A DNA stretch of 39,049 nucleotides from Sphingomonadaceae bacterium. Its GTDB lineage: Bacteria > Pseudomonadota > Alphaproteobacteria > Sphingomonadales > Sphingomonadaceae. The translations under genes and the position numbers were made by a program. The stretch spans positions 1 through 39,049 of the forward strand of contig CANGQZ010000005.1 of NCBI GenBank assembly GCA_947455865.1, given 5' to 3'. How positions within the stretch are numbered: position 1 is the first letter of the stretch; the number at the start of each line of letters is the position of its first letter. Of the stretch, positions 1 through 39,049 are shown one piece after another. The notes beneath the pieces are model-generated. The model was given only the letters and a program-made list of their open reading frames with translations. It did not search any database and had not been told where the DNA came from.

Positions 1-85
1 CTGCCACCGTGCCGCCCTGTGCCAACACGATCTCCGCTTCACGCAGCTTGCCGATGATCTCTTCCGGCTTGTGCCTCCTCGCCAT
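1..85 (-). CDS. IS3-family transposase OrfA, N-terminal part (runs off window edge)
   Basis: Reverse-strand translation from ATG at 85 gives MARRHKPEEIIGKLREAEIVLAQGGTVA..., typical of IS3-family OrfA N-termini (helix-turn-helix). Confidence 0.8.
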   Translation of the reverse strand, partial: MARRHKPEEIIGKLREAEIVLAQGGTVA

Positions 86-148
86 TCCATTCCTCCTTCG
101 TGGCCAATTCTAAAATAGAAATTGGGCCACTCAGAAGGGGGCAGATCA
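1..148 (-). mobile_element. Partial IS3-family insertion sequence with its terminal end
   Basis: OrfA start preceded (on the - strand) by a hairpin GTGGCCCAATTTCTATTTTAGAATTGGCCAC (plus coordinates 100-130) and a putative end TGATCTGCCCCCTTCTGA (about 131-148). Exact end is inferred. Confidence 0.6.
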
Positions 149-331
149 CTTGACAATGGAACGGACCAAGCAGAAATCTTCGGCAATAGTGCGAGGCGCA
201 AAGGCGCCCGCGACGGGACTGAGGATTGCCACACGGTTGGCCGCGATCACGCGCTACCACCAAACCACCGGCGGTGCCGCGTGCTTTGCCACTGCGCCGT
301 AAACTGAAGCTTGCAGGCAGGACAGACGAGC

Positions 332-1435
332 ATGGACATCTACTACACTCCCCTCTGGCAGGACCCGGGCGCCGGCCGCCCTGCACGGCAATTCGTCCAG
401 GACGAAATGTGGCTGATGGAGCAGATTGAGGGATTTGGCTTTGATGCCTGTTGCTCGCCGGAGCATCATTTCGACATCGATTATTCGGCCTGTCCGGACA
501 ATTTCCTGCCGCTCGCGTATCTGGCCGGTAAGACCACGACGTTGAAGCTGTGCCTCGCCGCGGTAATCCTGCCGTGGAACGATCCCCTGCGCGCCGCTGA
601 AAAGCTCGCATTTCTGGATCACCTCAGCAACGGACGCTGCATCCCGGGGTTCGGGCGCGGGCTGGCGCGGATGGAATACGATCTGTTTGGGATCGACATG
701 AACGAATCGCGGGGCCGATTCGATGAATCAGTCGCAATGGTTCTGAACGCTCTCCGCACCGGTGAGATCGAAGGAACCGGTCCCTTTTACAAACAGCCAC
801 GCGCGCCGATACACCCCGCGCCACGCCCCGGTCTGCTCGACAACTTCGTCAGCGTCGGTATGTCGCCGGAATCGGCAGCGATGGCAGGCAAGCTGGGCGG
901 CAAGCTGCTGAGTTTTACCAGCAAGCCGCTTGCCCAGATGATGCCCCTGTACAATTCCTATGCGGATGCCTTGCGGGCCAATCATCCGACCAAGGTCCCA
1001 CATTATGTGATGGCCGATTTCTTCATGGTTCGCGAAAGTGCGGACGAAGCGCTCGATCTGGCGATGAAATATGTGGTTGAGTACTTCCACACCGTTGTCC
1101 GCCACTACGAGATGGATGGGCAGCATTTCGAAAATGCGAAAGGCTATAGCAGCTATGCAGCAGACGCCGCCGCGTTGCGCGAAGCGGGCGCACAAGCTGC
1201 GGCAGAGGCATACGTCCTTTCGCAAGTTGGGATAGGCAGCCCCGCGCAAGTCCTGGAAAAGATAGAGGAGCGTGTGCGCGGTGTCGGCCCCGAGATAAGT
1301 CTGGCCGGCTGCTTTTATTACAGCGGCATGCCGCGCGAACTGGCGCAGGCATCGATGCGCCTGTTCAGCGAGACAGTGATTTCCGAGGCGAAGAGCACGG
1401 CAGCCAAAGCGCAGTTAGAAGGCGTGGTTGCGTAA
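332..1435 (+). CDS. LLM class flavin-dependent oxidoreductase (luciferase-like monooxygenase)
   Basis: MDIYYTPLWQDPG...GFDACCSPEHHFDIDY...LKLCLAAVILPWNDPLRAAEKLAFLDHLSNGRCIPGFGRG; bacterial luciferase-like fold signature. ORF opens at 311; ATG at 332 preferred. Confidence 0.88.
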   Translation: MDIYYTPLWQDPGAGRPARQFVQDEMWLMEQIEGFGFDACCSPEHHFDIDYSACPDNFLPLAYLAGKTTTLKLCLAAVILPWNDPLRAAEKLAFLDHLSNGRCIPGFGRGLARMEYDLFGIDMNESRGRFDESVAMVLNALRTGEIEGTGPFYKQPRAPIHPAPRPGLLDNFVSVGMSPESAAMAGKLGGKLLSFTSKPLAQMMPLYNSYADALRANHPTKVPHYVMADFFMVRESADEALDLAMKYVVEYFHTVVRHYEMDGQHFENAKGYSSYAADAAALREAGAQAAAEAYVLSQVGIGSPAQVLEKIEERVRGVGPEISLAGCFYYSGMPRELAQASMRLFSETVISEAKSTAAKAQLEGVVA

Positions 1436-1580
1436 AGACCTCCCGCCTCAGCCGAAGGCGGGGCAAGCCGGAAGGCCTGCCCCGGGATGAGCAGAAAAGC
1501 AGGCGCGATTTGCCCTGCCCCGCTGGCTTCGGCTCATCAAGCGGCACCGCTTCGGGGCGATGGCGCTTGATCATGACCGC

Positions 1581-2471
1581 TCAGTCGGCCCAGCAGGTCC
1601 TTGCAAAATCACCAATCTCGTTGAGCGTTGTCGCAGCAGCACCGATGAACGGGAAGAACGTCCAGATGTGGACGTAGCCATCGACCAGAGACAGCGTGAC
1701 CGTTCCGCCCGCCGCCTCGATCTTGGCCGCCATCCGCACCGAATCGTCGCGCAGCGCTTCGGAATTGCTGGCGGTGAGATAGATCGGCGGCAGACCGGCG
1801 GGATTGCCCCACAGCGGCGAGGCAAGCGGATGCTCGTGCGGATCGATTTCGCCGATATAGACTTTGCCCATGCCCACGATCAGATCGCGATTGATCAGCG
1901 GATCGCTGGGGATGTTGGCGCTGCCTCCCTCACCGGCCAGATCAAGCAGCGGGGCGATGCCGATGCCGCCCGCCGGGAGCGGCACGCCAAGATCGCGCAG
2001 GTTCATCAGCGTGGCGAGGCACAGCCCGCCCCCGGCGGAATCGCCGCTGAGCAGCAGGCTGCCGGGATCGTGCGCGGCGATGAGTGCGCGGTAGACCGCG
2101 AGTGCGTCTTCCACCGGGGCGGGATAAGGATGCTCGGGCGCGAGCCGGTAATCGGGCAGCAGCACCGGCGCGCCGGTGGCGGCCGACAGTCGACCGGCGA
2201 ATTCCCGGTAGGCATTGGCCGAGCCCATCACGTAGCCACCTGAATGGAAGTGGACCACGAGCCGAGCTGCATCGGTGCCGGGCGCGGTCACCTTGATGCA
2301 GGGGACTCCACCGATGGTCAGCGATTCGATCACGAGGTCTGCTGGTAGGCCGAGCTTGGCCGCCATCGCTTCGAACCCGTCACGCCACTCGCTGATCGGC
2401 GCGTCATGATCGGCCGGGGTGCCTTCCTTGAACATCGCGACGCTGAGGGCTTTTGCCGCTTCTTCGTCCAT
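1581..2471 (-). CDS. Alpha/beta hydrolase, HSL/arylesterase-like (carboxylesterase)
   Basis: VVHFHSGGYVMGSANAYREFAGRLSAATGAPVLLPDYRLAPEHPYPAPVEDA...LSGDSAGGGL: HGG-like oxyanion motif plus GDSAGG nucleophile elbow. Confidence 0.9.
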   Translation of the reverse strand: MDEEAAKALSVAMFKEGTPADHDAPISEWRDGFEAMAAKLGLPADLVIESLTIGGVPCIKVTAPGTDAARLVVHFHSGGYVMGSANAYREFAGRLSAATGAPVLLPDYRLAPEHPYPAPVEDALAVYRALIAAHDPGSLLLSGDSAGGGLCLATLMNLRDLGVPLPAGGIGIAPLLDLAGEGGSANIPSDPLINRDLIVGMGKVYIGEIDPHEHPLASPLWGNPAGLPPIYLTASNSEALRDDSVRMAAKIEAAGGTVTLSLVDGYVHIWTFFPFIGAAATTLNEIGDFARTCWAD

Positions 2472-2641
2472 CCTGCTATCCTTCCCGAAATTCCAATTAT
2501 GTTCGGAAATCATACGGTGAGGTCCGCCGGCAAACAAGCTCTCGCAGATATAAGATTCTGCTTGTTCCCGGCCCGGAAATTCCCGAACATATGCCGCAAA
2601 TATAGGCCCGGACTGCGGGCTGCAAACCAATGGAGAGCGAC

Positions 2642-3379
2642 ATGGCAGGCAGGCTTGAGGGCAAAGTGGCGATCATCACCGGCGCGGCGCGCGGACAAGG
2701 CGCAGACGAGGCGCGCGCGTTCGTGGCCGAAGGGGCCAAAGTGGTGCTCACCGACGTGCTGCCCGAAGTACACTCGGTGGCTGCCGAGCTGGGCGATGCG
2801 GCGGTGGCGCTGGATCACGACGTGACCGACGAGGCGCAGTGGGGCGTGGTGGTAAAGACCGCGCTTGACCGGTTCGGCAAGCTGGACGTGCTGGTCAACA
2901 ACGCCGGGATATTCCGGCCGGGGACCATGCTCGAAACCACCAAGGAGCAGTTCGTCGCGCACACCAACGTCAACCAGCTGGGCGTGTTTCTGGGCATGAA
3001 GGCAGCGGCGCCGGCGATGATCGCCAATGGCAGCGGCTCGATCGTCAATATCGGTTCGGGCGCCGGGCAGCGCGGCTATCCTGGCATCTTCGCCTATCTC
3101 GCCAGCAAGTGGGCGGTGACCGGCATGACCAAGGCAGTCGCGCGCGAGCTGGCGCCGCACAAGATCCGCGTCAATTCGGTCCACCCAGGGCTGATCGCCA
3201 CGCCGATGATCGCCGGCCCTAACGATCAGGCCGCGCTGGCCGAACTGGCCGCAACCGTGCCGCTCGGCCGCACCGGTATCACCGCCGATGTGGTCGAAGT
3301 GGTGATACACTTGGCTTCCGACAAATCGAGCTACTCGACCGGTTCGGAATTCACGATGGACGGCGGCACCGGGCTTTGA
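2642..3379 (+). CDS. SDR family NAD(P)-dependent oxidoreductase
   Basis: GKVAIITGAARGQG (TGxxxGxG), NNAG, YLASKWAVTG (YxxxK) motifs. Confidence 0.93.
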   Translation: MAGRLEGKVAIITGAARGQGADEARAFVAEGAKVVLTDVLPEVHSVAAELGDAAVALDHDVTDEAQWGVVVKTALDRFGKLDVLVNNAGIFRPGTMLETTKEQFVAHTNVNQLGVFLGMKAAAPAMIANGSGSIVNIGSGAGQRGYPGIFAYLASKWAVTGMTKAVARELAPHKIRVNSVHPGLIATPMIAGPNDQAALAELAATVPLGRTGITADVVEVVIHLASDKSSYSTGSEFTMDGGTGL

Positions 3380-5805
3380 TGCCCTGGGCGGATGCACGGC
3401 GCGGGGGCGCAGGCCCCGAACAGGGGACAGGCGGGATGACGTTGTGGCCGGCACGGATCGTTGCGGCGATCCTTTTCGCGATCGGGCTGGCTGTGGCCGG
3501 CGGCGGAGCCTACCTACTCTTGCTCGGCGGATCGGCCTATTACCTCGTCGGCGGGATCGCGGTGGCGCTGGCCGGATGGTGGACGTGGCGCGGCGAGGCG
3601 CGCGGCGGATGGTTGTACGGGCTGTTTCTGGCCGCAACGATGGGCTGGGCGCTGTGGGAATCGGGACTTGATGCGTGGCAGCTGACGGCGCGAATCTTCG
3701 GCCCGGCGGTGATCGGGCTACTGTTCGCGCTACCCCCGGTGCGCCGCCCGCTGGGCCGCGGTGGCAACGCCGCAGCGCTGGTCGCGCTGGCCGGGGTGGC
3801 GCTGGTATCGGCAAGCCACTTGCGTTCGCCGATGGAGATCGCGGCGCAGGGTGCGGCGGTGCGCGAGCAGCTGGCGATTGCCGGCAATCCTGGCGAATGG
3901 CGGGTGTGGGGCCGTGACGATGGCGGCACCCGGTTTTCACCGGTCAGCCAGATCACGCCAGAGAATGTCAGCAAGCTCAAGTTGGCGTGGCAGTTCGACA
4001 CCGGGATCGATCCGATGTCGCAGCCGACGCCGAGCCCGATGCAGACGACCCCGCTGATGGTTGATGGCAAGCTGTTCTTCTGCACCCAGACCAACGTGGT
4101 CTTCGCGCTCGATCCCGATAGCGGCAAGCAGGCGTGGCGGTTCGATCCCAAGGTCGACCCAGCCGGCGGCTCGGTCGTGCGCACCTGCCGCGGGGTCGCC
4201 TATCACGATGGCGCACCCGGGTTGGCCGACGGCACCGCGCCGTTCTGCGCCCGCAAGATTATCACCGCGACTTATGGCGCGCAGCTGATCGCGCTCGACA
4301 GCCAGACCGGGCGCCTCTGCCCCGGCTTCGGCAATGCCGGCTTCGTCAATCTCAAGGACGGGCTGGGCGAGGTTGCCACAGGGTATTACTATGTCAGCTC
4401 GGCGCCGGGGATCGTGCGCGACACGATCGTGGTTGGCGGCTGGGTGGCGGACAATGTCAGCACTGACGAGCCTTCAGGCGTGATCCGCGGTTTTGATGTC
4501 GCCACCGGCAAGCTGCGCTGGGCATGGGACGCGGGCAATCCCGGCAACCATGCCGCGCCGGCGCCAGGACAGAGCTACACCCGCTCGACCCCCAATTCGT
4601 GGGCGCCGATGAGCGTCGATGCCGCGCTGGGCCTCGTGTTCGTCCCGACCGGCAACCCTCCGCCCGACCATTTCGGGGCCAACCGTTCGCCGCTGAGCGA
4701 GAAATACGGCAGTTCGGTGGTGGCGATCGATGCGGTGAGCGGCGCGGTGCGCTGGTCATTCCAGACCGCGCATCACGATTTGTGGGACTACGACGTTGCC
4801 TCGCAGCCGACTCTGATCGATTTCCCCGGCCCGGGCGGCCCGATCCCGGCGCTGGTCCAGCCGACCAAGCGATCCGAAGTGTTCGTGCTCGATCGGCGCA
4901 CCGGGGTTCCGCTGACCCGGGTGGAAGAACGCCCGGCGCCGCAGCGCGGAAAAGTGCCCGAGGAGCGGCTGGCGCCGACCCAGCCGTTCTCGGTGGGCAT
5001 ACCCGACTTTTCGGGCGGCGTGCTCAGCGAACGGTCGATGTGGGGGATGACCCCGCTTGATCAGCTGTGGTGCCGCATCCGCTTTCGCCAGCTGCGCTAT
5101 GACGGACGCGAGACCCCGCCGGGACTGGACGAATCGATCATCTTCCCGAGCATCGGCGGAGGGCAGAACTGGGGCGGGGTTTCATATGATCCCGAGCGCA
5201 AGCTGCTGATGGTCAATTCGCTGCAGTATGCCAGCCTGATCTACCTGGTCCCACGCGCGGAAACCGACCGGTTGATCGCCAAGGCCAAGGCCAGCGGCGA
5301 CAGCCATAGCACCGCCAACTTCGACATTCCCCAGCCGATGGCGGGAACGCCTTATGGCGCCAAGCTGCGCGGGTTCACCACCCCGTTCGGGACGCTGTGC
5401 AATCCCCCACCATATGGCCGGCTGACCGCGGTGGACATGACCACCGGCAAAGTCCGCTGGCAGCGCCCGGTCGGGACGATGCAGGACAGCGGGCCGTTCG
5501 GGCTGGAATCGGGCCTGAAGATCCCGATGGGCATGCCCGGGTTCGGCGGCACGCTCGTCACCCGCAGCGGGCTGACCTTCTTCGGCGGCCAGAAGGAGCG
5601 GACGTTCCGGGCCTTTTCCACCGAGAGCGGGGCCGAACTGTGGTCGACGCGGATGCCGGCGAGTGGCAATGCCAATCCGATGACTTACCTTGGCCCCAAA
5701 AGCGGCCGCCAGTTCGTGGTGATCGCCGCCACCGGCCACGTAACCTCGCAATCCCTGCCCTTGGGCCGGACCATCCAAGCCTATGCCTTACCGGAGACGA
5801 AGTGA
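3379..5805 (+). CDS. Membrane-bound PQQ-dependent dehydrogenase, glucose/quinate/shikimate-like family
   Basis: N-terminal hydrophobic segments followed by a PQQ beta-propeller (GEWRVWGRDDGGTRFSPVSQITPENVSKLKLAWQFDTG, TPLMVDGKLFFCTQTNVVFALDPDSGKQAW, WDYDVASQPTLIDFPG). Start overlaps the SDR stop. Confidence 0.88.
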   Translation: MPWADARRGGAGPEQGTGGMTLWPARIVAAILFAIGLAVAGGGAYLLLLGGSAYYLVGGIAVALAGWWTWRGEARGGWLYGLFLAATMGWALWESGLDAWQLTARIFGPAVIGLLFALPPVRRPLGRGGNAAALVALAGVALVSASHLRSPMEIAAQGAAVREQLAIAGNPGEWRVWGRDDGGTRFSPVSQITPENVSKLKLAWQFDTGIDPMSQPTPSPMQTTPLMVDGKLFFCTQTNVVFALDPDSGKQAWRFDPKVDPAGGSVVRTCRGVAYHDGAPGLADGTAPFCARKIITATYGAQLIALDSQTGRLCPGFGNAGFVNLKDGLGEVATGYYYVSSAPGIVRDTIVVGGWVADNVSTDEPSGVIRGFDVATGKLRWAWDAGNPGNHAAPAPGQSYTRSTPNSWAPMSVDAALGLVFVPTGNPPPDHFGANRSPLSEKYGSSVVAIDAVSGAVRWSFQTAHHDLWDYDVASQPTLIDFPGPGGPIPALVQPTKRSEVFVLDRRTGVPLTRVEERPAPQRGKVPEERLAPTQPFSVGIPDFSGGVLSERSMWGMTPLDQLWCRIRFRQLRYDGRETPPGLDESIIFPSIGGGQNWGGVSYDPERKLLMVNSLQYASLIYLVPRAETDRLIAKAKASGDSHSTANFDIPQPMAGTPYGAKLRGFTTPFGTLCNPPPYGRLTAVDMTTGKVRWQRPVGTMQDSGPFGLESGLKIPMGMPGFGGTLVTRSGLTFFGGQKERTFRAFSTESGAELWSTRMPASGNANPMTYLGPKSGRQFVVIAATGHVTSQSLPLGRTIQAYALPETK

Positions 5806-6290
5806 TGATCCTCAACCGCGCCACCGATTTCCGCCCCGCCGAACTGCTCGCCCGCGCCCGCAGCGACGATCCGCGCGAATGGGTGCCGGCCGCGAAAGAG
5901 GGGGTGTGGATGCGCCCCTTGATGTTCGACACCAATGCCGGCGCGTGGGTCAACGTCACCCGCATCCAGTGCGAAGGCAAGATCACCCGCCATGCCCATC
6001 CTTCGCCGGTCCATGCCTATGTCCTCTCGGGCGAATGGCACTATGCCGAGCGCGACTGGGTCGCCCGGGCCGGCGATTTTCTGGTCGAACCGGCGGGCGA
6101 CGTCCACACCCTGATCGGCCGGCCCGGCGGATCCGAAACGCTGTTCAACATCGCCAGCACGCTGATCGAACTCGACGATGACGGCAAGCCGGTCGGCTAT
6201 GCCGATGTCTTCACCCGCATCGAACAGGCCGCGGCACATTTTGAAAAGGTTGGCCTTGGCCGCGATTACGTGCGGCAGTTCATCCGCTGA
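5805..6290 (+). CDS. Cupin protein, 2,4'-dihydroxyacetophenone dioxygenase-like
   Basis: GKITRHAHPSPVHAYVLSGEWHYAERDWVARAGDFLVEPAGDVHTL: cupin metal-binding motifs; start overlaps preceding stop. Confidence 0.75.
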   Translation: MILNRATDFRPAELLARARSDDPREWVPAAKEGVWMRPLMFDTNAGAWVNVTRIQCEGKITRHAHPSPVHAYVLSGEWHYAERDWVARAGDFLVEPAGDVHTLIGRPGGSETLFNIASTLIELDDDGKPVGYADVFTRIEQAAAHFEKVGLGRDYVRQFIR

Positions 6291-6304
6291 CCGGAGCGAC
6301 CGCG

Positions 6305-7021
6305 ATGATCGACCTCTATTTCGCCACCAGCCCCAACGTCTACAAGGTGTGCATCGCGCTGGAGGAGATGGGGCTGGAATACCGGCTGGTCCCGGTCGAT
6401 CTCAGCCAGGGCGCGCACCTCGATCCGGGCAAGCTGGGCGGGGCGACAACCGGCAAGGTCCCGGTCATCGTCGATCACGCCCCGACTGATGGCGGCGAGC
6501 CGGCCACGGTGGTCGAATCCGGCGCGATCCTCCAATATCTGGCTGAAAAAACCGGACAGTTCATCGGCGCCACCCCGCGCGAGCGCGGCGAAGTGATGCA
6601 GTGGCTGTTTTGGCAGATGGGCGGCCTCGGCCCGATCGGCGGGCAGCTATGGCACTTCCGCGCCTTCGCCCAGATCATCGCCCCAGAGTTTGACAACAGC
6701 TATGCGCTCAATCGCTACGACCGGATGTTTGCCCGCATCTGGCGGACGATGGACGAACGGCTGGCGGCGGCGGACTATCTCGCCGGGGCCTATTCGGTCG
6801 CCGACATGGCCTGCTATCCCTGGGTCGCCTATCTCGCGCCGGCCGAGGGGGTAGAGGCCTATCCCCACGTCCATCGCTGGCGCGACGCGCTTGTCGCGCG
6901 GCCGGCGGTGGCGGCAGCTTATGCCCGGGCGGCGGCGCTTGACGTCGGGTATGAACGTAGCGAGCTGGGCACCGCGCTGATGCCGTGGGACGGGATCATG
7001 CAGCACGTGATCACGGTTTGA
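6305..7021 (+). CDS. Glutathione S-transferase family protein
   Basis: MIDLYFATSPNVYKVCIALEEMGLEYRLVPVDLSQGAHLDP...VPVIVDHAP...VVESGAILQYLAEKTGQF: thioredoxin-like GST N-domain with ESGAI motif. Confidence 0.92.
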   Translation: MIDLYFATSPNVYKVCIALEEMGLEYRLVPVDLSQGAHLDPGKLGGATTGKVPVIVDHAPTDGGEPATVVESGAILQYLAEKTGQFIGATPRERGEVMQWLFWQMGGLGPIGGQLWHFRAFAQIIAPEFDNSYALNRYDRMFARIWRTMDERLAAADYLAGAYSVADMACYPWVAYLAPAEGVEAYPHVHRWRDALVARPAVAAAYARAAALDVGYERSELGTALMPWDGIMQHVITV

Positions 7022-7062
7022 AGCGCCACAAGAACGGGGGCCACCAGACCCCCGCCCCCGCT

Positions 7063-8700
7063 TCAGCTCATCACGAAACCTTCGTAATCGTTGGCTTTGA
7101 CCTTGCTGACCCGCTCGCGGTAGGCCGGGTTGCCGCCGTTGTAGACCAGCAGTTTGTGGCCGCGCTTCGGGCCCTTGCCGAACTCGCCCCAGAACCATGA
7201 GTTGGTGACGGTGGGCAGCAGGGTCTGCGCGGCAACGTCATAGACGTGCTGGGTCCACTCTTCGGCCTTGGCCTCGTCGGCCTCGACCCGTTCGATCCCC
7301 TGCTCGATGATCTTCGTGAACATCTCGGTCACCCAGTTGACCTGGGCTTCCGCGCAGCGCGGGATGTTGCAGTTGGTCGCGCCGTTGTGCGCGCCGACCA
7401 GCGTGAACAGGTTGGGAAACTCCGGGATCTGCAGGCCGAGATACGTGAATGGCCCATCGGCCCACGATTCCTTCAGCGTCTTGCCGCCGATGCCGTGGAT
7501 GTCCATCTGCTTCAGCCCGCCGATGATCGCATCGAACCCGGTGGCATAGATGAGGATGTCCAATTCATGGAACGCGTCACTGGTGCGGATGCCGGTCGGG
7601 GTGAATTCCTCGACCGGGGTTTCCACCAGATCCACCAGCGTAACGCTGGGCCGGTTGTACGTCTCGTAATAGCCCGATTCCATCGGCACCCGCTTCAGCC
7701 CGAAGCCGTGATCCTTGGGGATCAGCTTTTCGGCAATCTTCGGATCCTTGACGCGCTGGCGGATTTTCTTCGCAATGAAATCGGTGATGTAGCCGTTCGA
7801 AACCGGGCTGGTGAACATGTCGGCATAGTGGCCGACCCAGATCTCGAAGCCCGACTGGTTGTACACTTCCTCGAACACCGCCTCGCGCTCTTCAGCGGTG
7901 GTGCCCTCGCTGCTCGCGAACCGGAAATCGTGCTGGAAGCCCGAGGTCGTGCTTTCGCAGCGGGCGAATATGTCGTTGTACCGCGCCTTGATCTCGGCCA
8001 TCCGCTCCGGCTCGATCGGCTTGTTGCATAGCGGCGCGCACCAGTTGGGGTGGCGCTGGAACACGGTCAGGTGCTCGGCCGTCTTGCCGACTTCGGTGAT
8101 GATCTGCACCCCGGTCGAGCCGGTCCCGAACACGCCCACCCGCTTGCCGGTGAAATCCACTTCCTTGCCGCCAAAGCCGCTGCGGGCATGCGGCCAGTAA
8201 TACGAATGGTAGCTTTCGCCGCGGAACAGATCCATGCCGGGGAACGACGGCATGATCGGGTTGGACAGCGCGCCCACCGCGGTCAGCAGCCAGCGCGAGG
8301 AGAGCGCTTCGGCATTGTCGAGTTCGACCGTCCAGCTGTTTGCGGCGTTATCGAACGCGGCCTTCGTCACACGGGTGTTGAAGGTGATGTCCTTGCGCAG
8401 GTCCATCTTGTCCGCCGCGCGGCTGAAGAATTCCATCACTTCGGGCTGCGAGGCGAACTCGTTGCTCCAGTCCCACTCCTGAAGGAGATCGGGCAGGAAC
8501 GAGTAGGCATAAGTATAGCTCTCGGAATCGAGCTTGCAGCCGGGATAGCGGTTCATGTTCCAGGTGCCGCCGACATCGCCGTTCTTCTCGATGATGCGGA
8601 CGGAAAGGCCCAGCTGGCGCAGCTTCCACATCGTGTACATCCCGGTCAGTCCGGCCCCGATGATGATCGCGTCGTAATCGAACTTTGCTGCTTCTGCCAT
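7063..8700 (-). CDS. FAD-dependent monooxygenase, flavin-containing/Baeyer-Villiger type
   Basis: DAIIIGAGLTGMYTMWKLRQLG (GxGxxG), GVFGTGSTGVQIITEVGKTAEHLTVFQRHPNW, DILIYATGFDAIIGG, YHSYYWPHARSG. Confidence 0.9.
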   Translation of the reverse strand: MAEAAKFDYDAIIIGAGLTGMYTMWKLRQLGLSVRIIEKNGDVGGTWNMNRYPGCKLDSESYTYAYSFLPDLLQEWDWSNEFASQPEVMEFFSRAADKMDLRKDITFNTRVTKAAFDNAANSWTVELDNAEALSSRWLLTAVGALSNPIMPSFPGMDLFRGESYHSYYWPHARSGFGGKEVDFTGKRVGVFGTGSTGVQIITEVGKTAEHLTVFQRHPNWCAPLCNKPIEPERMAEIKARYNDIFARCESTTSGFQHDFRFASSEGTTAEEREAVFEEVYNQSGFEIWVGHYADMFTSPVSNGYITDFIAKKIRQRVKDPKIAEKLIPKDHGFGLKRVPMESGYYETYNRPSVTLVDLVETPVEEFTPTGIRTSDAFHELDILIYATGFDAIIGGLKQMDIHGIGGKTLKESWADGPFTYLGLQIPEFPNLFTLVGAHNGATNCNIPRCAEAQVNWVTEMFTKIIEQGIERVEADEAKAEEWTQHVYDVAAQTLLPTVTNSWFWGEFGKGPKRGHKLLVYNGGNPAYRERVSKVKANDYEGFVMS

Positions 8701-8816
8701 GTGGTCCTCTTGATCCCGTGCCTGCCACCTTCCGCATCGACGCGCGGGATTGGGCTTCTCCACTTATCCGAATTACTGTCGGATTTCAAAACGAATATTG
8801 CCGGGAGGAGAAGCCC

Positions 8817-9003
8817 ACCCCGCTGCGCCGATGCCCACCCCGCTGCGACTAGGCGCGCCTGCGGCTCACCAAGTCTCGCGCCCCTCCCGCCTGCGGGAGG
8901 GGGAAGTATCATCCTTACTAGACTCCCGCTCATCCTGAGCTTGTCGAAGGACGGGAGGGGCAATCAGCGCAACGTTAGACTCCCCTCCCGCAGGCGGGAG
9001 GGG
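8817..9003. repeat. Intergenic repeat cluster (palindromic C/G-rich units plus TCATCCTGAGCTTGTCGAAGGAC element)
   Basis: CCCCTCCCGCCTGCGGGAGGGG (8881-8902) and CCCCTCCCGCAGGCGGGAGGGG (8982-9003), with CTCATCCTGAGCTTGTCGAAGGAC between; duplicated GCCCACCCCGCTGCG just upstream. Confidence 0.8.
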
Positions 9004-9045
9004 CTGGGGGTGGGCACGCGACCAACCCCAAGCCTCGCCCCCAAC

Positions 9046-9076
9046 GAAAAAGGGCGCAGCTCGCGCTGCGCCCTTT
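9046..9076 (-). terminator. Rho-independent terminator of the TonB-dependent receptor gene
   Basis: 12-bp stem AAAGGGCGCAGC/GCTGCGCCCTTT followed by a T-run on the - strand, just after the stop at 9099. Confidence 0.8.
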
Positions 9077-9098
9077 CCGTTGTCAAAGAAACCAGTGC

Positions 9099-11744
9099 TT
9101 AGCGGATCTTGAATCCAAGGGTGATCCCGTAAGTCACCGGCTTGCCGGCCAGGCGCGCCGAGCTGTCGCTCGACGGGATGACCGCAGTCCAGTAGTACTT
9201 GTTGAACAGGTTCTTGCCCCAGAGCATCACCCGCCATGCGCCGTCCGGACCTTCGTAACCAAGCCGGGCGTCGACCGTGGCATAGCCATCGATCATGTAG
9301 GGATACTTGCCCACGCCCGGAGCGATCCGATAGCGGACGTTGTCGCCCACCGGCAGGGTGGTGTCTTCGCCACCGATCGCCGCAGTCTGGTTGCTGCGGG
9401 CGCTGACGGTGAAGCCGGCGAACGGCGCGCCGCCGTTCGACAGTTGGTGACGATAATCGACGCTGACCGAGCCCGACCATTCCGGCGTGTACGGAATACG
9501 CGAACCGGCAAGGTTTTCAGTGTTCGGCGTCCCACCGGTCGGATCGAAGTTGCCCGGACGCGAGTCGATGTTGTTGTCGACGCCGCCGAAGATGTCATAG
9601 CCGGTGAACTTCGTGATCTTCGAGTTGAGGTAGGTCACCGCGCCGGTGATCGTCAGGCCTTCGACCGGACGGATCGTAGCATCGGCTTCCACACCCCAGA
9701 TGCGCGACTTGGGTACGTTGACCAGTGCGTCGAGCGTGCCGAAGATGAAGTCGAAGATCTTGCCGCGAACCTGCTTGTCCCGATAGTCCATGTAGAACCC
9801 GGCGAGGTTGAAGCTAATCTTGCCGTCCATCGCCTGCGCCTTGAGGCCGGCTTCGTAGGCAGTCACCTTCTCCTGAGTCACCGGCAGCGCCGAGGTGAAA
9901 GCAGCCGCGGCGAGTGCCGGGAAGCTGCCAGCCTTATAACCGCGCGAGACGTTGGCATAGAACAGCACCTTGTCGGTGATCTTGTAGTCCATGCCCAGAC
10001 GCCACGAGAAGTTGTGCTGCTTCAGCGTAGCTTCAAACGGGATACCTGGGACGCCGAGACCAAGGAAACCGTCGGTGGTGTAAGGCGAGGTAACGGTGAC
10101 GTCCTTCGGAATAGGCCCGACGATGCCATTGACGGAGTAGCAATCGCTCGGCCCGATCGGATCGAATTCGAACCCGGAGAGGCCGCCGATGATGTTGAAC
10201 AGCTTGTCAACGTTGCCGTTGGTGGCTGTGTAGCCGCAGTTGTAGGCCTTGATTTCGGAGTGCGTATAACGGCCCGAAGCCTTGACGGTAAACTGATCGC
10301 TCACATCGTATTCAAGGTTACCGAACACGGCGGCGTTCTTGATCTTCTGGTTCAGAATGTCGCCGCTGTGGTTGATGTAGAGGTTGTTCGAGAAGAAGTT
10401 CGAGTTGGCCCAGTAACGCAGTTGCTGGTCCTCGTGGGTCTTGCTGTCTTCATAGTTGCCGCCGATCAACCAGCGCAGCGGGCCCTTGCCATTGTTGGCA
10501 ATGCGCAGTTCCTGCGTGAAGCTCTTGATCGAACCTTCGCCGCTCTGAAGGTCATAGGCGACCAGCGCCATGCCGTCACCGTCGGTGCGCTGCTGCTGCT
10601 TGTAATCGATGTACGAGGTGAGCGAGGTGATCGTGGCAAAACCGACATCAAGGTCAGCGCGCAGCGATCCCTGAACGAACTTGCGGTTACCATAAGGGCT
10701 GAACTGGGTCGCAGTCGCGGTGGTCGGGTCGCTGACGCCGAAATTGCCCAAACCGTTTTCGCTCAGGTCAAGCGTAGCCGTGTTGGGGTCAAGCGCCTGC
10801 GCAGTCCAGTCTGCCGCACGCGAGTTGAACGGCGAGAACGGATAGCAGATCTGGCCTGAGGCACAGCCGGCCGGAGTCACCGAATAGCCGTTACGCTGCG
10901 GATCGACGAGCGGCGTGGCGTCCAGTGCCTTGCCGCCAGTGCCGATCTGCTCGTGCGTAGCGATCAGCTGCTGCGCCTGCGGTTCGGAATTGTCATGCCA
11001 GGCGTTGGCCGACAGGTTCAGCTTGAGGTTGCCCACTTCCGCTTCGATCTGGAGACGACCGGCCAGGTACGAATCCTTACCGTTGGTGTCGTTGCGGGTG
11101 TAGCTGTACTGCCAGCCATCGGCGTTGCGCGCGGTGATCGCCAGACGGGCGCGGACGTTGTCCGAGAGCGGGCCGCTGATGTAAGCATTGGCATCAACCG
11201 CGTTGAACCGGCCGAAGCTGACGTCGCCGCCGGCCTGGAAGGTCTTGGTCGGCTTGGCGGCGATGTAGTTGATCGCGCCGCCGGTGGAGTTCTGGCCGAA
11301 CAGGGTGCCCTGCGGACCCTTCAGCACTTCGATGCGCTCAAGGTCATAGGCCGAGTGCGAAGCGAGCACCGGGAACGACAGCGGCACCTGATCGACGTAG
11401 ACCGAAACCGCCGGATAGACGCCCAGCGAGCTTTCGTTGAAGCCGATGCCGCGCAGCGTGAAGATCGGGGTGTTGGTGGTCGAAGGCGTATAGATCAGGC
11501 CCGGCGCGATCCCGGCGACGTCTTCGAGCGAAGCGACGCGGCGGGTCTGCAGTTCGGCGGCGCCGATCGCGGTGATCGTCAGGCCGACCTTGCTGAGGTT
11601 TTCCTCGCGCTTGTTGGCGGTAACGACGATGTCGTTGCTGCTAGCTTCATCAGCGGCGTTCTGCGCCTCCTGCGCCTGCGCCATCGTGGGCAGGATGAGC
11701 CCCGCACACAGACCGGCCGAAACGTACAACCAGACTTTTTTCAT
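9099..11744 (-). CDS. TonB-dependent receptor
   Basis: Signal peptide MKKVWLYVSAGLCAGLILPTMAQAQ, TonB-box/plug (NDIVVTANKREENLSKVGLTITAIGA, VLKGPQGTLFGQNSTGGAINYIAAKP), C-terminal beta-barrel ending TYGITLGFKIR. Confidence 0.95.
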   Translation of the reverse strand: MKKVWLYVSAGLCAGLILPTMAQAQEAQNAADEASSNDIVVTANKREENLSKVGLTITAIGAAELQTRRVASLEDVAGIAPGLIYTPSTTNTPIFTLRGIGFNESSLGVYPAVSVYVDQVPLSFPVLASHSAYDLERIEVLKGPQGTLFGQNSTGGAINYIAAKPTKTFQAGGDVSFGRFNAVDANAYISGPLSDNVRARLAITARNADGWQYSYTRNDTNGKDSYLAGRLQIEAEVGNLKLNLSANAWHDNSEPQAQQLIATHEQIGTGGKALDATPLVDPQRNGYSVTPAGCASGQICYPFSPFNSRAADWTAQALDPNTATLDLSENGLGNFGVSDPTTATATQFSPYGNRKFVQGSLRADLDVGFATITSLTSYIDYKQQQRTDGDGMALVAYDLQSGEGSIKSFTQELRIANNGKGPLRWLIGGNYEDSKTHEDQQLRYWANSNFFSNNLYINHSGDILNQKIKNAAVFGNLEYDVSDQFTVKASGRYTHSEIKAYNCGYTATNGNVDKLFNIIGGLSGFEFDPIGPSDCYSVNGIVGPIPKDVTVTSPYTTDGFLGLGVPGIPFEATLKQHNFSWRLGMDYKITDKVLFYANVSRGYKAGSFPALAAAAFTSALPVTQEKVTAYEAGLKAQAMDGKISFNLAGFYMDYRDKQVRGKIFDFIFGTLDALVNVPKSRIWGVEADATIRPVEGLTITGAVTYLNSKITKFTGYDIFGGVDNNIDSRPGNFDPTGGTPNTENLAGSRIPYTPEWSGSVSVDYRHQLSNGGAPFAGFTVSARSNQTAAIGGEDTTLPVGDNVRYRIAPGVGKYPYMIDGYATVDARLGYEGPDGAWRVMLWGKNLFNKYYWTAVIPSSDSSARLAGKPVTYGITLGFKIR

Positions 11745-12000
11745 TGCCCTCTCCACTTCATCAAAAACAGTTAATCAGGTGACTTACGCGATGGTCCGAA
11801 ACGCTGCCGAAACCGGCTGTTGGATCAAGTTCGGACCGATAGTATTCCAAATGCCCAGTGAAACGCCGCGCCGATGTTCGGCTGGAATGGCTGCAAACAG
11901 CAACGCTGACGGTATCGCCCGGTCTCCTCTCCTGCCCTGTCCGCGCGCCGCCTGAAGCGGGTTCACAGACCAATTCTTATGCTCTGCAGCGGCGCATATA

Positions 12001-12014
12001 TCGGTTCGACCATT
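12001..12014. promoter_or_regulatory. Candidate operator TCGGTTCGACCATT (GntR/FadR-like half-sites)
   Basis: Matches TTGGTTCGACCATT at 17591-17604 at 13 of 14 positions; both lie in intergenic regions of the catabolic cluster. Confidence 0.4.
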
Positions 12015-12534
12015 GCGACAATCCAAAACACGACGGCTTGTCGGTTCCGGCACACACAAACTTCTGCGCCTGTGGCAAGAATACATCGCTTTGCCGAACT
12101 GAGCCGCCGCGGCCACTTCAGCGTGCCCTCGGCACGGTGAACGCGGCGCCGCTGCCGGGGGCCACGCCAGTCAGCACCGCAGCAGCAGCGCATATCAGCC
12201 TTGATCGTGCCCGGACGGCGCCCTCGATCATCGTATCCCCCAATTCGGCCCGGGCCATGCCCATCACCGGCTATTATTTGCATCCGTGCGCGAAACACTC
12301 CGCACTGACAAGTGACTGATCCCCGCTAGTCGGAGCAGCGCGGACTGCCTTTAGCAAGCGCCCGGCGCGATGCCTTATAGCATCCCATTATGCGCGCCAT
12401 CCCGGCTTGCCATAAGCCGCAAACCCGTTCGGCTGTGCGCAGCAATTGGCGCATCGACAGCGCCCGGCGCATCCGATAGGCACTCGGAAAATGCCGCGTG
12501 GGCACCTTCGCCCCGGCCAGCACGGAGGATCGCC

Positions 12535-13773
12535 ATGCCCGCACATCTCAACAGCCCGTTGACCCTACCCTGCGGCGCGGTGCTGAAAAACCGCATCGCC
12601 AAGGGGGCGATGACCGAGGGGCTCGCCAACCCGCTCAATCAGGCCACCGAAGAACATGTTACGCTCTATCGCCGCTGGGCTAAGGGCGGCTGCGGCATGC
12701 TGCTGACAGGCAACGTCCAGGTCGATCGCCGCCATCTCGAACGCCCCGGCAATGTCGCGATCGACGGCAACGACGGGCTCGCCGCGTTGGCGGCTTATGC
12801 CGCGGCAGGCCGCGAGAACAACACCCACATCTGGATGCAGATCAACCACCCGGGCCGCCAGGCCGGCGTAACTGCGGAAGGGCTCGCCGGCCCCTCGGCA
12901 GGGACGTACGGTGATGCCCCGGTGCGCGCGCTTGATGGCGCAGAGGTCGAAGATCTCGTCCGGCGTTTCGTCCATGTCGCACGCACCGCGCAGCAGACCG
13001 GGTTCACCGGCGTGCAGGTCCACTCCGCGCACGGCTATCTGATGAGCCAGTTCCTCAGCCCGCTGACCAACCACCGCACCGATGCCTGGGGCGGCAGCCT
13101 GGAAAACCGGGCCCGTCTGCTGGTCGATGTCACCCGCGCGATCCGCGCTGCGGTGGGCGCGGAGTTTCCGGTCTCGGTCAAGCTCAACAGCTCGGACTTC
13201 CAGAAGGGCGGGCTGACCGAGGACGAATCCTGCGAAGTGGTCCGCTGGCTGTGCGACGCGGGGATGGACCTGCTCGAGATTTCCGGCGGCAATTACGAAT
13301 CGCAAGTGATGGTCGGCCGCGATCAAAGTGGCGAGCTGATCAGCCGCACCAAAAAGGCCTCGACCATCGCGCGCGAGGCCTACTTCCTCGAATTCGCCGC
13401 CAAGCTGCGCCCGCAGGTCACCGTGCCGCTGATGGTCACCGGCGGCTTCCGCACGCTCAGCGCGATGGAAGCGGCGCTGGCTTCAGGTGAAGTTGACGTG
13501 ATCGGCCTCGCCCGCCCGCTCTGCATCGACGCCGATCTGCCCAACCAGCTGCTCGCCGGCACCATTGCCCGCCTGCCCTCGCCCGAAGAGGAAACGACAG
13601 TCGATACCGGCTCGTCGATCGCCTATTACTTCAATCAGGTGCGCAAGCTTGCCGCCGGCGAGGACGCCGATCGCGACATTGACTGGGCCGAGCAGCTCCA
13701 GCGCCACAGCGATTTCGATGGCGCGGCCGAGGTGCGCTACCGCGCGGCGCTATCGGAGGCGGCAACAGCCTGA
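12535..13773 (+). CDS. NADH:flavin oxidoreductase / Old Yellow Enzyme family protein
   Basis: LKNRIAKGAMTEGLANP, WMQINHPGRQAG, GFTGVQVHSAHGYLMSQFLSPLTNHRTDAWGGSLENRARLL. Confidence 0.93.
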   Translation: MPAHLNSPLTLPCGAVLKNRIAKGAMTEGLANPLNQATEEHVTLYRRWAKGGCGMLLTGNVQVDRRHLERPGNVAIDGNDGLAALAAYAAAGRENNTHIWMQINHPGRQAGVTAEGLAGPSAGTYGDAPVRALDGAEVEDLVRRFVHVARTAQQTGFTGVQVHSAHGYLMSQFLSPLTNHRTDAWGGSLENRARLLVDVTRAIRAAVGAEFPVSVKLNSSDFQKGGLTEDESCEVVRWLCDAGMDLLEISGGNYESQVMVGRDQSGELISRTKKASTIAREAYFLEFAAKLRPQVTVPLMVTGGFRTLSAMEAALASGEVDVIGLARPLCIDADLPNQLLAGTIARLPSPEEETTVDTGSSIAYYFNQVRKLAAGEDADRDIDWAEQLQRHSDFDGAAEVRYRAALSEAATA

Positions 13774-13815
13774 GCCGGCGACAGCCTCCAGACCAACAAT
13801 AATCAGGAGAGGCAC

Positions 13816-14583
13816 ATGGCAGGAACGCCGCTGGTCGATTTCACCGGCCGCCACATCGCCGTGATCGGCGCGGCCGGAGATATCGGCTCGAGCATCGTTG
13901 CCCAGTTGCTCGATCTCGGCGGCCGGGTCACCGCGCTTGACCGGGATGCCGCCGCGCTCGGCCGGCTCGCGGCGTTGCCGGGGGCGCGAGGCGCACTGGC
14001 GACGGTCGCGGTCGATGTCGCCGACGAAGAGGCAATGGCCGCGGCCTTCGCCGGGCTTGGCCCGATTGACGGGCTGGTCAACGGCGCCGCGATCGAACAT
14101 CGCCCTGCTGCCACGCCCGAATTCGATACCACGTTGTTCCGCAAGGTGATGGACGTCAACGTCACCGGTGTGTTCCTCGGCCTCAAATACGGCATCCCGC
14201 TCTTGCGCCGGCCGGGCGGATCGGTGGTCAACTTCGGCAGCACCGGCGCGATCAAAGGCGCGAACGGGATGAGCGCTTATGTCGCCTCGAAGCACGCCGT
14301 GCTCGGCCTCACCCGCTGCGCCGCGATCGAATTCGGGCCCGAAGGCCTCCGGGTCAACGCGATCTGCCCGGGGCCGGTCGAAGGTCGCATGATCGATGCG
14401 ATCATGGGCAGCGAGCCCGGCCAGCCCTCGGCGGCGGCAGAGGCGCGCATGGCGGTCATCCCCAGCCGCCGCTTCGCCCGCCGCGAGGAGGTCGCGCGGG
14501 TCGTCGCGTTCCTGCTGTCCGACGCCTCCGAATACGTCAACGGCGCCACTTATATGGTCGATGGCGGCATTTCGGCGATTTGA
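13816..14583 (+). CDS. SDR family oxidoreductase
   Basis: HIAVIGAAGDIGSSI, NFGSTGAIKGANGMSAYVASKHAVLG, INAICPGPV-type motif. Confidence 0.92.
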   Translation: MAGTPLVDFTGRHIAVIGAAGDIGSSIVAQLLDLGGRVTALDRDAAALGRLAALPGARGALATVAVDVADEEAMAAAFAGLGPIDGLVNGAAIEHRPAATPEFDTTLFRKVMDVNVTGVFLGLKYGIPLLRRPGGSVVNFGSTGAIKGANGMSAYVASKHAVLGLTRCAAIEFGPEGLRVNAICPGPVEGRMIDAIMGSEPGQPSAAAEARMAVIPSRRFARREEVARVVAFLLSDASEYVNGATYMVDGGISAI

Positions 14584-14702
14584 TCCAACCATTCCCCGCC
14601 AGCCGATTGACACTGGCCGGAACCTCTGCGTAATTTCGACAAAACATCGGAAATCTGCGAGCCGTTCGCAAACGCGCGGCCGCCCAGCGAGGATGAGGCA
14701 CC

Positions 14703-15860
14703 ATGAAATTCATCGAAGAGCCCATGCGTTTCGGCCTGTTCTCCGGCCCGTACCATCGCCCGGACATCAGCCCGCTGATGGCCTTCCAACAGGACATGGA
14801 ACTGATCGAGAATCTTGACCGGGTCGGCTTCGATGAAGTCTGGATCGGTGAGCACCACTCCGGCGGGGTCGAAACGATCGCCTGTCCCGAACTGATGATC
14901 GCCGCTGCAGCCGAGCGGACCAAGCACATCAAGCTCGGCACCGGCGCGGTGACGATCCCCTATCACAACCCATTCCAGGTAGCCGAGCGGATCGTCCAGC
15001 TCGATTACATGACGCGCGGGCGGATGATGTTCGGCGTCGCCCCAGGCCAGCTGGTGCAGGATGCGCAGATGGTCGGGCTCGATCCGATGAACAACCGCCG
15101 CATGCTGCAGGAAGCGCTCGATGTGATCATCGCCCTGTTCAAGGGTGAAACGGTGACGAAGAAGACCGACTGGTTCAACATGGTCGAGGCGCGGCTGCAG
15201 CTGCTGCCCTATTCCAACTTCGACATGGCCTGCGTCAGCGTGATGTCGCCGTCTGGTCCGATCACCGCGGGCAAGTACGGTATGGGCATGTTGTCCGTCG
15301 CTGCAACCAATCCGATCGGCGTCGAAATGCTGCTGGAACAGTGGCAGATCGTCGAGAATGAATCGGCCAAGCATGGCCACGTCGCCAACCGGCGCGACTG
15401 GCGCCTGCTGGCGCCGATGCACATCGCCGAAACCTATGAGCAGGCGGTTGACGACGTGCGCTACGGCCTGTGCAAGATCGAAAACTACCGCGATCACATC
15501 AACCCCGGCGCGGGGATAGACTGGTCGAGCACCGAAAAGGCGGTCGAGCAGCTCAACGAGAATGGCTTCGCCGTGATCGGCACGCCTGAGATGGCGCGCA
15601 CCCAGATTCGCCGGCTGCAGGAAAAATCGGGCGGGTTCGGCTGCCTGATGCTGATGGGCGCAGATTGGGCCTCGCACTCCGCCACGCTGCACAGCCACGA
15701 ACTGTTCGCGCAGGAAGTGATCCCCTACTTCCGCAGCGGCTTCCTCGCCCCGCAAAAGAGCTTCGATGAAGTGATGGCGACCGGCTATTCCGGCGCCGAA
15801 ATCACCGCCAAGGCGCAGCAGGCGATGATCGCATCCTACAAGCAAAAAGAACACGGCTGA
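14703..15860 (+). CDS. LLM class flavin-dependent oxidoreductase
   Basis: MRFGLFSGPYHRPDISPLMAFQQDMELIENLDRVGFDEVWIGEHHSGGVETIACPELMIAAAAERTKHIKLGTGAVTIPYHNP. Confidence 0.93.
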   Translation: MKFIEEPMRFGLFSGPYHRPDISPLMAFQQDMELIENLDRVGFDEVWIGEHHSGGVETIACPELMIAAAAERTKHIKLGTGAVTIPYHNPFQVAERIVQLDYMTRGRMMFGVAPGQLVQDAQMVGLDPMNNRRMLQEALDVIIALFKGETVTKKTDWFNMVEARLQLLPYSNFDMACVSVMSPSGPITAGKYGMGMLSVAATNPIGVEMLLEQWQIVENESAKHGHVANRRDWRLLAPMHIAETYEQAVDDVRYGLCKIENYRDHINPGAGIDWSSTEKAVEQLNENGFAVIGTPEMARTQIRRLQEKSGGFGCLMLMGADWASHSATLHSHELFAQEVIPYFRSGFLAPQKSFDEVMATGYSGAEITAKAQQAMIASYKQKEHG

Positions 15861-15944
15861 GCCCAGGACTGGGATGACACCGACACTGCCGCCGGGTAAC
15901 CTTGCGGCGGTGTCGATAACAAGCGCCCGTGCAAGGGCGAAGAG

Positions 15945-16772
15945 GTGACGAGGATGCAGAAAGTTACCCTGCCGACCGGGCCGACCGTTGCCTATGAAGA
16001 CAGCGGCGGCTCCGGCACCGCCATCGTGTTCAGCCACGGCTACATGATGAACCGCACGATGTTCGATGCCCAGTTCGCCGGCCTCGCCGACCGCTGGCGC
16101 TGCATCGCGTGGGACGCCCGCGGCCACGGCGAGACCGACTGGGAAGGCTCGTTCAATTACTGGGATTCGGCGCGCGACATGCTCGCGCTGTGTGATGCCC
16201 TCGGGCTCGACAAGGTGGTGCATGTCGGCATGAGCCAGGGCGGGCTCGTAGGCATGCGCGCGGCGCTGCTTCATCCCGAGCGGTTCTACGGCATCGTCCA
16301 GCTGGCGACTCAGGCCGGGGTGGTGCCGGAGAACGAGGCCAACGCCGGCTTTGGCGATCACGTCATGGCGTGGATCGATCAGGGACCGAACGAAGCGCGG
16401 CTGGCGTTCATGGGCAACCTGATCCTTGGCCCGGGCGTCGACCATGCTTACTGGCACAAAGCGTGGAAGGCGATGCCGCTCGCCAAAGTCCGCGACGCGA
16501 CCAGCGCGCTGATGACGATCGACGAGCTGTGGGACCAGCTGCACGAGGTGAACGTCCCCCTCGCCACGATCCACGGCCTCGCCGATATCGCCACCTCGCA
16601 CGAGCTGGGCTTGCGCACGCCGATGGCGGCGCCCGATCCGCGCGGGGTAACGCTGATCCCCGGCGGACCACATGCGGTCAACGTCAGCCATCCGGCGCGG
16701 GTCAACAAGGCCATCGCCGATTTCATCGAGGAACTCGCGGCTGAAAACCCCGCGATCAGGGAGAATGCATGA
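15945..16772 (+). CDS. Alpha/beta fold hydrolase
   Basis: VFSHGYMMNRTMFDAQF, WDARGHGETDW, HVGMSQGGLVGMRAALLHPERF (GxSxG). Confidence 0.92.
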   Translation: MTRMQKVTLPTGPTVAYEDSGGSGTAIVFSHGYMMNRTMFDAQFAGLADRWRCIAWDARGHGETDWEGSFNYWDSARDMLALCDALGLDKVVHVGMSQGGLVGMRAALLHPERFYGIVQLATQAGVVPENEANAGFGDHVMAWIDQGPNEARLAFMGNLILGPGVDHAYWHKAWKAMPLAKVRDATSALMTIDELWDQLHEVNVPLATIHGLADIATSHELGLRTPMAAPDPRGVTLIPGGPHAVNVSHPARVNKAIADFIEELAAENPAIRENA

Positions 16773-17512
16773 TGAGCTTGGGTATTGAAGGCAAAGTCGC
16801 GCTCGTCACCGGCGGCGCATCGGGGATCGGCGAAGCCTGCGTCAGGCTGCTGCATGCCGAGGGCGCCAAAGTGCTCGTCGCCGATATCGACGAAGCCGCC
16901 GCCACGGCGCTCGCCGCCAGCCTCGGTGCCAATGCCGCCGCCGTGCGCACCGACATTGCCGACGAGGCTTCGTGCCAGGCGATGGTCAAGGCCGCGATCG
17001 ATCATTTCGGCGGGCTCGATATCGCGGTCAACAACGCCGGCATTTCGAGCGTGCTGACCCCGCTCGAGGAACTCTCCGCGGCCGAATGGCGCCGGGTGGT
17101 CTCGATCAACCTCGACGGCCAGTTCTACTGCCTCAAGGCCGAGATCCCTGCGATGAAGGCCAACGGCGGCTCGATCATCAACATTGCCTCGATCATGGGC
17201 GCGATCGGGCGTGATGGCGCCGCAGCCTACATCGCCGCCAAGCATGGCGTCGTCGGGCTGACTAAGGCCGCCGCGCTCGAATGCGTGGCTCACAACATCC
17301 GCGTCAATTCGGTCGGCCCGGGCTATGTCGATACCCCGCTGCTGCAGAAGGCCACGCTCGACAAGCTGAACGAGATTGCCGCGCTGCACCCGATGAACCG
17401 GCTGGCCCGCCCGTCCGAGATCGCCGCGATGGTCGGCTTCCTCGCGTCATCCGGCGCTAGCTTCGTCACCGGGGCCTACTATCCGGTCGATGGCGGCTAT
17501 CTCGCCCAGTAA
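16769..17512 (+). CDS. SDR family NAD(P)-dependent oxidoreductase
   Basis: GKVALVTGGASGIGEA, NNAGISS, AYIAAKHGVVGLTKAAALE; overlaps preceding stop. Confidence 0.94.
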   Translation: MMSLGIEGKVALVTGGASGIGEACVRLLHAEGAKVLVADIDEAAATALAASLGANAAAVRTDIADEASCQAMVKAAIDHFGGLDIAVNNAGISSVLTPLEELSAAEWRRVVSINLDGQFYCLKAEIPAMKANGGSIINIASIMGAIGRDGAAAYIAAKHGVVGLTKAAALECVAHNIRVNSVGPGYVDTPLLQKATLDKLNEIAALHPMNRLARPSEIAAMVGFLASSGASFVTGAYYPVDGGYLAQ

Positions 17513-17590
17513 GCCCGCAGGCAGGCCGCAACTGTGAACTTTGCGCCGGGCAGCGCGGCGGTGGTTGACCGCGCGCCTTGCTCGGCATAA

Positions 17591-17604
17591 TTGGTTCGAC
17601 CATT
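17591..17604. promoter_or_regulatory. Candidate operator TTGGTTCGACCATT (TGGT-TCG-ACCA inverted repeat)
   Basis: Inverted repeat resembling FadR/GntR-type TGGTnnnACCA sites, upstream of the gene at 17740; near-duplicate at 12001. Confidence 0.4.
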
Positions 17605-17607
17605 CAA

Positions 17608-17653
17608 GCATCGTGCAAAAAAGTGGGAACCGGTTTTTTGCGAAAAACGATGC
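17608..17653. repeat. Imperfect palindromic intergenic repeat (GCATCGTGCAAAAAAGTGGGAACCGGTTTTTTGCGAAAAACGATGC)
   Basis: Nested inverted repeats GCATCGT/ACGATGC and CAAAAAA/TTTTTTG; resembles a dispersed alphaproteobacterial repeat. Confidence 0.7.
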
Positions 17654-17739
17654 GGGAGCAAAGACCTATCGCCGTGTGCGTGATTCTTGAATTACCCAAA
17701 CGGCTTTAGGCGGGCGAACCGCCGGGGAGAGGACCGACC

Positions 17740-18663
17740 ATGCACGCGTTCAAGCCGACCGACCATCTGCGTCACCCGCCGAGCCCCGACGGGCGGATGC
17801 GCGATTCGCTGTTCTGGCAGACGGTGATCGCCGAAGAACGGCTTTGCTTCCAGACTTACTTGTTCCTCACCGCCGAGGGTAAGGCCGGGCTCAACATCGC
17901 GCTGTGGGGCGGCGAGGACGAGAAATACCGCTGCGCCGAGTTTCAGCAGGGCGAAGTGCCCGCAACGATGGACTTCGACGATTTTGCCTTCGAAGGCTTC
18001 AAGCTCGGCAAAGTCCGTTTCGGCGGTCCGGCCAAAGTCTCGTTCAGTGGAAAGCGGCTCAAAGCAGAATTCGAGTTCACCGGCCTCCACGATGCGTTCA
18101 GTTATCGCAGCAACCCTGATGGCCTGCCTAGCTGGATGGCGACTGACCGTTATGAGCAGACCGGCCGGATCAAGGGCTGGATCGAAACGCCCGATCGACG
18201 GATCGAGCTCGACCGCATCGGCCACCGCGATCATTCGTGGGGCAACCGCAGCTGGGGCCTTCCGCAGCACTGGAAATGGTTCTGCGCCTATACTCCCGAT
18301 GGGTCGATCATGCTCAACGGCTGGTTCTGGATCGCCCGCGGCGAATATGGCTGCGCCGGCTATGTGGTGAAGGACGGCGAACTTTCCGCCATCGCCCATA
18401 TGCGGCCCAAGGCCGGCTACGATCCCGACATGAGCCAGCGGCGGATGAGCGTGGCGATCCACGATGTCGCCGGCCGCGTTACGCAGCTTGAGTTTGAGCG
18501 TTTCGGCAACTTGCGCCTCCCCGCCAACGACAAGGTTGGCACGATCATTCAGGAATCGGGCTGCTTCGCCACGATCGACGGCAAGGACGGCAGCGGTCAG
18601 TTCGAAACCCAGTGGCAGCAGGCCTACATCGATCATCTGGCGGAATCAGGCCTGACCGGATGA
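17740..18663 (+). CDS. DUF7064/CrtC (hydroxyneurosporene hydratase-like) family protein, probable
   Basis: GHRDHSWGNRSWGLPQHWKWFCAYTPDGSIMLNGWFW: RDHSWG motif of lipocalin/CrtC-like proteins. Confidence 0.65.
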   Translation: MHAFKPTDHLRHPPSPDGRMRDSLFWQTVIAEERLCFQTYLFLTAEGKAGLNIALWGGEDEKYRCAEFQQGEVPATMDFDDFAFEGFKLGKVRFGGPAKVSFSGKRLKAEFEFTGLHDAFSYRSNPDGLPSWMATDRYEQTGRIKGWIETPDRRIELDRIGHRDHSWGNRSWGLPQHWKWFCAYTPDGSIMLNGWFWIARGEYGCAGYVVKDGELSAIAHMRPKAGYDPDMSQRRMSVAIHDVAGRVTQLEFERFGNLRLPANDKVGTIIQESGCFATIDGKDGSGQFETQWQQAYIDHLAESGLTG

Positions 18664-19664
18664 GCTGGGACTGGGATGACGCCAGCCGGGCGAAACTCGC
18701 CGAGTTTCTGGCCCGGCATGGCCTGATGGACGGCATGCCGCAAATCACCCCGATCGGCGATGGGCACTCCAACCTCACCTACCGGCTCACGCGCGGCGGC
18801 CGCGCGCTGGTGCTCCGTCGCCCCCCGCCGCCACCGCTCCCGCCCGGCGCGCACGATGTGCTGCGCGAGGCACGGCTGCTCAGCGCACTGGGGCCGGCCG
18901 GCCTTGCTGTCCCGCGCATCTTTGCCACCGGCGCAGCGGGCGACCTGTTCGACGTTCCGTTCTACCTAATGGACTATGTCGAAGGTACTGTGATCACCGG
19001 GGCGATGCCCGCCGATTTCGTCGCACCGGCGGCGCAGCGCGAGCTGGGCGAAGCCTTTGTCGACGGCCTGATCGCGCTTCACCGGATCGATCCCGCGACA
19101 GTCGGGCTCGCCGATTTCGGACGGCCCGAAGGGTTCAACGCGCGCCACCTCAAACGGATCGCCGGGCTGGTGACCGAAGCTGGCGCGATCCGCCCGGAAT
19201 TCGCCGAAGTCCACGGCTGGCTCGCCGCCAATGTCCCGGCCGAAACCGGAGCGGCGATCATCCATAACGATTATCGCCTTGGCAATGTGATGTGGGCCAA
19301 GGGCCGCCCGGCGCGGCTGGCGGCAATCCTTGATTGGGAACTGGCGGCGCTGGGCGATCCGGTAATGGATTTCGCTTATCTGCTCGGCTCGCTCCCCGAA
19401 GGTGGCCGCTCGAACACTCCGGTGCAGGATTTCGCCTCAGAAGCCTACGGCCCCGGCTTTCCCTCCCGCGCCGAACTGGTCGCGCGTTATGCCGCCGCGC
19501 TGCCCTACGATACCTCGGCGCTCGATTGGTTCATGGCCTTCGTCCACTGGAAGCTGGCGACGCTCTACGATTATTCGCGCCGGCGCGGGGCCGATCCCTA
19601 TTATGCCGACGAAACGCAGGTGCCGCGATTCCTGGCCGAGGCCCGCAGGTTTACAGGGTTGTAA
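18660..19664 (+). CDS. Phosphotransferase family protein (aminoglycoside phosphotransferase/ACAD10-like kinase fold)
   Basis: GDGHSNLTYRLTRGGRALVLRRPP, IIHNDYRLGNVMW, AAILDWELAALGDPVMDFAYL (HxDxxxxN, DWE motifs); start overlaps preceding stop. Confidence 0.93.
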   Translation: MSWDWDDASRAKLAEFLARHGLMDGMPQITPIGDGHSNLTYRLTRGGRALVLRRPPPPPLPPGAHDVLREARLLSALGPAGLAVPRIFATGAAGDLFDVPFYLMDYVEGTVITGAMPADFVAPAAQRELGEAFVDGLIALHRIDPATVGLADFGRPEGFNARHLKRIAGLVTEAGAIRPEFAEVHGWLAANVPAETGAAIIHNDYRLGNVMWAKGRPARLAAILDWELAALGDPVMDFAYLLGSLPEGGRSNTPVQDFASEAYGPGFPSRAELVARYAAALPYDTSALDWFMAFVHWKLATLYDYSRRRGADPYYADETQVPRFLAEARRFTGL

Positions 19665-19726
19665 GCTTCCTATCGATCGGTATAGACCGTGCGCACCCGA
19701 CACCGGGGCAGCAAGGGCCGCGCACG

Positions 19727-19858
19727 ATGACGATGAGACAACTGATCGCCTACGGCCTGATCGCCGTACTGGTGATTAGCACCACGCTCTGGATCGTCCT
19801 CAGCGAACGGCGCAAACGCGCCGAATTTGAGCGCCGCCACGGCCCGCGCGAGGATTGA
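19727..19858 (+). CDS. Small single-TM hypothetical protein (43 aa)
   Basis: MTMRQLIAYGLIAVLVISTTLWIVLSERRKRAEFERRHGPRED: one hydrophobic helix plus charged tail; modest evidence. Confidence 0.45.
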   Translation: MTMRQLIAYGLIAVLVISTTLWIVLSERRKRAEFERRHGPRED

Positions 19859-19865
19859 GCGGGCG

Positions 19866-20831
19866 TCAGCTGTCCTCCGCCTGCGCCGCATAAGCCCGGG
19901 CTATCACCGCGCAGGCGATCAGCTGAAGCTGGTGGAACAGCATCAGCGGCAGGATCACCACCCCCACCTGCGCCGCCGGGAACAACACCCCGGCCATCGG
20001 CACCCCGCTGGCAAGGCTCTTCTTCGATCCGCAGAACAGTAGCACGATAGCATCTTCGCGGTTGAAGCCTAGCGCGCGGCCCGCCGCCCAGGTGATGCCC
20101 AGCACCAGCGCCAGCAGCACTGCCGAAAGCAGCGCGATCAGCACCAGCACGCTCAGCGGAATCCGCTGCCACAGCCCTTCAACCACCGCGGCACTGAATG
20201 CGGTATAGACCACCAGCAGGATCGAGCCGCGGTCGGTCCAGCCGATCACCTGTTTGTGCCGCGCCACGAACGCTCCGATCAGCGGGCGCAGCAAATGGCC
20301 GGTGACGAACGGGACCAGCAATTGCAGCACGATCTTTTCGACCGCACCCCATGAAAACCCGCCGGCGGTCGCGCCCATCAGCAAGGCCACCAGCAGGGGT
20401 GTCAGGAAAATACCGAGGAAGTTGGAGAACGAGGCGCTGCACACCGCCGCCGCAACATTGCCGCGCGCGATAGAGGTGAACGCAATCGCGCTCTGCACGG
20501 TCGAGGGGAGCAGGGTCAGGAACAGCATTCCGCTCGCCACCACCACCGGCAAGCCGGGCAGCGCGGCAATTCCGAGGCCAAGCAGCGGGAACAGCACGAA
20601 AGTCGCCGCCAGCACGGTCAGGTGCAGCCGCCAGTGCCCCAGCCCGGCCAGGATCGCCTCACGCGAAAGCTTGGCCCCGTGAAGGAAGAACAGCAGCACG
20701 ATGCCGGCGTTGGCGATGATTTCCATCGTTTTCGCAAACCCGCCCTGCGCCGGCAGGAACGAGGCGAGGACAACGGTGCACAACAGCGCGACGATGTAGG
20801 GATCAAGCGCCCCCTTGAGCTTGTCGATCAT
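19866..20831 (-). CDS. Bile acid:sodium symporter family protein (SBF/YfeH-like)
   Basis: [82 protein letters not shown]. Confidence 0.92.
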
Positions 20832-21856
20832 GCCGCTTCAGACCCCCCGGCCAGCGCCGCGATTGCCGCCAGATGCGGCGCCTGCTCGGCAGCCGACATG
20901 AACGAGCCGGTGAAGCTGTTGCGGGCGAGCGTGAGGATCTCGGCCCGGCCGATCAGCCCGGCAGCGGCAAGGGCACGAAAATTGTCGTTCACATAGCCTC
21001 CGAAATAGGCGGGATCGTCCGAATTGACCGTCACCGCAAGCCCCGCCTCCAGCATCGCCGGCAGCGGATGCGCCGCGATATCCTTGACCACGCAGAGCTT
21101 GAGGTTGGAGAGCGGGCACACCGTCAGCGTCATTCCGCTCGCGGCAAGGCGGCGGACCAGCCCCTTATCTTCAAGCGCGCGGTTGCCATGGTCGATCCGG
21201 TCGATATGCAGCAGATCGAGCGCTTCATAGACGTATTCCGGCGGGCCTTCCTCGCCGGCGTGTGCCACCCGCTTCAGCCCCATCTCGCCGGCGCGCGCGA
21301 AAACCCGCGCAAACTTGCTCGGCGGATGGCCCAGTTCCGACGAATCGAGCCCCACCCCCAGCAGGCGGTCAAACCACGGCTCGGCCGCGCGCAAGGTCGC
21401 GAACGCCGACTCCTCGTCGAGATGACGCAGGAAACACAGGATCAGCCCGGAAGTAATCCCATGCCGCTCGCGCGCCCCGTCCATCGCCGCCAGCAGCCCT
21501 TGCATCACCGTTGCAAGCGGGATGCCGCGGTCAGTGTGAGTCTGCGGGTCGAAGAATATCTCGGCATTGCGAACGTTGTCGGCAGCAGCTCGGGCAAAAT
21601 AGGCCTCGGCCAGGTCTTGAAAATCCTCAGCCTCCTGCAGCACCGCCGCACCGGCAAAATAGATATCTAGAAAGTCCTGCAGCCGGCTGAAACTGTAAGC
21701 CGCACGAACCTGTTCCACGCTGGCGAACGGAATTTCGATACGATTGCGGCGGGCCAGCGCGAACATCTGTTCGGGCTCAAGGCTACCCTCGATATGAAGG
21801 TGAAGTTCCGCCTTGGGAACAGCCGCAATTAGGGCCTCCAGAGTCAATTCAGACAA
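20828..21856 (-). CDS. add: Adenosine deaminase
   Basis: [73 protein letters not shown]. Probable TTG start at 21856; ORF open to 22003. Confidence 0.9.
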
Positions 21857-22077
21857 GCGCGCGCTCCATCGGGACACATCGGCATAGCCGCAAATTTGGG
21901 CGCGGTCACTTCGCAAGTGCAGCAAGCATGGCGCAGACCCCGCGCGATTTGCTCTTGGCAGCTTCGTCGGCCACGATGCACCCTCCCGCCGCAACGTCGA
22001 CAAAGCTGCGCTTGACCACCGCGCAGGATAAATTGAATGTCTACTGTTTCGATTGGCATTAAAGGTGTTCCACCGCG

Positions 22078-22779
22078 ATGACCACCCGCACCGCCCTTGT
22101 GATCCGCCACGTCCCCTATGAAGGCGTCGCCGCGTACCGCGAACCGATCGAGGACGCCGGCTACGTGATTGACCGGGTCGATGTTGCCGACCCCGGATTC
22201 GCCGCGGTCGATCTGCGCGAGCCCGAACTGGTGATCATGATGGGCGGACCGATGGGGGTTTACGAGCAGGAGGCGCATCCGTGGATCGCCTGCCAGCTCC
22301 GCCGCCTCGCGCAGCGGCTCGCCGCCGAGCGGCCGACGCTGGGCGTGTGCTTCGGCGCGCAGATGATCGCCGCCGCGCTTGGCGCCGAGGTCTTCCCAGG
22401 GCCGGTGGTCGAGATCGGGTTCGATCCGGTGGCAATCCACTGCCCCGAAAGCCCGCTGCAGCATCTTATCGACGTCCCGGTCCTGCACTGGCACGGTGAT
22501 ACCTTCGCCCTCCCGGCAGGCGTCGACCTGCTCGCCTCGTCGCGCCACTATCCGCATCAGGCTTTTGCCCGCGGCGCCAATATCCTCGCGCTCCAGTTCC
22601 ATGCGGAAATGGGGCTCGATCCGCGGTTCGAGGCGTGGATCGAGCAAAGCCCGGAGGCGCTCGCCCGCGCTGGCACCGATCCGGAAACGCTGCGCGCGGC
22701 GCACGCCGCCCACGGCCCGCGCGCGGTGGCAGCCGGCCAGACGATGATCGCCGCATGGCTCGCCGGTCTAAAAGCTTAG
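22078..22779 (+). CDS. Class I glutamine amidotransferase (GMP synthase amidotransferase-like)
   Basis: [43 protein letters not shown] (catalytic Cys), [14 protein letters not shown]. Confidence 0.92.
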
Positions 22780-22948
22780 GCTGCGACTGCCCGCGCTAGC
22801 GGGCGTATGTCCAATTTGTAATCTCCGGATAACCCTGCCGCATTTGGCGCGCCTCTATGAGGGCGCCAGACGATCCGGTGCATGGGCCGACTACCAGCCC
22901 CAGTTTACCCGTGTCCGGATCGTCACCTCACCAGACAGCTTCGCTCCG

Positions 22949-25900
22949 ATGCGGGAAAGTGCGGCTTTCGTGACACGTCCTGTTTTCTACGACCCCTCCG
23001 GCCGACGGCGGCGGATGACCCGCCGCGGGGTGTTCGGCCTGCTGCTGGCGCTCATCGTCGGCGCCGCCATCTTCGCCACCACCGTCCTCGATGTCCCCGC
23101 GCCATCGGCGCTGCCGATCGGCTATGAGCGGCTGCGCGCCCTGCCCTTCCGGGCGCAGGTCAGCCGGATCAAACACGGTATCGTCGGGCTCCTCCACCGA
23201 CCGGCACCGATCGTCCAGACTCGCTCCGGCCCCAAGCCGCTGACAGTGGCGTTCTACAGCGCCGATGCCCGCGACAGCGTCAGTTCCCTGCAACACAACA
23301 TCAACCAGATCGATTGGGTCGCGCCGACCCTTATATCGCTCGGCCCCGATGGCCAGCTCGCGGTCAGCGACGATGCGGCGCTACGCCGGGTGGTCGCCAG
23401 TTCGCTGCATCGCCCGGCGATCGTGCCGGTGATCCAGAACTTCGCCAACGAAGCATGGGACGGCACCGGAGCCGCCCGCGTGCTCCACGATCCCGCCAAG
23501 CGCGCCCGCCTGATCGCTGCCATCAGCGCCGATCTTGCGCGCACCGGCGATGCCGGGGTGATGTACGATCTGGAAAACCTGCCGGATGCCAGCTTGCCCG
23601 ATCTGGTCCGGCTGGCGAGCGAAACCCGCGCCGCTCTCTCCCCGCACGGCAAGGTGGTGGCGGTGACGATGCCGGTCGACAACCCTGTCTGGCCGACCCG
23701 GGCGCTTGCGCGAGTCTCCGACAAGCTGATCCTCATGGCGTACGACGAGCATTGGCAAGGCGGCCAGCCCGGCCCGATCGCCTCGGACGGGTGGTTTGCC
23801 GACAAGCTGGGACAAACGCTCAAGGGGGTGCCCGCCGATAAGGTGGTCGTTGCCCTCGGCAACTATGCCTATGATTGGCACAGCGGCCACGCCGATGCGT
23901 TGTCGGTCGAAGAAGCCTGGCTGGCAGCGCGTGATAGCGGAACCGTGCCGGTCTTTGCTCGGGCCCAGGGCAACGCCGGGTTTTCCTATGCCGATGGCGG
24001 CGTTCGCCACGATATCTGGCTGCTTGATGCGGCCACCAGTTGGAACGAGCTGCAAGCGCTGCGACACATGGGCATCGAAAGTGTCGGGCTGTGGCGGCTC
24101 GGCACCGAAGACCCCGGCTTCTGGACCGCGCTCGGCGATTGGCGCGCCAATCGCGCGCAGGCCAATCTCGCCGACATTTCGCAGGCCCAGAATGTCGACG
24201 TCGAAGGCCAGGGCGAAATCCTCCGCATCGCCGCTGAGCCGCACTCGGGCACGCGCGCGATCACCTTTGATCCGCGCAGCCACCTGATCACGGCCGAAAC
24301 GTACACCGATCTCCCCACGCCTTACGTAGTCCAGCGCACCGGGGCGCGGCCCAAGCTGGTAGCCCTCACTTTCGACGACGGTCCGGACAAGGAGTGGACC
24401 CCGCAGATCCTCTCCATCCTTGAACGCTATCATGTCCCCGGCACGTTCTTTGTGATCGGCGAAAACGGCGTCGGCAACTCCGGGTTGCTCCAGCGCATGG
24501 TTGCCGGCGGCAGCGAGATCGGCAACCACAGCTACACGCACCCGAACATGGCGGATGAGGCCGCGACCGGCATCGGGCTTGAGCTTAACGCCACCCAGCG
24601 CCTGATCGAAGCCTATACCGGCCGCTCCACTCGGCTGTTTCGCGCGCCCTACTTCGGCGATGCCGAGCCGACCACGCCCGATGAATTGACCCCGGCGCTG
24701 ATCGCGCAGCACCGCGGCTACACCGTCGTCGGCCTCCACGTCGATCCGGGCGACTGGCAGCGGCCCGGGGCGCAGGCGATTTTCGATCGCACCATCGACC
24801 AGATCGAACATCCCGATCCTGATCGTTCGGCCAATGTCATCCTGCTCCACGATGGCGGCGGCGATCGCTCGCAGACCGTCGCGGCGCTCCCCGCGATCAT
24901 CGAACAGCTCGAACGTGACGGCTACCGCTTCGTGCCGACCTCGACCCTCGCCGGGCTTGGCCGCGATGCGGTGATGCCGCCGATCGAGGGGATGGACCTC
25001 GCCGCCGTCCGCGCCGATGTTTTTGCGTTCACCGTGATCGGAATCGTGCTCGCCGCGCTGAAATGGATCTTTTTCTTCGCGATCGCGCTGGGGGTGATCC
25101 GCGCGTTGGGGCTGACCGCGCTGGCCTTGATACCCAATCGGCGCAAACCGCTTATCCCCAATGCACCTTACCAACCCAAAGTCACCGTCATCATCCCCGC
25201 CTATAACGAAGAGCGGGTGATCGAATGTTCGATCCGGCGCATCCTCGAAAGCGATTATCCCGAGATCGAGGTGATCGTGGCCGACGATGGGTCGAAGGAT
25301 CGGACCAGCGCCATCGTGGCCGAAGCCTTCGGCACCGATCCGCGCGTTCGGCTGATGACGATGGTCAACGGCGGCAAGGCCTCGGCGCTCAACCGCGCAC
25401 TCGAAGTGGCGCATGGCGAAATCGTGGTTGCGCTCGATGCCGATACCCAGTTCGAACGCGAATGCGTCAGCCGGCTGGTGCGCTGGTTCACCGATCAGCG
25501 GATCGGCGCGGTGGCGGGCAATGCCAAAGTGGGCAACCGCGTAAACCTCGTCACCCGCTGGCAGGCAGTCGAATACGTCACCGCCCAGAACATCGAACGC
25601 CGCGCGCTAACCCGGTTCGATGCGATCATGGTCGTCCCCGGCGCAGTCGGGGCATGGCGGCGCACGGCGCTGAACGAAGTCGGCGGCTATCCTGAGGACA
25701 CCCTCGCCGAGGATCAGGACCTGACGATCGCGATCCAGCGCTGCGGCTGGCGGATCGCCTATGACGAGCAGGCCGTCGCCTGGACCGAGGCTCCCGAAAC
25801 CTTCCGCGCCCTCTCCAAACAGCGCTTCCGCTGGTCGTTCGGCACGCTCCAGTGCTTGTGGAAACACCGGGCGGTCACGCCGCAGGGTCATCCCAGCGGG

Positions 25901-26374
25901 ATTGCCTTTGTCGGCGTGCCGCAGGCGTGGCTATTCCAGATCGTGTTCGCGGTGATCTCGCCGCTGATCGATCTCGCCTTGCTCATTTCGATGGGCGATA
26001 CGGTGGTGCGCATCCTCCAGCATGGCTGGGCCCAGACCCAGACCGATGTGCTGCGCATGGCGTTTTACTGGGGCTGCTTCACCCTGATCGATCTCATCTG
26101 CGGGCTAGTCGCCTATCGGCTCGATGTGCGCGAGGAAAAGTTCCGCCCGCTGCTGCTGCTTGCCCAGCGGTTCGTCTATCGCCAGCTGATGTATGCGGTG
26201 GTGATCCGCGCCGTCGGCGCGGCGCTGGCCGGGCTCGGGATCGGCTGGGGCAAGCTCGAACGGACCGGCCGTGTCACTTCGCCCAATGCCGGACCACCGG
26301 TCGCAGAGCCTCCATCAGGCTCCGGGGATGCGGAAACGGGCAAGCAGACCGCCAGCCCCTCCCTCGCCGCCTGA
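22949..26374 (+). CDS. Fusion protein: N-terminal TM + GH18-like domain + NodB polysaccharide deacetylase + family 2 glycosyltransferase
   Basis: GH18-like: DAGVMYDLENLPD...LILMAYDEHW; deacetylase: LVALTFDDGPDKEWTPQIL...GNHSYTHPNM; GT2: VTVIIPAYNEERVI, VADDGSKDRT, LDADTQ, AEDQDLTIAIQRCG, QRFRW. ORF opens at 22844; ATG at 22949 preferred. Confidence 0.9.
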   Translation: MRESAAFVTRPVFYDPSGRRRRMTRRGVFGLLLALIVGAAIFATTVLDVPAPSALPIGYERLRALPFRAQVSRIKHGIVGLLHRPAPIVQTRSGPKPLTVAFYSADARDSVSSLQHNINQIDWVAPTLISLGPDGQLAVSDDAALRRVVASSLHRPAIVPVIQNFANEAWDGTGAARVLHDPAKRARLIAAISADLARTGDAGVMYDLENLPDASLPDLVRLASETRAALSPHGKVVAVTMPVDNPVWPTRALARVSDKLILMAYDEHWQGGQPGPIASDGWFADKLGQTLKGVPADKVVVALGNYAYDWHSGHADALSVEEAWLAARDSGTVPVFARAQGNAGFSYADGGVRHDIWLLDAATSWNELQALRHMGIESVGLWRLGTEDPGFWTALGDWRANRAQANLADISQAQNVDVEGQGEILRIAAEPHSGTRAITFDPRSHLITAETYTDLPTPYVVQRTGARPKLVALTFDDGPDKEWTPQILSILERYHVPGTFFVIGENGVGNSGLLQRMVAGGSEIGNHSYTHPNMADEAATGIGLELNATQRLIEAYTGRSTRLFRAPYFGDAEPTTPDELTPALIAQHRGYTVVGLHVDPGDWQRPGAQAIFDRTIDQIEHPDPDRSANVILLHDGGGDRSQTVAALPAIIEQLERDGYRFVPTSTLAGLGRDAVMPPIEGMDLAAVRADVFAFTVIGIVLAALKWIFFFAIALGVIRALGLTALALIPNRRKPLIPNAPYQPKVTVIIPAYNEERVIECSIRRILESDYPEIEVIVADDGSKDRTSAIVAEAFGTDPRVRLMTMVNGGKASALNRALEVAHGEIVVALDADTQFERECVSRLVRWFTDQRIGAVAGNAKVGNRVNLVTRWQAVEYVTAQNIERRALTRFDAIMVVPGAVGAWRRTALNEVGGYPEDTLAEDQDLTIAIQRCGWRIAYDEQAVAWTEAPETFRALSKQRFRWSFGTLQCLWKHRAVTPQGHPSGIAFVGVPQAWLFQIVFAVISPLIDLALLISMGDTVVRILQHGWAQTQTDVLRMAFYWGCFTLIDLICGLVAYRLDVREEKFRPLLLLAQRFVYRQLMYAVVIRAVGAALAGLGIGWGKLERTGRVTSPNAGPPVAEPPSGSGDAETGKQTASPSLAA

Positions 26375-27682
26375 AGCCTGCGCCAATTCGAAAGTGCCGC
26401 CGTGGAGCTGGGCGACGGCGCTGACCATCGCCAGTCCCAACCCGGCACCGGGCCGGGTGCGGGCATTGTCCAACCGAGAGAACCGGTCCATCGCCCGTGC
26501 CCGGTCGCTTTCGGCAATGCCGGGACCGTTGTCTGCCACTTCGATCACCGCCCAGGGCCCTTCGCGCCGGACCGCCAGCGCGATGTGGTCACCGCCATAC
26601 TTGAGCGCATTGTCGATCAGGTTCGCCACTGCGCGCGAAACCAGTTCGCGATCGGCCAGCGCCATCACCGGGCGCGGCGCCGCCACGGCCAGCGTGGTCC
26701 GGGTCTGCTCGGCCAGCGGCTCGTAGAGTTCAATCAGATCGACGGCGATCTCGGCGAGGTCGAGCCGCGTCCGCCGGTCGCCAATGGTTCCGCTGTCCAG
26801 CCGCGCCAGTTCCAGCGCAGTCGCGATCATCGTCTCCAGCGCGGCAGCGTCTGACAGCGCGAGTTGCAGCGCTTCGGCTGCCGGGCCTTCGGGCACCGCG
26901 GCATGGGCCGTCTCGATCGATGCGGTCAGCCGCGCCACCGGTGAGCGCAGATCGTGCGCCAGCGCGCCGGCCATCGATTGCAGCTCACGCACCAGCCGGT
27001 CGATCCGCTCGGCCATGAAATTCATCTGCTGGCGAAGATGATCGAAGCCGTCGCCATGATCCTCGTTGTGCACCCGGGCGGCGAAATCCCCGGCGGCCAG
27101 CGCCTGCGCGGTTGCAGCGATGGCATGCGTGCGCCGGCTGATCATGAACCCGACGAACAGCGCTCCCCCCAGCGCGAGGCCGATCGTCAGCAGCACCGTC
27201 ACGGTGATCGCCTCGGCGAACGCCAGATCGAAGCGGCGATCGGGTGCAGTCAGCGCTCCCACCACCAGCCGCGTACCGTCTGACAAGTCGGTGGCAATGG
27301 CCAGTCCGTCCAGCGGTTCTGCACCGGGTGCCGGCACCACCGCGACCGGAGCCGGCCGCGGGCCCGCCGACACCGCCGGAACTTGCGCAAGGTGGACCAG
27401 TTGCGGCGGACCGCTGCCGGAAACCGCAACGAAAATCAGCGGATCTACCGTGCTGCCGCGGCGTGCGGCGATGAATTCGGTCAGCCCCTCGCGCCCGCCC
27501 TCGTAATAGGCTGCAAGCAGATCGTCGCGGACGTCGAGGATCTGGCGCGTGCGGTCGCTGGCGATAACCTGCAGCATCTGGCTGTGCAGCAACGCCAGTG
27601 CCACCGCCCCCGATGCCAGCTGCAGCACGAAGATCGCCGCAACCAGCCGCGCGACTGTCGAGGTGAACAGCCGCCGCAGCAC
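26315..27682 (-). CDS. Sensor histidine kinase
   Basis: HAMP-like region, MAGALAHDLRSPVARLTASIE (H-box), NLIDNALKYGGDH, VADNGPGIAESD, GAGLGLAMVSAVAQLHGG. Confidence 0.93.
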   Translation of the reverse strand: MLRRLFTSTVARLVAAIFVLQLASGAVALALLHSQMLQVIASDRTRQILDVRDDLLAAYYEGGREGLTEFIAARRGSTVDPLIFVAVSGSGPPQLVHLAQVPAVSAGPRPAPVAVVPAPGAEPLDGLAIATDLSDGTRLVVGALTAPDRRFDLAFAEAITVTVLLTIGLALGGALFVGFMISRRTHAIAATAQALAAGDFAARVHNEDHGDGFDHLRQQMNFMAERIDRLVRELQSMAGALAHDLRSPVARLTASIETAHAAVPEGPAAEALQLALSDAAALETMIATALELARLDSGTIGDRRTRLDLAEIAVDLIELYEPLAEQTRTTLAVAAPRPVMALADRELVSRAVANLIDNALKYGGDHIALAVRREGPWAVIEVADNGPGIAESDRARAMDRFSRLDNARTRPGAGLGLAMVSAVAQLHGGTFELAQASGGEGGAGGLLARFRIPGA

Positions 27683-27685
27683 TGT

Positions 27686-28372
27686 TCAGTCCGCCGCCAG
27701 CCGATAGCCCGCGCCGCGCACCGTGTGCAGCAGATCACCGCCTTCGCCATCGTCGATCTTGCGCCGCAGACGGCTGATGTGCACGTCGATCACGTTGGTT
27801 CCGGGATCGAAATGGTAATCCCACACCGCCTCGAGCAGCATCGTGCGCGTAACCACTTCGCCGGCGTGCAGCATCAGGTATTCGAGCAGGCGGAATTCGC
27901 GGGGCTGGGTGACGATCTTGCGCGCGCCGCGGCGCACCTGCCGGGTGAGCCGGTCCAGCTCGAGATCCCCGCAACGCAGCACCTGCGCCTGCGCTTGTGC
28001 CGCGCCCGTGCTGCGGCGCTGCAGCGCGTGAACCCGGGCCAGCAATTCGGCGAAAGAGAACGGCTTGCCCAGATAATCGTCTGCCCCGGCGGTCAGCCCC
28101 TCCACGCGGTGATCGGTGTCGCCCAGCGCGGATAGAATGATGACCGGGGTCGCAACCTCGGCCGCACGCATCGCCTTGAGCACGGCCAGACCGTCCATTC
28201 CGGGCAGCATCCGGTCGAGGATCACAGCGTCGAATTCGCTGTCCGTTGCCAGAAACAGCCCGTCGCGCCCGTTCGTCGCCCGATCGACGGTATAATTCTG
28301 CTCGGTCAGCCCGTGGGCGATGTAATCGGCAAGGCGGTCATCGTCCTCGACAACCAGAATTCGGCCTGACAT
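27686..28372 (-). CDS. OmpR/PhoB-family response regulator
   Basis: MSGRILVVEDDDRLADYI, FDAVILDRMLPGMDGL, GADDYLGKPFSFAELLAR, C-terminal winged helix (NVIDVHISRLRRKID...TVRGAGYRL). Confidence 0.95.
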   Translation of the reverse strand: MSGRILVVEDDDRLADYIAHGLTEQNYTVDRATNGRDGLFLATDSEFDAVILDRMLPGMDGLAVLKAMRAAEVATPVIILSALGDTDHRVEGLTAGADDYLGKPFSFAELLARVHALQRRSTGAAQAQAQVLRCGDLELDRLTRQVRRGARKIVTQPREFRLLEYLMLHAGEVVTRTMLLEAVWDYHFDPGTNVIDVHISRLRRKIDDGEGGDLLHTVRGAGYRLAAD

Positions 28373-28451
28373 CAGCAATCCTCGCTATGCATGACAGCGC
28401 GTTAATCTGTTCCTCACCGCAAGGATAGGGACAGGCTGGCACGCAAACAAC

Positions 28452-29186
28452 GTGATGCCTTCGTTTGTCCGCAGACCTGTCGGCCCGCTCGTCGGCAAAA
28501 TCGCCGTCGGCTTTATGGTCCTCGTCGGCGCGGTGCTGCTGGCCGGCGGCTATTTCGAAAGCCGGCCTTACGCCCTTGCCCCCGGCACTGCGCGCGGACG
28601 GCTTGCAGCAGTGTACTGGTCGGGCGACATGGGCATGCGGCTGGGCGTTGGTCAGGGGGTGGTGGACGCGTTGACCGCGCGGGGCATCCCCGTGCTGTCG
28701 GTCAGCTCGCCGATGCTGTTCGGTCAGGCCCGCGACCGCGCCTTCGTTGACGATGCCGTGGCCGATTCGGTCCGCACAGCCCTCGAACGAACGGGGGCGG
28801 CGCAGGTCGTCGTGATCGGCAATTCGTTCGGCGCCGATATTGTCGGCGCCGGTCTGGGGCGGGTGCCGTCCGATCTGCGCCGACAGATCGCCTCGGTGGT
28901 GCTGATGGTCCCTGGAAACGATGTCTATTTCCACGCCAACCCCATCGGGATCTGGTACCGCGGCCCGGTCGCCGCCGACCCGGTGCACACCATCCCGCTG
29001 CTGCGCGGGCTGCCGGTCACCTGCATTTACGGCACCGAGGAGAGCGGCAGCCTGTGCCGCGCGCCAGTGATGCTCACCGCCAGCCGAGTGCCGATCGCGG
29101 ACGGCCATCTCATGCTGTGGAGCACCGACCAGCTCCACGCTGCGGTCGTCGATGCGGTGTTCCATCCGCCATCGCCGATCCAATGA
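28452..29186 (+). CDS. VirJ/AcvB-like serine hydrolase (putative aminoacyl-phosphatidylglycerol hydrolase family)
   Basis: AAVYWSGDMGMRLGVGQGVVDALTARGIPVLSVSS...VVVIGNSFGADIVGAGL...LPVTCIYGTEESGSLC: VirJ/AcvB C-domain signature (GxSFGAD); linked to mprF. Confidence 0.8.
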   Translation: MMPSFVRRPVGPLVGKIAVGFMVLVGAVLLAGGYFESRPYALAPGTARGRLAAVYWSGDMGMRLGVGQGVVDALTARGIPVLSVSSPMLFGQARDRAFVDDAVADSVRTALERTGAAQVVVIGNSFGADIVGAGLGRVPSDLRRQIASVVLMVPGNDVYFHANPIGIWYRGPVAADPVHTIPLLRGLPVTCIYGTEESGSLCRAPVMLTASRVPIADGHLMLWSTDQLHAAVVDAVFHPPSPIQ

Positions 29187-29632
29187 TCGCCGCGATGTCG
29201 ACCGCCGCATTCCGCCGGGCATTGCTCATCGCCGCCGCCCTTGCCAGCAGCCCGGCCGGCGCGCGCACCTGCTCGCCCAAGCCGCTGCCTCCGGCCAACG
29301 CGGCGATCCACGGCGTCTGGCGCAATCCCTACAACTCGGTCGACGTGCGTATCGAAGACTGCGGCGACCAGTTGTGCGGCGTCGTCGTCGGCGCCACCGC
29401 CGAGGCGCTCACCGACGCCCGGGACTCCGGCTATCCCAACCTGATCGGCCTGCAACTGCTGCGCGATTATCGCGCCGATGGCCCGTGCCATTGGAGCGGG
29501 ACCGTGCTGGTCCCCGATCTCGGGCACAGCTTTTCCTCGCATCTCGTGCTGATCGATCCCGGCCATGTCCGGATCGCCGGCTGCCTGTGGCACCAGTTTC
29601 TCTGCAAGAACCAGATATGGCGCAGGCTCTAG
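29183..29632 (+). CDS. DUF2147-like secreted protein
   Basis: Signal peptide; AIHGVWRNPYNSVDVRIEDCGDQLCGVVVGATAEA...GLQLLRDYR...W; Cys-containing lipocalin-like DUF2147 pattern. Start overlaps the VirJ-like stop. Confidence 0.72.
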   Translation: MIAAMSTAAFRRALLIAAALASSPAGARTCSPKPLPPANAAIHGVWRNPYNSVDVRIEDCGDQLCGVVVGATAEALTDARDSGYPNLIGLQLLRDYRADGPCHWSGTVLVPDLGHSFSSHLVLIDPGHVRIAGCLWHQFLCKNQIWRRL

Positions 29633-32220
29633 CCGCCCGGCCGTCCGCCGGTCTTTCGCAAGGTATGCGCATGGTGCGGCGTTTTGCCCCCGCCGCCCTC
29701 GCGATTATGGTCGCCCTGATCGCCGGGGCTGCGATCGTCCATCTTGGCAATGCCTTCTCGCCCGTCCGCATCGCTGCGGCGCTCGCCGGTCTGCCGGGAT
29801 GGCGGATCGCCGCCTCGCTTGCCTTCACCCTCGCCAGCTATCTGCTGCTGACCTGCTACGATCTCGTCGCGCTCGGCAGCCTGGGGGTGAAAGTGCCGTG
29901 GCGCACCGCCGCCCGCGCCGCTTTTACATCTTATGCGCTCAGCCACAATCTCGGCTTTGCCGCGCTCACCGGCGGGTCGGCGCGGCTGCGGATCTACGGG
30001 GCGATCGGAGTACCGCCGGCCACGGTCGCACGGGTTGTGCTGATTGCCGGGATCGCCTTCTGGGGCGGCGTCGTCGCGGTCACCGCGCTCAGCCTCACGC
30101 TCGGCACGCACGCATTCACGCTTGGCACGCACACCTTTCATCCAGGCGCAGCCCGTGCAGCAGGAGCGGTGATCCTGCTGACGATGATCGCGCTGCCGCT
30201 GGCCGCTCGCCGGCTGCCGGGACCTCGCGGCCTGCTCGCGCGCGCCATCCCCGTCCCGCACCCGGGCGCGCTGGCGCTGCTGCTTGGGCTTGGCGCACTG
30301 GATCTCGCGTTCTCCGCGCTGGCTCTGTTCGTCCTCATTCCCGGCCTGTCGCTGGCCGATTTTCCGCAGCTCTACCTCGTCTACGCGCTGGCAATCGTCG
30401 CCGGGCTCGTCACCCATGTGCCCGGTGGGATCGGGGTATTCGAGGCGGTGGTGCTCGCCGCCTTGCCCGGCGGCGGCGCATCCAGCGCCGAAATTGCTGC
30501 GGCGCTCGTCGCCTACCGGGCGATCTACTACCTCCTCCCTCTCGCCGCGGCATTACCGCTCAACGCGGCCGCCGAAGCGCACGGCCTGCGCCGCCGCGTC
30601 CAGCCGATGCTCACCGCGCTCAATCTGGTGCTGTTCGAAGTCGCCCCATGGGCGATGGGTGCGCTGACTTTTGGCGGCGGACTGGTGCTGCTGCTCTCGG
30701 GCGCTTTGCCCGCAGTGCACAGCCGCATGCGTGCGCTGGTCGAACTGCTGCCGCTGCCGTTCATCGATGGCTCGCATCTCGCCGCCAGTCTGGTCGGCAC
30801 CGCCTTGCTGCTGGTCGCCCCGGCACTGGTGGCGCGGCTCGAAAGCGGCATGCGCGCCGCGCGCCTGCTGTTCATGCTGGGCGCGGCGTTCTCACTCGCC
30901 AAGGGGCTCGACTTCGAGGAGGCGGGGGTGATGCTGGTGCTGGCCGGCGCACTCCAGTTCGCTGCTCCGGCGTTCTACCGGCGGAGCGCGGGCGCGTTCT
31001 CGGCCGCCGGCCGGGGCTGGCTGATCGCCGCTGCCGCAGCCGTCGCGATGTCCGCAGCCAGCGGGTTCATCGCGCACCGCCATCTCCCCTACGACAGCGA
31101 ACTGTGGTGGGAATTCGCACTGCGCGGCGATGCCCCGCGGTTCCTGCGCGCCAGCTTTGCGGCTGGCATCCTCCTTGCCGGATATGCCCTTGCCGAGCTG
31201 CTCCGCCGCCCGCAGCGCGGTGCCGGGCTGGCCCGCCTGCCCGAGGGCGTGTTCGCGCGCGCGACCGCCCGCCATGGCCGCAGCGACGCGGCGCTGGCCT
31301 TCACTGGTGACAAGCGCTTCCTCGTCCACCCTCAAGGCGATGCCTTCGTCATGTTCAGCGCGCGCGGCCGCACCTGGGTGGTGATGGGCGATCCGGTCGG
31401 GCCGACCGAGCGGTGGGCCGATCTATGCTGGGAGCTGCGCCGCCAAAGCGACGCCTGCTACGCGCGGCTATGCTTCTACCAGCTCAGCGAGGCTCTGCTC
31501 CCGCTGATGGTCGATCTGGGCCTTCGGCCGATCAAGTATGGCGATGAGGCGACTGTCCCCGTCCAGCGCTTCACACTCGAGGGGCCGCGCATGAAGACCT
31601 TGCGCAACAGCCGTGCCCGCGCCGGGCGCGAAAGACTGCAGCTGAAGATCATCTCGCCGGGCGATTTCCCTGTCTGGCAATCGGTGCTGCGCAGTCTGTC
31701 CGATGACTGGCTCGGCTCGCGCCGCCACGCGGAAAAGAATTTCAGCCTCGGCCGGTTCGATCCGGGATACCTCGCCCATTTCGAAACCGCAGTCGTCGTG
31801 CGAGCCGAGGCTCCGATGCGGCCCGTGGCTTTCGCCAATCTGTGGCGTTCGGGCGATGGGCAGGAAATGTCGGTCGATTTGATGCGTCAGTCACACGAAG
31901 CGCCGCCGGCGACGATGGACTTCCTCTTCGTCGAACTGATCGAACGGGCCCGCGCCGCCGGCTGCACCCGCTTCAACCTTGGCCTGGCCCCGCTGTCCGG
32001 GGTGCAGGGCGGCAAGCTCGCGCCAGGCTGGGCGCGCCTCGCCAATCTGGCCTTTTCGGTCGATGCCGGGGCCTACGGCTTTGCCGGGCTGCGCCGTTAC
32101 AAGGACAAGTTCGCGCCCACATGGCAGCCACGCTATATAGCCACGCCGCAAGGTCTGGCCGGCCTGCGCGCGTTGGTCGATCTCGTCGGCCTGATCGCCA
32201 ATGGCCCGGCGCGGGGCTAG
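29617..32220 (+). CDS. mprF: Bifunctional lysylphosphatidylglycerol flippase/synthetase MprF
   Basis: Polytopic N-terminal flippase region (SYALSHNLGFAALTGGSARLRIYGAIG, THVPGGIGVFEAVVLAALPGG) and DUF2156 synthetase domain (KRFLVHPQGDAFVMFSARGRTWVVMGDPVGP, FNLGLAPLSG, YKDKFAPTWQPRYIA). Confidence 0.93.
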   Translation: MAQALAARPSAGLSQGMRMVRRFAPAALAIMVALIAGAAIVHLGNAFSPVRIAAALAGLPGWRIAASLAFTLASYLLLTCYDLVALGSLGVKVPWRTAARAAFTSYALSHNLGFAALTGGSARLRIYGAIGVPPATVARVVLIAGIAFWGGVVAVTALSLTLGTHAFTLGTHTFHPGAARAAGAVILLTMIALPLAARRLPGPRGLLARAIPVPHPGALALLLGLGALDLAFSALALFVLIPGLSLADFPQLYLVYALAIVAGLVTHVPGGIGVFEAVVLAALPGGGASSAEIAAALVAYRAIYYLLPLAAALPLNAAAEAHGLRRRVQPMLTALNLVLFEVAPWAMGALTFGGGLVLLLSGALPAVHSRMRALVELLPLPFIDGSHLAASLVGTALLLVAPALVARLESGMRAARLLFMLGAAFSLAKGLDFEEAGVMLVLAGALQFAAPAFYRRSAGAFSAAGRGWLIAAAAAVAMSAASGFIAHRHLPYDSELWWEFALRGDAPRFLRASFAAGILLAGYALAELLRRPQRGAGLARLPEGVFARATARHGRSDAALAFTGDKRFLVHPQGDAFVMFSARGRTWVVMGDPVGPTERWADLCWELRRQSDACYARLCFYQLSEALLPLMVDLGLRPIKYGDEATVPVQRFTLEGPRMKTLRNSRARAGRERLQLKIISPGDFPVWQSVLRSLSDDWLGSRRHAEKNFSLGRFDPGYLAHFETAVVVRAEAPMRPVAFANLWRSGDGQEMSVDLMRQSHEAPPATMDFLFVELIERARAAGCTRFNLGLAPLSGVQGGKLAPGWARLANLAFSVDAGAYGFAGLRRYKDKFAPTWQPRYIATPQGLAGLRALVDLVGLIANGPARG

Positions 32221-32403
32221 CAGCCTTCCATCGTGACCATGGGTGGATTCGACCGGATTCAGACAATTCGGATCCTGCCCGGAATGCCAAGAGTGTCGGC
32301 CTCGCCAAGGCCATAATGGGCCGCCACCAGTCTCGGATAGAGGCTGTCCGTCAGCTTCCCACCCGCAGGCCGACAGCCGAAAGGCACCTTACCTCAGGAC
32401 AAC

Positions 32404-32432
32404 AAAAAACCCGGCCGAAGCCGGGTTGTTTT
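32404..32432 (-). terminator. Rho-independent terminator downstream of the tRNA-Met 3' end
   Basis: On the - strand: AACCCGGCTTCGGCCGGGTTTTTTG, a GC stem followed by T-run. Confidence 0.8.
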
Positions 32433-32435
32433 GCG

Positions 32436-32482
<47 letters not shown>

Positions 32483-32510
32483 TGGCAGTCGCAAGTGATT
32501 GTAAATACTG

Positions 32511-32550
32511 CGATATACCCGACATAAGCACGATATAACCGACACATGCG
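32511..32550. repeat. Tandem 20-bp direct repeats (2 copies)
   Basis: CGATATACCCGACATAAGCA / CGATATAACCGACACATGCG, 16 of 20 identical, between the tRNA fragment and the integrase gene. Confidence 0.75.
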
Positions 32551-32913
32551 CGGGCGTCTAGCAGGTCCCCTGCCCCGCTGGTTTGCGACGGCATTTGCCG
32601 CCTTTTGCCCCCTCTTGCTTCCACAGTGCTTACAGCCTGTCCGGCCTAGGTGCCCCAAATACCTGCTGTGATTCGAGCGGGATGCCTTCGGGCGTGCCTT
32701 GCGCCGCTCTTTAACCAACTCGCCGCATACGCCCTAGCACGCCGATTTTCCTTTTATTGCTTATTTTCAATATGTTCGTTGACTCCAAGAGCACTGATAA
32801 GCACCCGTGTTGTCGGCCAAGGCATGACCGGTCGCATCGAGGTGGGCCGCCAACCACCGAGATGCAACCTGCCTGCTACGGTCGAAAATCCGATCGACAA
32901 AAGTGACACGGAC

Positions 32914-34071
32914 ATGGCCAAGATAACCAAACGCACGGTCGAGACGGCCGCCCCTAGGGACAAGGAGTATTACATCTGGGACGAGGACATCCCGGGCCTT
33001 GGCCTGCGGGTTCTACCCTCCGGCCGCCGGCAGTATATTGTCCAATATCGCGCTGGACGGCGATCACGCCGGATCTCGCTCGGCCCCAGCACCATCCTTA
33101 CCACCGAACAGGCACGCAGCCGGGCTCTCGCCATACTTGCTGATGCCCGCAGTGGCAAAGATCCCGCTGCAGATAGAGAGGCGCGCCGAGACGCGTTGCT
33201 GGTCAAGGATCTCGCCGAGCGGTTCGACCAGCAGCACATCTCGCTGCGGATCAAGGCCAGCACCGCCAAGGGTTACAGGCGTTCGCTCGCCAAATTCATC
33301 CTGCCCAAGCTAGGGCAGATGGTGATCACGGACGTCACCCGCGCTGACGTTGCCAAGTTCCATCATGACCTGCGGCACATCCCCTATGAGGCGAACCGCT
33401 GCCTCGAAATCATCTCCAAGATGTTCAACCTGGCTGAGCTGTGGGGGCTCCGCCCCGACGGCAGCAATCCTCGCCGCCTGATCCAGAAGTACCCCGAGGT
33501 GAAGCGAGAACGGTTCCTTAGCCTCGACGAGATCAAGCATCTCGGGGACGTGCTGCGGGAGGTCGAGCAGGAGGGGCGTGAGATGCCCTCTGCCATCCTC
33601 GCGATCCGGCTGCTTCTTTATACCGGTTGTCGGCTCAGCGAGATCATGACCTTGCAGTGGGACTTTGTTGATCTCGAAGAGCGGGTATTGAACCTTCCGG
33701 ATTCAAAGACCGGCGCCAAGAAGGTGTTCCTCGGGAAGCCGGCTCGCGAACTGCTGGAGAACGCCCCTCGCCTGCCCGACAACCCATGGGTGATTACAGG
33801 GACAATACCTGGTCACCGGTTAACCGATCTACAACCGTTCTGGCAGCGCGTGCGTGCTCGCGCGGGTCTCACCGAAGTACGGATCCATGACCTGCGCCAT
33901 ACCTTCGCGTCGACGGCGATTGCTGCTGGACACTCTCTACCCATCATCGGGAAGCTGCTCGGGCATACCCAGGTGCAGACCACAGCCCGCTACGCCCACC
34001 TGGCAGCCCAGCCCGCCATGATTGCGGCGGACTCGATTACCGATGTGCTGGATCGCGCCCTGGCCGCCTGA
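32914..34071 (+). CDS. int: Tyrosine-type integrase of an integrative element
   Basis: YTGCRLSEIMTLQWDFVD, RIHDLRHTFASTAIAAGHSLPIIGKLLGHTQVQTTARYAHL (R...HxxR...H...Y). Start placed at MAKITKRTVE. Confidence 0.95.
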   Translation: MAKITKRTVETAAPRDKEYYIWDEDIPGLGLRVLPSGRRQYIVQYRAGRRSRRISLGPSTILTTEQARSRALAILADARSGKDPAADREARRDALLVKDLAERFDQQHISLRIKASTAKGYRRSLAKFILPKLGQMVITDVTRADVAKFHHDLRHIPYEANRCLEIISKMFNLAELWGLRPDGSNPRRLIQKYPEVKRERFLSLDEIKHLGDVLREVEQEGREMPSAILAIRLLLYTGCRLSEIMTLQWDFVDLEERVLNLPDSKTGAKKVFLGKPARELLENAPRLPDNPWVITGTIPGHRLTDLQPFWQRVRARAGLTEVRIHDLRHTFASTAIAAGHSLPIIGKLLGHTQVQTTARYAHLAAQPAMIAADSITDVLDRALAA

Positions 34072-34503
34072 TCAGGATTGCTTAGATGTCCAAGCGCTCA
34101 CTGCATCGGGATATCCATCCAGGAACGCATCCTCATCGATGCGTATACCCCTATAAACTATGATCTTTTCGTACTTTCGCTTTTCATATTCGAAGTACGA
34201 ATAAATGACGAAGTCGCCTCGGAGGCTCTGATTCGAGATCATTTTTCCGAATGATATGCAGTCGTCGTCTTCGTACCTGTGATCGACCGAGACCAAGTCG
34301 CGAAGAAAATTATCAGCGTCGTCCTCAGTCATTTTTCTCAATGGGAGCAGCAAATCCATGGGGATCTGCGCATCAGCAGGAAGATCGCACACACTCCCTG
34401 TAATCGCATCGGGCGGTATCCGCTCGAATAGCTTCTGCAAATCGAGCGGATCAGCCCCCCTAAGGCCTATCCGACGGCACGCTTCCCCCGGTGAAATCAA
34501 CAT
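34072..34503 (-). CDS. Hypothetical protein (143 aa) translationally coupled to Abi gene
   Basis: ATG at 34503 overlaps the Abi stop (TGTTGA); acidic N-half, C-terminal GDFVIYSYFEYEKRKYEKIIVYRGIRIDEDAFLDGYPDAV. No family recognised. Confidence 0.65.
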   Translation of the reverse strand: MLISPGEACRRIGLRGADPLDLQKLFERIPPDAITGSVCDLPADAQIPMDLLLPLRKMTEDDADNFLRDLVSVDHRYEDDDCISFGKMISNQSLRGDFVIYSYFEYEKRKYEKIIVYRGIRIDEDAFLDGYPDAVSAWTSKQS

Positions 34504-35429
34504 TGCCAGCAAGGCCTCGCTTCCCAGTTTTCGGGAAATCCCATTGACCGTTGATTGGCTGACGACCGCGAGTTGATCAAATCAGCTACCCGCTGCGGGA
34601 ATGTAGTGTCCTGGCTCTGATGCCGCAGCATATGGATCAGAGCCACGAGCGCATTGTAGATCTGGTTCGCAGGCTGATTTTGAATGCCGCTGCCAGTCTC
34701 GACCTGCCCGATAACCAGGTCGCCGCTGAATCGTTTGATCAACGGCAGCCGCTTGACGGTATGCCGGTTCCAGAGCCTGCCGTGATGCGCGCAGATATTG
34801 CGGATGTAGGAGAGCAGTTGCAGCGTACCTTCGAGCACCTCACGAGACGGCAGGCCGAGGTCCTTAGCCACCGCGCTCCTGATTTTCGGGTCTTTTGTGG
34901 CCGCGAACCAACGGGAGAGTTCGCCAAAGGTCATCAGCTCCGTGACGATCCATAACGGCGGCATGAACGGGGCGGTATATTTGCGACGGTAATGGTCAAC
35001 AAACACCTCGTTGCTATCTTTGGCCCTGTTCGCAAGGGCCGACAGCAATGCGATATGATCATAACCCGATTGGAATACCGAGGCATCCAGGTGCGCATGT
35101 GAGCCGTGAGCTAGCGCCAATCTGTTTGTCCAACGGGCCCGCAACGCGATCTCGATGCGCTCGATCGCTTCCATGATCAACAATCGCAGCTTTCGGTCGA
35201 ATACATAGATGTCGACGATCGTGTCGAATTGGAGGTCATTGGCAAACTGCTTGGACCGGGTCTGGCCATCTGTTGGCGGAACCTCGAAGGGCAACCAGTA
35301 AGCGCTGAGCCGGTAGTATCCAACCGTCTCCAACCAACGACGCATCAGCGATTGGTCGCCCTGCATCCCCCGCTCTATCAGCAGGGTGATTTGATCATCT
35401 ATCGTGGTTGGCAGTTTGTTGAAATGCAT
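34497..35429 (-). CDS. Abi family protein (Abi_2; AbiD/AbiF-like HEPN)
   Basis: MHFNKLPTTIDDQITLLIERGM...VGYYRLSAYWLPF...FDRKLRLLIMEAIERIEIALRARW...PLWIVTELMTFGELSRWF...YIRNICAHHGRLWNR (HEPN R-x4-H-like motif). Confidence 0.93.
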   Translation of the reverse strand: MHFNKLPTTIDDQITLLIERGMQGDQSLMRRWLETVGYYRLSAYWLPFEVPPTDGQTRSKQFANDLQFDTIVDIYVFDRKLRLLIMEAIERIEIALRARWTNRLALAHGSHAHLDASVFQSGYDHIALLSALANRAKDSNEVFVDHYRRKYTAPFMPPLWIVTELMTFGELSRWFAATKDPKIRSAVAKDLGLPSREVLEGTLQLLSYIRNICAHHGRLWNRHTVKRLPLIKRFSGDLVIGQVETGSGIQNQPANQIYNALVALIHMLRHQSQDTTFPQRVADLINSRSSANQRSMGFPENWEARPCWQC

Positions 35430-35520
35430 GGGGCCTCATCGACTACTCGACGAGGCCCCAAAAAGTAACCCCCCGGTGTTGGGCAAGCCGAAGCTCTAGG
35501 CCTGGGGGGTGTTGTTGCCC
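35430..35520 (-). ncRNA. Candidate structured RNA upstream of the Abi gene
   Basis: On the - strand: GGGGGGCAACAACACCCCCCAGGCCTAGAGCTTCGGCTTGCCCAACACCGGGGGGTTACTTTTTGGGGCCTCGTCGAGTAGTCGATGAGGCCCC; 7-bp outer stem, C(UUCG)G hairpin and 13-bp hairpin with one G:U only on this strand. Confidence 0.6.
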
Positions 35521-35523
35521 CCC

Positions 35524-35551
35524 ATGTATGCCCACAAATCCTAATGGTCAA
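35524..35551 (-). promoter_or_regulatory. Sigma70-like promoter for the Abi-associated RNA
   Basis: On the - strand TTGACC-16 nt-ATACAT, placing the start at or near the GGGGGG that opens the structured region. Confidence 0.5.
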
Positions 35552-35617
35552 TGAATGAATGAGCGGCGCCAGACACTGACTCTCGCCCCCTTGGCGCCCA
35601 TCACGAGCCCCAGATTA

Positions 35618-36259
35618 TCACGGCATAGCGTCGTCCACGGACACATAAAAGCCTCGGCGATGAGACCCTCTGTAGCGAATGAGTCCGCGGTCCTTTAGCT
35701 CGGCAATGTCGCGTTTGGCAGTGCGTCCGCTCACTGCCCAGCGAGCAACAATGTCTTCGAAGGTGCAACGATAACCGCTCGCGACTCGAGCCAAGAGCCA
35801 CTCCTGGCGCTCGTTCAGCGGCACATTATTGGTGACATGCATGTCACCAATAATGTCACCATTCGTGTCACCATTAATCTGGGCACTCCGGGTAGTCTGC
35901 GATGGTGACACGGCCGCATCTGGCCGGCTGGAACTTGGCTCCTCGGAACCATCTTCCAGCGCAATGATTGGAGGTTTTATCACCTCAAGCTCTGTCAAAT
36001 GCGCCAGAACCAATTCCCGAGCGGCCTGAGATTTTACGCAAAGTCTCATTAGAAAATAGCCGCTTGGGCCAATCTCCCCGCTGAGCCAATTCTTCACGCT
36101 GCGCTCACTGGCGCCAGTCCACCTCATGATGGTTTTCACCGACCGGTGGGTCTCATCGTGCTCGAGGCGCAATGCCTCGGCAATGAGCTCTGCATAGTCC
36201 TTCGCCGACTTCGCCAGCCCGTTCCACGGGTGCAACATCTTGCCCTTTTTCGGCAACAT
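35618..36259 (-). CDS. HTH domain-containing putative transcriptional regulator
   Basis: HRSVKTIMRWTGASERSVKNWLSGEIGPSGYFLMRLC (HTH) and C-terminal winged helix FEDIVARWAVSGRTAKRDIAELKDRGLIRYRGSHRRGFY (DeoR-like). Confidence 0.75.
   Translation of the reverse strand: MLPKKGKMLHPWNGLAKSAKDYAELIAEALRLEHDETHRSVKTIMRWTGASERSVKNWLSGEIGPSGYFLMRLCVKSQAARELVLAHLTELEVIKPPIIALEDGSEEPSSSRPDAAVSPSQTTRSAQINGDTNGDIIGDMHVTNNVPLNERQEWLLARVASGYRCTFEDIVARWAVSGRTAKRDIAELKDRGLIRYRGSHRRGFYVSVDDAMP
35825..35854. repeat. Perfect 30-bp palindrome within the HTH gene
   Basis: ATTATTGGTGACATG|CATGTCACCAATAAT is exactly self-complementary; followed by further GTCACC copies. Confidence 0.9.
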
Positions 36260-36436
36260 CCTCCGCTCCTTTCAACGCTAAATTCACGTGCGAGCGGAAC
36301 GGTAGGCAGAGGTGCTCTTCGGGCTGCAGTTGGTGGATGCCCTGGACTGCTGCAGCGGCTGAACCGGAAAGGGCGACGCTTGAAGGATTGGAAGAACGAA
36401 CGGGACCGAAACAGCGACGACCCGCCAGCGCGCGCT

Positions 36437-37471
36437 GTGCGGGCTGCGGAATATGTCCGCATGTCTACCGACCATCAAAAATACTCGACGGAAAATCAGG
36501 CCGACGCGATCCGTAAATACGCGTCCACCCGCGGGATCGAAATTGTCCGCACTTATGCCGATGATGGCAAAAGCGGCCTGTCGATCGATGGACGTGCCTC
36601 GCTTCAGCGCCTGATCGCCGATGTTGAGGCTGGCGCCGCCGATTTCGAGATGATCTTGGTTTATGACGTGAGCCGCTGGGGCCGCTTCCAGGATGCGGAC
36701 GAAAGCGCCTATTACGAATACATATGTCGGCGATCCGGGATCCAGATCGCCTATTGCGCCGAACAGTTCGAAAACGACGGCTCTCCGATGAGCACCATGT
36801 TCAAGGGCTTCAAACGAGCCATGGCCGGCGAATACAGCCGGGAACTCTCAGTAAAGGTCTTCGCCGGGCAATGCCGGCTGATCGAGAAAGGCTATCGCCA
36901 AGGTGGTCCAGCCGGCTTCGGCCTTCGCAGAACACTGATCGATGAGCACGGAACAGCCAAGGCAGTACTCGGGCGTGGTGAGCAAAAGAGCCTCCAGACC
37001 GATCGCGTAATTCTGACGCCAGGGCCGGCCGATGAGATTGCCATTGTCGGGGAAATCTACCGCGCTTTCGTCCATGAGGGGCGGTCAGAACGCGAGATAG
37101 CCGACGATCTCAACACCCGCGGAATTCTGACAGATCTCCAGCGTCCGTGGACCAGGGGCACCGTCCATCAGCTGCTGGTCAACGAAAAATATGTCGGCGA
37201 CAACGTATGGAACAGACGCTCGTTCAAGCTGAAGCAGAAAAGGGTCCAGAACGTTCCTGACATGTGGATCAGGGCGTCGGGTGTCTTCGAGGGGATCGTG
37301 GAACGCGACCTCTATGACGCCGCCCATTCGATCATCAATGCTCGGTCTTTCCGCCTGTCCGATGCCGAAATGCTGGAGGCGCTCCAGACCCTCTATGCGC
37401 AGAAGGGGCTGCTCTCTGGCATCATCATTGACGATTGCTGTCCGCCGTCAGCACCAATGGCACAGATTTGA
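36437..37471 (+). CDS. Large serine recombinase (resolvase family), C-terminally truncated or frameshifted
   Basis: AAEYVRMSTDHQKYSTENQADAIRKYASTRGIEIVRTYADDGKSGLSIDGRASLQRLI...VYDVSRWGRFQDADES; recombinase domain VNEKYVGDNVWNRRS. ORF ends 3 nt before the IS3 end. Confidence 0.85.
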   Translation: MRAAEYVRMSTDHQKYSTENQADAIRKYASTRGIEIVRTYADDGKSGLSIDGRASLQRLIADVEAGAADFEMILVYDVSRWGRFQDADESAYYEYICRRSGIQIAYCAEQFENDGSPMSTMFKGFKRAMAGEYSRELSVKVFAGQCRLIEKGYRQGGPAGFGLRRTLIDEHGTAKAVLGRGEQKSLQTDRVILTPGPADEIAIVGEIYRAFVHEGRSEREIADDLNTRGILTDLQRPWTRGTVHQLLVNEKYVGDNVWNRRSFKLKQKRVQNVPDMWIRASGVFEGIVERDLYDAAHSIINARSFRLSDAEMLEALQTLYAQKGLLSGIIIDDCCPPSAPMAQI

Positions 37472-37523
37472 GGTTGTGAATTAAGGAGGGTTGGGGCTTC
37501 GTCGTAGTGACGAAGGAACGAAG

Positions 37524-37910
37524 ATGAAGACCCAACCCTCCTTGAAAAAATCGCCGGTGAAGGCCCCCGCTGAGCGAGTGGTGAAGGACATTCGCCGTGC
37601 TACCCGTCGGCACTTCTCAGCCGAGGACAAGATCCGCATTGTGCTGGATGGCTTGCGCGGCGAAGACAGCATTGCCGAGCTTTGCCGTAAGGAAGGCATC
37701 GCCCAGAGCTTGTATTACACCTGGTCGAAGGAATTCATGGAGGCTGGCAAGCGTCGGCTTGCTGGCGACACTGCCCGCGCCGCGACCACTGGTGAGGTGC
37801 AGGATCTGCGCCGCGAAGCCCGTGCCCTGAAGGAATGTGTTGCCGATCTCACGCTCGAGAACCGCCTGCTCAAAAAAAGCATGATCGCGGATGGGGGCGA
37901 CGAAGAATGA
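37524..37910 (+). CDS. IS3-family transposase OrfA
   Basis: RRHFSAEDKIRIVLDGLRGEDSIAELCRKEGIAQSLYYTWSKEFMEAGKRRL...LKECVADLTLENRLLKKS. Confidence 0.92.
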   Translation: MKTQPSLKKSPVKAPAERVVKDIRRATRRHFSAEDKIRIVLDGLRGEDSIAELCRKEGIAQSLYYTWSKEFMEAGKRRLAGDTARAATTGEVQDLRREARALKECVADLTLENRLLKKSMIADGGDEE

Positions 37911-38887
37911 GGTATCCTGCCGCAGAAAAGCTGGAGATCATCCGGATCGTCGAGCAGTCGCACCTGCCCGCCAAGCAGACGCTGGATAAACTCGGCATCG
38001 CGCGTCGGACGTTTTATCGCTGGTATGATCGCTACCTTGAGGGCGGGCCGGCAGCGCTGGAAGATCGGCCATCGGCGCCGAGCCGGGTGTGGAACCGCAT
38101 TGGCGAGGACATTCAGGGCCAGATCGTCGAGATGGCGTTGGAGCAGCCCGAGCTGTCGCCGCGCGAACTGGCAGTGCAATTTACCGATGAACGCCAATAC
38201 TTTGTGTCAGAGGCCACGGTTTACCGCCTGCTCAAGGCCCATGATCTAATCACCAGCCCGGCCTATGTCGTGATCAAGGCCGCCGATCAGTTCCACACCA
38301 AGACCACGCGGGTGAATGAGATGTGGCAGACCGACTTCACCTACTTCAAGATCATTGGCTGGGGCTGGATGTATTTGTCGACCGTGCTCGACGATTACTC
38401 GCGCTACATCATCGCCTGGAAACTGTGCACCAACATGCGGGCCGAGGATGTCACCGACACGCTGGACCTCGCCCTCAAAGCCTCGGGCTGCGATAGTGCC
38501 ACGGTGCTGCACAAGCCCAGGCTGCTCAGCGATAACGGTCCCAGCTACATCGCCGGCGAACTGGCGGAATACATCGAGGCCCGGAAGATGAGCCATGTGC
38601 GCGGTGCCCCGATGCACCCGCAGACCCAAGGCAAGATCGAGCGCTGGCACCAGACCCTGAAAAACCGCATCCTGCTGGAAAACTACTTCCTGCCCGGTGA
38701 CCTCGAGGCCCAGATCGAGTCCTTCGTTGAGCACTACAACCACCAGCGTTACCATGAGAGCCTGAACAACGTGACGCCCGCCGACGCCTACTTCGGCAAG
38801 GCCCCAGCCATCATCAAGCAGCGCGAAAGGATCAAGCGAAAGACCATCGAGCTTCGGCGCTTGCAACACCGCAAGCTCGCCGCCTAA
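37907..38887 (+). CDS. IS3-family transposase OrfB (DDE integrase)
   Basis: WQTDFTYFKIIGWGWMYLSTVLDDYSRYIIAWKL, LLSDNGPSYIAGEL, GKIERWHQTLKNRI (DDE motifs); -1 frame relative to OrfA. Confidence 0.95.
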   Translation: MRYPAAEKLEIIRIVEQSHLPAKQTLDKLGIARRTFYRWYDRYLEGGPAALEDRPSAPSRVWNRIGEDIQGQIVEMALEQPELSPRELAVQFTDERQYFVSEATVYRLLKAHDLITSPAYVVIKAADQFHTKTTRVNEMWQTDFTYFKIIGWGWMYLSTVLDDYSRYIIAWKLCTNMRAEDVTDTLDLALKASGCDSATVLHKPRLLSDNGPSYIAGELAEYIEARKMSHVRGAPMHPQTQGKIERWHQTLKNRILLENYFLPGDLEAQIESFVEHYNHQRYHESLNNVTPADAYFGKAPAIIKQRERIKRKTIELRRLQHRKLAA

Positions 38888-38938
38888 CATCAACCCCCAG
38901 ACGAGGCCCGCACTCCGCTAATTTACGCCGCGAGTTGC

Positions 38939-39046
38939 GCCAAATGTTCTGACGACGGACAGGAGAACGCCCGGCTGCGTCGGGCGGTATCCGATCTGAC
39001 GCTGGACAAGCTAATCCTGCAGGAGGCTTCCAGGGGAAACTTCTGA
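38939..39046 (+). pseudogene. IS3-family OrfA remnant (C-terminal part only)
   Basis: AKCSDDGQENARLRRAVSDLTLDKLILQEASRGNF*; conserved OrfA C-terminus starting just after the complete IS. Confidence 0.8.
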
Positions 39047-39049
39047 GCC

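Follow-up and report, generated by a model that had tools for sequence, protein, structure and literature searches.

PbAbiF with its RNA has reportedly been described by Zilberzwige-Tal et al.; the type III system ToxIN combines a tandem-repeat antitoxin with a toxin whose fold is unrelated to that of AbiF; and in type I toxin mRNAs the Shine-Dalgarno (SD) sequence is sequestered by mRNA structure, the antitoxin being an antisense RNA. For the AbiF/RCd22 system of Clostridioides difficile, the available text of PMC12373285 describes an RNA and a toxin that share a promoter, with most transcripts stopping at a terminator and read-through yielding the toxin mRNA, and reports that RCd22 was shown to bind and neutralise its toxin. 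Within the literature searched, as far as its text was available, control that keeps AbiF toxin below antitoxin is described for this one organism, as transcription termination. AbiF systems are taken in the same literature as ancestors of Cas13 (available parts of PMC12373285 and PMC12737573).

The locus studied here lies in a window of 39,049 nt, by which we mean the whole stretch of DNA analysed. It resembles AbiF/RCd22 in having an Abi_2 HEPN toxin, an upstream abiF-motif RNA and a stem-loop between RNA and toxin, and its RNA and toxin are probably likewise co-transcribed, with read-through giving the toxin mRNA. Whereas RCd22 is described with two motifs, a terminator with a U-stretch and the toxin RBS AGGTGA (PMC12373285, available text), the window has a single motif and a hairpin that lacks a clear U-tract, contains the RBS and touches the ATG. 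PDB 8vz6, the only solved relative found (E 5.9e-39), is named PbAbiF in the accessible part of PMC12737573, and with it the locus shares a homologous toxin, the same R210/H215 positions and an antitoxin RNA of the abiF kind (PMC12373285, PMC12737573, both in part). An upstream RNA antitoxin, an RNase toxin and, probably, sparse toxin expression recall type III ToxIN as outlined in PMC12373285 (available text). As in type I toxin mRNAs with a sequestered SD, translation would be held off by structure over the RBS; unlike in those, the antitoxin here would by analogy be a protein-binding RNA and the lock a separate local hairpin. The parts are known; what is new, as far as the literature searched goes, is a putative RBS-locking hairpin local to an AbiF leader. 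A full-text search, with subscription papers mostly outside it, brought up no account of an occluded RBS for AbiF.

Toxin gene, antitoxin RNA and surroundings

On the minus strand, a promoter-like pair is followed in turn by the abiF-type RNA, the hairpin, the ATG and the rest of the toxin gene (Table 1). To judge by its sequence, the gene encodes a phage-defence toxin, an HEPN RNase of the Abi_2/AbiF kind: its product matches Pfam PF07751 (Abi_2) with E 4.8e-55 (187.2 bits, cut-off 25.6) and PADLOC AbiD with E 2.8e-65, and its RNxxxH motif aligns with RNSCCH of 8vz6. In PbAbiF, R210 and H215 are described as needed for activity, the double mutant being inactive (PMC12373285, available text). 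The first possible toxin start is at 35429, because an in-frame TGA (35438-35436) lies three codons upstream; homologues begin at the same residue and indicate no downstream start, which upholds the ATG chosen in the preliminary description. Annotated Abi starts deviate from the homologous start in some relatives, lying 63 nt downstream of it in L072 and upstream of it in L074 (138 nt) and L075 (171 nt), and in the latter two the annotated abi gene overlaps the abiF RNA.

Table 1. Features of the abiF locus in window coordinates
Feature	Position	Strand	Remarks
-35-like element TTGACC	35546..35551	-	17-nt spacer to TACATG
-10-like element TACATG, 3/6 matches	35523..35528	-	6 nt 5' of conserved AACAACACCC
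abiF-type antitoxin RNA, single motif	35460..35516	-	model R2, E 2.7e-10, 49.4 bits
Outer stem of abiF-type RNA	35509-35504 pairing 35474-35469	-	
Single-stranded linker UUACUUUUU of abiF-type RNA	35468-35460	-	after outer stem
13-bp hairpin, loop GUAG, adjoining start codon	35430..35459	-	folding, and covariation in 6 sequences
Buried Shine-Dalgarno-like GAGG	35434..35437	-	4-nt spacer CCCC to ATG
Toxin start codon ATG	35427..35429	-	first in-frame start; homologues agree
abiF toxin gene, 310 aa, Abi_2 family	34497..35429	-	Pfam, PADLOC and PDB matches
HEPN RNase motif R210-NICA-H215, intact	34785..34802	-	aligned with 8vz6

No Rfam family matched the window at its gathering threshold. RF03085 (abiF) scored 24 bits (E 0.045 over 401 bases) against a gathering score of 37, and in a scan of 18 further loci abiF was listed in four, all below 37 (best 35.4, in L118); matches to snoZ242, MIR838 and HIV-1_SL4, far under their gathering scores, were taken as chance. 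Because the Rfam abiF match fell under the cut-off, we built a model of our own, R2, from eight AbiF loci, none of them from the window's clade. All 80 of the 80 cells in its alignment are paired and 5/10 pairs have changed on both sides; its consensus, an outer 6-bp stem and an inner 3-bp stem, is common to the window and other AbiF loci. An R2 search finds the window at 35517-35460 and recovers 21 of 29 further loci. By this test the RNA of the window is homologous to abiF RNA despite missing the Rfam cut-off, and it lies directly upstream of the Abi_2 gene on the same strand. That the toxin leader is an abiF-type antitoxin RNA is the main context, which the preliminary description had overlooked.

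The -35/-10-like pair, with its 17-nt spacing, ends 6-7 nt before a conserved AACAAC in all nine loci checked. Since it is not the top-scoring pair at every locus, and since a strict promoter scan of the window, L054, L071 and L084 listed no promoter, this upstream pair included, we infer its use rather than take it as given. Spacing from the -10-like element would put the transcript start at A35516, 87 nt upstream of the ATG. At another locus (L156, 3942-3993) the abiF RNA runs into an annotated TTG start at 3992, the RNA 3' end covering the toxin start.

A tyrosine integrase gene (32650-34071, plus strand) and a serine recombinase gene (36146-37471, plus strand) flank the abiF locus, which is therefore probably in mobile DNA; no tRNA genes were found in the window. 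A 146-aa frame (34072-34512, minus strand) that overlaps the 3' end of abiF has no Pfam or PADLOC match and is either uncharacterised cargo or spurious. The neighbouring gene at 35618-36259 encodes an HTH protein, and within its frame lies an inverted repeat whose 15-bp arms match perfectly around a 4-nt loop (35823-35856), with more GTCACC repeats after it.

The hairpin and the buried Shine-Dalgarno

Read on the minus strand, the hairpin is GGGGCCTCGTCGA-GTAG-TCGATGAGGCCCC, with one of its 13 pairs G-U. The earlier claim of a 13-bp hairpin with a 4-nt loop that ends at 35430, with the ATG immediately next, is exact, the gap being zero. In RNA folding the helix appears in the MFE and centroid structures alike and reaches 14 pairs through U35460, whose partner A35429 belongs to the AUG itself; the 127-nt leader has a z of -4.44. 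A 121-nt fold that paired a GGGGGG with CCCCCC of the abiF RNA was discarded, the GGGGGG lying upstream of the putative start A35516 and so outside the transcript; folded from A35516, the RNA takes up the abiF fold in place of that pairing. Inspection by eye of the abiF motif and hairpin revealed no conserved alternative, antiterminator-like pairing between them.

Contrary to the preliminary description, which had seen no SD, GAGG lies 4 nt before the ATG in the 3' arm of the hairpin; to judge from the sequence, the SD is occluded rather than absent. The same place holds AGGAGG or GGGGAGG in L003, L071, L084 and L119, and SD-like bases are present in the 3' arm at 7/7 loci of the hairpin clade, where a stem of the CCTC/GAGG type may simply bring them along. 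Duplex energies with the anti-SD tail, whose sequence we take to be the standard one, mark the sites of the window (-5.6 kcal/mol) and L083 (-4.7 kcal/mol) as weak, those of L003, L054, L071, L084 and L119 ranging from -10.6 to -11.6 kcal/mol.

The hairpin is present in single copy in the 2.77-Mb assembly, so that an origin as a repeat or MITE was rejected. In 398 kb of the same genome, 11 hairpins of at least 13 bp occur on one strand (~3e-5 per position), and 4 of 21 hairpins of at least 12 bp sit 0-3 nt 5' of an ATG, GTG or TTG, counted where an open frame of at least 80 codons follows, such frames possibly not being genes. Because long hairpins adjoin open-frame starts this often, position alone is weak evidence; the case for the hairpin is carried by compensatory changes in relatives, as read from their sequences.

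The hairpin clade comprises seven loci: the window, L003, L071 (on a Novosphingobium plasmid), L084, L119, L054/L086 (one locus, counted once) and L083. Protein identity to the window is 73% for L003, 75% for L071, 74% for L084, 75% for L119 and 63% for L054/L086. Among six aligned hairpins, 98.7% of 78 cells are paired and 5/13 pairs have changed on both sides (0-2 in slid controls), a count reached by 31/500 shuffles; the covariation score is 0.518, whereas shuffles gave 0.298, with 0/500 reaching the observed score, and slid versions no more than 0.190. L119, which came to light later, lies outside the six sequences and fits by eye. All these clade counts are inflated by shared descent, since they come from seven related loci only, one of them without a toxin gene. 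The last stem base touches the ATG in 6/7 clade loci. The exception is L054 (G139), where a T-run comes after the hairpin and the start is a TTG at the end of that run, so that several bases separate stem and start. Among the six is the toxin-less locus, L083 (G294, minus strand, motif 1554-1496), which retains the abiF RNA, the hairpin and ATGCTTT; no abi gene was found within the 3 kb of sequence covered and only weak partial AbiF matches elsewhere in G294, so it is a toxin-less remnant or a free antitoxin. More distant relatives (L072-L075, 53-56% identity) have the same RNA but lack the hairpin.

A search with model R1 at E <=0.001 matched 4/385 genomes of the class and 6/396 of the order, the window's own genome being in both sets. 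Among its weak matches is one AbiF locus, L118, which lacks the hairpin; L116, L117, L122 and L123, which have no abi gene within the 3 kb of sequence covered and look by eye like ordinary terminators, were rejected. The leader comparison was made without L068-L070, L008, L009, L012-L014, L016-L053, L055, L058, L059, L060, L062, L063, L065 and L066; L011, L015 and L061 are in no count, L005 and L006 are only in alignment A4 (uncounted), L007 is in A4 and A5 and outside the opening-cost set, and L075, whose leader looks the same as that of L074, is uncounted.

Freeing positions -15 to +6 is predicted to cost 24.8 kcal/mol in the window and 17.2-22.5 kcal/mol in five clade relatives, compared with 5.5-18.4 kcal/mol in 17 other AbiF loci. 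We compared 25 AbiF starts with those of 118 neighbouring genes drawn from the same records, omitting genes too near a locus end and setting the L072 and L074 starts by homology, regardless of annotation. The medians are 10.1 and 7.7, respectively (one-sided p 0.0015; 0.0034 without L071 and 0.0022 after GC correction), and 17 kcal/mol is reached by 3/25 AbiF starts versus 1/118 neighbours. In these predictions AbiF starts are generally more structured than those of their neighbours, with a modest effect outside the clade. At L078 (18.4 kcal/mol) an unrelated helix with GGGAGG inside it ends at the ATG, and L079, L080 and L010 have shorter ones, so start occlusion may have arisen more than once. 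In the clade, both SD and start region are paired, in a structure conserved by covariation, as in an RBS-sequestering element.

Possible roles of the hairpin

We regard it as fairly probable, from sequence comparison and modelled folds, that the locus as a whole constitutes a type III-like AbiF toxin-antitoxin system, its antitoxin being an RNA, and that the hairpin is a translation lock holding toxin output far under antitoxin output. One promoter, starting ~87 nt upstream of the toxin, would make a short abiF RNA that would bind and neutralise the toxin, and the toxin frame would be present only on read-through transcripts. On these, the hairpin (predicted to cost ~25 kcal/mol to open) would hide the SD in its 3' arm and end at the AUG; because it buries the RBS and touches the start codon, the toxin is probably made only sparingly. 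Of the options raised in the preliminary description, structure-gated translation is the best supported, by the conserved stem and the SD in its 3' arm; nothing in the sequence favours RNA processing or leaderless initiation. A point against the lock is that one so strong requires an opener for any toxin to be made. That it is opened by a specific event (an RNase cut, a helicase or a phage factor), with two layers, neutralising RNA and lock, on one leader, seems to us rather unlikely; if true, toxin would be made on demand at infection, beyond its release from a stored complex.

A less probable explanation, still a serious contender, is that the hairpin serves the antitoxin RNA as an intrinsic terminator, like the one in C. 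difficile RCd22, and has its U-tract merged with the first toxin codons AUGCUUUAU, so that toxin is limited by ending transcription and SD burial is a side effect. RCd22 is described as ending at such a terminator, with read-through into abiF (PMC12373285, available text); at L054 the TTG start comes at the end of a T-run; the hairpin and first codons pass a lenient terminator rule in 3/3 relatives scanned (L054, L071 and L084, the latter two with the tail TGCTTTATGA); and the hairpins of L116, L122 and L123, in related genomes, are GC-rich and followed by T-runs. The window itself, however, has T at only 4/8 bases after the stem and no terminator in the lenient scan, a T-rich tract (UUACUUUUU) already follows the abiF stem, and a terminator would require neither exact ATG abutment (6/7) nor SD bases in the 3' arm. 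Lock and terminator can both be true: the hairpin may have been recruited from the antitoxin's transcription terminator and may still act partly as one. The element between antitoxin RNA and toxin seems here to have become, or gained, a translation lock; the hairpin is clear and conserved, but its clade is small and the terminator a mundane rival.

We consider it very unlikely that the hairpin is a processing signal at or close to which a long transcript is cut, leaving an mRNA that starts at or close to the AUG, to be translated without a leader or after trimming. The AUG does adjoin the stem with zero gap, according to PMC12737573 (available part) AbiF processes its own RNA, and in C. difficile a cut is mapped 8 nt before the terminator stem, at the major 3' end of the antitoxin (PMC12373285, available text). 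AbiF is also described as single-strand specific (PMC12737573, available part), which makes cutting of the stem by Abi, as proposed earlier for autoregulation, unlikely and leaves that proposal unsupported; the single-stranded linker is a more likely processing site than the stem. Moreover, several bases lie between stem and start in L054, SD bases are retained in the stem, and the promoter scan found no promoter-like site nearer than the -87 pair that would give a leaderless start. Most improbable of all is that the inverted repeat acts in DNA, as an operator or a mobile repeat element, and not as an RNA element. A near-perfect inverted repeat would look similar and the HTH-protein gene is adjacent, but the clade has several G-U pairs, which suit RNA rather than a DNA palindrome and make an operator unlikely, and in L071 and L084 the hairpin persists in other contexts.

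The same RNA class in viral contigs

The pattern of this RNA class was found in 25 viral contigs (IMG/VR, L087-L111), in which tblastn, within the contig DNA examined, gave no abi gene. A search of viral contigs with the toxin protein gave no relative. From their sequences, these orphan viral abiF-type RNAs could be phage-borne antitoxins with a counter-defence role against host AbiF. An abiF RNA has already been published for cyanophage S-CREM1 (PMC9964418, available part), and the accessible part of PMC12737573 cites, by title, a study of a region of phage sk1 that protects against AbiF. In contrast to the hairpin clade, and in keeping with a lock there, the SD is free in the viral contigs, with a predicted opening cost of 2.0-8.3 kcal/mol in the 24/25 computed, a cost lowered by AT-richness itself, as those genomes look AT-richer. 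In 23/25 contigs the frame directly after the RNA has its N-terminus in common with a UvsX-like recombinase, an identity checked in two (PHROG E 6e-67 and 1e-70). L089 has no clear gene after the RNA, and in L100, whose RNA is very like that of the window, the next gene encodes a major head protein.

Follow-up and report, generated by a model that had tools for sequence, protein, structure and literature searches.

The locus studied here raises the question of whether the inverted repeats immediately ahead of an Abi_2 gene in a Sphingomonadaceae bacterium form an RNA, and whether that RNA controls the protein encoded behind it. We addressed this question in a single stretch of DNA of 39,049 nucleotides, hereafter the window. 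Our data argue, with a probability that we put at about 0.9, that the locus is an AbiF (AbiD/F, Abi_2) toxin-antitoxin or abortive-infection module of a type III-like kind, in which the RNA would serve as attenuator and antitoxin with a translational lock behind it, functions that we infer from characterized relatives. The locus is a genuine and well-supported further case of a known kind, the AbiF protein with its abiF RNA. An initial annotation of this DNA had read the locus as an RNA-controlled HEPN toxin or phage-defense system; the best-matching Rfam family, the abiF RNAs of relatives, the literature, and covariation all support that reading, and each sequence element that it named can be read directly on the - strand at the positions collected in Table 1.

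Table 1. Features of the AbiF locus and its leader, in coordinates of the window
Feature	Position	Strand	Basis or remark
AbiF toxin gene (predicted), 310 aa, Abi_2 HEPN family	34497..35429	-	catalytic R210 at 34800-34802, H215 at 34785-34787
Start codon ATG of the AbiF gene	35427-35429	-	direct reading
13-bp hairpin abutting the start codon	35430..35459	-	covariation and folding; buries SD-like GAGG at 35434-35437
abiF-type RNA, putative antitoxin by homology: leader CAACAACA, hairpin, tail UUACUUUUU	35460..35517	-	Rfam and blind model R1
UUUUU	35460-35464	-	
Downstream GGGGGG, 3' arm of the outer helix	35469-35474	-	
C(UUCG)G	35488-35493	-	
CCCCCC, 5' arm of the outer helix	35504-35509	-	
Leader CAACAACA	35510-35517	-	
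5' GGGGGG	35518..35523	-	probably untranscribed; outside the conserved RNA
-10-like region (C)ATACAT	35524..35529	-	direct reading; degenerate
-35 box TTGACC of the candidate promoter	35546..35551	-	direct reading

The AbiF protein and its genomic neighborhood

The gene product matches the Pfam family Abi_2 (PF07751) with an E value of 4.8e-55 and 187.2 bits against a curated cut-off of 25.6, is called AbiD by PADLOC (E 2.8e-65), and aligns over its full length with the Abi family protein of PDB 8VZ6 (its residues 7-300, E 5.9e-39), which is the PbAbiF-ncRNA complex (PMC12737573). The HEPN RNase motif RNxxxH occurs as RNICAH, in which R210 and H215 form the catalytic pair, and aligns with RNSCCH of 8VZ6; that PbAbiF carries the same residue numbers is a coincidence. 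PF07751 and RNICAH together bear out the expectation of an Abi_2 gene with a HEPN RNase motif, and homology identifies the window protein as a probable AbiF HEPN RNase toxin, a full-length homologue of PbAbiF with the catalytic pair kept, from a different phylum. AbiF is considered ancestral to Cas13, with its RNA a precursor of the crRNA (PMC12737573).

A tyrosine integrase gene (32650-34071, +) lies next to the AbiF unit, with a serine recombinase gene nearby. Beside the integrase gene, at about 32441-32470, is a sequence that resembles a tRNA 3' end with CCA and is a possible attachment-site remnant; ARAGORN found no intact tRNA at 32441-34071, and the window holds no second copy of the repeat. 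Because a tyrosine integrase sits beside a tRNA-like 3' end with a serine recombinase close by, the neighborhood fits a mobile island. Relatives are often plasmid-borne (408 records). A 146-aa open reading frame (ORF; 34072-34512, -) shares 16 nt with the end of the AbiF gene; we considered it as a second component and rejected it, as it matched no family and had no homologue among the loci collected. Upstream of the unit lies a helix-turn-helix (DeoR-like) ORF (35618-36259, -) with repeats of the GGTGAC/GTCACC type inside it, and homologues of its C-terminal part are found near a broken AbiF in genome G299 (L080/L082) and in L075.

Comparative evidence for an abiF-type RNA

The initial annotation had pointed to a structured abiF RNA motif, and a cmscan comparison of the region (221 bases) with 4227 Rfam families returned RF03085 (abiF) as the best family, on exactly the expected stretch and strand (35460-35517, -). 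Family, stretch, and strand therefore agree, but the score of 24.0 bits (E 0.025) falls short of the RF03085 gathering cut-off of 37 bits. Relatives of the AbiF protein carry abiF RNAs above that cut-off. On four plasmids in which an RNA with a CCCCCC/GGGGGG outer helix (the C6/G6 subtype) lies beside an Abi_2 gene, the Rfam model likewise gives no match, so it under-covers this subtype. A match to snoZ242 inside the coding region, far under its own cut-off, was dismissed as chance.

For a membership test without circularity, we collected the upstream regions of AbiF relatives and built a model, R1, from an alignment of 31 RNAs from other AbiF leaders, leaving out the window and its closest kin. 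Nearly every relative of at least about 33% identity for which upstream sequence exists has the same RNA element at the same position, and its parts follow one order: a leader AACAACA or a variant of it, a 6-bp outer helix, a GCC-type inner helix, a single-stranded CAC/CAA, a helix, and a U-rich tail. With the blind model the window RNA scores 34.4 bits (E 6.5e-8 over 81.6 kb) and is the only match in the 2.77-Mb genome. We counted R1 matches at 43 bits or more, or when they held the specific core sequence. A second match within the window (32401-32433, 21.9 bits) proved to be a plain terminator hairpin, and weak matches in other genomes at 26-35 bits (e.g., L134, L138, L140, and L142) look like ordinary GC terminators; all of these were set aside.

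Covariation across homologues, whose absence the initial annotation had listed among the findings that would refute its reading, is strongly positive for the outer helix. In the alignment of 31 RNAs this helix is 99.5% paired and has double changes in 6 of its 7 pairs, amounting to 28 double-change cells against 4.1 in shuffles (a count reached by none of 500), and the signal collapses when the partner strand is slid by one base. In the window the outer helix joins 35504-35510 to 35468-35474, that is, CCCCCC/GGGGGG with the additional pair A35510-U35468. Inside it lie a GGC/GCC inner helix (35500-35502 with 35482-35484), an apical stem (35493-35496 with 35485-35488) capped by UUCG, and the single strand CAACACC (35475-35481). 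When the predicted read-through mRNA is folded without the 5' G-run, its minimum-energy structure contains the outer helix, the inner GGC/GCC, and the UUCG-capped stem, followed by the 13-bp hairpin. The inner helix is present in the window fold, and its covariation is not cleanly aligned, with a column assignment that is only partly right (pair 16-52). The window RNA thereby fits the abiF-type layout of covarying outer helix, inner helix, single-stranded CAC/CAA, and U-rich tail, and by homology it is an abiF-type RNA, of a subtype marked by a C6/G6 helix and a UUACUU tail and overlooked by the Rfam model.

We give almost no credence to a reading in which the inverted repeats lie ahead of the Abi gene by chance and have no RNA function. 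It would accommodate the sub-threshold Rfam score and the folding energy of the first element (the abiF-type RNA), which taken alone is no better than that of shuffles (z 0.10; the region including the 13-bp hairpin is unusual, at z -3.5), but it is contradicted by the blind model with its single match in the genome, by compensatory changes far above controls in both the outer helix and the 13-bp hairpin, and by the constant position of the element in relatives. The case for the first element as a putative RNA is a comparative one, and it is strong.

The same comparison revises one pairing. The initial annotation had joined the CCCCCC to the GGGGGG on its 5' side, and folding does favor that hairpin if the 5' G-run is transcribed (-23.8 kcal/mol, vs. 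-17.5 kcal/mol for the conserved fold). The conserved partner of CCCCCC is the downstream G-run instead. At the position of the 5' G-run, relatives L056, L106, and L057 have GGTGCT, GGGGGT, and CGCGCTG, respectively, and the run is likewise not conserved in L111. We rejected the 5' hairpin on this ground; because the run is unconserved and falls between the -10 region and the expected transcription start, it probably precedes the start site and lies outside the RNA. The promoter proposed for the RNA, TTGACC-N16-ATACAT, stands in its letters and its spacer of 16, and most relatives also have a TTGA-type -35 box at a similar distance from the RNA; its strength does not hold up equally well, with a consensus match of 8/12 over the -35 and -10 boxes that 8% of shuffles reach. 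A stricter promoter scan returned no match. By consensus this is a weak candidate promoter.

Burial of the ribosome-binding site and a proposed mechanism

The 13-bp hairpin adjoins the ATG and holds an SD-like GAGG inside its 3' arm. Its one non-Watson-Crick pair reads G:U for the - strand and C.A for the + strand, just as the initial annotation had it. The hairpin occurs in a small set of seven related loci (the window, L002, L056, L106, L057, L139, and the toxin-less L111), across which it is 97.8% paired, with double changes in 7 of 13 pairs (14 double-change cells, vs. 4.8 in shuffles) and energies of -24 to -29 kcal/mol (window, -26.6). It is a clade feature, since the less close relatives L107-L109 do not have it. 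In the window the SD pairs within the hairpin with a probability of 1.0 on folding, and an SD-like motif lies in the 3' arm at a constant distance to the ATG in the window (the short GAGG) and in L056, L106, and L002 (GGAGG or AGGAGG). The hairpin buries the ribosome-binding site, as covariation and folding indicate, and by analogy with lactococcal AbiD1 it may keep translation of the toxin low.

The AbiD1 system offers the tested precedent. There, a stem-loop that sequesters the ribosome-binding site directly after a terminator lowers translation, and the phage protein Orf1 raises it 13- to 27-fold (PMC2661086). Both loci combine an Abi_2-type toxin with a terminator and such a stem-loop before the gene, and here the AbiD1-type layout, with the binding site buried between the predicted terminator and the start codon, is seen in covariation and folding. 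The two stem-loops differ in strength: that of AbiD1 is weak and AU-rich (~-9 kcal/mol) and is opened by Orf1 or by cold, whereas that of the window is GC-rich. It is conceivable, but we think it unlikely, that AbiF itself or RNase III binds or processes the hairpin instead, or that the hairpin is a leftover terminator. Covariation shows pairing rather than function, and the hairpin's absence from more distant relatives such as L107-L109 would suit such a role; against it, no U-run follows the hairpin on the - strand, and both the constant spacing of the SD-like motif and the AbiD1 precedent point to a translational lock.

In the mechanism that we propose, one promoter would drive a short RNA on the - strand, from a predicted start at about 35517 to 35460, which would fold into the abiF hairpin. 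The outer helix and U-rich tail would end most transcripts ahead of the toxin gene, as happens in AbiF relatives (PMC12373285); because the U-tract of the tail UUACUUUUU is interrupted, the efficiency of termination is uncertain. The freed RNA would then bind and block the HEPN RNase AbiF, as has been shown for PbAbiF and for C. difficile AbiF. On read-through transcripts, the covarying 13-bp hairpin would hide the ribosome-binding site and, if it behaves as in AbiD1, hold toxin translation low. If the RNA were lost, or if phage infection supplied an activating signal, the RNase would be set free and growth would cease, and the outcome could be abortive infection, stabilization of the mobile element that carries the locus, or both.

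RNA antitoxins do control AbiF toxins in the literature, as the initial annotation supposed: abiF RNA neutralizes the AbiF toxin through direct binding, and mutations that open its stem abolish neutralization (PMC12373285). The pair studied there, AbiF-Cd and RCd22 of the C. difficile prophage phi027, resembles the window in its Abi_2 HEPN toxin with RNxxxH and its upstream abiF RNA. RCd22 has its own promoter and terminator, read-through co-transcription, and action in both cis and trans, which we count as likenesses and would expect here. It differs in having two abiF motifs (~100-130 nt, vs. one motif of ~58 nt in the window); the C6/G6 outer helix is unlike RCd22, and no hairpin burying the ribosome-binding site is described for it. 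Structurally, each PbAbiF monomer binds one RNA hairpin (AbiFr), whose single-stranded bulge resembles the CAACACC of the window in architecture. Two abiF-type RNAs in tandem, as in RCd22, seem to occur at L274:1440-1545 and in L005, and in a Muribaculaceae locus (L018:496-552) an apparent second, identical core lies upstream of the AbiF-adjacent one.

Toxin-less copies of the RNA in bacteria and phages

An R1 scan of 401 genomes of the family yielded 18 RNA matches of at least 43 bits. An AbiF gene follows 13 of them, and 4 lack one (L117, L124, L128, and L133); in the remaining match (L131), only the first 37 codons of AbiF are left and transposase-like genes come next, as if these had truncated the gene. 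The surroundings are the same in L117 and L133, where an HNH-like ORF follows the RNA. L111 (L111/L136, G299) is of the window's own subtype and toxin-less, and it keeps the RNA, the second hairpin, and the ATG.

In phages the balance is the opposite, and toxin-less copies are common. After removal of duplicates, IMG/VR contains 76 distinct sequences, 22 of the C6/G6 type and 54 of a CCCGCC type, whereas a reversed control pattern has 0 matches there. Just 1 of the 76 lies with AbiF, and 71 lack it despite at least 150 nt of room, the rest being cut short; a protein search of viral contigs recovered no relative of the AbiF toxin. The C6/G6 copies (IMG/VR contigs L163-L190, e.g., L164:4891-4945, -) belong to T4-like phages, in which the RNA lies just downstream of a gp32-like gene in 22 contigs and a UvsX-like gene comes next in 21. 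Their core, AACAACA-CCCCCC-AGGC...CUCAAUACC-GGGGGG-UUACUU, is that of the RNAs on marine alphaproteobacterial plasmids (L107-L109), with a varying apical stem; part of this identity was imposed by the search pattern, and CUCAAUA was not. Searched with BLAST against isolate phages, neither the T4-like phage RNA nor the window RNA gave a real match.

The CCCGCC-type toxin-less RNAs (L191-L261 in IMG/VR, L265-L272 in isolate phages) reside in T7-like Aeromonas and Rhizobium phages, in Synechococcus myoviruses (within tRNA arrays), and in many uncultured phages, where they adjoin terminase, portal, or lysis genes. RF03085 scores above its cut-off in the isolates Synechococcus S-SZBM1 and S-CREM1; Aeromonas PZL-Ah8, PT2, and T7-Ah; Salicola CGphi29; and Rhizobium RHEph21, and it matches phage Pasto at E 3e-5. 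The genomes of these eight isolate phages contain no Abi_2 match. The S-CREM1 copy had already been reported, without a decoy interpretation (PMC9964418). Two other candidates were discarded: a Caulobacter phage RW match (L273) that neither Rfam nor R1 confirmed, and the region of phage sk1 reported to protect against AbiF, as sk1 has no Rfam or R1 match.

The phage copies bear on a further rival, in which the RNA is a cis-acting leader only (an attenuator or terminator with a translational lock) and not a trans-acting antitoxin. Its position immediately upstream on the same strand, its U-rich tail, and the hairpin that follows would all be expected of such a leader, and the C. difficile RNA does also act in cis. 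A terminator has no need, however, of the AACAACA leader, the inner helix, or the single-stranded CAC/CAA, all of which are conserved; the same core occurs in phages with no AbiF downstream and in cyanophages with no U-run; and the RNAs of relatives act in trans through direct binding (PMC12373285). We consider the cis-only leader very improbable and retain the putative antitoxin.

The AbiF module differs from ToxIN, whose toxin ToxN lies outside the HEPN RNases and whose antitoxin ToxI is a pseudoknot RNA built of tandem repeats. The ToxIN system nevertheless pairs an RNA antitoxin with an RNase toxin, and the ToxI mimic of phage phiTE, a phage copy of the RNA, permits escape from this type III system (PMC3475682), as we propose for the toxin-less abiF RNAs. 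In a literature search that took in few subscription journals, we found no paper proposing RNA mimicry against AbiF. The phage distribution of these RNAs is observed; as a candidate function, we tentatively favor, by a little over even odds, that the toxin-less abiF RNAs, those of the window subtype included, are phage RNA decoys that disarm host AbiF, which would make AbiF a widespread anti-phage system met by RNA counter-defense. Prophage remnants and phage gene regulation are the alternatives, and the CCCGCC copies near a U-run (43 of 54) could also be terminators.

The window locus adds two things to the AbiF family: a C6/G6 RNA subtype to which the Rfam model is blind, and a covarying hairpin as putative lock on translation of the toxin. 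The putative RNA antitoxin and the translational lock would constitute two layers of control that simple mutations can separate. Because phages seem to carry the antidote, their copies open to direct test the question of whether AbiF-type systems protect against natural phages.
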